Positions 1 through 64,000 of a stretch of 64,000 bases of DNA are shown in pieces. The notes beneath the pieces are model-generated. The model worked only from the letters and a program-made list of their open reading frames with translations. It was not told the DNA's origin and did no database searches. Both the position numbers and the translations under genes were made by a program. Position 1 is the stretch's first letter; every line of letters starts with the position of its first letter. Source of the stretch: Pseudomonas protegens CHA0 (GTDB lineage: Bacteria > Pseudomonadota > Gammaproteobacteria > Pseudomonadales > Pseudomonadaceae); the NCBI RefSeq assembly GCF_000397205.1, contig NC_021237.1, positions 4,465,001 through 4,529,000 of the forward strand. Direction: 5' to 3'.

Positions 1-809
1 ATGCGCATGTCACGCAATTGGGTTTCCTTGAAGTTGGCATCGATCCACAGTTGATCCAGCGGGATCACCGCCATCAACGCCGTACCCGGTTGCACTCGCT
101 GGCCGAGCTGCACGGTGCGTTTGGCAACGTAACCGGTGACCGGCGCGATCAGGGTGCTGCGCGCATTGGTCAGGTAGGCCTGGCGCAGATCCGCAGCCGC
201 CGACATCACGTCCGGGTGCGACGAGACCACGGTGTCATCGACCAGTGCACTGGTGGTTTTCAACTGCTGCTTGGCGTTGGCCAGGGCGTTTTGCGCCGAG
301 GTCAGGTCGTCGCGGGCGTGGGACAGTTCTTCCTGGGAAATCGCGCCGCCAGCGGCAAGGTTTTTCCGGCGGTTGAAGTTGTCCTGAGCCTTCTGCACTT
401 CGGCCTGTTGCGCGTTGACCTGGGCTTTCATGCCGTCGACATTGCTGTACAGGCCGCGAACCTGACGCACGGTACGCGCCAGTTTCGCCTGGGCACTTTG
501 CAGACCGACTTCGGCATCGTTGGGGTCGAAGTTGATCAGCACCTGACCTTCGTGGACAAGGTCACCATCGTCGGCGCCGATGCTGACCACGGTACCGGTC
601 ACCAGCGGAGTGATTTCAACGACGTTGCCGTTGACGTAGGCGTCATCGGTGCTCTCATTCCAGCGCCCGATGAATTCGTGATAAGCCCAGACACCGGCAC
701 CGGTGAGGGCCACAACAATGGCCAGCACCAGCAGCATCACTTTGCGCTTGCGCGGATTGCCGGTGTCTTGCGAGTTGTCTTGAGCTTGGATGTTTTCGGC
801 AGTGGCCAT
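1..809 (-). CDS. HlyD/EmrA-family efflux periplasmic adaptor (3' end outside window)
   Basis: Membrane fusion protein of a tripartite drug-efflux pump, bridging an inner-membrane transporter and the outer-membrane factor encoded just upstream. It reads leftwards from an ATG at 809 and stays open to base 1, so only about 269 N-terminal residues are seen. Visible parts are a short polar N-terminus, one transmembrane segment (about residues 24-42), a biotinyl-lipoyl-like stretch (TDDAYVNGNVVEITPLVTGTV), a long Ala/Gln-rich coiled-coil hairpin and the return barrel-sandwich half (LIAPVTGYVAKRTVQLGQRV). It starts 14 bases after the outer-membrane factor stop, so marR-OMF-adaptor is one operon, and an EmrB-like MFS transporter is expected beyond the left edge. 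The family is clear. The substrate is not. Confidence 0.9.
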   Translation of the reverse strand, partial: MATAENIQAQDNSQDTGNPRKRKVMLLVLAIVVALTGAGVWAYHEFIGRWNESTDDAYVNGNVVEITPLVTGTVVSIGADDGDLVHEGQVLINFDPNDAEVGLQSAQAKLARTVRQVRGLYSNVDGMKAQVNAQQAEVQKAQDNFNRRKNLAAGGAISQEELSHARDDLTSAQNALANAKQQLKTTSALVDDTVVSSHPDVMSAAADLRQAYLTNARSTLIAPVTGYVAKRTVQLGQRVQPGTALMAVIPLDQLWIDANFKETQLRDMR

Positions 810-823
810 GACAAATACCTGAA

Positions 824-2293
824 TTAGTTGTGCGGCGTAGCTGGAATGGCGTTGGCTGCGCTCAGGGTCTCGCCCTGAAAGCCCCCGCCCAGCGCTTGCA
901 TCAGTTGAATCGACAAATCGATCTGCTCAGCATTGAGGTTGGCCAACTGACGTTGGGCCTGCAGCAGTTGCTGCTCGATGCTGAGCACGTCCAGGTAGTT
1001 GCCGATGCCGGAACCGTAACGCTGGACCACGGTGTTATAGGAATCCTGAGCAATATCGGTGGCGTGCTGTTGCGCGCCGATTTGCCGGCCGATGTCACGC
1101 AACTGGTTGATCGTGTCGCTGACATCACCCAGCGCTTTCACCAGGCTTTTGTTGTACTGCGCCACCGCCAGATCGTAATCGGCGTCACGCGAATCGAGGT
1201 TGGCGCGCAGGCGCCCGCCATCGAAGATCGGCAGCGAAATGGTCGGGGCGATGCTGAAGAAGCGACTGGCCGAACCAAACATTGCGTCACCCAACAAGGA
1301 TTCGGCACCGGCGGAAGCCGTAAGGTTCAGGTTGGGATAGAAGCGGGTTTTCGCCGAATCGATGTCTTTGCTCGCGGCCTCTACACGCCAGCGGGCGGCG
1401 ACCAGGTCCGGGCGGCGGCCAAGCAGCTCTGCCGGAAGAACCGAGGGCACAGCCACGGCGCTGGCTTGCAATACTTTGGGCCGGGCGATTTCACTGCCGC
1501 GATCCGGGCCTTTGCCGAGCAGCACGGCCAGGGCGATTTTCGCACTGCTCAGACGTTTTTCGGCGTCGATCAGGCTGGCTTCGGAACTGGCTTCCAGACT
1601 CTGGGTTTGCTGGAGCTGGTACTGGCTGTCGATCCCGGCGCTCAAGCGACGCTGGCTCAGATCGAGCATTTGTCTGGTGCGCTTGAGGTCGTCGCTGGCC
1701 AGGTCATAGACGATGTGCGCCTGCCCCAGATCGCTGTAGGCCCGGGCCACATCGGCGGCGAGGGTCAATTGCGCGGCCTGACGGTCGACTTCAGCAGCAC
1801 GAGCCTGGCCGAGTGCGGCTTCCCAGGCGTCACGCTGGCCTCCCCACAGGTCGAAGTTGTAATTGAAGCCGGCGCTGATGTTGCGCACGGTGGCGTAGGC
1901 ATCGCCCTGCCCCAGCGGATCCTGATCCTTGGCCAGGCGCGAACGGCTGATGCCGGCGCTGGCATCGAGGGTCGGATAGCGTTCGGCATCGGCGGCATAC
2001 GCGGCGGCGCTGGCCTGATGGGCGCGGGCGGCGGCAATCTGCATGTCCGGGCTGTCGCGCAGGGCTTCGCGGATCAGACCGTCGAGCTGTGGATCGCCGA
2101 GGCTGGTCCACCAGTCGCTTTTCGGCCATGCCGCAGGCGACAGGGTCACACCGTTGAGGGATTGGCCGGCCTTCAGGCTTTTCGCGTCGAGATTTTTGCC
2201 TTGGGTATCGAGGCCGCTGTAATTGGCGCATCCGGCAAGGATCATCGCCGACAGCACCAGCGTCAGGCTGCTGCGCAAGGTTTTACTGCTCAT
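824..2293 (-). CDS. NodT/OprM-family outer-membrane efflux lipoprotein
   Basis: Outer-membrane channel of a resistance-nodulation or EmrAB-type tripartite pump. The N-terminus is a lipoprotein signal with lipobox LAGC (Cys about residue 22), followed by two OEP repeats of the TolC fold. Family motifs are visible, including the LGRRPDLVAARWRVEAA stretch and FYPNLNLTASAG. I chose ATG 2293 (489 aa) because AGGTGA lies 6 bases upstream. An in-frame GTG at 2302 would merely extend into the marR gene. The start lies within the last codons of marR (11-base overlap), indicating translational coupling. The adaptor gene follows 14 bases after the stop. The family is certain; the drug range cannot be read. 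Confidence 0.93.
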   Translation of the reverse strand: MSSKTLRSSLTLVLSAMILAGCANYSGLDTQGKNLDAKSLKAGQSLNGVTLSPAAWPKSDWWTSLGDPQLDGLIREALRDSPDMQIAAARAHQASAAAYAADAERYPTLDASAGISRSRLAKDQDPLGQGDAYATVRNISAGFNYNFDLWGGQRDAWEAALGQARAAEVDRQAAQLTLAADVARAYSDLGQAHIVYDLASDDLKRTRQMLDLSQRRLSAGIDSQYQLQQTQSLEASSEASLIDAEKRLSSAKIALAVLLGKGPDRGSEIARPKVLQASAVAVPSVLPAELLGRRPDLVAARWRVEAASKDIDSAKTRFYPNLNLTASAGAESLLGDAMFGSASRFFSIAPTISLPIFDGGRLRANLDSRDADYDLAVAQYNKSLVKALGDVSDTINQLRDIGRQIGAQQHATDIAQDSYNTVVQRYGSGIGNYLDVLSIEQQLLQAQRQLANLNAEQIDLSIQLMQALGGGFQGETLSAANAIPATPHN

Positions 2294-2765
2294 TGTGTTC
2301 ACCTAAGCGCTGGATGGTGATCGGGTCACCGGCGGCCAGCAGGATTTTCTTGAGGATGTATTCCAGGGTCTTCAACTCGTCCGGGGAGATCGCGCCAGCC
2401 AGTTCATTCATCGCGTCGGCGCCGATCTGCGGCAGCCGATCCGTCAACTGCTGGCCCTGTTCGGTCAGGGTCAGTTGCACTTGGCGGCGATCACCTTCGC
2501 TGCGTTGGCGAGCCAGGAAGCCCTTCTGCTCCAGACGATCGAGCATGCGTGTCATCGAACCGCTGTCCAGCGAAAGGTGCCGGCACAGCTCGGCCGGGGT
2601 ATCGACGCCGAACTGGGCCATGATGATCAACACTTTGAACTGCGCGGCAGTGATGCCGTGGGGTTCCATGTGGGTGTCGATGATCCGGTCCTTGAGCAAT
2701 GCGGCGCGGCCCAGCAACAGGCCGAGATGGCAGGTTTTGAATTCGTCCGGGGTGAAATGCTTCAT
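2283..2765 (-). CDS. MarR-family transcriptional regulator of the efflux operon
   Basis: A 160-residue winged-helix repressor. The central part (AELCRHLSLDSGSMTRMLDRLEQ, the helix-turn-helix, then the wing SEGDRRQVQLTLTEQG) is typical of MarR proteins. It is the first gene of the leftward operon with the outer-membrane factor and HlyD adaptor. Its ATG at 2765 is preceded by AGGTG at 6 bases, the same ribosome-site sequence used by the next gene. Two near-identical palindromes lie just upstream, so autoregulation with release by a phenolic or drug ligand is the natural inference. EmrR/MprA-like control of EmrAB is the closest known arrangement. Confidence 0.93.
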   Translation of the reverse strand: MKHFTPDEFKTCHLGLLLGRAALLKDRIIDTHMEPHGITAAQFKVLIIMAQFGVDTPAELCRHLSLDSGSMTRMLDRLEQKGFLARQRSEGDRRQVQLTLTEQGQQLTDRLPQIGADAMNELAGAISPDELKTLEYILKKILLAAGDPITIQRLGEHNEQ

Positions 2766-2779
2766 GTGCTCACCTAATA

Positions 2780-2825
2780 ACTGCCTAGGCAGTGAATATA
2801 TGTCGAGATATTACTGCCTAGGCAG
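2780..2825. promoter_or_regulatory. Paired palindromic operators for the MarR regulator
   Basis: ACTGCCTAGGCAGT at 2780-2793 is a perfect 14-base palindrome and is repeated as ACTGCCTAGGCAG at 2813-2825, 33 bases apart centre to centre, that is about three helical turns. The spacer is A+T rich and would hold the promoter. The nearer site ends 15 bases from the marR start. This is very probably where the regulator represses its own operon, an inference from position and symmetry. Confidence 0.75.
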
Positions 2826-2957
2826 CGAATGTCAACGCAATAGTTAGGTTGCTTTGTAATTAGTTGACCTATGGACTGGGTCTTTATGCTGAACAGGCGG
2901 GCGTCATCACCAACCCGCTGACGATTAGTAGTCTTCATGCCTCTGCCTGCCGCCTGT

Positions 2958-3383
2958 GAATCAACGGGATTGCCCTATTCCACGATGACTTCGACAAAGG
3001 CCATGGCTCGCACGTGCTCCCGGCATCCCCCCCTTCAGCGAGTTGAAGATCGAGCGCATACAGGTGCACGACTGCAGCGCCAACGAGGAACTGACGCAGG
3101 CGCCGACCTGCATTGCCAGGCTCGGTCCCCCGTTGGTCTAACGGTGGTGACGGGAAGCTTGGAGACCGCGCAAGAACTTGATCTGTTGCGTAAAATCGAC
3201 TGCACTCAGATTCAGGGTTTCCTGATCTTTCACGCCATATCTTCGGATCAATTCCAGCCGTTGCTGTCCCATGGCGGGCCGACAAACGCGTATGGATTGG
3301 CAAGCGGGTGTCGAGGCCCGTCACTTGCCATCGTGGTCACTGTGTCCAACGGCTCTCTCATCACTGCTACCCAGGTCCTCTAA
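2958..3383 (+). pseudogene. Relic of an EAL-domain (PvrR/RocR-like) phosphodiesterase, frameshifted
   Basis: Three reading frames together spell the C-terminal part of an EAL domain. From about 2970 one frame gives GIALFHDDFDKGHGSHVLPASP, matching the family's DDFGTGYSSLSYL. From about 3027, after a frameshift in a run of C, another gives PPFSELKIERIQVHDC, matching FDELKIDRSFV. From about 3140 a third gives LTVVTGSLETAQELDLLRK and then QGFLIFHAISSDQFQPLL, matching VVAEGVET...GYLFSRPLP. Its last frame ends in TAA overlapping the ATG of the hybrid kinase (TAATG), the coupling expected of a former operon partner. The N-terminal receiver and most of the EAL domain are absent. In P. aeruginosa PvrR or RocR sits beside RcsC/PvrS/RocS1-type kinases, which supports the identification. 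Confidence 0.8.
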
Positions 3384-6300
3384 TGCCACATCCCAATGCC
3401 CTTCTGGAGAAACTCGCCAGCAGTTCCTCGCGCCTGAACAAGAGCCTGCTGGTGCTCGGAGCCCTGTTGTTGCTGTTGCTGGGCATCAGCTATGTGGGGG
3501 TGACGCGCATGATCGAAGAGCGGCGCGAAACCTTGCAGTTTCACTTCGCTCGGCTGATGGAGAATGTCCACGAACAGGAAGTGTTCCTGCAGGATATCGC
3601 CCGGGAAAGCGTCAAGAGCGAACGGCTGCCCAGTCTCATGTTGCCACCCTACTCACAAAAACCCCTGCCCGATGAAGGGCCGAATATTTACGAGGGCCGC
3701 GGCCTGCCGTTTTCGCTGCCCTATAGCTTGAAGATCAATACGGACAGGATTGCCCCCAGCCAATACCCGAAGATCTTTGCGCTGGGTACCCATTTGGCGG
3801 CCTATTACAGTGCGTTCTGGTCGGCCTCGCACTATCAGTCGCCCCAAGTCGCCCTGATCAATGGCCCCGACAATTTTGACCTTGCCGTACCCTCCACCGG
3901 GCGTTTGCGCGGTCCGGGACGGGTACCAATGCCTATGGGCGATCTGATCGATGCGATGACCCGCTTGAACAAGCGCCTGCGCGGGCAGAACTCGCCATTG
4001 CCAGATTTTCAGGTGCACTGGGAACCCTATGTCTCTTCCAATGACGACAAGAGCGCCCCCACCCTGCTGGCGTACGTGAGTATCAACCTGGCGAAAACCG
4101 CATTGACCGTCGAGGGCGCCGATACCTGGGTGGTGCTGGGCTCGCTGATGAACCTGTCTCAGGTCAACAACATCGAGCGGTTGATGCAGTGGTCGATCTA
4201 CGATGACTTCACCTTGATCACCCCTCGTGGCGTGGTATTGACCGGAGCTCTGAAACCCGGCGAGGTGCTGGATGAAGGGGTGAACTTCAACCGCGACGGC
4301 CTGGTGTTCAAACTGAGCAGCCCCGGGGAGCATCACTGGACGGCGATCTACTTCATCAGCCTGCGCAGCTTCCTCGATTACGCGCTGTGGCCATTGCTTG
4401 GCCTGGTCGCGCTGGTGCTTGCGCTGCTCGGTTGCAGTCGGGCGATCAATCGCTGGTACCAGGCCCGGGTCATCCTGCCCGCGCAGAGCGCCCACGCCAG
4501 CATCGCTGAAAGCGAGGCATTCAGCCGCACGGTGATCGATACGGCGCCGACCGGCCTGTGCGTGATTCGCCGCAGCGATCACCAGGTGCTGCTGGAAAAC
4601 CAGCGCGCCCAGCAATGGCACGACAACGGCCAACTGATGAGCTTGCTCACGCCCCTTACGGGCCCCGGTCATGCCGATCTTGAAATCAATGGGCGCCACT
4701 TGCATGTTGCCTTCGTGCCCACCCGCTATCAGGGCCAGGACGCCTGGTTATGTGCGTTGCATGACGTGACCCGGCATGTCGAAGATGCAGCGGCGCTGGA
4801 AGAGGCGCGCCAGGCCGCCGACTCGGCAAACCAGGCCAAAAGCCGTTTCCTCGCCACCATGAGCCACGAGATCCGTACTCCCCTGTACGGCGTGCTGGGA
4901 ACTCTGGAGCTGCTTGGCCTGACCTCGCTCGCCCCGCGCCAGCAGGATTACCTGCACACCATCCAGCGCTCCTCCGCCACGTTGTTCCAACTGGTCAGCG
5001 ATGTACTGGATGTGTCGAAAATCGAAGCCGGACAGATGACCCTCGAACTTGAGGATTTCTGCCCGCTGGAGCTGACCGAAGACACCGTGCGCACCTACAG
5101 CGCCTTCGCCCGATCCAAGGGCCTGCTGCTCTATGCCTGCATCGACCCGGCGCTGCCGGACCGGTTGCGCGGTGACCCGATACGGATTCGCCAGATCCTC
5201 AACAACTTGTTGAGCAACGCCATCAAGTTCACCGATAACGGTCGCGTGGTGCTGCGGGTTCAGTTGCTGGAAAGCGACGACGGCCGTGCCCATGTGCAAT
5301 GGCAAGTCAGCGATTCGGGAAAGGGGATTACCCAGGCGCAACAACAGCAACTGTTCGACCCTTTCTATCAGGTCAACGACGCCAACGCGCAAGCCGGTGC
5401 CGGATTGGGACTGGCCATTTGCAAATGGCTGTGCGAGTTGATGGCGGGCCAGTTGAACGTGGTCAGCGAGCCCGGGCTCGGCAGCAGTTTCATCCTTCAA
5501 CTCTCGCTGGAACACGCACCCGGTGAGCTGGCCGATTGCCCTGTGTTCGGCCCCGGCAGCGCCGCCGTCTATGTGCGTGCAAAGGTCGCTGAACAGGCCC
5601 AACACCTGATGGCCTGGCTCAAGCGTTTTGGCCTCGACTGCCACCCGCTGACGGCCGGTACACCAGTGTCATCGGCACTGCTGGTAGAGCTTTGCTCGCT
5701 GGCCAATACCGCGGCCTGGCCGGGTCCGAAGGTCGTCGCCACGGCGGATGGCCCCAACCCTTCGCAATTACGCGGTACCGTCCGAGAAGTCGACGCCCAT
5801 GATGTCCGCGCGATCGCCTGGGCGATTTACCAGGCCCAGCACGGCGCTCGCACCGACAGCCAACCTTCGTCGCCGGATACCCCCCGGCAGTTGAATCTGC
5901 AAGTGCTGGTGGCGGAAGACAATGTGATCAACTCGGCGATCATCAAGGAGCAACTGGAAGTGCTGGGCTGCTCGGTGGTCGTCGCGGCCAATGGCGAGCT
6001 TGCCCTGGCGCAGTGGTCGCCCGGACGTTTCGATCTGCTGCTGACCGACGTCAATATGCCGGTCATGAACGGCTACCAATTGACCACGGCGTTGCGACAA
6101 CTGGATCAGGCCTTGCCGATTATCGGCGTCACCGCCAACGCCTTGCGCGAAGAAGGCGAGCGCTGCGCTAGCGTCGGCATGAACGCCTGGATGGTCAAGC
6201 CGCTGAACCTCGCCACCCTGCGCGCGCACCTGGAAAGACATTGCAAAATCGCCCTACCGGCGACCAGCGTTGCGCCTCTAAAGCTGTCATCGAACATGCG

Positions 6301-6556
6301 CGAACTCTTTGTCACGACGCTACGCCAGGACATGCAGGTCACGCTGACGGCACTGGACAACGCCGATGCCCATCGCGTGGCGCAACAGCTGCACAGCATG
6401 GCCGGTGCATTGGGTGCGGTACAGCTCGAGGAACTGGCCACAACCTTCGTCGAGCTGGAGTGTCGCCTGAACGGCATGAGCGTGACCAGCGCCCTGGACC
6501 TGGAGGTGCGCCAGAATCTGGCTCGATTGAAAGACCTGCTGGACACCCTTGAATAA
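3383..6556 (+). CDS. RcsC-like hybrid sensor histidine kinase linked to fimbrial genes
   Basis: A 1057-residue inner-membrane sensor. Order: short cytoplasmic N-terminus, transmembrane helix about residues 20-37, periplasmic sensor region of about 290 residues, second helix near 330-350, a degenerate PAS-like region, HisKA with phospho-acceptor His495 in ATMSHEIRTPLYG, HATPase with N, G1 and G2 boxes (NNLLSNAIKF, DSGKGI, GAGLGLAIC), a linker like the RcsC ABL region, a receiver with Asp889 in LLTDVNMPVMNGY, and a C-terminal Hpt-like helix with His1004 (QQLHSMAGALG). All phosphorelay residues are present. I chose ATG 3383, which overlaps the stop of the EAL relic; the frame extends further upstream without support. 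Both neighbouring partners are relics, so the intact kinase may signal to an unlinked regulator or be orphaned. Confidence 0.9.
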   Translation: MPHPNALLEKLASSSSRLNKSLLVLGALLLLLLGISYVGVTRMIEERRETLQFHFARLMENVHEQEVFLQDIARESVKSERLPSLMLPPYSQKPLPDEGPNIYEGRGLPFSLPYSLKINTDRIAPSQYPKIFALGTHLAAYYSAFWSASHYQSPQVALINGPDNFDLAVPSTGRLRGPGRVPMPMGDLIDAMTRLNKRLRGQNSPLPDFQVHWEPYVSSNDDKSAPTLLAYVSINLAKTALTVEGADTWVVLGSLMNLSQVNNIERLMQWSIYDDFTLITPRGVVLTGALKPGEVLDEGVNFNRDGLVFKLSSPGEHHWTAIYFISLRSFLDYALWPLLGLVALVLALLGCSRAINRWYQARVILPAQSAHASIAESEAFSRTVIDTAPTGLCVIRRSDHQVLLENQRAQQWHDNGQLMSLLTPLTGPGHADLEINGRHLHVAFVPTRYQGQDAWLCALHDVTRHVEDAAALEEARQAADSANQAKSRFLATMSHEIRTPLYGVLGTLELLGLTSLAPRQQDYLHTIQRSSATLFQLVSDVLDVSKIEAGQMTLELEDFCPLELTEDTVRTYSAFARSKGLLLYACIDPALPDRLRGDPIRIRQILNNLLSNAIKFTDNGRVVLRVQLLESDDGRAHVQWQVSDSGKGITQAQQQQLFDPFYQVNDANAQAGAGLGLAICKWLCELMAGQLNVVSEPGLGSSFILQLSLEHAPGELADCPVFGPGSAAVYVRAKVAEQAQHLMAWLKRFGLDCHPLTAGTPVSSALLVELCSLANTAAWPGPKVVATADGPNPSQLRGTVREVDAHDVRAIAWAIYQAQHGARTDSQPSSPDTPRQLNLQVLVAEDNVINSAIIKEQLEVLGCSVVVAANGELALAQWSPGRFDLLLTDVNMPVMNGYQLTTALRQLDQALPIIGVTANALREEGERCASVGMNAWMVKPLNLATLRAHLERHCKIALPATSVAPLKLSSNMRELFVTTLRQDMQVTLTALDNADAHRVAQQLHSMAGALGAVQLEELATTFVELECRLNGMSVTSALDLEVRQNLARLKDLLDTLE

Positions 6557-6577
6557 TTTCAATGCGGATAATCAGCC

Positions 6578-6814
6578 ATGGAAACCCTCAAGGTTGCCAT
6601 TGCCAATGACCACCCCATCGTCCTGGGGGGGTACGAGAGCTGGTTGAGCGTGGCCAATGCTTGCGCGCTGATGGAATACCTGACGCGGCACTTCCCCAAC
6701 GTGCTGGTGCTGGCGCTGACGATAATTTCCAACCCGCTGAGCCTGACGCGCCTGCAAGAGATCGTGGCAAGCCGGTGCGCAGCAGTGCCGAGCGTTTTAC
6801 TCATTTGTTGCTAA
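6578..6814 (+). pseudogene. Relic of an RcsB-like response regulator with internal deletion
   Basis: The 78-residue frame begins KVAIANDHPIVLGGYESWL, the start of an RcsB/LuxR-type receiver with the acidic pocket altered to N-D. It then jumps within a few residues to LMEYLTRHFPNVLVLALTIISNP and LTRLQEI, which belong to the alpha3/beta4/alpha4 part of the same domain. About 40 residues in between are missing, including the phospho-acceptor Asp and the MPG motif. The rest of the receiver and the whole LuxR helix-turn-helix are gone, and the tail (ASRCAAVPSVLLICC) is not family-like. It lies 21 bases after the hybrid kinase, where cupD-type loci carry rcsB. It cannot be phosphorylated or bind DNA in the normal way. 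Confidence 0.82.
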
Positions 6815-7094
6815 AGGAACATAAAATAGTGCGTTGATTTGTTCCGGGAGTGGGAGTCAGCAACAATTGACTTAAGAGCGAAAAGATAACAAGCATTCAA
6901 AAAACTCTTGCCACGAGCAAACTTGGCGCCAACAGCAACCATACACTTCTGGATTACTAACATAACTAGAAAAAACTCAAACCAATAGACAACTACATTC
7001 CAGCTGCAATTAACTTCTAGGAATCGTCTGATGTACCACCAAAAAATCGCGTTATATCGTGTTGTTGTTTTAAACCTAACCACTGGAAAACAAC
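6815..7094 (+). promoter_or_regulatory. A+T-rich upstream region of the fimbrial operon
   Basis: These 280 bases between the regulator relic and the pilin gene are much richer in A+T than the rest of the window. They contain no convincing gene, although a leftward frame of 106 codons crosses them. Regulatory regions of fimbrial operons are typically like this and are bound by H-NS/MvaT-type silencers and RcsB-like activators. No single promoter could be fixed by eye. The pilin ATG follows GGAAAACAAC, a weak ribosome site. Confidence 0.45.
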
Positions 7095-7697
7095 ATGAAA
7101 AAGCTAACTCGCGCACTTCTCGCCCTTTCAATCATCGCCGCCGCTGGCAATGCCTTGGCAGAGGAGCCCGTTACTACACCCGCTAACCCCATCCAGGCCG
7201 GTAGTGGCACTATCAACTTCACCGGCACCATCAACAATGACGCCTGCTCCGTTGAGGGTGCTGGCAAGGGTAAAACCATCGCGGTCGAAATGGGCGAAGT
7301 GTCGATCAAAGACATGGGCACTCCCAGCGCGCCTAAAGGCAACGGCACACTGAACGTCGAAAACTTCAGCATGAAGATCAACTGCAACGCCGGTACTAAG
7401 GTCGCAATGATCTTCAAACCAACCTCGGGCGCAGGTTCGGGTCTCGTGCCCGGTACCAAGGTGCTTCGTCTGATTGACGGTCTGGGGGCTGCGAAAGGTA
7501 TCGGCATTGCGCTGCTTGACTCCAATGGCGAGGTGATCGACCTCCGCACGGCAAGCACCGCAAAGATCGAAAACTCTCTGCAAGACAGCAACGCCACCCT
7601 CAAATTCTCCGCAGCCTACGTAACCACCGGCACTCCGGCACAGGCTGTTGCCGGTCGTGGCGACGCCACCCTACCGTTCACGCTGCAATACGAATAA
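7095..7697 (+). CDS. Type-1-like fimbrial major subunit (chaperone-usher pilin)
   Basis: A 200-residue exported pilin. A signal peptide (MKKLTRALLALSIIAAAGNA, cleavage near LA-EE) is followed by an Ig-like pilin domain lacking its last strand. The paired cysteines NDACSVEG and KINCNAG form the usual disulfide, and the C-terminus (DATLPFTLQYE) has the alternating hydrophobic pattern and penultimate Tyr used in donor-strand exchange with the chaperone. It is the first structural gene and lies 72 bases before the chaperone, matching CupD1/CupB1-type order. The neighbouring regulatory genes point to an RcsB/Pvr- or Roc-controlled fimbria. No tip adhesin is found nearby. Confidence 0.92.
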   Translation: MKKLTRALLALSIIAAAGNALAEEPVTTPANPIQAGSGTINFTGTINNDACSVEGAGKGKTIAVEMGEVSIKDMGTPSAPKGNGTLNVENFSMKINCNAGTKVAMIFKPTSGAGSGLVPGTKVLRLIDGLGAAKGIGIALLDSNGEVIDLRTASTAKIENSLQDSNATLKFSAAYVTTGTPAQAVAGRGDATLPFTLQYE

Positions 7698-7769
7698 TCC
7701 GCGCGAACACACAAGCCCGGTGCGGGGCCGGTCGGCCCCGCATCCTCATTCACTTGCGCGGTAGCCCTC

Positions 7770-8519
7770 ATGTTTTATCGTCACTCACTATCCTTTTGTG
7801 CAGGCCTGCTGAGCCTGTTCATGGTCAATCAGGCCATGGCCGGAATTTCCTTGAGCAGCACCCGGCTGATTTTCGACGGCCAGCACAAGGAGGCCGGAAT
7901 CACCGTGCGCAACAGCGGTGAAGACGTGTTGATCCAGTCGTGGATCGACACCGACTCCAGCGAAACCGCAGCAGTACCCTTTGCCGTCACGCCGCCACTG
8001 GTGCGCGTCAGCGGCGACGAACAGCAAATATTGCGGGTGATCTACGAAGGCACGGGCATGCCATCCGACCGCGAGTCGGTGGTGTGGCTCAATGTGCAAG
8101 AGATCCCTCAAGCGGCGAAATCCAAGAACACCTTGCAACTGGCCGTGCGTCAGCGCATCAAGGTGTTCTTCCGCCCGGCAGGCCTGAAAAACAACGCCTA
8201 TCTGGCACCGAGCGAACTGACCTGGCGCCTGACAGAACAAGCCGGCAAGCACCTGTTGGTGGTGAACAACCCTGGCCGGTATCACGTGTCGATTGCCGAA
8301 ATCACACTTCAATCCGGCACCGTCAGTGAGCAACCCGTTGAATCAATGATGATTGCCCCCGGCGAGCAAAAAAGCTTCCCCCTTAAACAACTTCACAACG
8401 CCAATACAGCCCGTCTTTTATTCAAAAGCATTAATGATTATGGCGCACAAGATCGTTATGGAGCACAAATTTCCAACAGTGCCGATACCCGAGCCAGTTT
8501 GAATAAACAAACCCCATAA
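7770..8519 (+). CDS. Periplasmic fimbrial chaperone (PapD-like)
   Basis: A 249-residue periplasmic chaperone that folds and caps pilins by donating its G1 strand. A signal peptide ends near AMA-GISL. Then comes the N-terminal Ig domain beginning LSSTRLIFDGQHKEAGITVRN with its conserved Arg, the PPLVRVSGDEQQILRVIY motif and AVRQRIKVFFRP with the anchoring basic residue. A second Ig domain follows. It is encoded between pilin and usher. Its last 60 bases become noticeably A+T rich (NDYGAQDRYGAQISNS), unlike the middle of the gene. Confidence 0.93.
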   Translation: MFYRHSLSFCAGLLSLFMVNQAMAGISLSSTRLIFDGQHKEAGITVRNSGEDVLIQSWIDTDSSETAAVPFAVTPPLVRVSGDEQQILRVIYEGTGMPSDRESVVWLNVQEIPQAAKSKNTLQLAVRQRIKVFFRPAGLKNNAYLAPSELTWRLTEQAGKHLLVVNNPGRYHVSIAEITLQSGTVSEQPVESMMIAPGEQKSFPLKQLHNANTARLLFKSINDYGAQDRYGAQISNSADTRASLNKQTP

Positions 8520-8604
8520 CTTAAGCGCCGCTGTGACGGCTGAACTTCCACTGTATTTCTCTTCGCTCCGTTAGTTCGTATCGGAGGTGATATGGGGTTC
8601 CTGC

Positions 8605-11094
8605 ATGTTTTTACTCAAGCGCGACAGATGGGCGCCATTTTCGATTGTTCTTTTATTCAGCACCACCTGCGTAGCCGATGACGATGAACAGTTCAATACC
8701 TCGTTTCTCCTAGGCGCACCATCTTCTGTGGATCTGCAACCATTGCTCGCCAGCAGTCGTGTGCTGCCCGGCATCTATCGGGTGGACCTGTACGGCAACG
8801 AAACGCTGGTCGGCCGCCGCGACATCGATTTTCGTCGCCCTCCCGGCACGAGCAAGGTCGAGGCCTGCCTGACTCTGGAAATAGTGCAGCAACTGGGGGT
8901 CGACATCGGCAAGCTGCAAGCCAGCGGCAAACTGAGCAGCGATGATCCCGATGCCTGCCTGGACTTGCCCGCCTTGATCGATCACGCCAGCGTGCGTTAC
9001 GACGTACCCCGTCTGCGCTTGATCGTCAGTGTTCCGCAACGCGCCATGGTGCGTGGCCGACGTGGTTATGTCGACTCGGCCCTATGGGACGAAGGCGTTC
9101 CCGCCGCATTCATCAACTATCAGTTGAGCAGCAGCCGCAACGGCACTCGGGGTGAAAATACCCTGTCCAACAACATCGGCCTGCGCAACGGCATCAACCT
9201 CGGCGCCTGGCGCTTGCGTAACGAATCGAACTTCAGCAGCAGCACCGGCCGCCCCAGCACATTCAAAAGTAACCGCAGCTATCTGCAACATGACGTGACT
9301 GCCCTGAAGGGCCAGTTCAGCGCCGGGGATATTTTTTCAGATGCCGACCTGTTCGACAGCGTGCGCTATCGCGGCCTGAAACTGGCGTCCGACGACGGCA
9401 TGCGTGCCGACAGCGAGCGCGGTTATGCGCCAATCATTCGCGGCATTGCGCAGTCCAGCGCCACCGTGGAGATTCGCCAGGACAGCTACCTCCTCTACAC
9501 CGCCAACGTGCCGCCGGGGCCATTCGAGATCAGCGATATCTACCCCAGCGGCTCCAACGGCGACCTGGAAGTGACGATTATCGAAGCCGATGGCCGCCGC
9601 CGGGTGACGGTGCAGGCATTTTCCAGCCTGCCGATCATGGTCCGTGAGGGCCAGTTGAAGTACAGCGTCTCGGCCGGCCGGTACAACAGCAACAGCGTTG
9701 ACCAGAAGTCACCGCAATTTGTCAGCAGCACCCTGGCATACGGCATCAGCAGTAACTTGTCCGGGATCGTCGGGGTGCAGGCCTCGGAAAACTTCAAGGC
9801 GCTGTCCGTGGGGACTGGCCGCAATACAACTATCGGTGCCGTCTCGCTGGACTTGACCCACTCCATGAGCAGCACTTTCGGCAAAACCATCACCGGCAAC
9901 AGCCTGCGCGCGCTGTATGCGAAGACGTTCACCGGCACCGACACCAACTTCACCCTCGCCGCCTATCGCTACTCGACCGAGGGCTATCGCACCCTCACCG
10001 AGCACGTCGAGGAACTGAGCAACGACGGTCAGAAGCGTATCGGCAACTCGAAAACCCGTACCGACCTGACCGTCAACCAGAGCCTGGGCCGAAACCAGCG
10101 ATACGGCAGCGCCTACATCAACGCCAGCGACCAGCGTTACTGGGGACGCGGGGGCTCGCAAAGCCTGTCGGCGGGTTACAGCAACTATTGGGGCGATGTG
10201 AGCTACAACCTCGGCGCCACCTACTCCAAGGATGTCGGCAACTACGGGCCGGCGAACAATGACACACTGGTGAACCTGTCCATATCGTTCCCGCTGGGCT
10301 CCAAGCCTCGTGCACCCCGCGCCTTCGTCTCGGCCAGCACGCAGAAATCCAGCGATACCACGCAAATGGGCATCAACGGCTATCTGGCGCAAGACAGCGA
10401 CACCTATTACTCAGTGCAAGCCGGCAACAGCAGCAACGGCGGCAGCTCCGGCTCAGTCAACCTCAGCACCCGCACCTCATTTATGGATATCAGCGCCGGT
10501 TACAGCCAGGGGCGCGGTTACAACGCGCAAAACCTTAACCTGTCGGGTTCGATCGTCGGCCATGCCGGCGGAATCAACCTGGGACAAACCGTGGGCGAAA
10601 CGTTCGCGCTGGCGCAAGTCGAAGGCGCAGAAGGGGTGAAAGGGGTGAAAATCGGCAGCTTCTCCGGAGCCAGGACCGGCAGCAACGGCTTCGCCGTGAT
10701 CCCCAATGCGCAGCCCTATCGCGTGAACTGGATCAACCTCGACACTCGAGACCTGGGCGCCGATATCGAGATCGACAGTGGGACCCGGCAAGTGGTGCCA
10801 CGTCGTGGTGCCGTGGTGCTGGCGCGTTACACCAGCAAGACCGGACGGCGGGTGCAGTTTGCGCTGTTCGACGCCAAGCACCAGCCGATTCCGTTTGGCG
10901 CGTCGCTCGAGGACAGCACTGGCAAACAGTTGGCGATCTCTGACCCTGGTGGCAAGGCTCTGGCACTGGTTGAAGCCGACACCGGTACCCTGACTATCCA
11001 CTGGCAGGGCCAGAGGTGTGAAGCGCCTTATGCCTTGCCCGAACGCGACAAGGCGCTGAACTATGAGCGGGCGAACCTGGTGTGCCGCCCCTGA
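8605..11094 (+). CDS. Fimbrial outer-membrane usher (FimD/PapC family)
   Basis: Outer-membrane assembly platform for the fimbria, about 829 residues, the usual length. Order: signal peptide ending CVA-DDDEQ, usher N-domain (FNTSFLLG, with SVDLQPL and PGIYRVDLYGNE), 24-strand barrel with plug in the middle third (ANVPPGPFEISDIYPSGSNG), and C-domains ending LVCRP. The start is uncertain. I chose ATG 8605, which gives a normal signal peptide, but GGAGGT at 8583-8588 is 16 bases away. It is ideally placed for an ATG at 8592 in the wrong frame, and an in-frame GTG at 8587 overlaps it. The gene ends 4 bases before the convergent tamB stop, so no adhesin gene follows. Confidence 0.9.
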   Translation: MFLLKRDRWAPFSIVLLFSTTCVADDDEQFNTSFLLGAPSSVDLQPLLASSRVLPGIYRVDLYGNETLVGRRDIDFRRPPGTSKVEACLTLEIVQQLGVDIGKLQASGKLSSDDPDACLDLPALIDHASVRYDVPRLRLIVSVPQRAMVRGRRGYVDSALWDEGVPAAFINYQLSSSRNGTRGENTLSNNIGLRNGINLGAWRLRNESNFSSSTGRPSTFKSNRSYLQHDVTALKGQFSAGDIFSDADLFDSVRYRGLKLASDDGMRADSERGYAPIIRGIAQSSATVEIRQDSYLLYTANVPPGPFEISDIYPSGSNGDLEVTIIEADGRRRVTVQAFSSLPIMVREGQLKYSVSAGRYNSNSVDQKSPQFVSSTLAYGISSNLSGIVGVQASENFKALSVGTGRNTTIGAVSLDLTHSMSSTFGKTITGNSLRALYAKTFTGTDTNFTLAAYRYSTEGYRTLTEHVEELSNDGQKRIGNSKTRTDLTVNQSLGRNQRYGSAYINASDQRYWGRGGSQSLSAGYSNYWGDVSYNLGATYSKDVGNYGPANNDTLVNLSISFPLGSKPRAPRAFVSASTQKSSDTTQMGINGYLAQDSDTYYSVQAGNSSNGGSSGSVNLSTRTSFMDISAGYSQGRGYNAQNLNLSGSIVGHAGGINLGQTVGETFALAQVEGAEGVKGVKIGSFSGARTGSNGFAVIPNAQPYRVNWINLDTRDLGADIEIDSGTRQVVPRRGAVVLARYTSKTGRRVQFALFDAKHQPIPFGASLEDSTGKQLAISDPGGKALALVEADTGTLTIHWQGQRCEAPYALPERDKALNYERANLVCRP

Positions 11095-11098
11095 TTCC

Positions 11099-14000
11099 TC
11101 AGAAATCGCGCTTGTAAAAGATATCCAGGGAGCTGGCGAAACCGCTCGCCGCTTCCAGATAGACCTTCTTGCTCAGCTTGTAACGCAGAGCGATGGTACT
11201 GGCGGGCTCAAAGACCCCGACGCCATAGCGCAGGCTGAGCCTTTCGGAAATGGCGCCGCTGGCCACCACGCTGGTGTTGTTGCCGCTGCCCTGGGTATCG
11301 AGTTGGAAGTCTTGAATGCCCAGGTTCTTGGCAATGCCTCCGGTCAGTTCCGAGCTGCCCATCAGCCCCAGCCCGAGAGCCGCCTGGGCCAGCATGTTGT
11401 TGTCTTCACCGGTGGACGTCAGCGGGCGCCCCAGAACCAGATAGGACAGCGCCTGTTCCTGGCTCATGGCCGGTTCCGAAAATATCTGCGTCGCCGGTTG
11501 CTCGGCGCTGCCGCTCAGGCGGATGCCGGCAATCACGTCGTCAGTCTGGCGCACGGCCTCGATGTCCAGGTAAGGCTGGTCGATGGGGCCGGCAAACAGC
11601 AGCCGCGCACGACGCACGGTCAAGCGCTGGCCGTAGGCCCGATAGCGGCCGTCGTTGAGCCACAGCTCACCGCGGGTATCCATATTGTCACCAATGTGCA
11701 CGTGCCCCTGCAGGTTGGCAGTCAGGCCGAAACCGCTGAAGGCCAGCTTGTCCTGGCCCACCTCCACATCGATGTTCATAGCCATGGCCATGGGCTTTTT
11801 GCCGTCGTCGGTCTGCTGGCCGACGATCACCGTGTCGTCGGAGACCTTGACCGTCGAGGGCGGCAATTCGCGCACGGTGATCTGGCCCTTGGGGATCAGC
11901 ACCTTGCCAGCAATCGCCAGCTTTTCCTCCTGCAGCGAGATCTTCAGGTCCGGCGCCACCTCCAGCGCCGCATAGGGCTCCACCGTCACCGGCAGTTGGG
12001 TGCCCTTGAGGCTCAGGTCCACCAATAGCGCCCGGCCCCAAGCGATGTTGCCATTGAGGCTGCCCTGCCCGGCCTTGCCGCTTTTCCAGCCGCCGTTGAG
12101 CTGCACGCTCTCGCCAGCGATCTGCGCGCTCAGTTGCAGGTCTTCAAGGCTGATGGGCAACTCGGAGCCGGACACCTCGCCCCCGGACAACTGCACGTTG
12201 CCGTTGACCTGAGGCGCCAGCAGGCCGCCAGACAAACGACCGCTGCCATTGAGGCTGCCGCTGAGCTTTTCCACCATGGGCACGAACGGCCGCGCCACGG
12301 ACAGATCCAGGCCGCTGAGGCGGAAATCACCGGACAGCGGTTTGCTTTTCGGCAAGGGATTGATCTGCGCCTGGAGCATCAGCTCACCCAGTTTGCCGCC
12401 GTCGAACTGCAAATGCGTGTCGATGCGCCTCGGGGTGAGTCGGGTATTGAGCTTCAATGCCTGATAGGGGAAATCCAGCCACTGGTCCTTTTCCTTGACC
12501 CGCAGGGTACCACCGCTGGCGTCCAGCATGATCTGGCCCTGGGGCCCGCTGGCCGGCAAGTCCAATTGCACATCGGCATTGAGCATGCCCTTCCAGGCGA
12601 AATCCTTGGGCAACCACTGCGCCAGGCTGTCGAGGGGAAAACGCTTGAGGTGATAACGCAGTTTCGGGTCCGGCATCAGCCGCTGGTCTTCACCGCACAG
12701 GCTGGCATCGCCGCTGGCCCAGCAGTGGGCACCGAAGTTCAGCGTGCCGTTGGCCAGCCGCTCAAGCCGGGCCGGGTTCTGCAGCTTCCAGTCCTGGCCG
12801 CCGGTCTGTACATCGCCGCTGGCCAGGCGCCCGCGCCAGCTGCCCTGGTCCAGGGCGCCATCCAGGCCCAGGGCCAGTTTCAACAGCGGTCCTTGCAGGT
12901 CCAGTTGCAGTTTCTGTTTCTTGATGTCGCCCTGGCCGGCCAGGGTCAGGGTCCCCAACTGCGTGTCGCCCAGTTGAATCCCGCTGCCCTTGAGGTCCAC
13001 CTGGGCCTTTTGCGCGCCATCCAGAGTGGCGTCCAACTTGAGGTTCTGCAGGCGGTTTTCGGCAAAGGCCAGTTGCTGCCCGGCCAGGTCCAGCTTGCCC
13101 TGTGGCGCCTTGAGGGTGCCGGCCAGGTCCAGCCGACCGTTGAGCTGCCCACGCAACTCGGGCCAGAGCTGACCCAGGCGCGGCATCTTGATATCCAGCT
13201 GGCCGGTGATCTTCTGTTGCAGGCTGCCGGAGCCGTTGATCCGGTTGTCTCCCAGGCGGATGTCCAGCGCGCCCAGGGTCCATTGCTCGTCCGCTCCGTC
13301 GGCCTTGGCCTGGAGAACCGCCGGCTGTCCGCGCAAGCGTCCCTTGAGGTCGAGGTTGGCATTGAGCTTGAGTTGCTGGTTCTTCATTTCGCCCTGGCTG
13401 CGCAGGGGGCCGGCCAGGGTTCCGGGCAGCTCCGCCACCCAGTACGCGGGGTTGATGGCCGACAGATCCAGGGCGGTATCCCAGGCAATGCCGTCGGCGA
13501 ACTGCAGGTTCAGGTGGCCCTCGGCCTTGCCCTGGCCCGCCGCCAGCTTGAACTGCGGCAGATAGATTTTCGTCAGGTCGCCGCTGAACGGGCTGCTCAG
13601 GCTGAACGCGCCTGCCGGGCCGTCCAGGTCGCCCTTGAAGTTGCCCAGGTAGTTACCGTCACGGTAAGCCACTTCGGCATCAAAACTGCGGACCCGCACC
13701 GCCGGCTCGTCAATCAGCGGATACAGACGGTGCCAGGGGAAGTCCAGCCAGGCCAGCTTGGCCTCGGCGGCAAAACCTTCGCTCCAGTCCAGTTGCCCAC
13801 TGAGCTTGAGGTGTTGCTTGTCGTTGGCGCTCAGGTCCAGGGCGGCAATCTGTGCGCCCTTGGCGTCGACCTTGCCTTGCAGCAACAGGGCCACCGGGCC
13901 CTGCTCCGCCGGCAGGCTGGCCTTGCCGGCGAGCTGGTAGCCGCTTTTCAGGTCGCCCCTGCCAGTCAGCTCCAGCTGATCCAGTTGCAGGGTGTCCGGC

Positions 14001-14776
14001 AGATCGGCGCTGGCCTTGAACCCATCGGCAGTGATTCGCACCTGGGCTGGCAGGTTCTCCACCAGGGGCTGCACCTGGCCGCTCAATTGCCCTTGCAGGT
14101 AGCCACGGCTGTCGGCATTGAGCTGCAGAGTCTTGAGCAGGTCGCCTTCAACCTTCAACGCCAGGGACCAGGGGCCACCGCCGGGAGCGGGCAAGCCGAG
14201 GTTGCCTTGGGCGGTCAGGGGCCAGTCGCCACTGGGTTGCAGCAGCCCGGAAAGGTCCAGACTCAGGTCATCGCGCTTTAGGTGCAAAGAGTCGATCTGC
14301 AGGCCTTGGGCAGTCCAGTGCGCCGCCAGCTGCAGGGTCTTGAGTTCTTCACTGCCATTGAACAGCAGGCTGCCCACACGCACTTGCCCCAACTCGATGG
14401 CCAACGGCAGCTTCAGTTCCGGCAGGCTGATGGGCTCCGAACTGGTTTCGGTTTCGCCGCTCGGAGGGAACAGCAGGCTGACCTGATCGGCTTCCAACTG
14501 CTCGATGCACAGGGTCATGCGCAGCAGGCAGCCGGGCGACCAGGTGAACTGCACGGCATTGAGCTCGACCCGGTTGCCCTCCTGTTGCCAGAGCAGATGA
14601 TCGGCGCTCCAGTGCCCGCCAAGGCGGCCCTCGAAATTTTCCAGGGTCAGCCCCGGCACTCGCGCCAGGGCCCAGCGGCTGCCAGCCTGGGTTCCGAGTA
14701 CGCTGGCCACGGCCAGAATGATCAGGATCACCAGCGCAACAATCGCCAGCAGCGTTATCTTCAAACCACGCTTCAA
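11099..14776 (-). CDS. tamB: TamB, inner-membrane-anchored component of the translocation and assembly module
   Basis: A 1225-residue protein with one N-terminal membrane helix (ITLLAIVALVILIILAVASV) and a very long periplasmic body of repeated beta-strand units (many LQLDL/GQLDW-type pairs). The C-terminal DUF490/TamB domain ends in KVYLEAASGFASSLDIFYKRDF, with the terminal Phe typical of barrel-interacting strands. With TamA it serves autotransporter assembly and, as an AsmA-like bridge, phospholipid transfer to the outer membrane. The start codon is TTG at 14776, and its TTGA overlaps the TGA of tamA, so translation is coupled. The family is certain. The length is normal. Confidence 0.96.
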   Translation of the reverse strand: MKRGLKITLLAIVALVILIILAVASVLGTQAGSRWALARVPGLTLENFEGRLGGHWSADHLLWQQEGNRVELNAVQFTWSPGCLLRMTLCIEQLEADQVSLLFPPSGETETSSEPISLPELKLPLAIELGQVRVGSLLFNGSEELKTLQLAAHWTAQGLQIDSLHLKRDDLSLDLSGLLQPSGDWPLTAQGNLGLPAPGGGPWSLALKVEGDLLKTLQLNADSRGYLQGQLSGQVQPLVENLPAQVRITADGFKASADLPDTLQLDQLELTGRGDLKSGYQLAGKASLPAEQGPVALLLQGKVDAKGAQIAALDLSANDKQHLKLSGQLDWSEGFAAEAKLAWLDFPWHRLYPLIDEPAVRVRSFDAEVAYRDGNYLGNFKGDLDGPAGAFSLSSPFSGDLTKIYLPQFKLAAGQGKAEGHLNLQFADGIAWDTALDLSAINPAYWVAELPGTLAGPLRSQGEMKNQQLKLNANLDLKGRLRGQPAVLQAKADGADEQWTLGALDIRLGDNRINGSGSLQQKITGQLDIKMPRLGQLWPELRGQLNGRLDLAGTLKAPQGKLDLAGQQLAFAENRLQNLKLDATLDGAQKAQVDLKGSGIQLGDTQLGTLTLAGQGDIKKQKLQLDLQGPLLKLALGLDGALDQGSWRGRLASGDVQTGGQDWKLQNPARLERLANGTLNFGAHCWASGDASLCGEDQRLMPDPKLRYHLKRFPLDSLAQWLPKDFAWKGMLNADVQLDLPASGPQGQIMLDASGGTLRVKEKDQWLDFPYQALKLNTRLTPRRIDTHLQFDGGKLGELMLQAQINPLPKSKPLSGDFRLSGLDLSVARPFVPMVEKLSGSLNGSGRLSGGLLAPQVNGNVQLSGGEVSGSELPISLEDLQLSAQIAGESVQLNGGWKSGKAGQGSLNGNIAWGRALLVDLSLKGTQLPVTVEPYAALEVAPDLKISLQEEKLAIAGKVLIPKGQITVRELPPSTVKVSDDTVIVGQQTDDGKKPMAMAMNIDVEVGQDKLAFSGFGLTANLQGHVHIGDNMDTRGELWLNDGRYRAYGQRLTVRRARLLFAGPIDQPYLDIEAVRQTDDVIAGIRLSGSAEQPATQIFSEPAMSQEQALSYLVLGRPLTSTGEDNNMLAQAALGLGLMGSSELTGGIAKNLGIQDFQLDTQGSGNNTSVVASGAISERLSLRYGVGVFEPASTIALRYKLSKKVYLEAASGFASSLDIFYKRDF

Positions 14777-16500
14777 AGCTCTGGCCCCATGGAAAAGTGC
14801 AAGCGGATGCCGCCATCGTCATTCATCGCGTGGGCCAGGTCGACCCGGATCGGTCCCACTGGCGAAACCCAGCGTACGCCGACGCCCACCCCGGTCTTGA
14901 GGTTAGGCAGCTCCAGCTTGTTGAAAGAGTTGCCCTGGTCGACAAAGGTCGCGATCCGCCATTTCTCGGCGATCGAATACTGGTACTCGACGCTACCGGC
15001 CACCATGTAGCGGCCGCCGATGCGATCGCCTTCGGAGTTTTCCGGTGACAGGGTCTGATAGTCGTAGCCCCGAACGCTCTGGTCGCCACCGGCAAAGAAG
15101 CGCAAGGACGGCGGAATCGACTTGTAGCCATTGGTGGCACTGCCACCGAACTGCACTCGCCCGAGAAAGCGGTGATTGTCCCAGACCGTGGTCAGGCCCT
15201 TGAGCAGCACCGTGCCATACAGCAGGTTGGTGTCGGAACCGACCCCTTCCTTGGCCAGCTTGGTGTCGAACTGAATGCGATAGCCGTTATGCGGGTCGAT
15301 GCGATTGTCGCTGCGCAGGTAGGAATAAGTCAGGCCAGGCATCAGCAGATTACTCAGGCCCGAGTCGTCCCCGAGGCGATATTCCTCTCGCTGATACTTC
15401 AGCGACAGTACCCGCTGCCAGCCGCTGGGCAACTTGCTGTGCCACTCGGGACCGATGGTGAGCAACTTACTCAGGGTATCGGTGCCGGCAATCTCTTCAT
15501 TCTGGTAACCACCGGCGAACCGCAGCTTGTCGGTCAGAGGCGGGTCCAGGGGAATGTCGTACCACAGGCCGACGTTCTGCCGCGGGGCAGAAACTTCCGC
15601 CTCCCAGCCGTAACTGTGGCCCTGGGGGTTGACCCAGTGCCGGGTCCAGTTGGCCTTGACCCGCGGCCCCACGTCGGTGGAATAGCCGAGGCCGAGGCCC
15701 ATGGTCCGGGGCTTGCGGGTTTCCAGCTGGACCGCCACCGGAATCACCTCGTGCTCGGCGGCAGTAGGCGCGGCGTCCACCCGCACGCCCTCGAAGTAGC
15801 CGCTCGACTGCAGGGCCTGGTTGAGTTCGGCAATCAGTTCGGAGTCATAGGGCGCGCCGGCCTTGAACGGCACCATGCGCCGCAACAGGTCTTCATCGAA
15901 CAGGGAGTCGCCGCTAAAGCTGACCTTGCCCAGCGCGTAGCGCGGGCCGCTGTCATAGACCAGGTCGATGTCCGCGACACCTGCCTGGGGGTCCACCGAC
16001 AGTTTCTGCTGGGTAAAGCGCCCGCTGAAAAAGCCATAGCGCGAAGCCTGGTTCTGGATCAGGCGCTTGGCGTCTTCGTAATGGCCATGATTGAGCACGG
16101 CACCAGGCTTGAGCTGGTCGCCGTCGGGAAGGCGAAACGACTTGAGGGAAGCCGCCGGGCCTTCGACCCGGACTGTCACGTTGCGCAGGTGCACCGGTTC
16201 GCCGGGGTCGATCCGCAACGTCAAGCGCGGTTTGTCACCGCCACGCACCTCACTCTGGATATGCGGTTGGTAGTAGCCCAGGGCCTGGGCGGCTTTCTTC
16301 GCCTGCTCCTCGGCGCCCCGGCTGAACCGCAGCAGGGCTTCTTCATCGCGATCGCCGACACTGCCAATGTAACCCTCCACATTGGCCTTCAACTCGTCAT
16401 TGGCGGGCTTGACCCTGACATCCAATTCGCTCTGCGCCAGCGCCGCACAGCTTGTGAACAACAGCAAAAAGCCGCTGGTAAATCTTCCTGGAAACTTCAT
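14773..16500 (-). CDS. tamA: TamA, Omp85-family outer-membrane component of the TAM
   Basis: A 575-residue outer-membrane protein. A signal peptide (FLLLFTSCAALA-QSELDV) is followed by three POTRA domains to about residue 260 and a 16-strand Omp85 barrel. The barrel has GLGYSTDVGPRVKANWTRHW at its start, the FFAGGDQSVRGYDYQTL motif (VRGY/F lid-lock loop) and a C-terminal HFSMGPEL. It partners TamB, whose gene overlaps its stop. I placed the start at ATG 16500, where the signal peptide begins; a further upstream ATG at 16518 adds only six unlikely residues. Confidence 0.96.
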   Translation of the reverse strand: MKFPGRFTSGFLLLFTSCAALAQSELDVRVKPANDELKANVEGYIGSVGDRDEEALLRFSRGAEEQAKKAAQALGYYQPHIQSEVRGGDKPRLTLRIDPGEPVHLRNVTVRVEGPAASLKSFRLPDGDQLKPGAVLNHGHYEDAKRLIQNQASRYGFFSGRFTQQKLSVDPQAGVADIDLVYDSGPRYALGKVSFSGDSLFDEDLLRRMVPFKAGAPYDSELIAELNQALQSSGYFEGVRVDAAPTAAEHEVIPVAVQLETRKPRTMGLGLGYSTDVGPRVKANWTRHWVNPQGHSYGWEAEVSAPRQNVGLWYDIPLDPPLTDKLRFAGGYQNEEIAGTDTLSKLLTIGPEWHSKLPSGWQRVLSLKYQREEYRLGDDSGLSNLLMPGLTYSYLRSDNRIDPHNGYRIQFDTKLAKEGVGSDTNLLYGTVLLKGLTTVWDNHRFLGRVQFGGSATNGYKSIPPSLRFFAGGDQSVRGYDYQTLSPENSEGDRIGGRYMVAGSVEYQYSIAEKWRIATFVDQGNSFNKLELPNLKTGVGVGVRWVSPVGPIRVDLAHAMNDDGGIRLHFSMGPEL

Positions 16501-16565
16501 AGGCGCGGATGCTATCACGAGCTTGGGAGGGCGATAGAGCGCTCAGGTGCACGGAAAGTTCTATA

Positions 16566-17216
16566 TCAGGCTGTTGCTCTTTGTAAGTGCTGCGGGTTGG
16601 GGTGAAAAAATACGTGCTCACGCACCGGCCCCACCGCAATCTCACCGATCTCTTCATAGCCCTGACGCTTGTAGAACTCCAGGTAACGCGGATTGCCGGT
16701 GTCCAGCACCACACCCTGGGAATGCTCGTCCACGGCGCACCAGTTGTGCACCGCCGCCAGCAATTGCTCGCCGAAATGCTGGCCCTGAAACTGCGGATGT
16801 ACCCCCAGCAGCGGCAGCACATGCACCGCATCATTGGGCAGGCAGGCCTGCACCGCCTGGTGATACTCCAGATAGCGCTGGGTGCAGCGAAACCCGGTGC
16901 TGAGCACCATGCGCAGGCGCCAGGCCCAACTTTCGGTGATGCCCAGGCGCCGTTGCGGCGGCGCGATCAGGGCGATACCGATCAGCCGGTCATTGACCAG
17001 CAGGCCGATGGCCGGCAGGTCCTGAAGAAAATGCTGCTTCACCAATTCGCGCACTGTGGCTCGTACCCGCTGTTCGTAGCCGGGGCGATCGGCTTCGAAA
17101 ATGAAGCCGAAGGTCGGCTCATGGCGGTAGGCCTGGTACAGCAGCGACCGCGCTTCGCGGGAATAGCCGCTGTCGAGCTGGTGAATATCGGCGATGACAT
17201 TGGAGGAATCAGGCAT
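16566..17216 (-). CDS. GNAT-family N-acetyltransferase
   Basis: A 216-residue single-domain acetyltransferase. The acetyl-CoA binding core is visible as VLPLLGVHPQFQGQHFGEQLLAAV (motif A, Q/R-x-x-G-x-G/A variant), then VVLDTGNPRYLEFYKRQGYEEIGE (motif B, with the YKRQGYEEIG ending common to GNATs). The N-terminus (RSLLYQAYRHEPTFGFIFEADR) matches a Pseudomonas group annotated only as GNAT. ATG 17216 was chosen because GGGGAGAG precedes it at normal distance. The gene follows 50 bases before tamA in the same direction, but nothing suggests a shared role. The substrate is unknown. Confidence 0.85.
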   Translation of the reverse strand: MPDSSNVIADIHQLDSGYSREARSLLYQAYRHEPTFGFIFEADRPGYEQRVRATVRELVKQHFLQDLPAIGLLVNDRLIGIALIAPPQRRLGITESWAWRLRMVLSTGFRCTQRYLEYHQAVQACLPNDAVHVLPLLGVHPQFQGQHFGEQLLAAVHNWCAVDEHSQGVVLDTGNPRYLEFYKRQGYEEIGEIAVGPVREHVFFHPNPQHLQRATA

Positions 17217-17392
17217 GACGGTCACTCTCCCCTGGACCCGGCTCAAATGGCCGCGTTCTTGTTATTACGAGCCCTGCGCGCCGCTGATCGTTCCCGCGCC
17301 CCAGGGACATTAGCAGCGCATCCGCCACGCCGCCACGCTGGCCGGCCCGGGCGTTGTCAGCTAGCATCGCTGTTTTGCCAGGACCGCCGACC

Positions 17393-18205
17393 ATGAAAAT
17401 CGTCTCGTTCAATATCAACGGGCTGCGTGCCCGCCCCCATCAGCTGGCGGCGCTGATCGACAAACACCAGCCGGACGTGATCGGCCTGCAGGAAACCAAG
17501 GTCGCCGACGAACAGTTCCCTCTTGCCGACATCCAGGCCCTGGGCTACCACGTGCATTACCACGGCCAGAAAGGCCATTACGGCGTAGCCCTGCTCTCGC
17601 GCCAGGCACCGTTGGCCCTGCATAAAGGCTTTGAAGGTGACGACGAAGACGCCCAGCGGCGCTTTATCTGGGGCACCTTCGCCGATGCCAACGGCACCCC
17701 GGTGACCATCATGAACGGCTACTTCCCCCAGGGCGAAAGCCGCGACCATCCCACCAAATTCCCGGCCAAAGAGCGCTTCTACCAGGATCTGCAGCACCTG
17801 CTGGAAAGCCGTTTCAGCAATGACCAGCCCCTGGTGGTGATGGGCGATGTGAACATTTCCCCGGAAGATTGCGACATTGGCATCGGCGCCGAGAACGCCA
17901 AGCGCTGGCTGAAGACCGGCAAATGCAGCTTCCTGCCGGAAGAGCGCGAGTGGATGGCCCGCCTGAAGAACTGGGGCCTGGTGGACAGCTTTCGTCACCT
18001 GAACCCCGAGGTGAACGACCGCTTCAGCTGGTTCGACTACCGCAGCCGCGGCTTCGAGGATGAGCCCAAGCGCGGCCTGCGCATCGACCTGATCATGGCT
18101 TCCCAGGGGCTGTTGCCACGGGTCAAGGACGCTGGGGTCGACTATGAACTGCGAGGCATGGAAAAACCTTCGGACCATGCGCCGATCTGGCTCGAACTGG
18201 GCTGA
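17393..18205 (+). CDS. xthA: Exodeoxyribonuclease III
   Basis: A 270-residue AP endonuclease/3'-5' exonuclease of base-excision repair. Every signature is present: [21 protein letters not shown] with the metal-binding Glu, [13 protein letters not shown] (Asp-Asn catalytic pair), [14 protein letters not shown] and [10 protein letters not shown] with the final [11 protein letters not shown] chose ATG 17393, where the domain begins; an upstream in-frame start adds 13 unrelated residues. It is transcribed divergently from the GNAT gene and ends in a strong terminator. Confidence 0.97.
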
Positions 18206-18216
18206 TCGACAGGCAC

Positions 18217-18248
18217 AAAAAAGCCCATCTGCCGATGGGCTTTTTTTT
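18217..18248. terminator. Bidirectional rho-independent terminator (xthA / yegP-like)
   Basis: GCCCATC-TGCC-GATGGGC forms a 7-bp stem at 18223-18240, with a run of A on the left and eight T on the right. It therefore serves both xthA and the convergent small gene, whose stop is at 18253. Confidence 0.92.
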
Positions 18249-18252
18249 GCGG

Positions 18253-18585
18253 TTACAACTGTATGTGCTCGACCCGCTCCGTGGTACCGGCACTGGCGAT
18301 AGCGCTGATGGCGCTCTCGAGGGTGGCTTCCGAATCGTACAAGTGGCTGACCAGAATCACTTCCTTACCGGACTTGAGCTTGAAAAAAGGTTTGCCGCCC
18401 GACGAAATTTTCTTGACGTAGCGTTCCGGGGAAGCGCAGTGTGCGCGGAACAGGCCGAGCGCCGCCTCGGCACTGTCCCGGCAAGGGTAGCGGTCGCTTT
18501 GAAGCATGGTCTGCGCCTCCTTTGTCTTCAGCAAGAATCTGCATGCACCACTGCCATACTGCTTCAGCTCGAACCAGGCACTCAT
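18253..18585 (-). CDS. DUF1508/YegP-family protein
   Basis: A 110-residue protein with two copies of the YegP (UPF0339) motif. The first is WFELKQYGSGACRFLLKTKEAQTMLQSDRY, with a short second half. The second is PFFKLKSGKEVILVSHLYDSEATLESAI. Bacterial homologues form a tandem beta-beta-beta-alpha fold of unknown function. The presence of both repeats and the family length argue that it is intact. Its ATG is at 18585, preceded by AAAGGAG. It is convergent with xthA and probably a single-gene unit. Confidence 0.85.
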   Translation of the reverse strand: MSAWFELKQYGSGACRFLLKTKEAQTMLQSDRYPCRDSAEAALGLFRAHCASPERYVKKISSGGKPFFKLKSGKEVILVSHLYDSEATLESAISAIASAGTTERVEHIQL

Positions 18586-18800
18586 TTGTAACTCCTTTGC
18601 ACACTACGAAATAGCAGCTCAACACTGCCGAGGCATCCGCGGGGGATGACGCGTTGGCAGTCGCCCCAATCCCCGCCAGACAAAGTTGCCCACTCTACGC
18701 ACCGTTCCGGGGTTGGTCTTTAGGACAAATCTCAAAAAATCTAGAGAAAACAGCTATTTATGATGTAAGACTTTCGCCATTTCTCTGCAAATAGCCCCGT

Positions 18801-18833
18801 CCGTCACATCCCTGTCACCTCCCTGACTTAATG
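18801..18833 (+). promoter_or_regulatory. Pho-box-like direct repeats
   Basis: Three 11-base units (CCGTCACATCC, CTGTCACCTCC, CTGACTTAATG) with the TGTCA core spaced 11 bases apart resemble the PhoB box (CTGTCAT-N4 repeated). They lie about 47-79 bases upstream of a PstS-like gene, the expected place for phosphate-starvation control. The third unit is poor, so the call is provisional. Confidence 0.5.
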
Positions 18834-18879
18834 TCCCCAGCACTTACCTCCTCCCTCTATATAGAAGGCCAGTGCCGCC

Positions 18880-20262
18880 ATGCCCCGCGCTTCCACCGTC
18901 AGTGAACGAGATATCTGGTGCCGGACCATCAGCCTGTTTCTGATCGGTTTCGTTTGCTACGCCCTGCCCTGGTCGGTATTCGCCGCCCTGCCCCCAGCCC
19001 CGGACAATGCGCCCGTCCTGCGCATCCAAGGCTCCAATACCATCGGCGCCCGGCTGGGCCCGGCCCTGGTCAAGGGCCTGATGGAAGAACAGGGCCTGCG
19101 CGATATCAGGATCACCGCCAGTGGCAAAGACAATGAACAACAGGTGGTGGGGCAAACCGCCCAGGGCCGAGCGGTGCGGGTGGAAGTGGCCGCCCACGGT
19201 TCGAGTACCGGCTTTGCCGCTCTGAAAACCGCTCGGGCCGACCTGGCCGCCGCTTCACGGCCGATCAAGGACAGCGAGCTGGTGGACCTTGAAAGCCTGG
19301 GAGACCTGAAAAGCCCCAGCGCCGAACAGGTGATCGCCATCGACGGGCTGGCAATCATCCTGCATCCGCACAACCCGCTGAACCAACTGAACACCGAGCA
19401 ACTGGCCCGGCTGTTCAGCGGCGAAGCCAAGACCTGGGAAGAACTGGGTGGCATTGGCGGCGCGGTACATCTCTATGCCCGGGATGACCAGTCCGGCACC
19501 TACGACACCTTCAAGGAACTGGTACTCAGCCGTCGCGGCAAGGCCCTGAGCCCCGGCGCAAAACGTTTTGAATCCAGCGAGCAGTTGTCCGACGCAGTCA
19601 GCCATGACCCCCAGGGCATAGGCTTCATCGGCCTGCCCTATGTGCGCCAGGCCAAGGCGGTGGCCATTATCGACGGCGACTCACAGCCGATGCTGCCGCT
19701 CAACAGCCTGATCGCCACCGAGGATTACCCGCTGTCACGGCGCCTGTACCTGTACCTGCCGCCCAATGGGCAGAACCCCTGGGCCGATGCCCTGGTGAGC
19801 TTTGCCCAGGGCAGCAAGGGCCAGGCCATCGTCGCCGCCAACGGCTTTATCGCCCAGACCGTGCAGGCCATGCGCGTCGCTCCCGGCCCGCAGATGCCGG
19901 AGGCTTATCAGGCGCTCACCCGCCAGGCACAGCGCCTGACGGTCAACTTTCGTTTTGAGGAAGGCAGCGCCAGCCTGGACAACAAGGCCCGCCAGGACCT
20001 CAATCGGGTACTGGATTACCTGCGCCAGCACGGCAAGATGAACCGCCAGGTGACCCTGGCCGGCTTCGGTGACGCCAAGAACGATCCGGCCCGCGCGGCC
20101 CTGCTGTCCAAACTGCGGGCCATGGCGGTGCGTCGGGAACTGGTGAAGAGCGGCGTGGTGTTTCGCGAGATTCGCGGCTTTGGCGCCGAGCTGCCGGTAG
20201 CGGCCAACAGTGCCGACGAAGGACGGATCAAGAACCGCCGCGTGGAGGTCTGGGTGTACTGA
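18880..20262 (+). CDS. PstS-like phosphate-binding protein fused to an OmpA domain
   Basis: A 460-residue exported protein. A signal or anchor (ISLFLIGFVCYALPWSVFAA) leads into a periplasmic binding domain of the PBP-like superfamily, about residues 45-330, with RIQGSNTIGARLGPALVKGLM, the DDQSGTYDTFKELVL phosphate-loop motif and PQGIGFIGLPY. From about residue 345 there is an OmpA/MotB peptidoglycan-binding domain (VNFRFEEGSASLDNKARQDLNRVLDYL, then NRRVEVWVY). Such fusions would hold a phosphate-binding module at the cell wall. No pst transporter genes adjoin it. A candidate Pho box lies upstream. The product may sense or scavenge phosphate; the exact role is not known. Confidence 0.85.
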   Translation: MPRASTVSERDIWCRTISLFLIGFVCYALPWSVFAALPPAPDNAPVLRIQGSNTIGARLGPALVKGLMEEQGLRDIRITASGKDNEQQVVGQTAQGRAVRVEVAAHGSSTGFAALKTARADLAAASRPIKDSELVDLESLGDLKSPSAEQVIAIDGLAIILHPHNPLNQLNTEQLARLFSGEAKTWEELGGIGGAVHLYARDDQSGTYDTFKELVLSRRGKALSPGAKRFESSEQLSDAVSHDPQGIGFIGLPYVRQAKAVAIIDGDSQPMLPLNSLIATEDYPLSRRLYLYLPPNGQNPWADALVSFAQGSKGQAIVAANGFIAQTVQAMRVAPGPQMPEAYQALTRQAQRLTVNFRFEEGSASLDNKARQDLNRVLDYLRQHGKMNRQVTLAGFGDAKNDPARAALLSKLRAMAVRRELVKSGVVFREIRGFGAELPVAANSADEGRIKNRRVEVWVY

Positions 20263-20273
20263 ACTCACAGCGA

Positions 20274-20293
20274 CCGGCCTTTCGACAGGCCGG
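20274..20293. terminator. Hairpin between convergent pstS-ompA and acyl-CoA dehydrogenase genes
   Basis: CCGGCCT-TTCGAC-AGGCCGG makes a 7-bp stem in the 42-base gap between two convergent genes. There is no T run on either side, so it may be an imperfect terminator or a REP-like remnant. Confidence 0.45.
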
Positions 20294-20304
20294 ACGCATC
20301 GCCC

Positions 20305-21534
20305 TCAATGCCCGCTGCGCATCAGCTCTTTGGGTACATACTTGCCGATTTCATACTTGCCGATCGCCGCGCGGTGCACCTCATCCGGGCCGTCGGCCAG
20401 GCGCAAGGTGCGCTGCATCGCATACATGTAGGCCAGCGGGAAGTCGTTGGAGACCCCGGCCCCGCCGTGGATCTGGATCGCCCGGTCGATCACCCGCAGG
20501 GCCACGTTCGGCGCCACGACCTTGATCTGGGCAATCTCGCTCTTGGCCACCTTGTTGCCCACGGTGTCCATCATGTACGCGGCCTTCAGCGTCAGCAGCC
20601 GGGCCATGTCGATCTCCATTCGCGAGTCGGCGATCTTGTCGATGTTGCCTCCCAGGCGCGCCAGCGGCTTGCCAAAGGCAGTACGGTTCACCGAACGCTT
20701 GCACATCAGTTCCAGCGCCCGCTCCGCCATGCCGATGGAACGCATGCAGTGGTGGATCCGGCCCGGGCCAAGGCGGCCCTGGGCAATCTCGAAACCACGG
20801 CCCTCACCCAGCAGCACGTTCTCGTAGGGCACCCGGACGTTGTCGAACAGCACTTCGGCGTGGCCATGGGGCGCGTCGTCGTAGCCGAACACCGGCAACG
20901 GGCGAACAATCTTCACCCCGGGGGTATCCACCGGCACCAGGATCATCGAGTGCTGTTGATGGCGCGGCGCATCCGGGTTGCTCAGGCCCATGAACACCAG
21001 GATCTTGCAGCGTGGGTCGCAGGCGCCCGAGGTCCACCATTTCTTGCCGTTGATCAGCCACTGGTCGCCGTCGCGTACCGCACGGGCCGCCATGTTGGTG
21101 GCATCGGAGGACGCCACGTCCGGCTCGGTCATGGCGAACGCGGAGCGGATCTCGCCACGCAGCAATGGCTCCAGCCAGCGCTGTTTCTGCTCTTCGTTGG
21201 CGTAGCGCACCAGCACTTCCATGTTGCCGGTATCCGGTGCCGAGCAGTTGAAGGGTTCCGGGCCCAACAACGACCGCCCCATGATTTCCGCCAGCGGCGC
21301 GTACTCAAGGTTGGTCAGGCCTGCCCCCAACTCCGACTCAGGCAGAAACAAATTCCATAGCCCGGCCTCCTTGGCCTTGAGTTTCAGCTCTTCCATGATG
21401 GCGGTCGGCTGCCAGCGATCGCCTTCGGCAACCTGACGCTCGAAGACCGCTTCAGCCGGATAAACATAGGCATCCATGAACGCGGTGACACGCTCACGCA
21501 GTTCCTGAACCTTGGGGGAATAGGCGAATTCCAT
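20305..21534 (-). CDS. Acyl-CoA dehydrogenase (ACAD10/11-like)
   Basis: A 409-residue FAD flavoprotein oxidising an acyl-CoA at C2-C3. Order: all-helical N-domain ([17 protein letters not shown]), middle beta domain with [15 protein letters not shown] and [16 protein letters not shown] (FAD/substrate loops), and C-domain with [13 protein letters not shown] and [34 protein letters not shown]. The R-ADGPDEVH ending and the TSGACDPRC loop place it in the ACAD10/11 branch, whose members act on medium/long or 4-hydroxy acyl-CoAs. It is divergent from a LysR regulator across 179 bases, so control by that regulator is likely. Confidence 0.93.
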
Positions 21535-21641
21535 GGGCAGCTCTACCTTTGTGACGATCGGGTGTTGGAGGACTGAAATCGATGCTAGATCAGCTACGAA
21601 AATTTACCTAGCCTATTCTCGGCGTGTATTAACATTCATCA

Positions 21642-21656
21642 CCGATATATGATCGG
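21642..21656. promoter_or_regulatory. Candidate LysR operator in the divergent promoter
   Basis: CCGAT-ATATG-ATCGG is an interrupted palindrome midway between the acyl-CoA dehydrogenase and LysR starts, with the T-N11-A layout typical of LysR sites. This is inferred from position and symmetry only. Confidence 0.45.
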
Positions 21657-21713
21657 CTGATCCGACAGGCTTCCGAGCCCTCCCACAGGCCCTAACAATA
21701 AGAGTGCAGCGCA

Positions 21714-22649
21714 ATGAATCTGAGCAAGGTCGATCTCAACCTCTTCATCGTTTTCGATGCGATCTACACCGAAGCCAACCTGACCCGTGCCGGGCAGATC
21801 GTCGGCATCACCCAACCGGCGGTATCCAACGCCCTGGCACGCCTGCGCGAGACCTTCAATGACCCGCTCTTCGTGCGTACCGCCCAGGGCATGGTGCCCA
21901 CACCCATGGCGCAGAACATCATCGGGCCAGTGCGCAATGCCCTGTCGCTGCTGCGGGTTTCGGTCCAGGAAAGTCGCATTTTCAACCCCCTGCAAGCGGT
22001 CAAGACCTACCGCATCAGCATGACCGACCTCACCGAAGCGGTGATCCTGCCACCACTGTTCCAGCGCCTGCGGCGCCTGGCGCCGGCGGTGATAATCGAA
22101 AGCTTTCTCTCCAAGCGTCGGGAAACCACCAAGGAGCTGGCAGCCGGGCGCCTGGACTTTGCCGTCGACGCACCGCTCAATACCGACCCCCAGGTGCGTC
22201 ACGTCAAGCTGATGGAAGACCGCTATGTGTGCGCCATGCGCAAGGGCCACCCGCTGGCGGGCAAGGAAAAATTCAGCCTGGACGATTACCTGTCCCTGAC
22301 CCACATCCATATCTCCAGCCGCCGCAGCGGCCTCGGACATGTCGACCTGGCCCTGGGCAAGATGGGTATCCAGCGCAAGATCGCCCTGCGCTCCCAGCAC
22401 TACCTGATGGCTTCCCAGGTGCTGCAGCAGACCGACATGGTGATGACCGTACCGGAGCGCTTTGCCCGTCGCCATGAACTGCATGCGTTCAACCTGCCGG
22501 TCAATGATGTCCCGCCGGTGGAAACCCACCTGTACTGGCACGAGAGCACCGACCAGGACCCGGCCAACCGCTGGATGCGCGAGCAGATGATCGAGCTCTG
22601 CCAGCAGGTCACGGCCTACGAAAAGAAGCTCGACCAGCAGACCGCCTGA
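21714..22649 (+). CDS. LysR-family regulator divergent from acyl-CoA dehydrogenase
   Basis: A 311-residue regulator. The N-terminal helix-turn-helix (NLFIVFDAIYTEANLTRAGQIVGITQPAVSNALARLRETF, then DPLFVRTAQGMVPT) is of the NodD/LeuO-like branch, followed by an effector-binding domain (TYRISMTDLTEAVILPPLFQRLRRLAP). It is transcribed away from the acyl-CoA dehydrogenase, the classical arrangement for local control. The inducer is unknown but is probably an acyl or carboxylic metabolite. A REP element follows its stop directly. Confidence 0.93.
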   Translation: MNLSKVDLNLFIVFDAIYTEANLTRAGQIVGITQPAVSNALARLRETFNDPLFVRTAQGMVPTPMAQNIIGPVRNALSLLRVSVQESRIFNPLQAVKTYRISMTDLTEAVILPPLFQRLRRLAPAVIIESFLSKRRETTKELAAGRLDFAVDAPLNTDPQVRHVKLMEDRYVCAMRKGHPLAGKEKFSLDDYLSLTHIHISSRRSGLGHVDLALGKMGIQRKIALRSQHYLMASQVLQQTDMVMTVPERFARRHELHAFNLPVNDVPPVETHLYWHESTDQDPANRWMREQMIELCQQVTAYEKKLDQQTA

Positions 22650-22655
22650 GCCCTT

Positions 22656-22696
22656 TCGCCGGCAAGCCCTCACTGCAGGAGCCGGCTTGCCGGCGA
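22656..22696. repeat. Inverted pair of REP elements
   Basis: TCGCCGGCAAGCC at 22656-22668 and GGAGCCGGCTTGCCGGCGA at 22678-22696 are the two arms of the common Pseudomonas REP palindrome, beginning 7 bases after a stop codon. Confidence 0.85.
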
Positions 22697-22716
22697 ACGG
22701 GATCGGCTCGGACTGC

Positions 22717-22732
22717 TTGACGTATACGTCAA
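22717..22732. promoter_or_regulatory. LiuR operator upstream of liuR
   Basis: TTGACGTATACGTCAA is a perfect 16-base palindrome 42 bases before the liuR start. Near copies stand before liuA, so this is the MerR-type LiuR site. The first TTGACG could serve as the -35 element, with the promoter overlapping the operator as MerR regulators require. Confidence 0.85.
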
Positions 22733-22774
22733 CCTGCCTTTAGCTTAGCGCCAAGCCCCCTCTTGAGCGCCTCC

Positions 22775-23179
22775 ATGAGCAGCCAGACCTACAGCATTTC
22801 CGACCTCGCCCGCGAGCTCGACATCACCACCCGGGCCATCCGCTTCTATGAAGAGCAGGGCCTGCTGGCTCCCGAACGCCGTGGCCAGGAGCGCATCTAT
22901 TCGCCCCGGGACAAGGTCAGCCTGAAACTTATCCTGCGGGGCAAGCGCATCGGCTTTTCCCTGGCCGAGTGCCGCGAACTGATCGAGCTCTACGACCCGA
23001 GCAGCGGCAACCTGAAGCAGCTGCACAGCATGCTGGCGAAAATCGCCGAGCGTCGCGAACAGCTCGAACAGCAATTGCTCGACATCGAACAGATGAAGCT
23101 GGAACTGGACACCGCCGAAGAGCGCTGCACCCAGGCGCTGGAGCAGACCATCCTGAACCAGAAAAGCACCGCCCGATAA
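22775..23179 (+). CDS. liuR: LiuR, MerR-family regulator of leucine/isovalerate catabolism
   Basis: A 134-residue MerR regulator. The N-terminal winged helix (YSISDLARELDITTRAIRFYEEQGLLAPERRGQERIYSPRD) is followed by a dimerisation coiled coil (LHSMLAKIAERREQLEQQLLDIEQMKLELDTAEERC). Known LiuR homologues control branched-chain amino-acid degradation and answer to a pathway CoA ester. ATG 22775 was chosen over an in-frame TTG 12 bases upstream because it begins the conserved N-terminus. Its own operator is immediately upstream, and liuE follows 62 bases later. Confidence 0.93.
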   Translation: MSSQTYSISDLARELDITTRAIRFYEEQGLLAPERRGQERIYSPRDKVSLKLILRGKRIGFSLAECRELIELYDPSSGNLKQLHSMLAKIAERREQLEQQLLDIEQMKLELDTAEERCTQALEQTILNQKSTAR

Positions 23180-23241
23180 TCATCGGCACACCTGCGCCCG
23201 GGCGCCGGTATCCGCCACTCCCTATAAGAAGGTGAACCTGA

Positions 23242-24141
23242 ATGTCACTCCCCAGCCATGTACGCCTGATCGAAGTCGGCCCCCGCGACGGCCTGCAGAA
23301 CGAAGCCCAGCCCATCAGCGTCGAAGACAAGGTGCAATTGGTCGATGCCCTCACCGCCGCCGGCCTGGGCTACATAGAAGTCGGTAGTTTCGTGTCACCC
23401 AAATGGGTGCCGCAGATGGCCGGTTCAGCCGAGGTCTTCGCCCGTATCCAGCGCAAGCCCGGGGTTGTCTATGGCGCGCTGGCGCCCAACCTGCGGGGTT
23501 TCGAAGATGCCCTGGCGGCGGGGGTCAAGGAAGTGGCGGTGTTCGCCGCGGCCTCGCAAGCCTTCTCCCAGCGCAACATCAACTGCTCCATCAGCGAAAG
23601 CCTGGAGCGTTTCGTGCCGATCATGGACGCCGCCAAGCAGCACGGCATCAGCGTACGCGGTTACGTGTCGTGCGTGCTGGGCTGCCCTTATGAAGGTGAA
23701 GTGGCCCCGGAACAGGTGGCCATGGTCGCCCGCGAGCTGCATGACATGGGCTGCTACGAGGTCTCTCTGGGCGACACCATTGGTACCGGCACCGCCGGTG
23801 CCACCCGGCGCATGTTCGAGGTGGTGGGCGCTCAGGTACCACGGGAAAAACTCGCCGGGCACTTCCACGACACCTACGGCCAGGCCCTGGCCAATGTCTA
23901 CGCCAGCCTGCTGGAAGGCATCGCGGTGTTCGACAGCTCCATCGCCGGCCTCGGCGGCTGCCCCTATGCCAAGGGCGCCAGCGGAAACGTCGCCACCGAA
24001 GACGTGCTCTACCTGCTCAATGGCCTGGGCATCCATACCGGTATCGACATGGACCGCCTGATCGACGCCGGCCGGCAAATCTGTAACGTGCTGGGGCGCC
24101 CCACCGGCTCCCGCGTGGCCAAGGCGCGTAACCCCAGCTGA
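23242..24141 (+). CDS. liuE: Hydroxymethylglutaryl-CoA lyase
   Basis: A 299-residue TIM-barrel lyase, also called mvaB. It splits HMG-CoA into acetyl-CoA and acetoacetate, the last step of leucine catabolism. Motifs: VEVGPRDGLQNE-type start (IEVGPRDGLQNEAQPI, metal/substrate Arg-Asp), the loop SCVLGCPYEGEV with the metal-proximal Cys, HFHDTYGQALANVYASL with metal ligands, and the G-loop FDSSIAGLGGCPYAKGASGNVATED with the catalytic Cys. A good AAGGTG ribosome site precedes ATG 23242. In P. aeruginosa it is the last gene of liuRABCDE; here it follows liuR directly and is separated from liuABCD by crcY and an acyl-CoA synthetase. Confidence 0.97.
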   Translation: MSLPSHVRLIEVGPRDGLQNEAQPISVEDKVQLVDALTAAGLGYIEVGSFVSPKWVPQMAGSAEVFARIQRKPGVVYGALAPNLRGFEDALAAGVKEVAVFAAASQAFSQRNINCSISESLERFVPIMDAAKQHGISVRGYVSCVLGCPYEGEVAPEQVAMVARELHDMGCYEVSLGDTIGTGTAGATRRMFEVVGAQVPREKLAGHFHDTYGQALANVYASLLEGIAVFDSSIAGLGGCPYAKGASGNVATEDVLYLLNGLGIHTGIDMDRLIDAGRQICNVLGRPTGSRVAKARNPS

Positions 24142-24158
24142 GGCATTGTGCGGCCGGG

Positions 24159-24198
24159 TGTTACCGGCCACTCCGATCTGGGGCCGGAACGAGTAACA
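24159..24198. promoter_or_regulatory. Candidate CbrB upstream activating site for crcY
   Basis: TGTTAC at 24159 and GTAACA at 24193-24198 form a widely spaced inverted repeat about 85-125 bases before the sigma54 promoter. CbrB sites at crcZ/crcY promoters carry TGTTAC/GTAACA arms. The first arm also sits in a GGCCGG...CCGGCC hairpin just after liuE. Confidence 0.5.
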
Positions 24199-24280
24199 CG
24201 GAAACAGTTTGTCGAATTTGTTGCGGTACAGATTGTCCTACAAAATTATCAAGCCATTGATTTTAAAAGACTTTAAAAAG

Positions 24281-24296
24281 TTGGCACGGCTTCTGC
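24281..24296 (+). promoter_or_regulatory. Sigma54 (-24/-12) promoter of crcY
   Basis: TTGGCACGGCTTCTGC has the invariant GG and GC dinucleotides separated by exactly ten bases. Transcription would begin near 24307. CrcZ and CrcY promoters are sigma54-dependent and activated by CbrB. Confidence 0.88.
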
Positions 24297-24306
24297 TATC
24301 TCTATG

Positions 24307-24689
24307 GCATAACAAGAATAAAAAGCAGCAAACCTAATAAAAATAAGACGTAACGACTCTGAGATAACAAAAACAACACGGCAGAGACGCAGCTAACAGA
24401 TTTTTTTGGAGAGGATGCACTGTGCAGGAGGGCTTGCAAGAGCCACCCGCAACCGGTCAGAGAACAATAAAACTACCCTGAGGTAGCTCCCGAACTGGTT
24501 GGATCGCCCTGGCGACACATTGAATCAGCGCTCAAAAAAATACGTTTGCTCTTGATCCCGGATGGGGATCGCCAAAAACAGCAGTAAAGGGCAACGGTTG
24601 CCAAAAACAACAATAGACCGCCCCTCAATAATAAAAAAAGAGCACGCAACGACAAAATTAAAGGGGAGCTTCGGCTCCCCTTTGTGCTT
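24307..24689 (+). ncRNA. crcY: CrcY-type small RNA that sequesters Hfq/Crc
   Basis: No protein gene occupies this stretch. It carries at least six CA motifs (AAnAAnAA type), for example AACAAGAATAAAA at 24311, AATAAAAATAAG at 24336, AACAAAAACAACA at 24366, AACAATAA at 24463, AAAAACAACAATAG at 24603 and AATAATAAAAAAAG at 24628. It is bounded by a sigma54 promoter and a strong terminator, giving an RNA of about 380 bases. In Pseudomonas, CrcZ and CrcY titrate Hfq/Crc and relieve catabolite repression, and crcY lies downstream of the HMG-CoA lyase gene, as here. The ends are inferred. Confidence 0.87.
24661..24685 (+). terminator. Terminator of crcY
   Basis: GGGGAGC-TTCG-GCTCCCC forms a 7-bp stem with an ultrastable TTCG loop, followed by TTTGTGCTTT and preceded by AAAATTAAA. 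It would also end the leftward synthetase transcript. Confidence 0.9.
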
Positions 24690-24752
24690 TCTGCGATCCC
24701 TCTTTGCTGCCCATAAAGCGTGCACCGGCGCCGATGCACGCTCCATCCGGAT

Positions 24753-26456
24753 TCACCCCTTGTTCATGCGCTCACGCAGCTCCTCGATGCTGATTTCGCG
24801 CATGCGGAACTTCTGGATCTTACCGGTCACGGTCATGGGAAACTCTTCAACGAACTTGAAGTAACGCGGCGTCTTGAAGTGCGCGATACGCTCCTTGCAC
24901 CAGGTCTGCAGCTCCAGCTCATTGGCCGAATGGCCGGGGTGGAACTTGATCCAGGCGACGATCTCCTCGCCGTACCTGTCGCAGGGGATGCCGATTACCT
25001 GCACATCGGCCACCGCAGGATGGGTGAAGAAGAACTCTTCCAGCTCTCGCGGATAAATGTTCTCGCCACCGCGAATGATCATGTCCTTGTTGCGCCCGGC
25101 AATGCACACATACCCCTGCTGGTTCATGGTGGCCAGGTCACCGGTGTGCATCCAGCCGGCCTGATCGATGGACTCGCGGGTGCCCTCAGGGTTGTTCCAG
25201 TAACCGAGCATGACGCTGTAGCCCCGGGTGCACAGCTCACCGATGGTGCCGCGGGGCACCACATTGCCGGCCTCGTCGATGATCTTGCTCTCCAGGTGCG
25301 GCTGGGTCCGGCCCACGGTGGTCACCCGCAGTTCCAGGTCGTCGTCCGGCCCGGTCTGCAGCGACACCGGGCTGGTTTCGGTCATGCCGTAGGCGATCTG
25401 CACTTCGCTCATGTGCATTTCGCTGATCACCCGGCGCATCACCTCGATCGGGCAGGTGGCCCCGGCCATGATCCCGGTCCGCAGGCTCGACAGGTCGAAC
25501 TCGCTGCGGCGGGGCTGATCGAGCACAGCGATAAACATCGTGGGTACGCCGTACAGGCCGGTGGCGCGCTCTTCGGCCACCGCAGTCAAGGTCAGCAGCG
25601 GGTCAAAGGCGTCATTGGGATAGATCATGGTGGTGCCGTGGGTGATGCACCCCAGGTTGCCCATGACCATGCCGAAACAGTGGTACAGCGGCACCGGGAT
25701 CACCAGCCGGTCGGCAGCAGTCAGGCCCAGGCTCTCCCCCACCATGTAACCGTTGTTGAGGATGTTGTAGTGGCTCAGGGTCGCGCCCTTGGGGAAACCG
25801 GTGGTGCCGGAGGTGTACTGGATATTCACCGGCTGGTCGAAATCCAGGCTGTCCTGGCGCGCCTGCAACTGCTCGGCCGTGGCCCCCGCCCCCAGCGCCG
25901 ATAGCTGCGACCAGGGCAGGAAACCCGACGGCGGCTGCGCATCCAGGCTGATCACCCCGCGCAGCTCGGGTAACCGCTCGCTGTGCAATTGGCCGATGGA
26001 CTGTTCCGCCAGCTCGGGCACCAGGCCCTGGAGCATGCCGTGGTAATCGGATGTCTTGAAGGCTCCGGCGCAGATCAGCCACTGGCAGCCGGACTGCCTG
26101 AGCACATACTCCAGCTCGGAACTGCGGTAGGCCGGATTGATGTTCACCAGAATCGCGCCGATCTTGGCGCTGGCGAACTGGGCGATGCACCACTGGGCGC
26201 AGTTGGGGGCCCAGATCCCCAGGCGATCGCCGGTCTTGAGCCCCAGGGCCAGCAGCGCCCGGGCATGCAGGTCGACCGCCTCGCGCAGTTGCTGCCAGGT
26301 GTAGCGCAGCTGCTGGTGGCGCACCACCAGAGCCTCGCCCTGGGGATAGGCGGCGACGGTGTTATCGAAAGCCTGGCCGATGGTCAACGCCAGCAGCGGC
26401 TGGTCTTGCGTACCACGGGTGTAACTGCGATCCGGCTGGAAACCCGAGTGTTCCAT
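24753..26456 (-). CDS. AMP-binding acyl-CoA synthetase of the liu cluster
   Basis: A 567-residue adenylate-forming ligase (ANL superfamily, ACSF2-like). Motifs: P-loop [27 protein letters not shown] (A5), [37 protein letters not shown] (A7-A8) and the C-terminal catalytic Lys in [12 protein letters not shown]. The likely job is CoA activation of a branched-chain or short acyl acid, such as isovalerate or acetoacetate, feeding LiuA or clearing the acetoacetate made by LiuE. It is divergent from liuA across 228 bases holding two LiuR-like palindromes. Its own leader on the minus strand contains AATAAAGACAATAG just before the start, a candidate Hfq/Crc CA motif. The exact substrate is not known. 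Confidence 0.9.
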
Positions 26457-26554
26457 GACGACCCCTATTGTCTTTATTAGTGGGTGTGCAGGAGCCAGGC
26501 GAAAGGTGCAAAACAGCCTGGCTCCAATCGAAAGCCTCGCTACTCTGGCGCAAG

Positions 26555-26613
26555 TTGACGTTTACGTAAAGGGCGATTGACAGCCACCGGTCGCAGGTTT
26601 ACGTTAACGTAAA
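26555..26613. promoter_or_regulatory. Two LiuR-like operators between the synthetase gene and liuA
   Basis: TTGACGTTTACGTAAA at 26555-26570 and TTTACGTTAACGTAAA at 26598-26613 match the palindrome before liuR, 43 bases apart. The second is a perfect palindrome. They lie between divergent genes and could serve both. Confidence 0.82.
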
Positions 26614-26655
26614 GGTGAGAGCCAGGCCGCGCCGCTCTCGACATCCTATTCCCTC

Positions 26656-26667
26656 AATAAAAACAAG
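26656..26667 (+). promoter_or_regulatory. Candidate Hfq/Crc CA motif in the liuA leader
   Basis: AATAAAAACAAG is four in-phase AAn triplets, directly before the AAGGTG ribosome site of liuA. This is the position and sequence of known Hfq/Crc translational repression sites. crcY lies about 2 kb away. Confidence 0.6.
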
Positions 26668-26684
26668 TTTGAAGGTGCCCCGCC

Positions 26685-27848
26685 ATGAGTTACCCGACCC
26701 TGAACTTCGCCCTCGGTGAAACCATCGACATGCTGCGCCAACAGGTCCAGGCCTTCGTCAAGGCGGAGCTGGCACCCCGGGCAGCGCAGATCGATGTCGA
26801 CAACCTGTTCCCCGCCGACATGTGGCGCAAATTCGGCGACATGGGCCTCTTGGGCATCACCGTGGCGGAAGAATACGGTGGCGCCGGCCTGGGTTACTTG
26901 GCGCATGTGGTGGCCATGGAGGAGATCAGCCGCGGCTCGGCCTCGGTGGCGCTGTCCTACGGCGCGCACTCCAACCTCTGCGTGAACCAGATCAACCGCA
27001 ACGGCAACCACGAACAGAAGAGCAAATACCTGCCCAAGCTGATCAGCGGCGAACACATCGGCGCCCTGGCCATGAGCGAACCCAATGCCGGCTCCGACGT
27101 GGTGTCGATGAAGCTGCGGGCCGACAAACGCGGCGACCATTTCGTGCTCAACGGCAGCAAGACCTGGATCACCAACGGCCCCGATGCCAACACCTACGTG
27201 ATCTACGCCAAGACCGACCTGGAGAAAGGCCCCCACGGCATCACCGCGTTCATCGTCGAGCGCGACTGGAAAGGCTTCAGCCGCAGCAACAAGTTCGACA
27301 AGCTGGGCATGCGCGGCTCCAACACCTGCGAGCTGTTCTTCGATGACGTGGAAGTGCCGGAGGAAAACATCCTCGGCGTGCTCAATGGTGGCGTCAAAGT
27401 GCTGATGAGCGGCCTCGACTACGAGCGCGTGGTGCTCTCCGGCGGCCCCACCGGGATCATGCAGGCCTGCATGGACCTGGTGGTGCCCTACATCCACGAC
27501 CGCAAGCAGTTCGGCCAGAGCATCGGCGAATTCCAGCTGATCCAGGGCAAGATCGCCGACATGTACACCCAGCTCAACGCCAGCCGCGCCTACCTGTATG
27601 CGGTGGCCCAAGCCTGCGAGCGCGGCGAAACCACCCGCAAGGATGCCGCCGGAGTGATCCTCTACAGCGCCGAGCGCGCGACCCAGATGGCCCTCGACGC
27701 AATCCAGATCCTCGGCGGCAACGGCTACATCAATGAATTCCCCGCCGGCCGCCTGCTGCGCGACGCCAAGCTCTACGAGATCGGCGCCGGCACCAGCGAG
27801 ATCCGCCGCATGCTGATCGGTCGCGAACTGTTCAACGAAACCCGCTAA
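26685..27848 (+). CDS. liuA: Isovaleryl-CoA dehydrogenase
   Basis: A 387-residue acyl-CoA dehydrogenase. It converts isovaleryl-CoA to 3-methylcrotonyl-CoA, using FAD and passing electrons to ETF. Motifs: [38 protein letters not shown] and [42 protein letters not shown]. The catalytic Glu is in [13 protein letters not shown] (about Glu247), the helix-G position characteristic of isovaleryl-CoA dehydrogenases rather than the usual later position. It is first of the liuABCD operon, with a LiuR site and a CA motif upstream, and liuB starts 11 bases after its stop. Confidence 0.97.
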
Positions 27849-27859
27849 CGGAGCTGTCC

Positions 27860-29467
<1,608 letters not shown>

Positions 29468-29484
29468 TCCTGCGCGAGAAGAAC

Positions 29485-30300
29485 ATGAGCGACTTCAATA
29501 CCCTGGAACTGCTGCGTGACCCTCGAGGCTTCGCCACCCTGTGGCTCAGCCGCGAAGACAAGAACAACGCCTTCAACGCCGAAATGATCCGTGAACTGAT
29601 CCTCGCCCTGGATCAGGTGCAGGGCGACCCGAGCCTGCGCTTCCTGCTGCTGCGCGGGCGCGGCCGGCATTTCAGCGCCGGCGCCGACCTGGCCTGGATG
29701 CAGCAATCGGCCGAGCTCGACTACCACACCAACCTCGACGACGCCCGGGAACTGGCGGAGCTGATGTACAACCTGGCCAAGCTGAAGATCCCGACCCTGG
29801 CGGTGGTGCAAGGCGCGGCCTTTGGCGGGGCCCTGGGCCTGATCAGTTGCTGCGACATGGCCATTGGCAGTGACGAGGCGCAATTCTGCCTCTCCGAAGT
29901 GCGCATCGGCCTGGCACCAGCGGTCATCAGCCCGTTCGTGGTCCAGGCCATCGGCGAACGCGCTGCCCGCCGCTATGCCCTCACCGCCGAACGCTTTGGC
30001 GGCCAGCGGGCGCGGGAAATCGGTCTCCTGGCAGAAAGCTATCCCGCCGCAGAGCTGGATCAACAGGTCCAGCAGTGGGTCGACAATCTGCTGCTCAACA
30101 GTCCCCAGGCGATGCGCGCCAGCAAGGACCTGCTGCGGGAAGTGGGCAACGGCGCGTTGACCACCGCCCTGCGTCGCTATTGCGAAAACGCCATCGCCCG
30201 CATCCGGGTCAGCGCCGAAGGCCAGGAAGGCCTGCGGGCATTCCTGGAAAAACGCCCGCCCAGCTGGCAGTCCGAGACCACGTCCAAGGAGTCCCGTTGA
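29485..30300 (+). CDS. liuC: 3-methylglutaconyl-CoA hydratase
   Basis: A 271-residue enoyl-CoA hydratase/isomerase-fold enzyme. It hydrates 3-methylglutaconyl-CoA to HMG-CoA. Visible features are the oxyanion-hole segments HFSAGADLAWM and VQGAAFGGALGLISCCDMAIG, and SEVRIGLAPAVISPFV with the catalytic Glu region. P. aeruginosa LiuC belongs to the same group. Its TGA overlaps the ATG of liuD as TGATG, showing tight translational coupling. There is a 17-base gap after liuB. Confidence 0.94.
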   Translation: MSDFNTLELLRDPRGFATLWLSREDKNNAFNAEMIRELILALDQVQGDPSLRFLLLRGRGRHFSAGADLAWMQQSAELDYHTNLDDARELAELMYNLAKLKIPTLAVVQGAAFGGALGLISCCDMAIGSDEAQFCLSEVRIGLAPAVISPFVVQAIGERAARRYALTAERFGGQRAREIGLLAESYPAAELDQQVQQWVDNLLLNSPQAMRASKDLLREVGNGALTTALRRYCENAIARIRVSAEGQEGLRAFLEKRPPSWQSETTSKESR

Positions 30301-32246
30301 TGAGCGCCCCTGTTCTAGACACCCTGCTGGTGGCCAACCGCGGCGAGATCGCCTGCCGGGTGATGCGCACCGCCAAGGCCCTGGGCCTGACCACCGTGGC
30401 CGTGCACAGCGCTACCGACCGCGACGCCCGGCACAGCCGTGAAGCGGATATCCGCGTGGACCTGGGCGGCAGCAAGGCTGCCGACAGCTACCTGCAGATC
30501 GACAAGCTGATTGCCGCCGCCCGGGCCAGCGGCGCCCAGGCCATCCATCCCGGGTATGGATTTCTCTCGGAGAACGCCGGTTTTGCCCGAGCCATCGAAG
30601 CCGCCGGGCTGATTTTCCTCGGCCCGCCTGCCGCGGCCATCGACGCCATGGGCAGCAAGTCGGCAGCCAAGGCGCTGATGGAAACCGCCGGGGTGCCCCT
30701 GGTTCCGGGTTACCACGGTGAAGCCCAGGACCTGGAAACCTTCCGCAATGCCGCCGAACGCATCGGCTACCCGGTGCTGCTCAAGGCCACCGCGGGCGGT
30801 GGCGGCAAGGGCATGAAAGTCGTCGAGGACGTCAGCCAACTGGCCGAAGCCCTGGCCTCGGCCCAGCGCGAAGCCCAGTCGTCCTTCGGCGATTCGCGGA
30901 TGCTGGTGGAAAAGTACCTGCTCAAGACACGGCACGTGGAGATCCAGGTGTTTGCCGACCAGCACGGCAACTGCCTGTACCTCAACGAACGCGACTGTTC
31001 GATCCAGCGCCGCCACCAGAAAGTGGTCGAGGAAGCTCCGGCCCCGGGCCTCAGCCCCGAACTGCGCAAGGCCATGGGCGAAGCCGCGGTGCGCGCGGCC
31101 CAGGCCATTGGCTACGTGGGCGCGGGCACCGTGGAGTTTCTCCTGGATGCCCGTGGCGAGTTCTTCTTCATGGAGATGAACACCCGATTGCAGGTGGAAC
31201 ACCCGGTCACCGAGGCCATCACCGGCCTGGACCTGGTGGCCTGGCAGATCCGCGTGGCCCGCGGCGAAACCCTGCCCATCAGCCAGGAGCAGGTGCCACT
31301 GCGCGGGCATGCGATCGAAGTACGGCTGTATGCCGAAGACCCGGCCAACGACTTTCTTCCGGCCACCGGGCGCCTGGAGCTGTACCGCGAATCGGTTGCA
31401 GGCCCCGGTCGGCGGGTGGACAGCGGTGTCGAGGAAGGCGACAGCGTTTCGCCCTTCTACGACCCGATGCTGGGCAAGCTCATTGCCTGGGGCGAAGACC
31501 GCGAGCAGGCGCGCCTGCGGTTGCTGAGCATGCTGGACGAGTTCGTCATCGGCGGCCTGAAGACCAACCTGGCGTTTCTGCGGCGCATCATTGCCCACCC
31601 GGCCTTTGCCGAAGCGCAGCTGGATACCGGCTTTATCCCTCGCTATCAGGAGCAGTTGCTGCCAGCCGCAGGCGAGCTGAGTGCAGACTTCTGGCAAGCG
31701 GCCGCCCACGCCTTCAGCCAGAGCCAGCCGCCACGCACACGAAGCGATGATCCCGACTCGCCATGGTCCGCCATCAACGGCTGGCGCAACGGCCTGCCAG
31801 CGCAAACCAGCCTGCACCTGAGCTGCGCCGGCCAGGATCAGGCCATCAGCCTTGGCGCTCGCACTGCGGCCTTTGAGCTGCAGGGCGAGCACCTATGGAC
31901 AGAGCAACAGGGACTGCGCCGCGAGCACCGGGCCATCCGTCGCGGCGACACCCTGTACCTGAACTGGCAGGGCGACACACATGCCGTCAGCGCCTATGAC
32001 CCGATTGCCGCGGCCGAAGCCAGCCATAGCCAGCAAGGCGGGCTGACTGCGCCGATGAATGGCAGCATCGTTCGGATATTGGTCAGCCCGGGGCAAAGCG
32101 TCGAGGCCGGTGCACAACTGGTAGTGCTGGAAGCCATGAAGATGGAACACAGCATTCGTGCCCCCCAGGCCGGGGTCATCAAGGCGCTGTATTGCCAGGA
32201 AGGCGAAATGGTCAGCGAAGGCAGTGCATTGGTGGAGTTGGAATAA
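30300..32246 (+). CDS. liuD: 3-methylcrotonyl-CoA carboxylase, alpha (biotin-bearing) subunit
   Basis: A 648-residue subunit. The biotin carboxylase domain (LLVANRGEIACRVMRTAKALG, ATP-grasp glycine loop TAGGGGKGMKVV, RDCSIQRRHQKVVEEAPAPGL, EMNTRLQVEHPVTE) covers about residues 1-450. The BT linker region follows, then the biotinyl domain at the C-terminus with EAMKMEHSI and biotin-accepting Lys614. It works with LiuB. ATG 30300 begins the conserved domain and overlaps the liuC stop; a longer in-frame extension reaching back to 30075 lies inside liuC and is not used. A terminator follows. Confidence 0.97.
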   Translation: MSAPVLDTLLVANRGEIACRVMRTAKALGLTTVAVHSATDRDARHSREADIRVDLGGSKAADSYLQIDKLIAAARASGAQAIHPGYGFLSENAGFARAIEAAGLIFLGPPAAAIDAMGSKSAAKALMETAGVPLVPGYHGEAQDLETFRNAAERIGYPVLLKATAGGGGKGMKVVEDVSQLAEALASAQREAQSSFGDSRMLVEKYLLKTRHVEIQVFADQHGNCLYLNERDCSIQRRHQKVVEEAPAPGLSPELRKAMGEAAVRAAQAIGYVGAGTVEFLLDARGEFFFMEMNTRLQVEHPVTEAITGLDLVAWQIRVARGETLPISQEQVPLRGHAIEVRLYAEDPANDFLPATGRLELYRESVAGPGRRVDSGVEEGDSVSPFYDPMLGKLIAWGEDREQARLRLLSMLDEFVIGGLKTNLAFLRRIIAHPAFAEAQLDTGFIPRYQEQLLPAAGELSADFWQAAAHAFSQSQPPRTRSDDPDSPWSAINGWRNGLPAQTSLHLSCAGQDQAISLGARTAAFELQGEHLWTEQQGLRREHRAIRRGDTLYLNWQGDTHAVSAYDPIAAAEASHSQQGGLTAPMNGSIVRILVSPGQSVEAGAQLVVLEAMKMEHSIRAPQAGVIKALYCQEGEMVSEGSALVELE

Positions 32247-32258
32247 CTCCCAAGTAAG

Positions 32259-32292
32259 AAAGCCCCTTCCTGTTTGCAGGAAGGGGCTTCTA
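32259..32292. terminator. Bidirectional terminator after liuD
   Basis: AGCCCCTTCCTG-TTTG-CAGGAAGGGGCT is a 12-bp perfect stem between liuD and the convergent repressor gene, with A-rich sequence on the left and TTC on the right. Confidence 0.9.
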
Positions 32293-32299
32293 GGGAAAG

Positions 32300-32965
32300 T
32301 TAAAACTTCGCAGTAGCTTGTACGACTACACCAATAATCCGGCACTTGTCGCTGTAGAGCATCTTCGGATAAGTAGGATTGAGCGGAACCAGGTAACGCA
32401 AACCACCCTCTTGCACCAACTTGCGGAAGATCGCCTCGTCACTACCAGGACACTGTACAACCACCAACTTCCCGGGTTCGGCGCCAATCGCCGGGTCCAC
32501 CAGGATCAGCATGTCCTGGCTGATGCTCAGACCGCTGGGAGCGATCATCGCGTCGCCGACCACCACCAGCCAGAATGCCGCGCCCCGGGCCTGATAGTCG
32601 GAAAGCTCGTAGCGCTCCGGCACGTAGGCAGGCTGCCCGTCTTCGCGAACCTCGCCGGCCACCCGCCAATCGCTCACCGGGTAACGGAAGTACGGGTTGT
32701 ACTTGTTGAGGAGCGCAGGCCCGTCTGCCAGGGGCTCGCCATCGTCTCCTAGCAAGGGTTTCTCGCGGACCACCAGGGCCACTTCGAGAAAGCCCATGCC
32801 GATCTCTTCCAGCACCCGGTTCATGTCTTCGATCTTCGGTTGGCGGCGCTTGCTCAACCAGTGACCGATACCCCCTTGAGACATGCCCAGGCGCTCGGCG
32901 AGCTTTTCCTGTGTGACCTTGCGGCCTTTCATGTTGGCTTTGACCAACTCGATCCATTTGTCCAT
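32300..32965 (-). CDS. XRE/S24-type (PrtR/LexA-like) repressor with Ala at the catalytic Ser position
   Basis: A 221-residue regulator. Residues 6-62 form a helix-turn-helix (TQEKLAERLGMSQGGIGHWLSKRRQP). Residues 95-215 form an S24 domain with the Ala103-Gly104 cleavage bond in context (WRVAGEVRE) and the general-base Lys182 (IFRKLVQEGG). The nucleophile motif normally reading GDSM is GDAM here, Ala139 encoded GCG. Relatives such as PrtR are cleaved when RecA is activated; without the Ser this one should not self-cleave. ATG 32965 was chosen as the domain start. Three AATAC/GTATT repeats lie upstream, between it and a divergent small gene, so it probably represses both. Confidence 0.85.
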   Translation of the reverse strand: MDKWIELVKANMKGRKVTQEKLAERLGMSQGGIGHWLSKRRQPKIEDMNRVLEEIGMGFLEVALVVREKPLLGDDGEPLADGPALLNKYNPYFRYPVSDWRVAGEVREDGQPAYVPERYELSDYQARGAAFWLVVVGDAMIAPSGLSISQDMLILVDPAIGAEPGKLVVVQCPGSDEAIFRKLVQEGGLRYLVPLNPTYPKMLYSDKCRIIGVVVQATAKF

Positions 32966-32974
32966 GGGCCGAAC

Positions 32975-33047
32975 AATACGTTGTGTATTTCCAGCCTCAA
33001 CACACAACTTGTAGTATTTGAAATCCCGTCACAATTACAATGTGTAT
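32975..33047. promoter_or_regulatory. Operator-like repeats between the repressor and the DUF6124-like gene
   Basis: AATACGTTGTGTATT at 32975-32989 is an interrupted palindrome (AATAC-N5-GTATT). Related arms recur at 33002-33018 (ACACAACTTGTAGTATT) and 33032-33047 (AATTACAATGTGTATT). Their spacing of about 29-30 bases and divergent setting suggest the repressor's binding array. Confidence 0.6.
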
Positions 33048-33096
33048 TAACATCGGCCTACCCCTATTTCCTTTCTCAGACAGGGCAGAACACTTC

Positions 33097-33444
33097 ATGA
33101 ACACAAGCAGCAAGGACGTGCCGGAACTCGATACAGAGACCACATTAAGCTCACTCAAGGACAGCCAGGCTGCCCGACGCGCAATGGACTATTACTTGAA
33201 GCCGGCCATTACCGAGTCAGACAAGGAAGAGAAGTTCTTCGAAATCAGGCGCAGCCTGAGCAGCGAGGAAGCCATGATCCACGCCTCCGACCTGCTGCGC
33301 TGTGCAGCGGCCACCGCCTACGATGCAGCGGACAATCTGCGGGGAGCCAATCGCGACCTGGCGTTTTCAGTGGTGCACATGATCGATCTGGCCAAGGCCC
33401 TGGTGGACAAATCACTGGAAAGCCAGCGCGTTGAGTCGAACTGA
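33097..33444 (+). CDS. Small DUF6124-like protein of unknown function
   Basis: A 115-residue acidic, Ala-rich, helical protein. It has a disordered N-terminus (NTSSKDVPELDTET) and a helical core LRCAAATAYDAADNLRGANRDLAFSVVHMIDLAKALVDKSLE. Proteins with this pattern are common in Pseudomonas (DUF3077/DUF6124-type) and often occur in many copies per genome; none has an established role that I know of. ATG 33097 begins the recognisable part. It is divergent from the S24-type repressor and may be under its control. Confidence 0.7.
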   Translation: MNTSSKDVPELDTETTLSSLKDSQAARRAMDYYLKPAITESDKEEKFFEIRRSLSSEEAMIHASDLLRCAAATAYDAADNLRGANRDLAFSVVHMIDLAKALVDKSLESQRVESN

Positions 33445-33533
33445 AGCCCTGCGTACGGCTGGACGTGAAGCCAGCGACGGGAAAAAACGGAAGTGGAAAA
33501 ATATTTTCCGGAAGGCGGGGAAAAACATTTGAC

Positions 33534-33561
33534 TTGCAAATGATAATGATTATTATTGCAA
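33534..33561. promoter_or_regulatory. Fur box and promoter of prrF
   Basis: The stretch TGATAATGATTATTATTGCA, flanked by TTGCAA arms, closely matches the GATAATGATAATCATTATC Fur consensus and overlaps a TATTAT -10 element about 7 bases before the predicted sRNA start. It gives iron-loaded Fur repression of the sRNA. Confidence 0.9.
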
Positions 33562-33677
33562 GCAACTGGTCGCGAGATCAGTCGATAGCCCAAAGGACCT
33601 TAGGTCGGACCTTTGGATTATCTCCTCATCAGGCTAATCACGGTTTTTGACCCGGCTTTTTGCCGGGTCTTTTTTTT
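33562..33677 (+). ncRNA. prrF: PrrF iron-responsive small RNA
   Basis: The sequence begins AACTGGTCGCGAGATCAG, a 5' hairpin shared by Pseudomonas PrrF1/PrrF2. It has a middle hairpin (CCAAAGG...CCTTTGG), then the conserved unstructured seed region CCTCATCAGGCTAATCACGG and GTTTTTGA, then a rho-independent terminator. Under iron starvation PrrF RNAs, with Hfq, repress iron-rich proteins such as SodB and TCA-cycle enzymes. Only one copy is in this window; P. aeruginosa has two in tandem, whereas fluorescens-group genomes keep them apart. Confidence 0.93.
33649..33677 (+). terminator. Terminator of prrF
   Basis: GACCCGGC-TTTTT-GCCGGGTC is an 8-bp stem followed by eight T. Confidence 0.93.
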
Positions 33678-33931
33678 GCCAGTTTTTCTGGCTTGGCTTC
33701 AGGCTAATGAAGACTGTAGGTGTCGCAAAAAATAATGGCGGCGATGATAGCAAAAGAATGTCCTTTTGCAAGCAAACGCCCGTCGTAAAAGCCTCGCAAA
33801 TCAAAAAGTAGCGCTTGAGAATCAATCGCATAGCCACTAAGCTTCGTCTGCGTCAAGGACGACGCCCCCCTTCTTTTACCCCCCCTTCTGTGTAGAGTAG
33901 CGCTCATAACAATCCTGATAAGGAATCGATT
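33678..33931 (+). promoter_or_regulatory. Leader region before the M14 carboxypeptidase
   Basis: About 250 bases without a gene. It includes a CTTTTGCAAGC/GCAAAAGAATG repeat around 33740-33775 and a C-run (33865-33890). I see no clear promoter or terminator. AAGGAATCG before ATG 33932 gives a ribosome site. Confidence 0.35.
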
Positions 33932-35086
33932 ATGACCGTGGGCAATCACACTTCTTTTGATATTTGCGCTGATTTCGACAGTGGCAACATCGACGTACTG
34001 GATATCAGCAACCCGTTGCAGGCACTGCTGGCCATCCGCCCGGATACCCGCAGCCCGCACTTCCAGTGGTTTCATTTCAAGGTCAGCGGCCTGCATGTCG
34101 GCCAGGAACACTGGTTTCGCCTGACCAACGCCAGCCAATCCTCCTACAACAAAGCCTGGACCGGCTATCAGGCAGTGGCCTCCTACGACCATGTGAACTG
34201 GTTTCGCGTACCGACGATCTTCGAAGGCGACGCCTTGCGCTTCAACCTGGAAGCCACCCAGACCCATGCCTGGTTCGCCTACTTCGAACCCTACAGCCGT
34301 GGCCGCCACGACTGGCTGATCGACCAGGCCCTGACCAAGGCCGGCACCGAGTTGCTGGCCGTGGGTAAAAGCGTCGAAGGCCGGGACATCCAGTTGCTGC
34401 GCAAAGGCAGCGGCGCGCCAGGCCAACGCAAGATCTGGATCATCGCCCAGCAGCATCCCGGTGAGCACATGGCCGAATGGTTCATGGAGGGCGTGATCGA
34501 GCGCCTGTTCCGTCACGATGATGCGGAGCTCAACGCGCTACTGGCCAAGGCCGACCTGTACCTGGTGCCGAACATGAACCCCGACGGCGCATTCCACGGC
34601 CACCTGCGCACCAATGCCCAGGGCCAGGACCTGAACCGCGCCTGGCAGACCGCCAGCCAGGAACTCAGCCCGGAAGTGCTGTTCGTCCAGCAGCAGATGG
34701 AACAATACGGCGTCGACCTGTTTCTCGATGTGCACGGCGATGAAGAGATTCCCCACGTGTTCACCGCCGGCTGCGAAGGCAACCCGGGCTACACCCCGCG
34801 ACTGGAGAAGCTCGAGGAGCATTTCCGCAGCCACCTGAAACGCCAGACCCGGGACTTCCAGACCACCCACGGCTACACCCGGGACAAACCCGGCCAGGCC
34901 AACATGGCCCTGGCCTGCAATGCCGTCGGGGAAAAGTACGACTGCCTGGCCCTGACCCTGGAAATGCCCTTCAAGGACCACGATGACAACCCCAACCCGC
35001 TCACCGGCTGGTCGGGCAAACGCTCCATGCAACTGGGCAAGGATGTGCTGAGCACCCTGGCCGACCTGGTGGATCACCTGCGCTGA
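33932..35086 (+). CDS. M14-family cytosolic carboxypeptidase (AGBL/Nna1-like)
   Basis: A 384-residue zinc carboxypeptidase without signal peptide. The N-terminal beta-sandwich typical of cytosolic carboxypeptidases (about residues 1-120, with FQWFHFKVSGLHVGQEHWFRLTNA and YKAW-like NKAWTGYQAVASYD) precedes the peptidase domain. Zn ligands are His175 and Glu178 in QHPGEHMAEW and His268 in DVHGDEE, with catalytic Glu344 in TLEMPFKD. NPDG and DLNRAW substrate-binding segments are present. Eukaryotic relatives remove glutamates from tubulin. The P. aeruginosa and Burkholderia enzymes are structurally known, but their substrate is unclear. It appears monocistronic with a hairpin behind it. Confidence 0.93.
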   Translation: MTVGNHTSFDICADFDSGNIDVLDISNPLQALLAIRPDTRSPHFQWFHFKVSGLHVGQEHWFRLTNASQSSYNKAWTGYQAVASYDHVNWFRVPTIFEGDALRFNLEATQTHAWFAYFEPYSRGRHDWLIDQALTKAGTELLAVGKSVEGRDIQLLRKGSGAPGQRKIWIIAQQHPGEHMAEWFMEGVIERLFRHDDAELNALLAKADLYLVPNMNPDGAFHGHLRTNAQGQDLNRAWQTASQELSPEVLFVQQQMEQYGVDLFLDVHGDEEIPHVFTAGCEGNPGYTPRLEKLEEHFRSHLKRQTRDFQTTHGYTRDKPGQANMALACNAVGEKYDCLALTLEMPFKDHDDNPNPLTGWSGKRSMQLGKDVLSTLADLVDHLR

Positions 35087-35090
35087 ACCC

Positions 35091-35128
35091 GACTGAGGGC
35101 TGCCCCCCCCGTTGCGCAGCCCTCAGTC
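35091..35128. terminator. Long hairpin between convergent M14 and HxlR genes
   Basis: GACTGAGGGCTGC pairs perfectly with GCAGCCCTCAGTC (13 bp) around a C-rich loop. It overlaps the HxlR stop codon at 35123-35125. There is no T run, but its place and strength suggest termination for both genes. Confidence 0.7.
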
Positions 35129-35587
35129 ACCCTCCCCGACCGCCACCCGCCGGCAATCCTCCGGCCCCAGCAAGCGCCCGTCCGCCGAGCGCAGTTCCAG
35201 CGCGCGCAACGGCTGCCCGGTCTGCCGGTCGACCATCCGTGAATGCGCTTCCCCTTCCTGATAGAAAAACGCTTCGCCCCATTGGCGCAAGCCGATGATC
35301 AGGGGAAACAGCCCCCTGCCCTTTTCCGTCAGCACGTACTCCTGGTAGGCACTGCCATCGGACGCCGGGACAACCTCGAACACCCCATGTTCCACCAGGG
35401 TCCGCAGGCGTGTGGCCAGGATGTTCTTGGCCATGCCGAGGTTGCGCTGGAACTCGCCAAAACGGCGGATTCCGTCAAAGGCATCCCGCACGATCAGCAG
35501 CGACCACCAGTCGCCAATGGCGTCCAGTGAGCGGGCAACCGGGCACTCGGCATCTTGCAGGCTGGTGCGCTTGACCATGTAGGGCAT
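35123..35587 (-). CDS. HxlR-family transcriptional regulator
   Basis: A 154-residue winged-helix regulator. It has the HxlR signature: CPVARSLDAIGDWWSLLIVRDAFDGIRRFGEFQRNLGMAKNILATRLRTLVEHGVFE, then YVLTEKGRGLFPLIIGLRQWGE. It is divergent from an MFS transporter, with two GGTT-N9-AACC palindromes between them. It is therefore probably the local repressor, released by an electrophile or drug carried by the pump. The C-terminal 30 residues (GQPLRALELRSADGRLLGPEDC) are usual for one HxlR branch. Confidence 0.92.
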   Translation of the reverse strand: MPYMVKRTSLQDAECPVARSLDAIGDWWSLLIVRDAFDGIRRFGEFQRNLGMAKNILATRLRTLVEHGVFEVVPASDGSAYQEYVLTEKGRGLFPLIIGLRQWGEAFFYQEGEAHSRMVDRQTGQPLRALELRSADGRLLGPEDCRRVAVGEGD

Positions 35588-35611
35588 TCTCCGATCAGGC
35601 CAAAGGAAAGT

Positions 35612-35665
35612 GGTTGCAATATAAAACCACGATCTTTACCGTACAACTGGTTTCATTATGAAACC
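35612..35665. promoter_or_regulatory. Two HxlR operators
   Basis: GGTTGCAATATAAAACC at 35612-35628 and GGTTTCATTATGAAACC at 35649-35665 share GGTT-N9-AACC and lie 37 bases apart between the HxlR gene and the divergent pump. Confidence 0.8.
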
Positions 35666-35682
35666 AAAACCCGGAGCCCAAC

Positions 35683-36903
35683 ATGTCAGCCAATTCTTCC
35701 CCTCATGCCTCGCCTGCTCTTTCCACCAAAGTGGTGCTGCTATTCGCCATCGCCTGCGGTCTGGCGGTGGGTAACGTCTACTACGCCCAGCCACTGCTGG
35801 ATGCCATGGCTCATACCTTCGACCTGGCGCCGGCCACCGTGGGCATCGTCATCACCCTGACCCAGGTCGGCTATGGCCTGGGCCTGCTGTTGCTGGTGCC
35901 CCTGGGGGACCTGTACAACCGGCGACGGCTGATCGTGACCCAGACCCTGCTCTCGGTGCTGGCCCTGCTCACCGTGGCCCTGGCCCCGAGCAGCGCCTGG
36001 CTGCTGCTGGGCATGGCCTGCATCGGCCTGCTGGCGGTGGTAACCCAGGTACTGGTGGCCTACGCCGCCAACCTGGCCCCGGCAGAGCAACGCGGCCGAA
36101 CCGTGGGCATGGTCACCAGCGGCGTGGTGGTAGGCATCCTGCTGGCCCGTACCGTGGCCGGGACCATGGCCGACCTGGCGGGCTGGCGTTCGGTCTATCT
36201 GTTGTCCGCCGGGCTGACCCTGCTGGTGGCCCTGGCCCTGTGGAAAACCCTGCCTACCCGCGAGCAACCCAAGGCCACCCAGGGTTACGGGCAATTGCTC
36301 GGTTCGCTGCTGCAACTGTTCAAGGAGGAAAAAGTGCTGCGGGACCGGGCGGTGCTGGCGATGCTGATCTTCGCCGCCGGCACCGTGCTGTGGACGCCAT
36401 TGGTGTTGCCATTGAGTGCCCCGCCACTGTCCTTGTCCCACACCGAGATCGGCCTGTTCGGCCTCGCCGGCGCGGCAGGCGCCCTGGGCGCGGCACGGGC
36501 CGGGCACCTGGCCGACCGCGGCCTGGCGCAGTGGACCAGCGGCCTGGCACTGGGCCTGATGCTGCTGTCCTGGCTGCCCATTGCCTTCACTCAATCGTCC
36601 CTGTGGGCCCTGCTGTTCGGGGTAATCAGCTTCGACCTGGGCCTGCAGGCCGTGCACGTCACCAGTCAGAGCCTGATCTACAGCGTGCGCCCCGAGGCGC
36701 AGAGCCGACTGGCCGCCGGCTACATGCTGTTCTATTCCCTGGGCAGCGCCGCAGGCTCCATCGCCGCCACCGCCACCTATGCCTGGGCCGGCTGGGCCGG
36801 GGTCTGCCTGCTGGGGGCCGGGATCAACGGCGTGGCGCTGATCTACTGGCTGTGGAGCCTGGCCCCGGGCAAAGCCGCGGCCAGGGTGGGTTGCGCCACT
36901 TGA
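35683..36903 (+). CDS. MFS transporter (drug:H+ antiporter, YgaY/SotB-like)
   Basis: A 406-residue transporter with 12 predicted membrane helices. It begins LLFAIACGLAVGNVYYAQPLLDAMAHTF, has the motif-A loop PLGDLYNRRRLIV between helices 2 and 3 and a motif-C-like stretch GMVTSGVVVGILLARTVAG in helix 5. The NVYYAQPL signature belongs to a sugar/drug efflux subgroup. It is divergent from an HxlR regulator with paired operators, implying inducible export. The substrate is not known. GC content is very high throughout, as usual for this subfamily. Confidence 0.92.
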   Translation: MSANSSPHASPALSTKVVLLFAIACGLAVGNVYYAQPLLDAMAHTFDLAPATVGIVITLTQVGYGLGLLLLVPLGDLYNRRRLIVTQTLLSVLALLTVALAPSSAWLLLGMACIGLLAVVTQVLVAYAANLAPAEQRGRTVGMVTSGVVVGILLARTVAGTMADLAGWRSVYLLSAGLTLLVALALWKTLPTREQPKATQGYGQLLGSLLQLFKEEKVLRDRAVLAMLIFAAGTVLWTPLVLPLSAPPLSLSHTEIGLFGLAGAAGALGAARAGHLADRGLAQWTSGLALGLMLLSWLPIAFTQSSLWALLFGVISFDLGLQAVHVTSQSLIYSVRPEAQSRLAAGYMLFYSLGSAAGSIAATATYAWAGWAGVCLLGAGINGVALIYWLWSLAPGKAAARVGCAT

Positions 36904-36924
36904 GCCCGGCGCCGCCGGGTTCAA

Positions 36925-37464
36925 TCAACCGCGGCCGCGCAACATGCTCTGCAGCACGCCATCGCGACGCACCCAACCATGGAACAGCGCCGCGGCCAGA
37001 TGCAGCAGCACGGTGAAAAACAGCAGGTACGCCAGATAACCATGGGCCTTGCGCAACACCGCAAACAGCTGGGCATTGGCCGGCAGGATCGCCGGCAGTT
37101 GCAGCGAACTGCCAAGCATCACCGGGTCACCGGCCGCCGAGATCATGCCCCAGCCCAGCAGCGGCAGGCTCAGCATCAAGGCGTACAGCAGCACATGGGA
37201 GGCCTTGGCCGCCAGCACCTGCCAGCCCGGCAGGTCTGCCGGCAACGGCGGTTGTCGGGTGTAGAAACGCACCCATAGGCGCACCAGCACCAACAGCAGG
37301 ATGGCGATCCCCAGGGGCTTGTGCAGGTGGATCAGCCATTCATGACGCGCGGAAACCGAGGCCACCATGCCGGCGCCGATGAACAGCATGGCGATGATCA
37401 GCAACGCCATCAGCCAGTGCAGCAGGCGCGCCAGGGGGGCGAAATGTCGAGGTTGGCTATTCAT
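36925..37464 (-). CDS. Cytochrome b561 partner of the catalase
   Basis: A 179-residue di-heme membrane protein of the YodB/CybB group. Four helices are visible: LLHWLMALLIIAMLFIGAGMV, HLHKPLGIAILLLVLVRLWVRF, HVLLYALMLSLPLLGWGMI and HGYLAYLLFFTVLLHLAAALFHGWV. Their His residues are placed as heme ligands. It would pass electrons from quinol. Its ATG overlaps the catalase stop (ATGA), and its AGGAG lies inside the catalase gene, so the two are co-translated. SrpA-type catalase plus b561 pairs controlled by an ECF sigma factor recur in proteobacteria, suggesting peroxide detoxification at the membrane. Confidence 0.92.
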   Translation of the reverse strand: MNSQPRHFAPLARLLHWLMALLIIAMLFIGAGMVASVSARHEWLIHLHKPLGIAILLLVLVRLWVRFYTRQPPLPADLPGWQVLAAKASHVLLYALMLSLPLLGWGMISAAGDPVMLGSSLQLPAILPANAQLFAVLRKAHGYLAYLLFFTVLLHLAAALFHGWVRRDGVLQSMLRGRG

Positions 37465-38546
37465 GGACGTGGCTCCTGGGCGCCGGGCAATTGGCTGACT
37501 TCGCTGGTGCGACGCAGGTAGGAACTGGCGTAGGCCGCAGAGCGCGCTGCCAGCAGGGGGTCGTCGGACGCCTGGATGCCGCTGGGCAGGATCAGCGGGT
37601 CGTAATTGATGTCCCGACACTCGCCGCTGTTCTGCGCCTGGGTGCTTTGCAGCACCAGGGTCCCGGCGTTGATTACCGGCCGCTGCGCCGGCCAGGCCTT
37701 GCTGGCGTCATCCGTGGGGTCGCCGGGCGCCGCCAGGGTGATCTGCAAGCGCCAGCGCAGCGGCCCTTGGGCCAGGCGCCGAACCAGGTCCTGCTCCAGG
37801 TAGTCGGCGCCTTGCGGGGCACTGCCTGCATCAGGCCCATCCCGGGTCTCGGGCACTACCCCCCAGCGCACTGCCTGGCGCTTGCCGCTGCCATCCACCA
37901 GGTAGAAGGCATTGATCCCGTTGTAGCTTTCACTGGCATAGCTGGCCGAAGGTTTGGCGCCCTTGACCCATTGCAGGAACGGCGTCGCCTCGGGATGACT
38001 GGCGAAGAATGCCGGCACTTTGCTCGGGTCCGGCTTGCCCGTGGCCGGATCAGGGGAGCCGGCCTGTTGCAACTGATAGAAGGCTTCGGGAGTGCCCACC
38101 GGGAACACCGGCATGCTGTTCATCCCGGTCCGCCACTGCTGGCCGTTGGCCTGGAGGAAACGCAGCGCCAGGCTGCGGATCGGCACGCTGCTGTCCGGCG
38201 CATAGGGATTGCCACTGGGCAGGGCAAAGCGCCCCACCACCGGCGTGCGTGCCTCATTGAACACCTGCGCCGTGGAGTAGGCCCGGGCCTCGCCGCTGCT
38301 TTCGAAGTAGCCGATGACGCACACCCCTTTGGCGTGGTTACGGCGATACCCCGGGTGCACGCCATTGTTGGTTTCCAGCACATCCACCAGGGCCTTGGGG
38401 GTCAGGCGACCGGGATCGAGGCTGCCATGCACATAGGCCAGAGCCCCCGCAGCGACGGCCACCACCAGGGCGATTGCCCCCAGGCGCAGGGTCAGGCTGA
38501 CGGGCCCCAGGGGTGGGCGGTCGGGCTTTGATGAAGGATCAACCAT
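37461..38546 (-). CDS. SrpA/KatX-type catalase-family peroxidase, membrane anchored
   Basis: A 361-residue heme protein of the short catalase-related subfamily. An N-terminal helix (LTLRLGAIALVVAVAAGALAYV) anchors or exports it. The catalytic His is His71 in RRNHAKGVCVIGYF, and the proximal heme Tyr lies in LLAARSAAYASSYLRR after DPLILPSGIQASDDP. The long C-terminal parts of full catalases are absent, as expected for this group. It is the first gene of a two-gene operon with cytochrome b561. The operon runs from a promoter bearing the same -35/-10 pair as the divergent ECF sigma gene. Activity is probably peroxidatic. Confidence 0.93.
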   Translation of the reverse strand: MVDPSSKPDRPPLGPVSLTLRLGAIALVVAVAAGALAYVHGSLDPGRLTPKALVDVLETNNGVHPGYRRNHAKGVCVIGYFESSGEARAYSTAQVFNEARTPVVGRFALPSGNPYAPDSSVPIRSLALRFLQANGQQWRTGMNSMPVFPVGTPEAFYQLQQAGSPDPATGKPDPSKVPAFFASHPEATPFLQWVKGAKPSASYASESYNGINAFYLVDGSGKRQAVRWGVVPETRDGPDAGSAPQGADYLEQDLVRRLAQGPLRWRLQITLAAPGDPTDDASKAWPAQRPVINAGTLVLQSTQAQNSGECRDINYDPLILPSGIQASDDPLLAARSAAYASSYLRRTSEVSQLPGAQEPRP

Positions 38547-38589
38547 GGGACATCTCCAATACGCGTAGCCATGAGGGCAAGGACCTGTC

Positions 38590-38616
38590 AGACGCAGCTC
38601 GCCCAGGGTTATTCCA
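38590..38616 (-). promoter_or_regulatory. ECF-type promoter of the catalase-cytochrome operon
   Basis: On the minus strand GGAATAACC is followed after 12 bases by CGTCT, a classical ECF -35/-10 layout. It is 44-70 bases before the catalase start and matches the promoter of the divergent sigma gene in both elements and spacing. Confidence 0.82.
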
Positions 38617-38642
38617 CGACCGGTATTTATTTTCCTGCGGCT

Positions 38643-38668
38643 GGAATAACCTGCTGTGCGGCGCGTCT
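38643..38668 (+). promoter_or_regulatory. ECF-type promoter of the sigma/anti-sigma operon
   Basis: GGAATAACC-N12-CGTCT on the plus strand, about 45 bases before the sigma start. It is the same as the leftward promoter, implying autoregulation. Confidence 0.82.
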
Positions 38669-38713
38669 TCCTAGCCTCAAGCCTAGTGACTGGCCCAGCA
38701 TCCGCAGGATTTC

Positions 38714-39220
38714 ATGAACGATCTCGACCAACAGCTACGCCCGCTGATTCCAAGGCTGCGCCGCTTTGCCCTGTCCCTGACGCGCCAGCCCAGCAGCGCC
38801 GACGATCTGGTGCAGGCCTGCCTGGAACGCGCCCTCGCCGGATGGACCGAGAAACGCCCCGAAGGCGACCTGCGGGCCTGGCTGTTCGCCATCCTCTACC
38901 GGCAGTTCCTCGATGCCCACCGGCGTTCCCGACGCTACGCGCGGATGCTGGAGTTCTTCACCGGCCGTGACGACAGCCAGCCCTCGGTGGAGCGCACGGT
39001 GATGGCGCAATCGACCCTGGAAGCCTTCGACCGCCTGAATGCCGAACAGCGCGCCCTGCTGCTCTGGGTGTCGGTGGAAGGCTTGAGCTACAAGGAGATC
39101 GCCGAGATTCTCCAAGTGCCCACCGGCACCGTGATGTCGCGCCTGTCCCGGGCCCGCCAGGCCCTGCGCCAACTCAGCGACGGCGAAATCAGCAGCCCTT
39201 CTCTACGGATACTCAAATGA
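38714..39220 (+). CDS. ECF RNA polymerase sigma factor
   Basis: A 168-residue sigma70-family factor. Region 2 is LRRFALSLTRQPSSADDLVQACLERAL and WLFAILYRQFLDAHRRSRR. Region 4 is FDRLNAEQRALLLWVSVEGLSYKEIAEILQVPTGTVMSRLSRARQALRQ. No extra domains are present. The downstream membrane anti-sigma gene overlaps by ATGA. Matching promoters in both directions imply that it transcribes itself and the catalase operon. The closest known analogues are sigma factors that respond to reactive oxygen or chlorine species. Confidence 0.95.
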   Translation: MNDLDQQLRPLIPRLRRFALSLTRQPSSADDLVQACLERALAGWTEKRPEGDLRAWLFAILYRQFLDAHRRSRRYARMLEFFTGRDDSQPSVERTVMAQSTLEAFDRLNAEQRALLLWVSVEGLSYKEIAEILQVPTGTVMSRLSRARQALRQLSDGEISSPSLRILK

Positions 39221-39942
39221 TCAGCCTGCCCCCCAGCGACAGCGACTTGCACGCTTATGTCGATCACCAACTCAGTGAGCAGGACCGCCGGCTGCTGGAA
39301 CACTACCTGGCCAGCCACCCGCAGGTGGCGGCCCGGGTCCAGGCCTGGCAGCAGGACGCCCAGCACCTGCGGGCGGCCCTGGGTGGTGCCCTGCTGCAGC
39401 CGGCCAACCCGGCGCTGGACCCTGTGCAGATCCGCGCGCGCCTGAAGCAACGTAGCCTGCGCCGCCTGGCCAGTGCCGCGGTGCTCCTGGTGGCGGTGGG
39501 CGTGGGCGGCCTGAGCGGCTGGCAGGCGCGGGAACTGACCCTGGCCGGCAGCAGCGTGCTGCCCATGACCGACGCCCTGCAGGCCTATCGTCTGTTTGCC
39601 GAGCAGGGCATGCTCCCCGCGGACTTCAAAGTACAGGGCAATCAGAGCATCCAGGCCTGGCTGGACCGCTACTTCACCCAGGCCAGCCCATTGCCGGATC
39701 TGCAGGGGGCCGGGTTCAGGGCCGTCAGCGGGCGCCTGCTGAGCACCGAGCAAGGCCCGGCGGCCATGGTGCTGTACGAGGATCGCGAGGGGCGCAAGGT
39801 TAGCTTCTACATCCGCCCGCCAGGGCCGCAGAACAAACTGCTGCCCCCGGGCAGCCGCCGCGAGGGCCCGTTGCAGGCGCAGTACTGGTCCGGCCAGGGC
39901 TACAACTACGCCATGGTCGGCCCGGCGGAAATTCCCCTATAG
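39217..39942 (+). CDS. Membrane-anchored anti-sigma factor
   Basis: A 241-residue protein. The N-terminal cytoplasmic sigma-binding domain (SDLHAYVDHQLSEQDRRLLEHYLASHPQVAARVQAWQQDAQHLRAAL) has the zinc-finger-like helical fold but only the His and no CxxC, so it is a zinc-free variant. One membrane helix (ASAAVLLVAVGVGGLSGW, about residues 88-105) follows, then a periplasmic domain (FRAVSGRLLSTEQGPAAMVLYEDREGRKVSFYIRP). The last matches DUF-type anti-sigma C-domains that sense periplasmic stress. It overlaps the sigma gene by 4 bases. Confidence 0.9.
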   Translation: MISLPPSDSDLHAYVDHQLSEQDRRLLEHYLASHPQVAARVQAWQQDAQHLRAALGGALLQPANPALDPVQIRARLKQRSLRRLASAAVLLVAVGVGGLSGWQARELTLAGSSVLPMTDALQAYRLFAEQGMLPADFKVQGNQSIQAWLDRYFTQASPLPDLQGAGFRAVSGRLLSTEQGPAAMVLYEDREGRKVSFYIRPPGPQNKLLPPGSRREGPLQAQYWSGQGYNYAMVGPAEIPL

Positions 39943-39945
39943 CCC

Positions 39946-40935
39946 TCAGAAGCCCACGTCCAGCACCACGTTGTCGATATAGGTGCCGGCCGGCGGGGTG
40001 CTCTGGTCGGTGTAGATCCTGGCGTTGTAGTTGAAGATCTGGCTGCCGGTGCCCAGGCCGTTGCCGGGGTTCACCTCGGCATCGGTGCTGGAGCGCCGGG
40101 CACTGCCGACACTGCCCCAGCGGGTGCTGCCGGCACTCTTGAAGATGTCGTAGGCCAGGTAGTTGCTGCCGGAAATCATCTGCCTGCGCCCCCCCGCACT
40201 CACCGGGTGCTGGCCATCGCTCAGGCCCACGGTGTAGGCACTGCCCTTGGTGCAGGCCAGGTTGATGGTCTGCCCGGTCACCGTCGCGAAGGCGCTGATC
40301 ACCGGCGCGCTGCCGAAACTGATGTTCGGCGCAGTGATCACGCAATCGTTGGACACCGTCATGTTCACGGTCAGGCTCTGGGTACCGCTGCCGACATCCC
40401 GGCCCAGACAGATCCCCAGGGCGCCGATTCCGGAGCAATAGTTCCAGCTCCAGAGAATGCTCAGGTTCTCGGTATAGACCCCCGCCGCCACGTTGCTGCC
40501 GGTGAGCGTACCCAGGTAGATGGGCACCGTCTTGGCCACGGTCGGGCTGCCCAGCAGGCCCAGCAGGTCGATGATGGAATTGCGGGCGAAGTCGAACTGC
40601 ACCCCGCGGGTGATCGGATAGCTGGTGCTGTTGTTGGCGTACAGGGTGTAGCTGATGACGTCGCCGGTAGGTCCCACCATGCCGCTGGTGGTGGAGGTGA
40701 TGGTGGCGTAGAAATGATCGTTGCTGGCCAGAATGCTCAGCAGCGAGCCGGTACAGCTCAGCCCGGCATTGGTGGTGGAGGCCGGCTGCGAGGTGGTGCG
40801 CACCAGGATCGAGCTGACGGTACCGAAGCCTGCCGGCGCGGTCGGGACCGTCGTGCACAGTGCCTGGGCCGTGCACGACAGCACGCTCGCCAGCAGCCCC
40901 AGTATTGCCTGTCGCCATCCCTTGCCCGCATTCAC
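39946..40935 (-). CDS. cupE6: CupE6-like tip protein with two spore-coat-U domains
   Basis: A 329-residue secreted fimbrial tip subunit. After a signal peptide (LGLLASVLSCTAQA-LCTT) there is a divergent first domain (about 25-180) and a second, canonical SCPU domain (CVITAPNISFGSAPVISAFATVTGQTINLACTKGSAYTVGLSDGQ, ending TYIDNVVLDVGF). The two-domain plan is that of the tip protein of archaic/sigma-clade chaperone-usher fimbriae. It is the last gene of the leftward CupE-like operon, 32 bases after the usher, and ends 3 bases from the convergent anti-sigma gene. Confidence 0.87.
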   Translation of the reverse strand: MNAGKGWRQAILGLLASVLSCTAQALCTTVPTAPAGFGTVSSILVRTTSQPASTTNAGLSCTGSLLSILASNDHFYATITSTTSGMVGPTGDVISYTLYANNSTSYPITRGVQFDFARNSIIDLLGLLGSPTVAKTVPIYLGTLTGSNVAAGVYTENLSILWSWNYCSGIGALGICLGRDVGSGTQSLTVNMTVSNDCVITAPNISFGSAPVISAFATVTGQTINLACTKGSAYTVGLSDGQHPVSAGGRRQMISGSNYLAYDIFKSAGSTRWGSVGSARRSSTDAEVNPGNGLGTGSQIFNYNARIYTDQSTPPAGTYIDNVVLDVGF

Positions 40936-40967
40936 ACGCCACGCTCCTTGATCCGGTGATACCGCCG

Positions 40968-43325
40968 TTACTGACAGACCAGCGGGCCGATCAACGGCAC
41001 CTGCTGCTGTTGCATGTCGATGTCGAACTGCGCCAGGCAGGTCTTGCCGTCGGCCAGTTCCACGTGCAGGGTGTTTTGGGCCGCGAGGTTTTCCAGATAG
41101 ACCAGCCCATCCCAGCCGACCACCGTCCGCGCCCCGCTCTGCTCATGAGTGACGTTGCTGCCCAGGGGCAGCTCGCGCTGCTGGGCGTCCACCAGCACCA
41201 CGCTGGCGGCAATGATCCGGGTCAGCGGAAACTCCAGCAGGTAGCCGCTGCCACGCCGCACCGCCACCCGCTGCTCGACATTCGGGCTCTGCACGTTGGC
41301 CGGCAGGTTCAGCGGATCGATCTCGTACTTGCCGCGGTAATAGGCGCTGCTCCAGGGCACCAGCAGATGGCCGTTCTTGTCGGTCTGGCCCACCAGCTGG
41401 TTTTCATAGCGCACCGGGATGTCCTTGTAGCCGTCGGTACTGACCACCACGAAGGCGTCGTCGATCTGGTTGGCGGCGAACACCTGGCGGTCCATCCACA
41501 CCAGTGAACCGCTGGCATCGGCCCAGCGGGTCTCGGCATCGCTGGTGCCATAGACCCCGGCCTGCAGGCGCACCGACTGCAGGCGCCAGGTCACATCGGC
41601 CTGGCGATAGTCGGCGCCACTGCCGGTGGCGTAGCCAAGGTTGTAGCCAACCCCGCCTTCGATCGGCACCGAGCGGCTGAAGTTGACCCGCTGGCGGTTT
41701 TCCCCGGTCTTGCTGCGCTCGTTGCTCAGGCTCAGGCTGCCGTGCAGGTCGAAGGGGACCACCAGTTGTGCCTGCATGGCCCAGTGGCTGTCGCCGATCT
41801 CGCGGTTGGCCGACAGGTAGAAGCTGCTGCTGTGCCACAGCGGCTTGCTCCAGGTCAGGTTCAACAGCCGGGTACGGGTCGAGTCGGCGGCGCGCACGTC
41901 GAAATAACCGGCGCCCAGGCTGCCGAAGCGCTCCAGGTTGAGGCTCAGGGTCAGTTGCTCGCTACGCTGGCTGAGGCTGGTGTAGGGGCTGTCGACCACC
42001 GTCAGGTCGGCGTACTGATCACGCCGCTGCACCCGCTGGTAGGCGACGCTGTAGCGCTGGCTGCTGTACTGATAGCCAAGGCTCAACTGCTGGCCGCCGT
42101 CGCCGTCGAAACGGCTCTGGCTGACGGCGGTATTGATTACCCCGAACTGCCCCAGCCGCAGGTTGCCGCCGACCCCGCCCAGGGTCAGGGAGTCCGAGGC
42201 TTCGGCATGGCCTTCCAGGGTCAGGCTGTCGCTCAGGCCGTAGCGCAGGCTGCCGGAAGTCACCCCCGGGCCATAGCCGAAGTCGCGCAGGGTGTAGTCC
42301 CGGCGCAAGGTACCCGCGGCCACCGAGAAGTCCGTCAGGCCCTTTTGCAGCAAGGTGCTGGTGACGTAGAACGGCACCGTGGTGGACACCTGCCGGCCAA
42401 GGGCATCGGTGGTGACCACCACCGCTTCGCCGGCGCCGTTGATGAAGGGAATGTTGGTCAGGGTGTAGGGGCCGGGCTGCAGGTCGGCGCTGCTGGATTT
42501 GTAGCCGTTGATGAACAGGTCCACCGAGGACGGCACCGCTGCTTCCCCGGCGAACTGCGGCAAGGGATAGGTCACCAGGTCCGGACGCACCGAGAAATCC
42601 CGGGACAGTTGCACCCCGCCCAGGCGCACCGAGTTGCTCCAGGGCAAGGCGCCACTGATCAGGTCACCGGCCTCGTAGGTCAGCAGGCGTTCATCGTCGG
42701 AAAAACGCCAGGTGGTGTCATAGCGTCGGTAACCGTTGTTCAGGGAGCTGTTCCCACCCCCCGACAGGGTCTGGCGGTACTGCCCGGTGTTGGACAGCGT
42801 GCCCCAGGAGTCGAACAGCCGCACCTCGTTCCAGGCCGCCAGGTAGGTGCCGCCGTCATCGGTGTCGTTGAGGTACAGGTCGTAGTTGAGCAACCCGCCG
42901 AAGCTGCTCAGGGCCGGGGTCCGTGGGTAAGCCTGGCGGCTGCCGATGAATTGCTCCGGCAGCCAGTCGGGCGGCACGTCCAGCAGCAGCCGCTGGCCCT
43001 GGCTGTCGTAGTCGCTGTGCAGGCCCGGCAGGCTGTCCAGGTCGACCTCGGCGCCCAGCCCCTCGGGCAGCTTGATCCCGGTTTCACGCAGGGTCTGCGC
43101 CGGCAGAAACAGCCGGCCGGAGCGCTGCTCCACCGCCACCACCTTCCCTGTGTTCATCTGATTGATCACCAGTTCCAGAAACAGCTGTGCATCGGCCATC
43201 GACTCCAGGCTGCTGGGCGGCGGCGGCAGTTCGCCCGCCGGCACCCCTGCGGCCAGCATCAGGCTACACAGGCCGGTCACCAGCCCTTGCCACCTGCGAA
43301 AACGCCGAGCCGGGTCCTGGCTCAT
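40968..43325 (-). CDS. cupE5: CupE5-like outer-membrane usher
   Basis: An outer-membrane usher of about 785 residues, of the archaic (sigma) clade. It has a signal peptide (LVTGLCSLMLAAGVPAGELP), N-domain (QLFLELVINQMNTG), barrel with plug (FINGYKSSSADLQPGPYTLTNIPFINGAGEAVVVTTDALGRQVS) and C-domains ending PLIGPLVCQ. I placed the start at ATG 43325, which gives a normal signal peptide; ATGs at 43352 or 43358 are in frame and possible. It assembles the four SCPU pilins and the tip protein encoded around it. Confidence 0.9.
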   Translation of the reverse strand: MSQDPARRFRRWQGLVTGLCSLMLAAGVPAGELPPPPSSLESMADAQLFLELVINQMNTGKVVAVEQRSGRLFLPAQTLRETGIKLPEGLGAEVDLDSLPGLHSDYDSQGQRLLLDVPPDWLPEQFIGSRQAYPRTPALSSFGGLLNYDLYLNDTDDGGTYLAAWNEVRLFDSWGTLSNTGQYRQTLSGGGNSSLNNGYRRYDTTWRFSDDERLLTYEAGDLISGALPWSNSVRLGGVQLSRDFSVRPDLVTYPLPQFAGEAAVPSSVDLFINGYKSSSADLQPGPYTLTNIPFINGAGEAVVVTTDALGRQVSTTVPFYVTSTLLQKGLTDFSVAAGTLRRDYTLRDFGYGPGVTSGSLRYGLSDSLTLEGHAEASDSLTLGGVGGNLRLGQFGVINTAVSQSRFDGDGGQQLSLGYQYSSQRYSVAYQRVQRRDQYADLTVVDSPYTSLSQRSEQLTLSLNLERFGSLGAGYFDVRAADSTRTRLLNLTWSKPLWHSSSFYLSANREIGDSHWAMQAQLVVPFDLHGSLSLSNERSKTGENRQRVNFSRSVPIEGGVGYNLGYATGSGADYRQADVTWRLQSVRLQAGVYGTSDAETRWADASGSLVWMDRQVFAANQIDDAFVVVSTDGYKDIPVRYENQLVGQTDKNGHLLVPWSSAYYRGKYEIDPLNLPANVQSPNVEQRVAVRRGSGYLLEFPLTRIIAASVVLVDAQQRELPLGSNVTHEQSGARTVVGWDGLVYLENLAAQNTLHVELADGKTCLAQFDIDMQQQQVPLIGPLVCQ

Positions 43326-43444
43326 TGCGGGCTCAAGTCCATCTATGGACATCTCCATCCCGGGGCGGATGCGCCACCGCGCTCACATCCGTCCGTACCT
43401 CTCCCCACCGGCCGTCCGACTGGCGGCCGCGTTGCGCCCGAGGC

Positions 43445-44236
43445 TCAGTGCGTAGGCGCCAGGTCCTGTACCTGCGGTGCTCCATTGACCCGCAGTTGCA
43501 GGGTCGACTCGGCCGCCAGGGTTTCCGGCACCGGCCAGCGCATCACCGCCCCGGGCAACACATAGCCCAGCAGCCCAGGCGCCACGGGCCGGGCCTGCCC
43601 GCCCTGCTTGAAGGCCACATCGGTCAGGCGGGCGTGCACCGCGCCCTGGTTGCGCAGCTCGAAAAACGTCTTGCCGTCCACTGCCACCTTGCGCCAGCTC
43701 AGGTCCGGCACGCCGGCCCCCTTGGGATCGCGTGGACGGGAGGTGTCTTCCTTGCTCCACAGCCCGGCGCCATAGGCGAACAAAGGCACCGAGTAGCGCA
43801 TCTGGAAGCGGATCGCTGCCGCACTCTTGGCATCCCCTTCCGGGGTGATGGGCTTGGCCGAGGGAATCTCGTCGATGATGATCCGGTACGCCAGCTCCTG
43901 CCCCGGTGGCACCTCGCGGGTGCGGGTCAGGCGTACCAGTTGCTTCTGCCCCGGCTCGATCTTCGCCACCGGCGGGCTGCCGATGACATCGCGCTGGTTC
44001 TGGTACTGGTCGGCAAAGCCGCTCTGGCTCCAGGCAAACACCCGGATCTGCAGGTTGGCGGTCTCGGTACCGCGGTTCTCCAGCCACAGCGCGCTGGCCT
44101 GCTGATCGGCCTCCAGTACCGGGTCGATCGGCCAGATCAGCACCGAACTGGCGGCCTGGACCCTGGGTACAACCGCCAACAGCCCCGCCAGGATCAGATA
44201 ACCGGTCCCCCGCATGCCCTGCAAAGGTAAATGCAT
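43445..44236 (-). CDS. cupE4: CupE4-like periplasmic chaperone
   Basis: A 263-residue chaperone of the archaic chaperone-usher type. The signal peptide is GYLILAGLLAVVPRVQA-ASSV. The first Ig domain has LIWPIDPVLEADQQASALWLENRGTETANLQIRVFAW and the G1-strand motif with VRLTRTREVPPGQELAYRIIIDEIPS (the long insert and PPG-E-YRI are typical). The second Ig domain ends RVNGAPQVQDLAPTH. ATG 44236 has AAGGAG 8 bases upstream. It is encoded between the pilins and the usher. Confidence 0.92.
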   Translation of the reverse strand: MHLPLQGMRGTGYLILAGLLAVVPRVQAASSVLIWPIDPVLEADQQASALWLENRGTETANLQIRVFAWSQSGFADQYQNQRDVIGSPPVAKIEPGQKQLVRLTRTREVPPGQELAYRIIIDEIPSAKPITPEGDAKSAAAIRFQMRYSVPLFAYGAGLWSKEDTSRPRDPKGAGVPDLSWRKVAVDGKTFFELRNQGAVHARLTDVAFKQGGQARPVAPGLLGYVLPGAVMRWPVPETLAAESTLQLRVNGAPQVQDLAPTH

Positions 44237-44282
44237 ACTGCTACTCCTTGTCCGCCTGCCGGCTGGTTATGAATGCGCCCCA

Positions 44283-44783
44283 TCACCACGACAGCTGCAC
44301 CTGCAGCACATCGCTGTACGTCCCCCCAGGCTGATTGCCCGGCAACTGCACCTGCCCGTAGATCGGCAGGCTGATGTTATTGGCATCGCTGTAGGCCACG
44401 GCCACGCTCTGGCCTATCCCCAGGCTCTGGCTGTAGCCCGCATCGCGAAACAACTGATAGGCCACCCGCGCACTGCCGCTATTGAGCTGCATGTGCCGGC
44501 CGCTGCTGTTGTACTGGCCTCCGTCCACCGTCATGTTCAGGGTCACCCCCGGCGTGCACTGCAACTGCACGCCCCCGGTGAGCGCCACTCTGACCGTGCT
44601 GGTGGACAGCGCCGACTGGCTGCCGAAGGCCAGGCTGCCGTAGTTGCTGACACCCCCCACCACCAGGCACCCGGCGGTGATGGTGGCGCTGACCTGGAAG
44701 CTCTGGCTGGTGGCCGCAGCGATCCACCCCGGCCAGGCACTCGCGCAGGCCAGGAGCAGCAGCGCACAAGCGTGGCTGGCCAT
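44283..44783 (-). CDS. SCPU-domain pilin subunit (fourth of four)
   Basis: A 166-residue exported protein with one spore-coat-U/archaic pilin domain: ATITAGCLVVGGVSNYGSLAFGSQ, then ALTGGVQLQCTPGVTLNMTVDGGQ, RVAYQLFRDAGYSQSLGIGQ and the closing GTYSDVLQVQLSW. Two Cys flank the first sheet. It corresponds to CupE3 by its place next to the chaperone gene. It begins 4 bases after the stop of the preceding pilin gene. Confidence 0.88.
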   Translation of the reverse strand: MASHACALLLLACASAWPGWIAAATSQSFQVSATITAGCLVVGGVSNYGSLAFGSQSALSTSTVRVALTGGVQLQCTPGVTLNMTVDGGQYNSSGRHMQLNSGSARVAYQLFRDAGYSQSLGIGQSVAVAYSDANNISLPIYGQVQLPGNQPGGTYSDVLQVQLSW

Positions 44784-44787
44784 GGCA

Positions 44788-45324
44788 TCAGAAGGTCAGT
44801 TGCACGGACACCGTATCGGTGTAGGTGCCGGCCGGTAGCCCCGCCTTGCCCACCGCCTGGCCATAGAGGTTCACGGTTTGCGCCACCCCGGTGCTTGGCG
44901 CCAGGTTGATCACGCCGTTGATCGCGACGATCTGCGAATGCCCGGAGTCGGTGTACAGGTCATAGGGCACATAGTTGGCCACCCCGTCGAACAGGGCCCG
45001 GGTGCCACCGGTGGACTTGCCGTCATTGGCGCCGCCCTGGATGGTCAGGGTCGGCGTGGTGCCGGTGGAGCAGAGGATCGACAGCGCGCCGCCACCGCCG
45101 CCCAGCACTTGGCCGGTGGCGGTGGTGAACAGGCTGTTGGTGGTGCCGAAGTTCAGGGCACCGAAGTTCAGTCCGGTGCTGCCGCCGACGCCGTTGACCT
45201 GGCAACTGCTGGTGAGGATCAGGGTCGAGCTGATCTGCCCGGTGACCGTGGTGGCGGCATTGGCCGTTGAAGCCATGACCAGCCCCAACAGAGGCCAGCC
45301 GATTCTGGATACAAGCGCGTGCAT
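44788..45324 (-). CDS. SCPU-domain pilin subunit (third of four)
   Basis: A 178-residue exported pilin. The signal peptide is IGWPLLGLVMASTANA. The SCPU domain has LILTSSCQVNGVGGSTGLNFGALNFG, LSILCSTGTTPTLTIQGGANDGKSTGG, YVPYDLYTDSGHSQIVAIN and the ending GTYTDTVSVQLTF. I chose ATG 45324, with AGAGGA upstream, over an in-frame start at 45351 that only adds sequence overlapping the previous gene. It is likely a shaft subunit. Confidence 0.88.
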   Translation of the reverse strand: MHALVSRIGWPLLGLVMASTANAATTVTGQISSTLILTSSCQVNGVGGSTGLNFGALNFGTTNSLFTTATGQVLGGGGGALSILCSTGTTPTLTIQGGANDGKSTGGTRALFDGVANYVPYDLYTDSGHSQIVAINGVINLAPSTGVAQTVNLYGQAVGKAGLPAGTYTDTVSVQLTF

Positions 45325-45344
45325 GATGTGTGTCCTCTCATGGT

Positions 45345-45890
45345 TTACCAATCCAGCGTGATGGTCAGGGTGTCGGTGTAGAGCCCTGCCGGAACCGCGC
45401 GGGTATTCGCGACCACAGAGCCGAACACCGGGATGGGAATCCGTCTGCCGCTGCTCACTGCGAAATTGCGCTGCTGGCCGATGCTGTAGCTGTCGCTACC
45501 GGAAGCATCGACGAACAATCGATAGGGGATGGTCTGGCGACCATTGCTCAAGCGCCGGGTCGTGCCGTCGCCGTTGAGGCCGCCATTGATGGTCACGGTG
45601 AAGCCGGTGACCGAGGAGTTGCAGGCCACCTGCAGCTGGCCCTCGGCGCTGTTGGTGAGGCTGGCCTTGATCGGCGCGACCCAGGTCGGGCCCTGCTGGC
45701 CGAAGTTGAGCATGCCCGGGTCGCCGATCGGGCTGGCAGACGGATCGCCGCCGCTGCTGACCTGGCAGGCAGCGGTAATCACCAGGCGTGCCTGGATCTG
45801 CCCGCTGATTGCCGCCTGGGCGTCGTCCGCCAACAGGCACAACGAACCCAGGGCGACAATCGTCCAGGTCCTGCCTTTCATTGCAGCCAT
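45345..45890 (-). CDS. SCPU-domain pilin subunit (second of four)
   Basis: A 182-residue exported pilin. After the signal peptide (WTIVALGSLCLLADDAQA) come ARLVITAACQVSSGGDPSAS, NFGQQGPTWVAPIKASL, LQVACNSSVTGFTVTINGGLNGDGTTRRLSNG, IPYRLFVDASGSDSYSIGQ and GLYTDTLTITLDW. Start choice lies between ATG 45890 and ATG 45881; both give the same mature protein. It belongs to the CupE-like operon. Confidence 0.87.
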   Translation of the reverse strand: MAAMKGRTWTIVALGSLCLLADDAQAAISGQIQARLVITAACQVSSGGDPSASPIGDPGMLNFGQQGPTWVAPIKASLTNSAEGQLQVACNSSVTGFTVTINGGLNGDGTTRRLSNGRQTIPYRLFVDASGSDSYSIGQQRNFAVSSGRRIPIPVFGSVVANTRAVPAGLYTDTLTITLDW

Positions 45891-45983
45891 CCCAGTTCCA
45901 TCAGGACTCCCACATGGGCCGTTCACCATGAACCGCCCTCCCTGCTCTGCCCCGTTACTGGTGGCAGCATTCATGCCCCGGCC

Positions 45984-46535
45984 CTACCAGGTCAGGGTCA
46001 CTTTCAATACATCGGAATAACCGCCGGCCCGAGGGATCTCGGCCAAAGGTTCGATACGCCCGTACAAGGGCAGGTCCACCGTGCCGGAATCCGGCACCCG
46101 GCCACTGACCGGTACATTCACCGGCAGCGGAATCCGCCGGGCCGGGTCCTGGTAGAGGCGATAAGGAATGGGTTTGCCGGCCCGGGTGTTGCTGGCCAGG
46201 TAGCGCACTTCGCCGACACCACCGTGCAGGCCGCCGTCGATGCGCATCTGATAGGGGGTATCGGGGTTGCATTCCAGGCGCGGCTGGCGGCTGCCCGGCA
46301 GTGCCGCCGACAAGGGCCCGGCCGGATCGTCCAGGCGCGCGGTGCTGCCGAAGTCCAGGGTACCGAGCTGTTCGATCCCCGCTTCGCGCTGCTGGCCGAC
46401 CAACTGGCAGCCACGCAGCACATCGACCCGGACCTGCACCTGCAAGTCCGCGGCCCCTGCTGTCGCGCTGAGCAATGCGCTCATCACTGCCACACCCTTA
46501 TATCCATTCAAGGCCTCAATCCTTATGAGGAGCAT
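45984..46535 (-). CDS. SCPU-domain pilin subunit (first of four)
   Basis: A 183-residue exported pilin, first gene of the operon. The signal sequence is short and has no strong n-region (GYKGVAVMSALLSATAGA-ADLQ). The SCPU domain follows with DVLRGCQLVGQQREAGIEQLG, LECNPDTPYQMRIDGGLHGGVG, IPYRLYQDPARRIPLPVNVPV and GGYSDVLKVTLTW. It is the most divergent of the four and could be an anchor or terminator subunit. The ribosome site before ATG 46535 is weak. Confidence 0.82.
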   Translation of the reverse strand: MLLIRIEALNGYKGVAVMSALLSATAGAADLQVQVRVDVLRGCQLVGQQREAGIEQLGTLDFGSTARLDDPAGPLSAALPGSRQPRLECNPDTPYQMRIDGGLHGGVGEVRYLASNTRAGKPIPYRLYQDPARRIPLPVNVPVSGRVPDSGTVDLPLYGRIEPLAEIPRAGGYSDVLKVTLTW

Positions 46536-46724
46536 TCGCTGAAGTCAGGTTAGCAACCCGCGGGGAAACCGCCAGTTAGCGTATTAATTGCTCACGGCAT
46601 GAGCGCTGCGCCGGCACGGCTGTAGCCATGCCTTTTCGAGATGACTGGCCGGGGCATTTTCTATTGGTTAAATTGGCGCGCCGCTCTTAAGGTGAGCGGC
46701 CTGGAACCATCGGGGTAATCAACA
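46536..46724. promoter_or_regulatory. Divergent promoter region of the CupE-like operon and the ZapE-like gene
   Basis: These 189 bases separate the two divergent operons. They hold an A+T-rich patch (GTATTAATTGCT; TTTTCTATTGGTTAAATT) and a CCGCTC-N7-GAGCGG hairpin near 46681-46699. In P. aeruginosa cupE is activated by PprB, but I could not define a PprB site by eye. Confidence 0.4.
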
Positions 46725-47855
46725 TTGGCCGCTTTACCGCCAAAACATGCACAGACTCGATCTCCCTGGCGTCGCCTGTTCGCCAGGCCCGCCCGCCGCC
46801 CGAGCGCCGCTGGCGCGCTGATCCATGACTACTTTCGCCATAAGGCCCTGGACCTGGGCTACACCCTGAGCCATGGCCAGTTGCAGGTGATCGAGCGCAT
46901 GGGGCAACTGGCCGACGCCCTGGAGCAGGCCACCCCGCAGGCGCCGAGCCTGTACCTGTATGGCGCCGTGGGGCGGGGCAAGAGCTGGCTGCTGGACGGC
47001 TTCTTCCGTGCCCTGCCCATCGACGAGAAACAGCGCCTGCATTTCCATGACTTCTTCGCCCAACTGCACCAGGGCATGTTTCGCCACCAGCAGCAGGCCG
47101 ATGCCCTGGAAACCACTCTGGACGAGCTGCTCCGCCAGTGCCGGGTACTGTGTTTCGATGAGTTCCATGTCCACGACATCGGCGACGCCATGCTCATCAC
47201 CCGGCTGTTCAAGGCCCTGTTCAAGCGCGGCATCGTGCTGCTGGTGACCTCCAACTACGCCCCCGAAGGCCTGCTGCCCAACCCGCTGTACCATGCCCGC
47301 TTCAAACCGGTGATCGAACTGATCAACGCGCGCATGCAGGTCATGGAAGTCGGCGGTGCCGAGGATTACCGGACCCACGCGCAAACCCACGAACAACAGG
47401 CCTTTACCCGGGGGCAGTATCTCTGGCCCGGCACCGCGGCCCAGCGCCAGGCGCTCAAGCTGCCCGAACGCCATGCCCCGGCAACGCTGCTGCAGGTCGG
47501 CAGCCGCCAGCTGACCACCCGCCAGCGCCAGCAGCGCAGCATCCGCTTCGAATTCAACGACCTGTGCCAGCAGCCCACGGCAGTCATGGACTACCTGGAA
47601 CTGAGCCGCCAGTTCGACACCTGGATCATCGATGAACTGCCGCCACTGGCGGAGTGCTCGATCGCCGCCCAGCAGCGCTTCATCAATCTGATCGACGTGC
47701 TCTACGACCAGGACAAGCGCCTGCTGCTGATCGGCCAGCGCCCGCTGGCCGAAAGCCTGGGCGGCCACGCCATCGACCTGGCCCGCACCCGCAGCCGCCT
47801 CGGGCAACTGCAGGAAATCGGCCCCGAGCACCCGCTTGAGCAGGTAGCCACATGA
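46725..47855 (+). CDS. ZapE/AFG1-like AAA+ ATPase
   Basis: A 376-residue P-loop ATPase of the AFG1/ZapE family. Walker A is LYLYGAVGRGKSWLLD (about residues 77-91). Walker B is VLCFDEFHVHDIGDAMLITRL. The sensor region is VLLVTSNYAPEGLLPNPLYHARFKPVIELI, and the C-terminal part is LSRQFDTWIIDELPPLAECSIAAQQRFINLIDVLYD. ZapE destabilises FtsZ rings. The short N-terminus (HDYFRHKALDLGYTLSHGQLQVIERMGQLADALE) differs from the canonical ZapE, so this is probably a paralogue. The only available start is TTG 46725. It overlaps the next gene by ATGA, suggesting a shared role with two unknown proteins. Confidence 0.85.
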   Translation: MAALPPKHAQTRSPWRRLFARPARRPSAAGALIHDYFRHKALDLGYTLSHGQLQVIERMGQLADALEQATPQAPSLYLYGAVGRGKSWLLDGFFRALPIDEKQRLHFHDFFAQLHQGMFRHQQQADALETTLDELLRQCRVLCFDEFHVHDIGDAMLITRLFKALFKRGIVLLVTSNYAPEGLLPNPLYHARFKPVIELINARMQVMEVGGAEDYRTHAQTHEQQAFTRGQYLWPGTAAQRQALKLPERHAPATLLQVGSRQLTTRQRQQRSIRFEFNDLCQQPTAVMDYLELSRQFDTWIIDELPPLAECSIAAQQRFINLIDVLYDQDKRLLLIGQRPLAESLGGHAIDLARTRSRLGQLQEIGPEHPLEQVAT

Positions 47856-48466
47856 GTTCGATCAGCTTTTGCGAGCTGGTGTGCCTGCACCTGCAAGATT
47901 CAACCCTCAAGCACTCCCGGCTATTTGGTCTGGAGAGTTTCTCGGCAGCCGAACTGGCGGCCAAAGGCTATGAGCGGGTCGGCGAGCCCCAGGACTTTCA
48001 CCAGTATGAAAAACGCTGCACGACGCGCTACCACCAGCGAACCCTGGAGGTGCTGTTCAAGTGCTACTTCCTTGACCGGCAACGGGTCGGCAGTGGCTTC
48101 AACCTGGCCCCCGGGGCCCGCCTTACGTCCGTGCTCAAGTACAGGAAACGCCTTGCGGCCCAGCAAAACCTGCCCCCTTCGCAGTTGGCTTTCCATTTCT
48201 CGGACGACAAGCAGGAAGGCGCGGTGATTCTGGATGACCGGCACGTCATGCGTTTCAACCAATGGAGCCGCCAGGGCGCCTACCTGCTTGCAACCCTGGA
48301 GAGCGACTTCGACCTGGAAAGCCCGCTGGGCAGAGCCGCCACCGGATCGGTAAAAAATACCCTGGAGCACCACAGCCTGGAGTCGATGCTGGCTGAAGCC
48401 GGGAACTCCAGACAACCCGCGGCATTTCGCCGGCTGGCTGGAGCACTGCAAGATGCAAGCATTTGA
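47852..48466 (+). CDS. Unknown protein coupled to the ZapE-like ATPase
   Basis: A 204-residue soluble protein that I do not recognise. It has no signal peptide or membrane segment. There is a mixed alpha/beta N-half (AAKGYERVGEPQDFHQYEKRCTTRYHQRTLEVLFKCYFLDRQRVGSGFNLAPGARL) and a stretch FHFSDDKQEGAVILDDRHVMRFNQWSRQGAYLLATLESDF. Its ATG overlaps the ATPase stop by 4 bases, and its own stop overlaps the next gene by 14 bases. It is therefore a translationally coupled partner. Codon use is like its neighbours. Confidence 0.75.
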   Translation: MSSISFCELVCLHLQDSTLKHSRLFGLESFSAAELAAKGYERVGEPQDFHQYEKRCTTRYHQRTLEVLFKCYFLDRQRVGSGFNLAPGARLTSVLKYRKRLAAQQNLPPSQLAFHFSDDKQEGAVILDDRHVMRFNQWSRQGAYLLATLESDFDLESPLGRAATGSVKNTLEHHSLESMLAEAGNSRQPAAFRRLAGALQDASI

Positions 48467-48821
48467 CCGCCAAGAGATTTACCGACTGGCAGAGGCACTC
48501 TTGCGCGCCATTGAACATGCCCAGCCGACGGCATTGGCGGCAGTTGGCGTGAGCCCGGCCATTTATGCAGAAATCCTCGAAGAGCTGGACAGCTCGGGAG
48601 AACAGGCCGGCGACCTGGCCCTTGCGCCCTATGACCGGGTATTCCAACCAGACCGCAGCGGCCGGGTCGCCCTGGACCTTTACCCGCTGGGCACCGAGCC
48701 ATCGACCATGAGAGTGGCCTGCCAGCTGTGGTCCAAAGGCCGCAAGACCGACCTGACCCTGATTGCCGACTACGTTCAAGGAGCGGGCGCGTTGGCCTTC
48801 AGGCTGCTGGAAACCCAATAG
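48453..48821 (+). CDS. Small unknown protein, third gene of the ZapE-like operon
   Basis: A 122-residue soluble protein (YRLAEALLRAIEHAQPTALAAVGVSPAIYAEILEELDSSGEQAGDLALAPYDRVFQPDRSGRVALDLYPLG, then TDLTLIADYVQGAGALAFRLLETQ). The pattern recalls the DUF7668-type immunity or accessory proteins of polymorphic toxin systems, but I cannot assign it. It overlaps the previous gene by 14 bases and ends 89 bases before the LRR kinase gene. It may be an interaction partner of the preceding unknown protein. Confidence 0.72.
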   Translation: MQAFDRQEIYRLAEALLRAIEHAQPTALAAVGVSPAIYAEILEELDSSGEQAGDLALAPYDRVFQPDRSGRVALDLYPLGTEPSTMRVACQLWSKGRKTDLTLIADYVQGAGALAFRLLETQ

Positions 48822-48910
48822 CCCCCATCCCATGGCCGCCCAGGCAGCAAAAACCGCCGAACTGCTTTATTCTGCCCGCCTTTTTCTTCTTTCGAGTGTT
48901 GACGCTGTTC

Positions 48911-50224
48911 ATGGATACCCTTGCCCAACTGCGGGCTGGCCAACTGGCCGGCATCAAGCGCCTGGACCTGTCCTGCGGGCTGACTGAGTTCCCCCGGGAA
49001 ATCTTCGATCTGGCCGACTCCCTGGAGATCCTCAACCTCAGTGGCAACGCCCTGAGCAGCCTGCCCGAGGACCTGCACCGGCTCACTCGCCTGCGCATCC
49101 TGTTCTGCTCGGACAACTGGTTCAGTGAAGTACCGGCCTGCCTCGGCCAATGCCTGCAACTGAGCATGATCGGCTTCAAGGCCAACCGCATCGAGCGGGT
49201 GCCGGCCGCCGCCCTGCCACCGCAGCTGCGCTGGCTGATCCTCACCGATAACCGCATCGCTGAGCTGCCGGAAGAACTGGGCCAGCGCCCGCTGCTGCAA
49301 AAACTCATGCTCGCCGGCAACCGCCTGACCCGCCTGCCCGAAAGCCTGGGCCAGTGCCACCGCCTGGAACTGCTGCGGATTGCCGCCAACCGCCTGACCG
49401 AGCTGCCGCCGTTCCTCCTCGCCCTGCCGCGCCTGACCTGGCTGGCCTATGCCGGCAACCCGCTGGAGTCGGAAGCCGATGCCACGGCCCTGGAATCCAC
49501 TCCGACCATCCCCTGGAGCGAACTGACCCTGGAACAGCGCCTGGGCGAAGGCGCCTCGGGGGTGATTCACCAGGCGCAGTGGCAGCCCGCCGGGCAACCG
49601 CCGCGAGCGGTGGCGGTCAAGCTGTACAAGGGCGAGATGACCAGCGACGGCTCGCCGCTGCACGAAATGAACGCCTGCATCAGCGCCGGGCTGCACCCGA
49701 ACCTGATCCGCGTCGAAGGCCGCATCCTCGACCACCCCCAGGGCCAGAACGGCCTGGTGATGCAGTTGATCGACAAAAGTTTTGCCAACCTTGCAGCGCT
49801 GCCCAGCCTGGATTCCTGCTCCCGGGACATCTACCCGGACGACGCCCGCTTCAACGCCGACGTAACCCTGGGCATCGCCCGCGGCATCGCTTCGGTGGGC
49901 GCCCACCTGCATGCCCAGGGCATCACCCATGGCGACCTCTATGGCCACAACACCTTGTGGAACGCCCAAGGCGACTGCCTGCTGGGGGATTTTGGCGCAG
50001 CGTCCTTCCATGCCCAGGACGACACCGTGCAAAGCCGGGCGCTGCAACGCCTGGAAGTGCGGGCCTTCGGTATCTTGCTGGAGGAATTGCTGGAGCGCGG
50101 GGATGGCTCGCTGAGCCTGGGGCAACAGCAGAAACTGGCGGCGCTGGTGCAGCGCTGCTGCCAGCCGGAGGTACTGGCGCGACCGGGCTTTACCCAGGTC
50201 TGCGAGGAATTGGCGGGGCTTTAA
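48911..50224 (+). CDS. Leucine-rich-repeat protein with serine/threonine kinase-like domain
   Basis: A 437-residue cytoplasmic protein. About residues 15-195 hold seven or eight leucine-rich repeats (KRLDLSCGLTEFPREI, LEILNLSGNALSSLPEDL, LRWLILTDNRIAELPEEL, LLQKLMLAGNRLTRLPESL, LELLRIAANRLTELPPFL). From residue 205 there is a eukaryotic-like kinase: glycine loop GEGASGV (212-218), Lys237 in VAVKLYKG, catalytic loop HGDLYGHN (Asp342, Asn347) and DFG at 360-362. The HRD is HGD and the activation segment is short (GAASFHAQDDTVQSRALQRLEVRAFGILLEEL). All phosphotransfer residues are present. ATG 48911 begins the repeats. No phosphatase or membrane segment adjoins it. Confidence 0.9.
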   Translation: MDTLAQLRAGQLAGIKRLDLSCGLTEFPREIFDLADSLEILNLSGNALSSLPEDLHRLTRLRILFCSDNWFSEVPACLGQCLQLSMIGFKANRIERVPAAALPPQLRWLILTDNRIAELPEELGQRPLLQKLMLAGNRLTRLPESLGQCHRLELLRIAANRLTELPPFLLALPRLTWLAYAGNPLESEADATALESTPTIPWSELTLEQRLGEGASGVIHQAQWQPAGQPPRAVAVKLYKGEMTSDGSPLHEMNACISAGLHPNLIRVEGRILDHPQGQNGLVMQLIDKSFANLAALPSLDSCSRDIYPDDARFNADVTLGIARGIASVGAHLHAQGITHGDLYGHNTLWNAQGDCLLGDFGAASFHAQDDTVQSRALQRLEVRAFGILLEELLERGDGSLSLGQQQKLAALVQRCCQPEVLARPGFTQVCEELAGL

Positions 50225-50230
50225 AACAGC

Positions 50231-50284
50231 TTCGCCGGCCAGCCGGCTCCTACAAAGGTATGCAGGAGCGGGCTGGCCGGCGAA
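50231..50284. repeat. Inverted REP pair
   Basis: TTCGCCGGCCAGCCGGCTCCTAC and GCAGGAGCGGGCTGGCCGGCGAA face each other across about 8 bases, directly between the LRR kinase stop and the YebC-like gene. They probably act as a transcript-end hairpin. Confidence 0.85.
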
Positions 50285-50289
50285 TCGCC

Positions 50290-50994
50290 TTAGCCTGCCA
50301 GGCCGACGAACATGTCCTGCACGTCGTCATGGTTGTCCAGGCCTTCGAGGAACGCCTCGACTTCAGCCATCTGCTCATCGCTCAGGCCGCTGACCGGGTT
50401 CTTCGGCTGGTAGCCAAGCTTGGCCGAAAGCACGGTGAAACCTTGCTCGGGCAGGGCTTTCTGTACCGCATCCAGGTCCGCAGGCTCGGTCAGGAATAGG
50501 GTCGCGCCCTCTTCGCCCGGCTCGAAGTCCTGGGCACCGGCCTCGATGGCGGCCAGTTCCGGATCGGCGTCCGGGCTGTCCGGCGAGGCCTCGATCATGC
50601 CCACGTGGTTGAAATCCCAGGACACCGAACCCGAAGCGCCCAGTTGGCCCTTGCGGAACGCCACGCGGATTTCCGCCACGGTACGGTTGATGTTGTCGGT
50701 CACGCATTCAACGATCAGGGGTACCTGGTGCGGGGCAAAACCTTCGTAGGTCACGCGGTGGTACTGCACGGTCTCGCCCAGCTGGCCCGAGCCTTTCTTG
50801 ATGGCACGCTCCAGGGTCTCGCGGGGCATCGAAGCCTTTTTCGCCTGTTCCACCACCAGCCGCAGGTGGGCGTTGGTGGCGGTGTCGGCGCCGTTACGTG
50901 CGGCGATGGTGATCTCTTTGACCAGCTTGCCGAAAATCTTGCCCTTGGCATTGGCTGCCGCTTCTTTGTGTTTAACCTTCCACTGTGCGCCCAT
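50290..50994 (-). CDS. YebC/PmpR-family (YeeN-type) protein
   Basis: A 234-residue protein of the TACO1/YebC family: [66 protein letters not shown] and [46 protein letters not shown]. YebC proteins act as transcriptional regulators or relieve ribosome stalling at proline stretches. The N-terminal [18 protein letters not shown] (rather than MAGHSKWANIKHRK) marks the YeeN paralogue. The canonical yebC in the ruvC operon is not here. It stands alone between a REP pair and the FAD oxidoreductase. Confidence 0.93.
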
Positions 50995-51102
50995 TACTCA
51001 CTCTCTTGATCTATGGCGTCGAGTTGGATTTGGCCGACGCGATGGGCAAGTTTATACGTCCTCAAGGCCCTGATCGACCAAAAAGTCAGTGGCTGGCAGG
51101 CT

Positions 51103-52494
51103 TCAGCCCTTGTCGGCCTTGCCGGCCGCCGCAGCGAAACGCGCCAGGCGCACATCCAGGTGCCGCGGCCGGCGCCCGTGGTCCTCGGCCCGTTCCTTGC
51201 GGCGGATGGCGTTGCGCACCACCAGCGAACCCAGGTAGCGGATCGGCTCCGGCGGGAAGTAGCCCAGGGGGCCATTGACCAGCGGCGAGCGAGTCCAGGG
51301 GTTGTCCAGCCCCTGCACCAGGGAGGCGAGGATCTGCCCGCCCATATGGCAGGGGCCGACGCCGCTGCCGGAATACCCGAAACCGTAGAACACATTGCCC
51401 GCGCGGCTCATCTGGCCGAAGAACGGCAAGCCGGTCACCGAGCGATCCGACGGGCCATTCCAGGTGGCCGCCACCGGCACGTCGGCAAAGGCCGGGAAGA
51501 ACTGCCCCAGGCTGCGCTTGAGCAAGCCGGCGTAGGGCGACGGCTGGTCGAACACCGGCAGCATCCGCCCGCCATAGGCGAAGGTGTTGCCGCCCTTGCC
51601 GAGCATGATCCGACCGTCCGGGGTGTTGTGGTAGTAGTGCACGAAGATCCGCGAATCCAGCACCGTCACGCCGCTGGTCAGGCCGATCTGCTGCAGCAGT
51701 TGGGGCCGCGGCTCGGTGATCAGCATGTCGCTGGAAACAATCGCCACGCTGCGTTCGAATTGCGGGAAGGCCCGGGCCATCCAGGCATTCATCGCCAGTA
51801 CCACGCGCTCGGCGCGGATCTGCCCCAGGGGCGTGCGCAACAGCGCCGGGCGCCCCTCCTCCAGCCCGGTCATGGCGGTGTTCTCGTGAATCCTCACGCC
51901 CAGTTGCAGGGCCACCCGGCGCAGCCCGCGCACCAGCAGGCCCGGCTGTACGCTGGCCGCCGCCGGCGAATACCAGCCCTCCAGATGCTGGCTGGAACCG
52001 GCCATGCGCTGCACGTCGGCCAGGGGTCGCTTGTCGAAGGAGTTGATGCCGCGGCGCTCCAGCGCAGCGATCACGCCGTCGGTGGAGCCGACCTGGGCCG
52101 GGTTGGTGGCCGTGTACAAAGTGCCGTCGAGGCGGTACTGGGCATCCACCCCGTAGCGCTCGCAGAAGGCGCCGATGGCATAGATGCTCTGCTCGGATTC
52201 CTTGACCAGGCGCACGGCCTCCTCGACACCGAACAGCCGCTCCAGGGTGAAGTACTTGGCCGACCAGGACAGCGCGCAGCCGCCGTTGCGCCCACTGGCA
52301 CCGGCGCCGCAGATATCCGCCTCGATCAGCAGCACGTCCAGCCCGGGGTTCTGCTCCTTGAGCATGATGGCGGTCCACAGCCCGGTGTAGCCGCCGCCGA
52401 CAATCGCCACCTGGCAGGTGGTATCGCCCGACAGTGGCGGGCACGCCGGTGAGGGTTGCTGTTGCAGGGCCTGTTCCAGCCAGAAAGGTCGCAT
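51103..52494 (-). CDS. FAD-dependent amine oxidoreductase of the aminophosphonate cluster
   Basis: A 463-residue DAO-family flavoprotein. The FAD dinucleotide motif is QVAIVGGGYTGLWTAIMLKEQNPGLDVLLIEAD, then CGAGASGRNGGCALSWSAKY. The C-terminal FAD part is VFYGFGYSGSGVGPCHMGGQILASLVQG. This group (PbfD/Phn_aa_oxid) acts on N-alkylated aminoethylphosphonates or related amines, giving phosphonoacetaldehyde or AEP for PhnW/PhnX. It follows the MFS carrier gene in the same direction, with a REP pair in the 98-base gap. GGAGA precedes ATG 52494. Confidence 0.88.
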   Translation of the reverse strand: MRPFWLEQALQQQPSPACPPLSGDTTCQVAIVGGGYTGLWTAIMLKEQNPGLDVLLIEADICGAGASGRNGGCALSWSAKYFTLERLFGVEEAVRLVKESEQSIYAIGAFCERYGVDAQYRLDGTLYTATNPAQVGSTDGVIAALERRGINSFDKRPLADVQRMAGSSQHLEGWYSPAAASVQPGLLVRGLRRVALQLGVRIHENTAMTGLEEGRPALLRTPLGQIRAERVVLAMNAWMARAFPQFERSVAIVSSDMLITEPRPQLLQQIGLTSGVTVLDSRIFVHYYHNTPDGRIMLGKGGNTFAYGGRMLPVFDQPSPYAGLLKRSLGQFFPAFADVPVAATWNGPSDRSVTGLPFFGQMSRAGNVFYGFGYSGSGVGPCHMGGQILASLVQGLDNPWTRSPLVNGPLGYFPPEPIRYLGSLVVRNAIRRKERAEDHGRRPRHLDVRLARFAAAAGKADKG

Positions 52495-52526
52495 GGTGAG
52501 TCTCCAGGTAAAAAACGGCGAGTGGG

Positions 52527-52580
52527 TTCGCTGGCAAGCCTGCTCCTACAAGCCTTCGTAGGAGCCGGTTTGCCGGCGAA
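52527..52580. repeat. Inverted REP pair between the MFS and FAD oxidoreductase genes
   Basis: TTCGCTGGCAAGCCTGCTCCTAC at 52527 and GTAGGAGCCGGTTTGCCGGCGAA ending 52580 are inverted copies. They lie within what would otherwise be an operon and could set unequal expression of the two genes. Confidence 0.83.
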
Positions 52581-52592
52581 GAGGCCCGAAAG

Positions 52593-53918
52593 TCAGGTAC
52601 GCAGCGGTTTGATCAGCAAAGGTCCATTGGGAACGAGTGCGCGCACCGGATCGAGCCCTTGGGGCCGGCTGTTCCAGTACGGCACCAGCACCAGGGCCGA
52701 GACCAGGGCGCAGGCGGCAAACACGATGAACACCGTGACCGTGTCGAAGTAACCCGGCAGCAGGCCACCCAGCACCGCGCCCACCGAGCCGCAGCCATTG
52801 ACGAAACCGGCCGCGGTGGCCCCGGCCTTGGCCGAGCCGAAGTCGATGGCTGCAGCGCCACAGATCATCGAGTCCGGCCCATACAGGGTCAGGCCCATGA
52901 AAAACAGCAGGGCCATCACCAGCACGACGCTGCCGGTATGCAGAGCGCCCATGAACAGCGCCAGGGACAGGGTCAGCGCCAGCAGGCTGATGACACAGGC
53001 CGGCATGCGCCGGGCGCCGAACAGCTTGTCCGAGGCCAGGCCGATCATCACCGGCCCCAGCAGCCCGGCCAGCTCGAAGCTGGTGGGCACGATCGCCGCC
53101 CCCACCTTGCCCACCGACGGCATCTGTTCGTAGACGATCACCGGCCCCCACAGCAGGATCGCGTAGCGCGCCGGCTTGAGCAGGAAGTACGACAGCCCGA
53201 GGATCAGCACCGTGCGGTTGCGCAGGATCTCGCGCAGCGGTTCCCAGACGCTCATGCGCCGTTCGGCGGCGTCTTCTTCGGCGCTCTGCGGGGGCAATGG
53301 CTCCACGGCCGGCAGGCCCACGTCCTCCGGGGTATTGCGCTGGAAGATGAAGAACAGCACCGCGGTCAGGCCCACCACCACCGCACTGGAAATGAACGCC
53401 GCGTGCCAGGTGCCGATCAGCGTATAGGCCCACCAGCCGGCAAAGGGCGAGGCCACCAGGCCGCCGAAGGCGTAGCAGGAACTCCACAGCCCCAGCACCC
53501 TGCCGCGCTGCCCGGCGGGAAAGAAACTGCCGATGTTCTTGCACAGCCCCGACCAGCCCGTGGACTGCGCCAGCCCCTGGACCAGCATGCAGGTGGCGAA
53601 CACCGGCAAGGTGGCGAAGCTGCCCATCACCAGCGCCGCAGCGGCGGAAATCAGCAAGCCGCCCAGCACCACCACCCGCGGGCCGAAGCGGTCGGCGAAG
53701 ATGCCCCAGGTGAACTGCCCCACGGCGTAGGCCGCCAGGTAGATGGCGTCGAGGTTGGCCATGGCCATCTTGTCGAGGGTGAAGTCGGGATCGTCGGCGA
53801 TCCCGAGCTTGGCGACGGAAAAGGCTTTGCGGGTGAAGTAGAACGCCGCGTAGGCGATCCAGGTGATGGCGAAAATCTGCACGCGCCAACGTTTGATGGT
53901 GCCGATCTGCTTGTTCAT
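52593..53918 (-). CDS. OPA/GlpT-like MFS transporter, probable aminophosphonate carrier
   Basis: A 441-residue 12-helix transporter of the organophosphate:phosphate antiporter group. It begins WRVQIFAITWIAYAAFYFTRKAFSVAK (the UhpT/GlpT YxxYYFxRK signature), then AVGQFTWGIFADRFGPRVVV and WSGLCKNIGSFFPAGQRGRVLGLWSSCYAFGG. Charged residues in helix 1 (Arg-Lys) fit an anionic organophosphorus substrate. The neighbourhood indicates uptake of 2-aminoethylphosphonate or a derivative, like the AepP type described in Pseudomonas. It is divergent from a LysR regulator across 286 bases. Confidence 0.87.
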   Translation of the reverse strand: MNKQIGTIKRWRVQIFAITWIAYAAFYFTRKAFSVAKLGIADDPDFTLDKMAMANLDAIYLAAYAVGQFTWGIFADRFGPRVVVLGGLLISAAAALVMGSFATLPVFATCMLVQGLAQSTGWSGLCKNIGSFFPAGQRGRVLGLWSSCYAFGGLVASPFAGWWAYTLIGTWHAAFISSAVVVGLTAVLFFIFQRNTPEDVGLPAVEPLPPQSAEEDAAERRMSVWEPLREILRNRTVLILGLSYFLLKPARYAILLWGPVIVYEQMPSVGKVGAAIVPTSFELAGLLGPVMIGLASDKLFGARRMPACVISLLALTLSLALFMGALHTGSVVLVMALLFFMGLTLYGPDSMICGAAAIDFGSAKAGATAAGFVNGCGSVGAVLGGLLPGYFDTVTVFIVFAACALVSALVLVPYWNSRPQGLDPVRALVPNGPLLIKPLRT

Positions 53919-54204
53919 TGTGGTTCTGACCTCAGGGTGAGTGTGCCGGCAGGATGCGAAGCAAACGCCTGTGTTTTTTATTCTTGAGCACTGCAGCAGG
54001 GCCCTCGCGGCGGGCGCTGCTGGTCAGATGAGTCCTGTTGCCGGCCCGTTTCGGGGACCGAAGCTGCACGCACAGGCCTCAGGGCCCGGTGCCGGTCGAC
54101 CGAACGGTCACTGGGCTTGCAGGGATGGAAGCAATTACTGACTAATAAATGAAATCGATTTATCGTATTTCAAATATAAGCTCAGCTTGTAAGAGGTTTG
54201 GCCC
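53919..54204. promoter_or_regulatory. Divergent promoter region of the aminophosphonate carrier and LysR genes
   Basis: About 286 bases without a gene. The part nearest the LysR gene is A+T rich, with ATAAATGAAATCGATTTAT around 54144-54162, an imperfect palindrome suited to a LysR site. The rest shows nothing distinct. Confidence 0.4.
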
Positions 54205-55092
54205 ATGTCGGTTTCCCACGCCCAATTGAAAGCCTTCCACGCCGTGGCGGTGCACGGCAGCTTCACCCGGGCGGCCGAACGCCTGTACCTGACGCAGCCG
54301 GCGATTTCCGACCAGGTGCGCAAGCTCGAAGAGCGCTTCGGGGTGCTGTTGTTTCATCGCAACAAGCGCTCGGTGCGCCTGACCGACCTGGGCGAGCGCC
54401 TGCTGGCCATCACCCAGCGCCTGTTCGTGGTGGAAGCCGAAGCCAAGGAGCTGCTGCAGGAGTCCCGGGCCTTGCAGACCGGCAGCCTGGTACTGGCGGT
54501 GGATGCCCCGGTGCATGTGCTGCCGCAGATCGCTCGATTCTGCGAGCTGTACCCCGGGATCAATGTGAAGATCGAAACCGGCAACACCGATGAATCGCTG
54601 CTGCGCCTGTTCAATTACCAGGCCGACCTGGCTCTGCTGGGGCGGGCCGTGGACGACGAGCGCCTGCTGTCTCTGACCCTGCGCAACGACCCGATGGTGG
54701 CGTTCGTCTCCCGTCACCACCCCTGGGCCGGCCGCCAGTCCATCTGCCTCGCCGACCTGGACGACACGCCCCTGGTGCTGCGGGAGGTCGGCTCGGTAAC
54801 CCGCCAGACCCTGGAAGAGGAAATGAACCGCGCCGGCCTGCGCATCCGCCCGACCATCCAGGTGGAAGGTCGCGAAGCCGCGCGCGAAGCGGTGGTGGTG
54901 GGCATTGGCGTGGGGGTGGTCTCGGCGGCGGAGTTCGGCGCCGACGCCCGGGTCTGCGCCCTGCCGATCGTCGACTGCCAGAGGCGCCTGACCGAAACCC
55001 TGGTGTGCCTGCGCGAACAGAGTTCACGACGGATCGTCGCCACCTTCCTCGACCTGGTACGCGAAAGCCTGGCCTCCCCCACCGCCCTGTAG
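54205..55092 (+). CDS. LysR-family regulator of aminophosphonate transport/oxidation genes
   Basis: A 295-residue LysR regulator with helix-turn-helix LKAFHAVAVHGSFTRAAERLYLTQPAISDQVRKLEERFGVLLFHRNKRSVRLT. Its effector domain has VREVGSVTRQTLEEEMNRAGLRIRP-like segments seen in AEP-associated regulators (LREVGSVTRQTLEEEM). It is divergent from the MFS/FAD oxidoreductase pair. Its similarity in the GS-TR-T motif to the second LysR at 55264 suggests that both sense a phosphonate metabolite. Its stop codon TAG is part of a REP element. Confidence 0.9.
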   Translation: MSVSHAQLKAFHAVAVHGSFTRAAERLYLTQPAISDQVRKLEERFGVLLFHRNKRSVRLTDLGERLLAITQRLFVVEAEAKELLQESRALQTGSLVLAVDAPVHVLPQIARFCELYPGINVKIETGNTDESLLRLFNYQADLALLGRAVDDERLLSLTLRNDPMVAFVSRHHPWAGRQSICLADLDDTPLVLREVGSVTRQTLEEEMNRAGLRIRPTIQVEGREAAREAVVVGIGVGVVSAAEFGADARVCALPIVDCQRRLTETLVCLREQSSRRIVATFLDLVRESLASPTAL

Positions 55093-55250
55093 GAGCCGGC
55101 TTGCCGGCGAAGGCAATCTCCCAGGCACCACTACCGTAGGAGCCGGCTTGCCGGCGAAGGCGATCCCCCAGACACCGCTACCGCAGGAGCCTGGCTTGCC
55201 GGCGAAGGCGATCTCTCGGGCCTCTTCGCCGGCAAGCCAGCTCCTACAAG
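55089..55250. repeat. Cluster of four REP elements
   Basis: Three direct copies of (TG)TAGGAGCCGGCTTGCCGGCGAAGGC-type sequence start at about 55089, 55136 and 55183, 47 bases apart. One inverted copy follows (TCTTCGCCGGCAAGCC to CTCCTACAAG, 55223-55250). The spacers (AATCTCCCAGGCACCACTACC, GATCCCCCAGACACCGCTACC) are also related, so the 47-base unit has been tandemly duplicated. They fill the gap between convergent LysR genes. Confidence 0.92.
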
Positions 55251-55263
55251 AGTGGAGGTGGGC

Positions 55264-56124
55264 TCAGGCTGGAGCCAGGGCGAAAAACGCCTGAATCAGG
55301 CGCAGGTCCCGGCGCCGCTCGATGCAGCCGATCATGTGCCGGTTGACCAGCCCCGCACCGCGGATCGGCACCGTGCGCACCCGCGGGTCGTGGCCAACCT
55401 CCACCGAACTGACAATGCCCACCCCCAGGTGCGCCGCCACCGCCTCGGTCACCGCTTCGCGGCTGTCCAGCTCCAGCAGCACCCGGGGCTGGACCTGGGC
55501 CAGCCCACAGGCCTCATCGAACGTCCGGCGGGTGATCGAACCCGGTTCGCGCAGCACCATGATCACCTGGTCCAACTGCTCGATGGCGACGCCCCCGGCC
55601 AGTTCCAGCCAAGGGTGCCCATCGGGCACCAGGGCACAGATCCGCGACTCGCCCAGGCTTTGCAGGTGCAGGCCCTTGCGCGGCTCGACCTCGGTCAGCA
55701 CCGCCACGTCGGCATGCTCGGACAACAGCGCCGCCAGGGTTTCCTGGGCATTGCCCAGGCGCAGGTTGACCGTCACCCCCGGGTAGCGCGCCCGCAGGCT
55801 GGCCAGCATCGGCATGACCAGATGGGGGCCGTCCGCCGCCACTTCCAGGCGCCCGGTGAGCAATTGCCGGTTGGCCTCGAGCATGGCCTGGGCCTCTTCC
55901 GCCAGGCCGAACATGGCCCGGGTAATGGCCGCCAGCTTAGTGCCCTCTTCGGTCAGTTCCACCCGGCGCGCAGTGCGCCGCAGCAAGGTGATCTGGTAAT
56001 GCTCTTCCAGGGCCTTGATATGCCCGGTGACCGCCGGCTGGCTGATGAACAGCCGTCCGGCGGCCCGGGTAAAGCTGCCTTCCCGGGCCACGGCATCGAA
56101 TGCGCGGAGTTGAAACAGGTTCAT
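55264..56124 (-). CDS. LysR-family regulator of phnWX
   Basis: A 286-residue LysR protein of the aminoethylphosphonate-associated type. The helix-turn-helix is LRAFDAVAREGSFTRAAGRLFISQPAVTGHIKALEEHYQITLLRRTARRVELT. The effector domain has VLREPGSITRRTFDEACGLAQVQPRVLLELDSREAVTEAVAAHLGVGIVSSVEVG. It is divergent from phnW across 110 bases. ATG 56124 was chosen as the family start, since upstream in-frame sequence reads into the phnW leader. It probably activates phnWX in response to AEP or phosphonoacetaldehyde. Confidence 0.93.
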   Translation of the reverse strand: MNLFQLRAFDAVAREGSFTRAAGRLFISQPAVTGHIKALEEHYQITLLRRTARRVELTEEGTKLAAITRAMFGLAEEAQAMLEANRQLLTGRLEVAADGPHLVMPMLASLRARYPGVTVNLRLGNAQETLAALLSEHADVAVLTEVEPRKGLHLQSLGESRICALVPDGHPWLELAGGVAIEQLDQVIMVLREPGSITRRTFDEACGLAQVQPRVLLELDSREAVTEAVAAHLGVGIVSSVEVGHDPRVRTVPIRGAGLVNRHMIGCIERRRDLRLIQAFFALAPA

Positions 56125-56234
56125 AGCTATCGGCCTCACTGATGGCTGGCATAACAACAAACAATTTGATTGATGACAAGGCAAACTGCAATTTAGTCCC
56201 CGTAGCGTCATCCCCACCTTTTCGAGGACACAGC

Positions 56235-57344
56235 ATGAGCATCGCCGAGCCAATCCTGCTTACCCCCGGCCCCCTGACCACCTCCGCCCGCACCCGCCAG
56301 GCAATGCTGGTGGACTGGGGTTCGTGGGATGACCGCTTCAACCAGCTGACCGCCAGCCTGTGCCAACAGCTGCTGGCCATCATCCAGGGCGCCGACAGCC
56401 ATCACTGCGTGCCCCTGCAAGGCAGTGGCACCTTCGCCGTGGAAGCGGCCATCGGCACCCTGGTGCCCCGCGACGGCAAGGTCCTGGTGCTGATCAACGG
56501 TGCCTACGGCAAGCGTCTGGCGAAGATCTGCGAAGTGCTCGGCCGGGATTTCAGCACCTTCGAAACCGCCGAGGACCAGCCCACCACGGCCGCGGATGTC
56601 GAGCGCCTGCTCCAGGCCGACAGCAGCATCAGCCACGTGGCGCTGATCCACTGCGAAACCAGCACCGGCATCCTCAACCCGCTGCCGGAAATCGCCCAGG
56701 TCGTGGCCAGCCATGGCAAGCGCCTGATCATCGACGCCATGAGTTCCTTCGGCGCGCTACCCATCGATGCCCGGGAAATCCCCTTCGATGCGCTGATCGC
56801 CGCCTCCGGCAAATGCCTGGAAGGCGTGCCCGGCATGGGCTTTGTCTTCGCTGCCAAGGCCTCCCTGGCCCAGGCCGGCGGCAATGCCCATTCCCTGGCC
56901 ATGGACCTGCACGACCAGCACAGCTACATGGCCAAGACCGGCCAGTGGCGCTTCACCCCGCCGACCCACGTGGTCGCCGCGCTGCACGAAGCCCTGCTGC
57001 AATACGCCGAGGAAGGTGGCCTGCCGGCGCGCCACGCCCGCTACGCCGACAACTGCCAGACACTGCTCGACGGCATGGGCGAACTGGGCCTGCGCAGTTT
57101 TCTGCCGGAAGCGATCCAGGCACCGATCATCGTCACCTTCCACGCCCCGAAAGATCCCCGCTACCAGTTCAAGGATTTCTACGAGCGGGTCAAGGCCAAG
57201 GGTTTCATCCTCTACCCGGGCAAGCTGACCCAGGTCGAAACCTTCCGCGTGGGCTGCATCGGCCATGTCGACCGCCGCGGCATGCAGGCTGCCGTCACCG
57301 CCATCGCCGAGGTGCTGCGGGAGATGGAAGTCCTCGATATCTGA
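56235..57344 (+). CDS. phnW: 2-aminoethylphosphonate:pyruvate transaminase
   Basis: A 369-residue class-V PLP aminotransferase that makes phosphonoacetaldehyde and alanine from 2-aminoethylphosphonate and pyruvate. It begins [28 protein letters not shown], has [30 protein letters not shown] and PLP Lys193 in [15 protein letters not shown], and ends with [24 protein letters not shown]. It is first of phnWX, with the LysR activator divergent. Its leader holds AACAACAAACAATTTG, a CA-like run far from the ribosome site. A REP pair separates it from phnX. Confidence 0.97.
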
Positions 57345-57359
57345 CTCCCCACCGAGCCT

Positions 57360-57432
57360 GTAGGAGCGAGCTTGCTCGCGAATCAGGCGACGCGATACCG
57401 AACCTTTTTTGCGAGCAAGCTCGCTCCTACAC
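57360..57432. repeat. Inverted repeat pair between phnW and phnX
   Basis: GTAGGAGCGAGCTTGCTCGCGAA and its inverse TTGCGAGCAAGCTCGCTCCTAC are a second Pseudomonas REP class (GAGCGAGCTTGCTCGC). The right arm ends only 14 bases before the phnX ATG, so it takes the place of a normal ribosome site region. Confidence 0.9.
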
Positions 57433-57445
57433 AGGCATCGAAACC

Positions 57446-58273
57446 ATGAACTACAGCAACCCTTCTCAGCTGCAAGCGGCGATCCTCGACTGGGCCGGCA
57501 CCGTGGTCGACTTCGGCTCCTTTGCCCCGACCCAGATCTTTGTCGAAGCCTTCGCCGAGTTCGATGTGCAGGTGTCCATCGAAGAGGCCCGCGGCCCCAT
57601 GGGCATGGGCAAGTGGGATCACATCCGCACCTTGTGCGACCTGCCGGAGGTGGCCGAGCGCTATCGCAAGGTCTTCGGCCGCACCCCGACTGACGCCGAT
57701 GTGACCGCTATCTACGAACGCTTCATGCCGTTGCAGATCGAGAAGATCGCCGAGCACTCGGCGCTGATCCCCGGCGCCCTGGAGGTGATCGCCAAGCTGC
57801 GTGGACAGGGGATCAAGATCGGCTCCTGCTCCGGCTACCCCAAGCAGGTGATGGACAAGGTGGTAGCCCTGGCCGCCACCAACGGCTACACCGCCGACCA
57901 CGTGGTGGCCACCGACGAAGTGCCCAACGGCCGCCCATGGCCAGCCCAGGCCCTGGCCAACGTGATCGCCCTGGGCATCGACGACGTGGCCGCCTGCGTG
58001 AAGATCGACGACACCGTACCGGGCATTCTCGAAGGCCGCCGCGCCGGCATGTGGACCGTGGCGCTGACCTGCTCGGGCAATGCCCTGGGCCTGACCTACG
58101 AAGGCTACCGGGCCCTGGCCAGCGACACCCTGGCCAGCGAGCGCAAGCGCATCCACAAGCTGTTCGAGGCTTCGCGCCCGCACTACCTGATCGACACCAT
58201 CGCCGACCTGCCCCAGGTGATCGCCGACATCAACCAGCGCCTGGCCCGGGGGGAAATGCCCCAGGGCAACTGA
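57446..58273 (+). CDS. phnX: Phosphonoacetaldehyde hydrolase (phosphonatase)
   Basis: A 275-residue HAD-family enzyme that cleaves the C-P bond of phosphonoacetaldehyde to acetaldehyde and phosphate. The nucleophile is Asp15 in [13 protein letters not shown] and the Schiff-base Lys is Lys56 in [11 protein letters not shown]. Also present are IGSCSGYP and [23 protein letters not shown] with the acidic pair. Length is normal. It completes the PhnWX route. The intergenic REP pair lies so close upstream that no good Shine-Dalgarno sequence is visible before ATG 57446. Confidence 0.97.
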
Positions 58274-58292
58274 TTCAGGCACGGAGCAATAT

Positions 58293-58331
58293 TAAAAAAC
58301 GGCAGTGCCTTCGGGGCCGCCGTTTTTTTAT
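58293..58331 (+). terminator. Terminator of the phnWX operon
   Basis: AAAAAACGGC... then GCCGTTTTTTT forms a hairpin (ACGGC-N14-GCCGT with inner GCC/GGC pairing) followed by seven T, about 20 bases after phnX. Confidence 0.85.
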
Positions 58332-58474
58332 ACCCGCCCACCGCCCCGACGCTGCACAGGGGGGCGATAAAAGCCGCTACAGCTCCAGGCAGACCGGCAT
58401 AAAGCGGATTACAGTTAAAGCACTCCGTCGCTCAAGAACGGAGGCTTCAGACCTGATGACCGAGGATGTCCCGT

Positions 58475-59029
58475 ATGCCCTGGAAAAACACTGAGTCTCG
58501 CTACAGCACCATGACGATCGCCCTGCACTGGTTGATGCTGGTGCTACTGGCCGTGGTTTACGCCTGTATCGAATTTCGCGGCATCTTCCCCAAAGGCAGC
58601 GGTGGTCGCACGCTGATTGTCGAAGCCCACTTCATGCTCGGCCTGACAGTGTTTGCGCTGGTCTGGCTGCGCCTGTTCGCTCGTGCCCAGGGCGTAGCGC
58701 CGAAGATCCTGCCCACCCCGCCCCACTGGCAACGGCTGCTGTTGACCCTGATGCACTGGGCGCTGTACCTGTTCATGATCGCCATGCCGATCCTCGGCTG
58801 GCTGACCACCAGCGCCAAGGGCCACCAGGTGATGTTCTACGGCCTCGACCTGCCGCTGCTGCTGGCCGAGAACAAGCCACTGGCCAAGCAGCTCCAGGGC
58901 TGGCACGAACTGCTGGGTACGGTCGGCTACTGGCTGATCGGGCTGCACGCCCTGGCCGGGCTCTATCACCATTACGTGATGCGCGACAACACTCTGCAAC
59001 GCATGTGGCGCAAGCGCGGTCAGGCCTGA
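58475..59029 (+). CDS. Cytochrome b561
   Basis: A 184-residue di-heme quinol-oxidising membrane protein of the CybB family. Its helices are MTIALHWLMLVLLAVVYACIEF, VEAHFMLGLTVFALVWLRLF, LLLTLMHWALYLFMIAMPILGWL and HELLGTVGYWLIGLHALAGLYHHYVM, with the four heme His residues. ATG 58475 follows CGAGGA at 8 bases, better than ATG 58466. It is the second b561 of this window and not linked to a catalase. Its last 10 bases overlap the convergent pyridoxal enzyme gene. Confidence 0.93.
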   Translation: MPWKNTESRYSTMTIALHWLMLVLLAVVYACIEFRGIFPKGSGGRTLIVEAHFMLGLTVFALVWLRLFARAQGVAPKILPTPPHWQRLLLTLMHWALYLFMIAMPILGWLTTSAKGHQVMFYGLDLPLLLAENKPLAKQLQGWHELLGTVGYWLIGLHALAGLYHHYVMRDNTLQRMWRKRGQA

Positions 59030-59949
59030 GCCAACAGCCCGCGGCGGCCCTGCAGGCCGCCGGTATGCACGAAGATCAACCGGCAACCCGGGGCGAAACG
59101 CCCGGCCTGGACCTGTTCCTGCAACGCCAGCAGGGCCTTGCCGGTGTACAAGGGTTCAAGCGGTAGAGCGCATTGTTGTTCAGTGAGCCGGATAAACCCG
59201 CTTAACACTTCATCGACCTTGGCAAAACCGCCGCGGCTGCTGTCCAGCAGCTGATAACCGCCGCAGCCCTGCCCGGCCTCTTGCAAGATCCCCTCGACCT
59301 GCTGCGCCACCCCGTGATCCTCGGGAACCGCCAGGGCGCCGTAGACCGGATGCGCTCCGGCCTCCGCCAGCACCAGCCCGGCCAGGGTAGTACCCGTGCC
59401 GGCGGCCAGCCACCAGCCGTGGTAGTCGCTCCAGCCCAGGCTCGGCAACTGCCGCCGCACCTGATCGCGCAGGGTCATGCAGCCCGCTGCGCCGGCCAGG
59501 CCACCGCCACCTTCGGGCACCGGGTACAACTCTGGGTACCGGGCCTGCCAGGGCGTCCAGAAACCCGCCTCGTGGCGCGCGCGATAACCGCCATAGCCCA
59601 GCCAGTGCAGGCGCATGCCGAAGGCTTGCAGGTCGAGCACCGTCGGTGTGTCCTGTGGATGGCCACGCAACAGACCCACGGTGGGAAAGGCAAAACGCCG
59701 GCCAGCAGCGGCCAGCGCATGCAGATGATTGGAATGGGCGCCCCCCAGGCTGATGATGCCGTGGGCACCGGCGGTACGTGCCGCCGCCAGGTGTTCGGTC
59801 AGCTTGAACCACTTGTTGCCACTGATCAGCGGGTCGATCAGGTCCAGGCGCAGCACCGCCACCTCGACCCCGGCCCGCGACAGCCAGTCCAGCTCCAGCC
59901 GTTGCAGCGGGGCGTGGGGTAACCAGTCGAAGGATTCGGGGAAGGACAT
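59020..59949 (-). CDS. D-cysteine desulfhydrase / ACC deaminase-family PLP enzyme
   Basis: A 309-residue fold-type II PLP enzyme. It has PLP Lys in DPLISGNKWFKLTEHL (about Lys46), the phosphate-binding or Ser motif GGAHSNHLHALAAAG, and the loop AAGTGTTLAGLVLAE that holds the PLP phosphate. DcyD and ACC deaminase share this pattern. The GNK-W-FKL form fits the DcyD/YedO-like branch, so D-cysteine breakdown to pyruvate, sulfide and ammonia is likelier than ACC deamination. Convergent with cytochrome b561 with a 10-base overlap of coding ends. Confidence 0.85.
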   Translation of the reverse strand: MSFPESFDWLPHAPLQRLELDWLSRAGVEVAVLRLDLIDPLISGNKWFKLTEHLAAARTAGAHGIISLGGAHSNHLHALAAAGRRFAFPTVGLLRGHPQDTPTVLDLQAFGMRLHWLGYGGYRARHEAGFWTPWQARYPELYPVPEGGGGLAGAAGCMTLRDQVRRQLPSLGWSDYHGWWLAAGTGTTLAGLVLAEAGAHPVYGALAVPEDHGVAQQVEGILQEAGQGCGGYQLLDSSRGGFAKVDEVLSGFIRLTEQQCALPLEPLYTGKALLALQEQVQAGRFAPGCRLIFVHTGGLQGRRGLLAQA

Positions 59950-60012
59950 CGGCAGCGGGGGTTCGGGGAAGAAGCTGCGCAGTCTATCAGCTCCAGGCCC
60001 AGGCTCATCCTT

Positions 60013-60143
60013 GTAGCCGCTGCCGCAGGCTGCGAACGGGTTCGCAGAACCCGCAAGACAGGCAACCGCGCTCGCTGGTTGCAGCGCGATTGCCCGCTGG
60101 GCGAGTCCTGCGGCCTCGTGCCCAGCCTACGGCAGCGGCTACA
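60013..60143. repeat. Long imperfect inverted repeat between dcyD-like and fadH genes
   Basis: TGTAGCCGCTGCCGCAGGCTGCG at 60013 pairs with CAGCCTACGGCAGCGGCTACA at 60123-60143. Nested smaller hairpins lie between them (GGGTTCGCAGAACCC; GCAACCGCG...GCGGTTGC-like). This is another dispersed Pseudomonas intergenic repeat class. It lies just after the fadH stop. Confidence 0.8.
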
Positions 60144-60156
60144 GGACGGCAGGCCG

Positions 60157-62319
<2,163 letters not shown>

Positions 62320-62355
62320 TCAGAACGCACACCCTTTTTCCATTCCCCCTTCCAC

Positions 62356-63501
62356 TTAAAGTGCCGCGTAGGCCAGCGCGGCAAGTTGCTGCGGGCGGGG
62401 ATCGATCATGGTGTGCCGGCCCGAGGTGGTGGTGACAAAGCCGAAGCTCACCTCGCGTTCGGGGTCGGCAAAACTGATCGGGCCGCCCAGGCCGATATGA
62501 CCGAAAGTCTCGGGCCCCATGCCGAGGGAGGCAGCCGGATCGGCCGGTTGCTCCATCATGCAGCCCAGGCCATAGCGCATGGGGCGTCGCCAGATGCGAT
62601 CCATGTCATTGCTGTGCTCGCGGGTGAACTCACTCAACAGGTCGGGCCCGATCAGGCGGCCCCCCAGCAATGCACTGTAAAAGCCGGCCAGGCCATGGGC
62701 GGTGCTGTGGCCGTTGACCCCCGGCTGCCGATAGGCCCACCAGCGGGGGTCGCAGGTGCGCCGGGGGACCATGCCCGGGTTGGTAAAGGCCAGGGTCGCG
62801 ACATGCTCCGGCTCGGCAATGATCACCTTGCGCAGGTCCTCCGAGTAGTAGTCGCCCACCCGCCCCTCGGCGGCATCGAAATGCGCGATACGCTCAAAAT
62901 CCTGTTCCTCGACCCCCAGGTAAACCTCCAGGTCATGGGGCCGGGTGATCCGCTCGTGGATGAAGGTGCAAGGCTCTCGACCGTCAACCCGGCGAATCAA
63001 CTCACCGATGACCCAGCCAAAGATAGTGGTGGCATACCCCAACCCGGTTCCTGGCTGCCACCACAATGGCTCGGCAGCCAGGATCTCAACCATGTGCTCC
63101 CAGTCATACATCATGGCGTTGTGATTGGGCCCGCGCAGCGCCGGTATGCCGGAGGTGTGGGTCATGACCTGGCGCACGGTGACCCGCCCCTTGCCGCCCT
63201 GGGCAAACTCGGGCCAGTAGCGGGCCACCGGCGCGTCGAGCTCCAGCTTGCCCTCCTCCACCAGCATCAGGGCAGCCACTGCGGCCAAGGGCTTGATGGT
63301 GCAGAAGGTATTGGCCAGGGTGCCGTGGTGCCACGGCTTGTTGCCCTCCAGGTCCGCCACGCCGGCCCACAGGTCGACCACGGTCTGGCCGCCGACCTGC
63401 ACACAGAGCCCGGCGCCGCGCTCCTGGGGATCATCGAACATTGCCTCGAAGGCGTGCAGCACGGCTTCGAAACCCTTCGCACATGTTCCTTGCGCTTCCA
63501 T
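62356..63501 (-). CDS. EstB/beta-lactamase-family hydrolase with Cys in the SxxK position
   Basis: A 381-residue member of the beta-lactamase/class-C esterase family: FDDPQERGAGLCVQVGGQTVVDLWAGVAD, then ALMLVEEGKLELDAPVARYWPEFAQGGKGRVTVRQVMTHTSGIPAL, and GYATTIFGWVIGELIRRVDGREP. The nucleophile tetrad that should read S-x-x-K is Cys67-Thr-Ile-Lys70 (TGC codon) in NTFCTIKPLAA. The rest of the fold and the length are normal, so the gene is intact. It may be a thiol variant of an esterase or an inactive relative. ATG 63501 follows GGGAG. It is monocistronic. Confidence 0.85.
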   Translation of the reverse strand: MEAQGTCAKGFEAVLHAFEAMFDDPQERGAGLCVQVGGQTVVDLWAGVADLEGNKPWHHGTLANTFCTIKPLAAVAALMLVEEGKLELDAPVARYWPEFAQGGKGRVTVRQVMTHTSGIPALRGPNHNAMMYDWEHMVEILAAEPLWWQPGTGLGYATTIFGWVIGELIRRVDGREPCTFIHERITRPHDLEVYLGVEEQDFERIAHFDAAEGRVGDYYSEDLRKVIIAEPEHVATLAFTNPGMVPRRTCDPRWWAYRQPGVNGHSTAHGLAGFYSALLGGRLIGPDLLSEFTREHSNDMDRIWRRPMRYGLGCMMEQPADPAASLGMGPETFGHIGLGGPISFADPEREVSFGFVTTTSGRHTMIDPRPQQLAALAYAAL

Positions 63502-63649
63502 TCTCAAAACTCCCATCCATCGTCATGCCGCCCTGGCGAGAGTCGGCCAGGGTCAGCATGAGTTAAAAACCGAAACCAAGAGGCCGGTTGCATTCGTCAA
63601 CGGCAATGCAAACCTGTGATAACAAGAACAATAAAGGTGCAAAGGACCT

Positions 63650-64000
63650 TCAGCCTCTGGACTGAAAGTGGACCGTATCCAACTTGAAACGATTTGCCCG
63701 CTTGTAGGTACCGAAGTCATTGAAACGAACTCCGGCCTTCGCCATGACTTCATGGGCATAGGGCGCCGTCATCTGTCGAAGATAAAAAGGATCTTTCACG
63801 ACAAAATGGTGAATACTGTGAGTACTGCCAAAGTTGAAACAGAACAACTGGAACGGCCACAACAGCCAATGGTTCATTACTTGGGTTTGCTGTAGAGCAT
63901 TGCGTGGCGCAACATCACCATAATAATGCATATTGGAACTGATGAAATACAGGCAGAACTGTCGAATCATATTCGGCGCAACAACAATGACCACTACACA
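63650..64000 (-). CDS. Fatty-acid desaturase-like membrane protein (C-terminal part)
   Basis: The last 117 residues or so of a leftward gene that begins beyond the right edge. The frame stays open to base 64000. It shows the third histidine box HSIHHF within NFGSTHSIHHFVVKDPFYLRQMTAPYAHEVMAKAGVRFNDFGTYKRANRF, and a hydrophobic stretch LLWPFQLFCFNF. The HSxHHF-x-P-FYLRQ pattern is that of the membrane di-iron fatty-acid desaturase/hydroxylase family. The substrate is unknown. It is A+T richer than most of the window, as often for such genes. Confidence 0.75.
   Translation of the reverse strand, partial: CVVVIVVAPNMIRQFCLYFISSNMHYYGDVAPRNALQQTQVMNHWLLWPFQLFCFNFGSTHSIHHFVVKDPFYLRQMTAPYAHEVMAKAGVRFNDFGTYKRANRFKLDTVHFQSRG

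What the first reader, a model, noticed from the sequence alone, without database searches (positions are those of the whole stretch)
2958..6814. Half-dead Rcs/Pvr-like phosphorelay: intact hybrid kinase between two broken partner genes
The order EAL protein, hybrid kinase, RcsB-like regulator, then chaperone-usher fimbria matches cupD/cupC-type loci of P. aeruginosa, where the EAL protein and RcsB oppose each other. Here both output genes are relics, yet the 1057-residue kinase keeps its His, Asp and Hpt His residues. A kinase kept without local outputs may have been rewired to unlinked regulators.
Basis: partly seen in the sequence, partly recalled or inferred. Interest (0 to 1): 0.7.

Follow-up and report, generated by a model that had tools for sequence, protein, structure and literature searches.

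The report
Fimbrial relay kinase outliving its partners
In this Pseudomonas genome a fimbria gene cluster has lost three of the four regulators of its switch, yet the remaining relay protein, the fimbria genes and the switch's likely DNA-binding site are still kept intact, probably because a second copy of the switch elsewhere in the genome now runs them.

Summary
The 1057-residue protein (3383-6556) is an intact RcsC-type sensor between a PvrR-type (REC-EAL) relic and an RcsB-type relic. In P. aeruginosa PA14, PvrS is the kinase and RcsC a relay and phosphatase. The relics drift (window-branch omega 0.56 and 0.44, background 0.04 and 0.09); RcsC does not (0.18 vs 0.14; omega=1 rejected). Fimbrial genes stay constrained. 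The RcsB-type box before fimA survives: 32 of 33 conserved promoter columns kept, against 70 of 111 in the adjacent dead rcsB. The genome holds an unlinked pvrS-pvrR-rcsC-rcsB set without nearby fimbrial genes, with the same kind of box before its pvrS. In 37 genomes with this RcsC type, the neighbouring pvrS was lost in 3, all among the 5 with a second PvrS (p=0.0013, post hoc); pvrR alone, however, was also lost in one genome without a second set. Best reading: takeover in trans by the paralogous set, RcsC kept as shared relay/phosphatase. The wiring is inferred. A new variant of a known network.

The parts
824..2302 (-). outer-membrane efflux (OMF)-like gene, left flank of the locus (name recalled from the sequence, not from a family search)
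   Evidence: same neighbour in L052, L053, L054 and L098
2283..2765 (-). MarR-like regulator gene, left flank (name recalled, no family search)
   Evidence: synteny
2886..2913 (.). deletion junction: 28 bp where L052 has about 4.8 kb (tip, pvrS and two thirds of pvrR)
   Evidence: window 2602-2885 matches L052 3601-3884; window 2914 onward matches L052 from 8695
2915..3293 (+). relic of pvrR-type REC-EAL gene (codons 269-395 only, more than one frame, in-frame stop)
3383..6556 (+). intact RcsC-type unorthodox sensor (1057 aa)
   Evidence: constrained:
4835..5032 (+). HisKA domain with H495 and the E496/T499 phosphatase-type motif
5171..5512 (+). HATPase_c domain
5903..6232 (+). receiver (REC) domain, D889, acidic pair E845-D846
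6296..6532 (+). Hpt domain, H1004
6578..6957 (+). relic of rcsB-type REC-GerE gene (stretch with the phospho-Asp lost, frame changes, stop)
7018..7032 (+). RcsB-type box TAGGAATCGTCTGAT, first base 77 bp before the fimA ATG
7095..7697 (+). fimA-type major subunit
   Evidence: window-branch omega 0.117 vs 0.077, not significant
7770..8519 (+). PapD-type chaperone
   Evidence: omega 0.137 vs 0.130
8605..11094 (+). usher (start inside the listed ORF 8587-11094, by homology)
   Evidence: omega 0.093 vs 0.069, not significant
11099..14776 (-). TamB-like gene, right flank (name recalled, no family search)
   Evidence: synteny

Best explanation
The locus is a PvrSR/RcsCB-controlled chaperone-usher fimbria cluster whose regulatory work has passed to a second, unlinked copy of the same switch. 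Shown: a deletion of about 4.8 kb took tip, pvrS and most of pvrR; rcsB and the pvrR remnant decayed; the RcsC-type protein and the fimbrial genes stayed under selection and the RcsB-type box before fimA was kept. Inferred: phosphorylated RcsB2 (from the pvrS2-pvrR2-rcsC2-rcsB2 set at 3.59 Mb) binds the preserved box and turns the fimbriae on; RcsC here takes phosphate from PvrS2 on its REC, passes it through its Hpt to RcsB2 and/or strips it from RcsB2, so that it sets the threshold of the second set; PvrR2 or the RocR-like protein supplies the EAL brake.
For: Selection: RcsC window-branch omega 0.177 (about 0.13-0.23) vs 0.142 background, 2dL 2.1; omega=1 worse by about 133 in 2lnL; relics 0.557 vs 0.044 and 0.438 vs 0.088. 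Neutral simulation: at 0.10 substitutions/site 0 of 400 runs were free of stops. Promoter: 32/33 conserved columns kept vs 70/111 in the adjacent rcsB relic, Fisher p=5e-5. Box (at most 1 mismatch to a consensus that I drew from these loci) in 43 of 45 fimA and 14 of 14 pvrS upstream regions, set 2 included; shuffled controls 0 and 0. In PA14 the GAA at -78 to -76 of cupD1 is essential (PMC3842833 section 9). RcsB2 differs by one residue over NRSAKTISTQKISAMRKLEV (taken as the recognition region, recalled) and is identical over ADDHPIVLLGVREL to L052's RcsB. No fimA, chaperone or usher match in the 18 kb fetched around set 2. Cis pvrS lost in 3 of 37 genomes, all among the 5 with a second PvrS, p=0.0013. 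Precedent: RocS1 and RocS2 act on response regulators of other loci (PMC3083521 passages; PMC12051241).
Against: No interaction, expression or fimbriation data. The association test is post hoc, the genomes are related, and it holds for pvrS only: G417 lost pvrR and CBZ-4 (L030/G323) has a split rcsB, both without a second PvrS. P. palmensis shows no box (at most 2 mismatches) in either fetched locus (L087, L125), nor does set 3 (L056). The 15-bp box alone could survive drift by chance; the whole promoter comparison carries the weight. RcsC's window-branch omega is the highest of the five branches tested (0.113-0.177), and all three fimbrial genes are nominally raised, none significantly; the REC domain is 0.226 vs 0.089 (2dL 3.3). 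The tip and pvrS promoters with their boxes went with the 4.8 kb, and no forward sigma-70-like site was found in 2600-7200, so expression of the kinase is unproven. The codon model rests on a tree in which window+L052 has support 0.60.
Confidence: 0.55

Rival explanations
1. RcsC is retained for a different partner: the Roc1-like set at 1.27 Mb or set 3 at 4.13 Mb rather than set 2, i.e. a true change of partner.
For: At 1.27 Mb lie a kinase with two SBP_bac_3, PAS, HisKA, HATPase_c, REC and Hpt, a REC-EAL gene and a REC-GerE regulator, with a 1-mismatch box before the REC-EAL gene. A third pvrS/pvrR/rcsC/rcsB set lies at 4.13 Mb. P. palmensis (L024/G247) keeps an RcsC without a linked fimbria, so the protein can be kept for something else.
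Against: The RcsB-like regulators of these sets are 39-42% identical to the lost type, against 68% for set 2. P. palmensis also has a second PvrS-RcsC-RcsB set.
Confidence: 0.22
2. Simple ongoing decay: the regulators died recently and RcsC and the fimbrial genes are merely not broken yet.
For: Window-branch omega is nominally above background for RcsC, usher, fimA and chaperone, none significantly. RcsB-relic omega rejects full-branch neutrality (2dL 6.4), so part of the decay may be late.
Against: By arithmetic the relics have had about 0.2 neutral substitutions per site (about 0.1 at the lower limits); a neutral 1057-codon frame would then carry about 8-14 stops. Promoter columns are kept far better than the neighbouring relic.
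Confidence: 0.15
3. Sequencing or assembly artefact.
For: Frameshifts in homopolymers are common artefacts, and one RcsB frame change lies at a run of G.
Against: A 4.8-kb absence, an internal rcsB deletion, stops and frame changes fall in the regulator genes, while kinase, usher and TamB-like frames of 2.5-3.7 kb are clean.
Confidence: 0.01

Closest known systems
PvrSR/RcsCB - cupD locus of P. aeruginosa PA14 (PAPI-1)
   Same: Regulator set pvrS-pvrR-rcsC-rcsB beside cup genes, as in intact relatives of the window; RcsC with HisKA-ATPase, REC and Hpt; EAL and RcsB antagonists; RcsB-type site about 75 bp before the first cup gene (PMC3842833: passages; sections 8 and 9).
   Different: In the window pvrS, pvrR and rcsB are lost; chromosomal, between MarR/OMF-like and TamB-like genes; the box is kept without a cis RcsB. 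No PA14 sequence was compared here.
Roc network of P. aeruginosa (RocS1, RocS2, RocS4/HptA, RocA1-3, RocR, RocR3)
   Same: Sensors acting on response regulators from other loci; gene erosion between clades and an orphan hybrid kinase are reported (PMC12051241: abstract, sections 11 and 12, passages. PMC3083521: passages).
   Different: Here the remnant sits inside its former cup locus, with the cup promoter box kept.
Rcs phosphorelay of enterobacteria (RcsC/RcsD/RcsB)
   Same: REC domain matches solved chains named Sensor kinase protein rcsC (2ayx, 2ayz); GAA of an RcsAB-like box (PMC3842833).
   Different: Hpt is fused in the same protein; RcsD, RcsF and IgaA were not looked for.
NFIX28 (L016, L094/G372) and P. 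palmensis (L024, L087/G247) loci
   Same: RcsC-type protein kept after loss of pvrS and (most of) pvrR in cis; second set elsewhere.
   Different: NFIX28 keeps rcsB and the fimbria; P. palmensis has no rcsB and no fimbrial genes there.

Membership tests
RcsC-type unorthodox sensor of PvrSR/RcsCB loci | HisKA-HATPase-REC-Hpt architecture with catalytic residues | tested here: met
RcsC-type unorthodox sensor of PvrSR/RcsCB loci | Orthology and synteny to rcsC in intact pvrS-pvrR-rcsC-rcsB-cup loci | tested here: met
   83% identity to L052 between the same neighbours
RcsC-type unorthodox sensor of PvrSR/RcsCB loci | Relays phosphate from PvrS to RcsB and dephosphorylates RcsB | not testable with these tools
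   motif residues kept; function reported for PA14
Complete PvrSR/RcsCB-cup locus | Intact pvrS, pvrR, rcsC and rcsB in cis | tested here: not met
   pvrS absent, pvrR and rcsB relics
RcsB-regulated cup promoter | Conserved GAA-containing box about 75 bp before the first cup gene | tested here: met
   box at 7018-7032
RcsB-regulated cup promoter | RcsB binding and activation | not testable with these tools
   none
Roc cross-acting network | Sensor acts on regulators encoded elsewhere | tested here: inconclusive
   similar paralogues exist; no interaction data

The most novel reading that the evidence does not exclude
Reciprocal decay: two paralogous phosphorelays have each lost complementary parts and now form one split switch. 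Locus 1 keeps the relay, the fimbria and the operator but no kinase or regulators; locus 2 keeps kinase and regulators but no nearby fimbria, and its own RcsC2 has lost the acidic pair of its receiver (KH for ED, alone among 58 resolved RcsC rows, some of them repeat fetches), so phosphate could pass only through locus 1's RcsC. Against it: two other genomes with a damaged receiver in this kind of RcsC (G092, REC absent; G293, D to N) showed no window-type RcsC in the survey, and NFIX28's second set has an intact receiver.
Probability: 0.2. Interest if true: 0.75.

Novelty: new variant of a known kind. Interest (0 to 1): 0.5.

Why it matters
It is a natural experiment in how two-component networks lose and share parts: loss of the cis kinase pvrS was seen only in genomes with a second PvrS, and in the window both relay and operator are preserved. 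It gives a concrete, testable case of trans takeover (one fimbrial promoter, one orphan relay, one candidate regulator) in a network for which the papers that I read deal with P. aeruginosa and P. paraeruginosa, and it suggests that RcsC's relay/phosphatase role, not its linkage, is what selection keeps.

Tried and rejected
Sequencing-error explanation: rejected on the number and kind of lesions. A dead fimbria: not supported; fimA, chaperone and usher are constrained. Loss of the 'tip' gene as proof of a dead fimbria: rejected, since L089 with pvrS, pvrR, rcsC and the fimbrial genes has only about 160 bp between marR and pvrS. Domain-specific relaxation of the kinase: only REC hinted at it, not significant. 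A general rule that window-type RcsC is kept because RcsC2 is broken: weakened, because damaged receivers (L093, L114) occur in genomes where no window-type RcsC was found at E<=1e-230, and NFIX28's second set has an intact receiver (L117). A promoter for the kinase: consensus scan only, nothing forward found. A first association test (p=0.005) used a narrower definition of the second set and was replaced by the PvrS-based one. Paper searches (up to 15 listed titles and abstract starts each) showed no report of this locus or of partner loss outside P. aeruginosa/P. paraeruginosa; the papers named here came.
Full report
What is there. The window is G000:C1:4465001-4529000 of a one-contig 6.87-Mb genome, a Pseudomonas by its relatives. 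The frame 3383-6556 encodes 1057 residues with HisKA, HATPase_c, receiver and Hpt domains and keeps H495, T499, E845-D846, D889, K939 and H1004. Before it lie three pieces of the last third of a REC-EAL gene (2915-3293), and after it pieces of a REC-GerE gene (6578-6957) without the phospho-acceptor region. Then follow fimA, chaperone and usher.

Ancestral state. Among the 39 named loci found with the kinase, a near-full-length PvrR match is present in 37 and a single full-length RcsB match in 37 (exceptions L016 and L024 for PvrR, L024 and L030 for RcsB). All were found through RcsC, so loci without it are not counted. The window lacks about 4.8 kb relative to L052, with 28 bp in its place. 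In L100-L102 MarR-like and TamB-like genes lie 0.2-1.7 kb apart with no match to the cluster's genes, so the cluster is itself variable.

Selection. The other four branches tested one by one gave 0.113 (L052), 0.172 (L095), 0.118 (L053) and 0.125 (L009), so the window's is the highest of five, not significantly. PvrR-relic pieces: 0.557 vs 0.044 (2dL 47; about 0.3-1.05 from the profile; omega=1 worse by 3.4). RcsB-relic pieces: 0.438 vs 0.088 (2dL 19; about 0.25-0.8; omega=1 worse by 6.4). The relics were therefore unconstrained for a large part of the branch; for rcsB not for all of it. Relic blocks were picked by similarity, which biases omega down. By arithmetic on these numbers the neutral distance is about 0.2 per site, about 0.1 at the lower limits. 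A neutral frame at 0.10 had 7.7 stops on average and 0 of 400 runs stayed open; at 0.05, 8 of 400; at 0.03, 30 of 400. fimA 0.117 vs 0.077 and chaperone 0.137 vs 0.130 (10 and 8 taxa) and usher 0.093 vs 0.069 are nominally raised, none significantly. Retention is not special to the kinase: relay and fimbria are both kept.

Promoter. The 16 relatives aligned (L030's rcsB is split) share a footprint before fimA, roughly TTCTARGRATCGYCTGAT ... TTATYGTGTTG (letters are my summary). The window keeps 32 of 33 columns conserved in at least 15 of 16, but 70 of 111 in the adjacent rcsB remnant 6790-6975 (5 of the misses are gaps; Fisher 5e-5). With each relative left out in turn, they keep 103-111 of 111-117 and 28-33 of 33-36. 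The box starts 77 bp before the ATG. PA14 cupD1 needs GAA at -78 to -76. In the window's genome the exact box occurs only here; with 1 mismatch once (before a REC-EAL gene at 1.27 Mb), with 2 mismatches three times, one of them before pvrS2; the reversed-pattern control gave 1 hit. Of those not read, L099 shows a box and L037 none that I can see; L125 has none at 2 mismatches or fewer before pvrS, and L087 and L056 have none at all.

Candidate partners. The genome has set 2 (L055; pvrS 63%, pvrR 74%, rcsC 48%, rcsB 68%), set 3 (L056; 35-44%) and a Roc1-like locus. Set 2 has no fimA, chaperone or usher match in the 18 kb fetched. RcsB2 differs by one residue from L052's RcsB over NRSAKTISTQKISAMRKLEV, with two more differences just before it. 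RcsC2 has KH in place of the acidic ED of its receiver; the other 57 rows resolved at that place have ED (several rows are repeat fetches). In PA14 PvrS acts through RcsC and its Hpt, and PvrS's own receiver Asp is not needed, so a dead RcsC2 receiver would make the window's RcsC useful. Against this, related sets with REC absent (L093) or D to N (L114) come from genomes in which no window-type RcsC was found at E<=1e-230, and NFIX28's second RcsC looks intact (L117).

Comparative test. Of 398 genus genomes, 87 have an RcsC match, 82 a PvrR match and 87 an RcsB match at the thresholds set. Among 37 genomes whose RcsC is at least 56% identical to the window's, pvrS beside it is lost in G000, G372 (NFIX28) and G247 (P. 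palmensis). A second full-length PvrS (at least 50%) is present in those three and in G192 and G265; the G265 copy has a stop inside. One-sided Fisher p=0.0013, or 0.0015 with the 35 genomes at 58% or more. G307 (only the C-terminal part of pvrS seen, L065), G034 and G380 (broken frames) were counted as 'kept'. The test is post hoc and the genomes are related. It concerns pvrS only: G417 has lost pvrR but kept pvrS, and G323 (CBZ-4, L030) has rcsB in two frames, and neither shows a second PvrS. Outside the 37, G197, G314 and G342 also show partial or missing pvrR or a split rcsB, and G092 an RcsC without REC. The three pvrS losses differ in extent: the window keeps 127 codons of pvrR, NFIX28 about 54 codons and an intact rcsB, P. 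palmensis rcsC alone. The P. palmensis second set has pvrS, a 793-aa RcsC and an rcsB 57% identical.

Function. In PA14 PvrS is the kinase, RcsC a relay and phosphatase, RcsB the activator of cupD and PvrR the EAL antagonist (PMC3842833: passages, sections 8 and 9). RocS1 and RocS2 act on RocA1 and RocA2 across loci (PMC3083521: passages), and erosion of Roc loci is reported (PMC12051241: abstract, sections 11 and 12, passages). I therefore read the window as a cup locus run in trans by set 2, with RcsC shared. Steps shown: loss, decay, retention, box, paralogues. Steps inferred: which regulator binds, which way phosphate flows, and that the kinase is expressed.

Verdict. It is a new variant of a known network, with a testable split-switch reading.

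Noticed in passing
L055 (G000:C1:3588000-3606000), rcsC2: RcsC2 of the unlinked set has KH instead of ED in its receiver's acidic pocket, alone among 58 resolved RcsC rows.
   Followed up: partly
L093 (G092) and L114 (G293): RcsC of related sets without matched fimbrial genes: the receiver domain is absent in an open frame of about 984 aa (L093), and the phospho-Asp is Asn in L114; receivers seem to decay repeatedly in this group.
   Followed up: partly
L087 (G247:C85) and L125 (G247:C71): P. palmensis keeps a window-type RcsC alone, near pgsA-, uvrC- and GacA-like frames (names recalled), and has a second PvrS-RcsC-RcsB set whose RcsC (793 aa) lacks the periplasmic region and has no pvrR beside it; an EAL-like frame of 268 aa (by eye) lies upstream.
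   Followed up: partly
L110 (G000:C1:1264000-1276000): RocS1/RocR/RocA1-like locus with a one-mismatch RcsB box between the kinase and the REC-EAL gene.
   Followed up: partly
L104 (G360:C1:1105000-1124000): RcsC match ends at residue 943-944, before the Hpt, and the RcsB match of the same genome lies about 130 kb away, as if something had split the locus.
   Followed up: no
window 2783-2830: Two TGCCTAGGCAG palindromes before the marR-like gene, overlapping a promoter-like site on the minus strand; after the deletion they lie close to the pvrR relic and the kinase.
   Followed up: no
window 2937-3383: A 148-aa open frame running through the last pvrR piece ends in TAA overlapping the kinase ATG (TAATG), a possible coupling.
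   Followed up: no
L003/L096 (P. entomophila COR5), chaperone: In-frame stop in the matched chaperone frame of an otherwise complete cluster.
   Followed up: no
L054 (G034): Broken frames in pvrS, rcsC, fimA and chaperone alike; may be an error-prone assembly (completeness 95) rather than biology.
   Followed up: no
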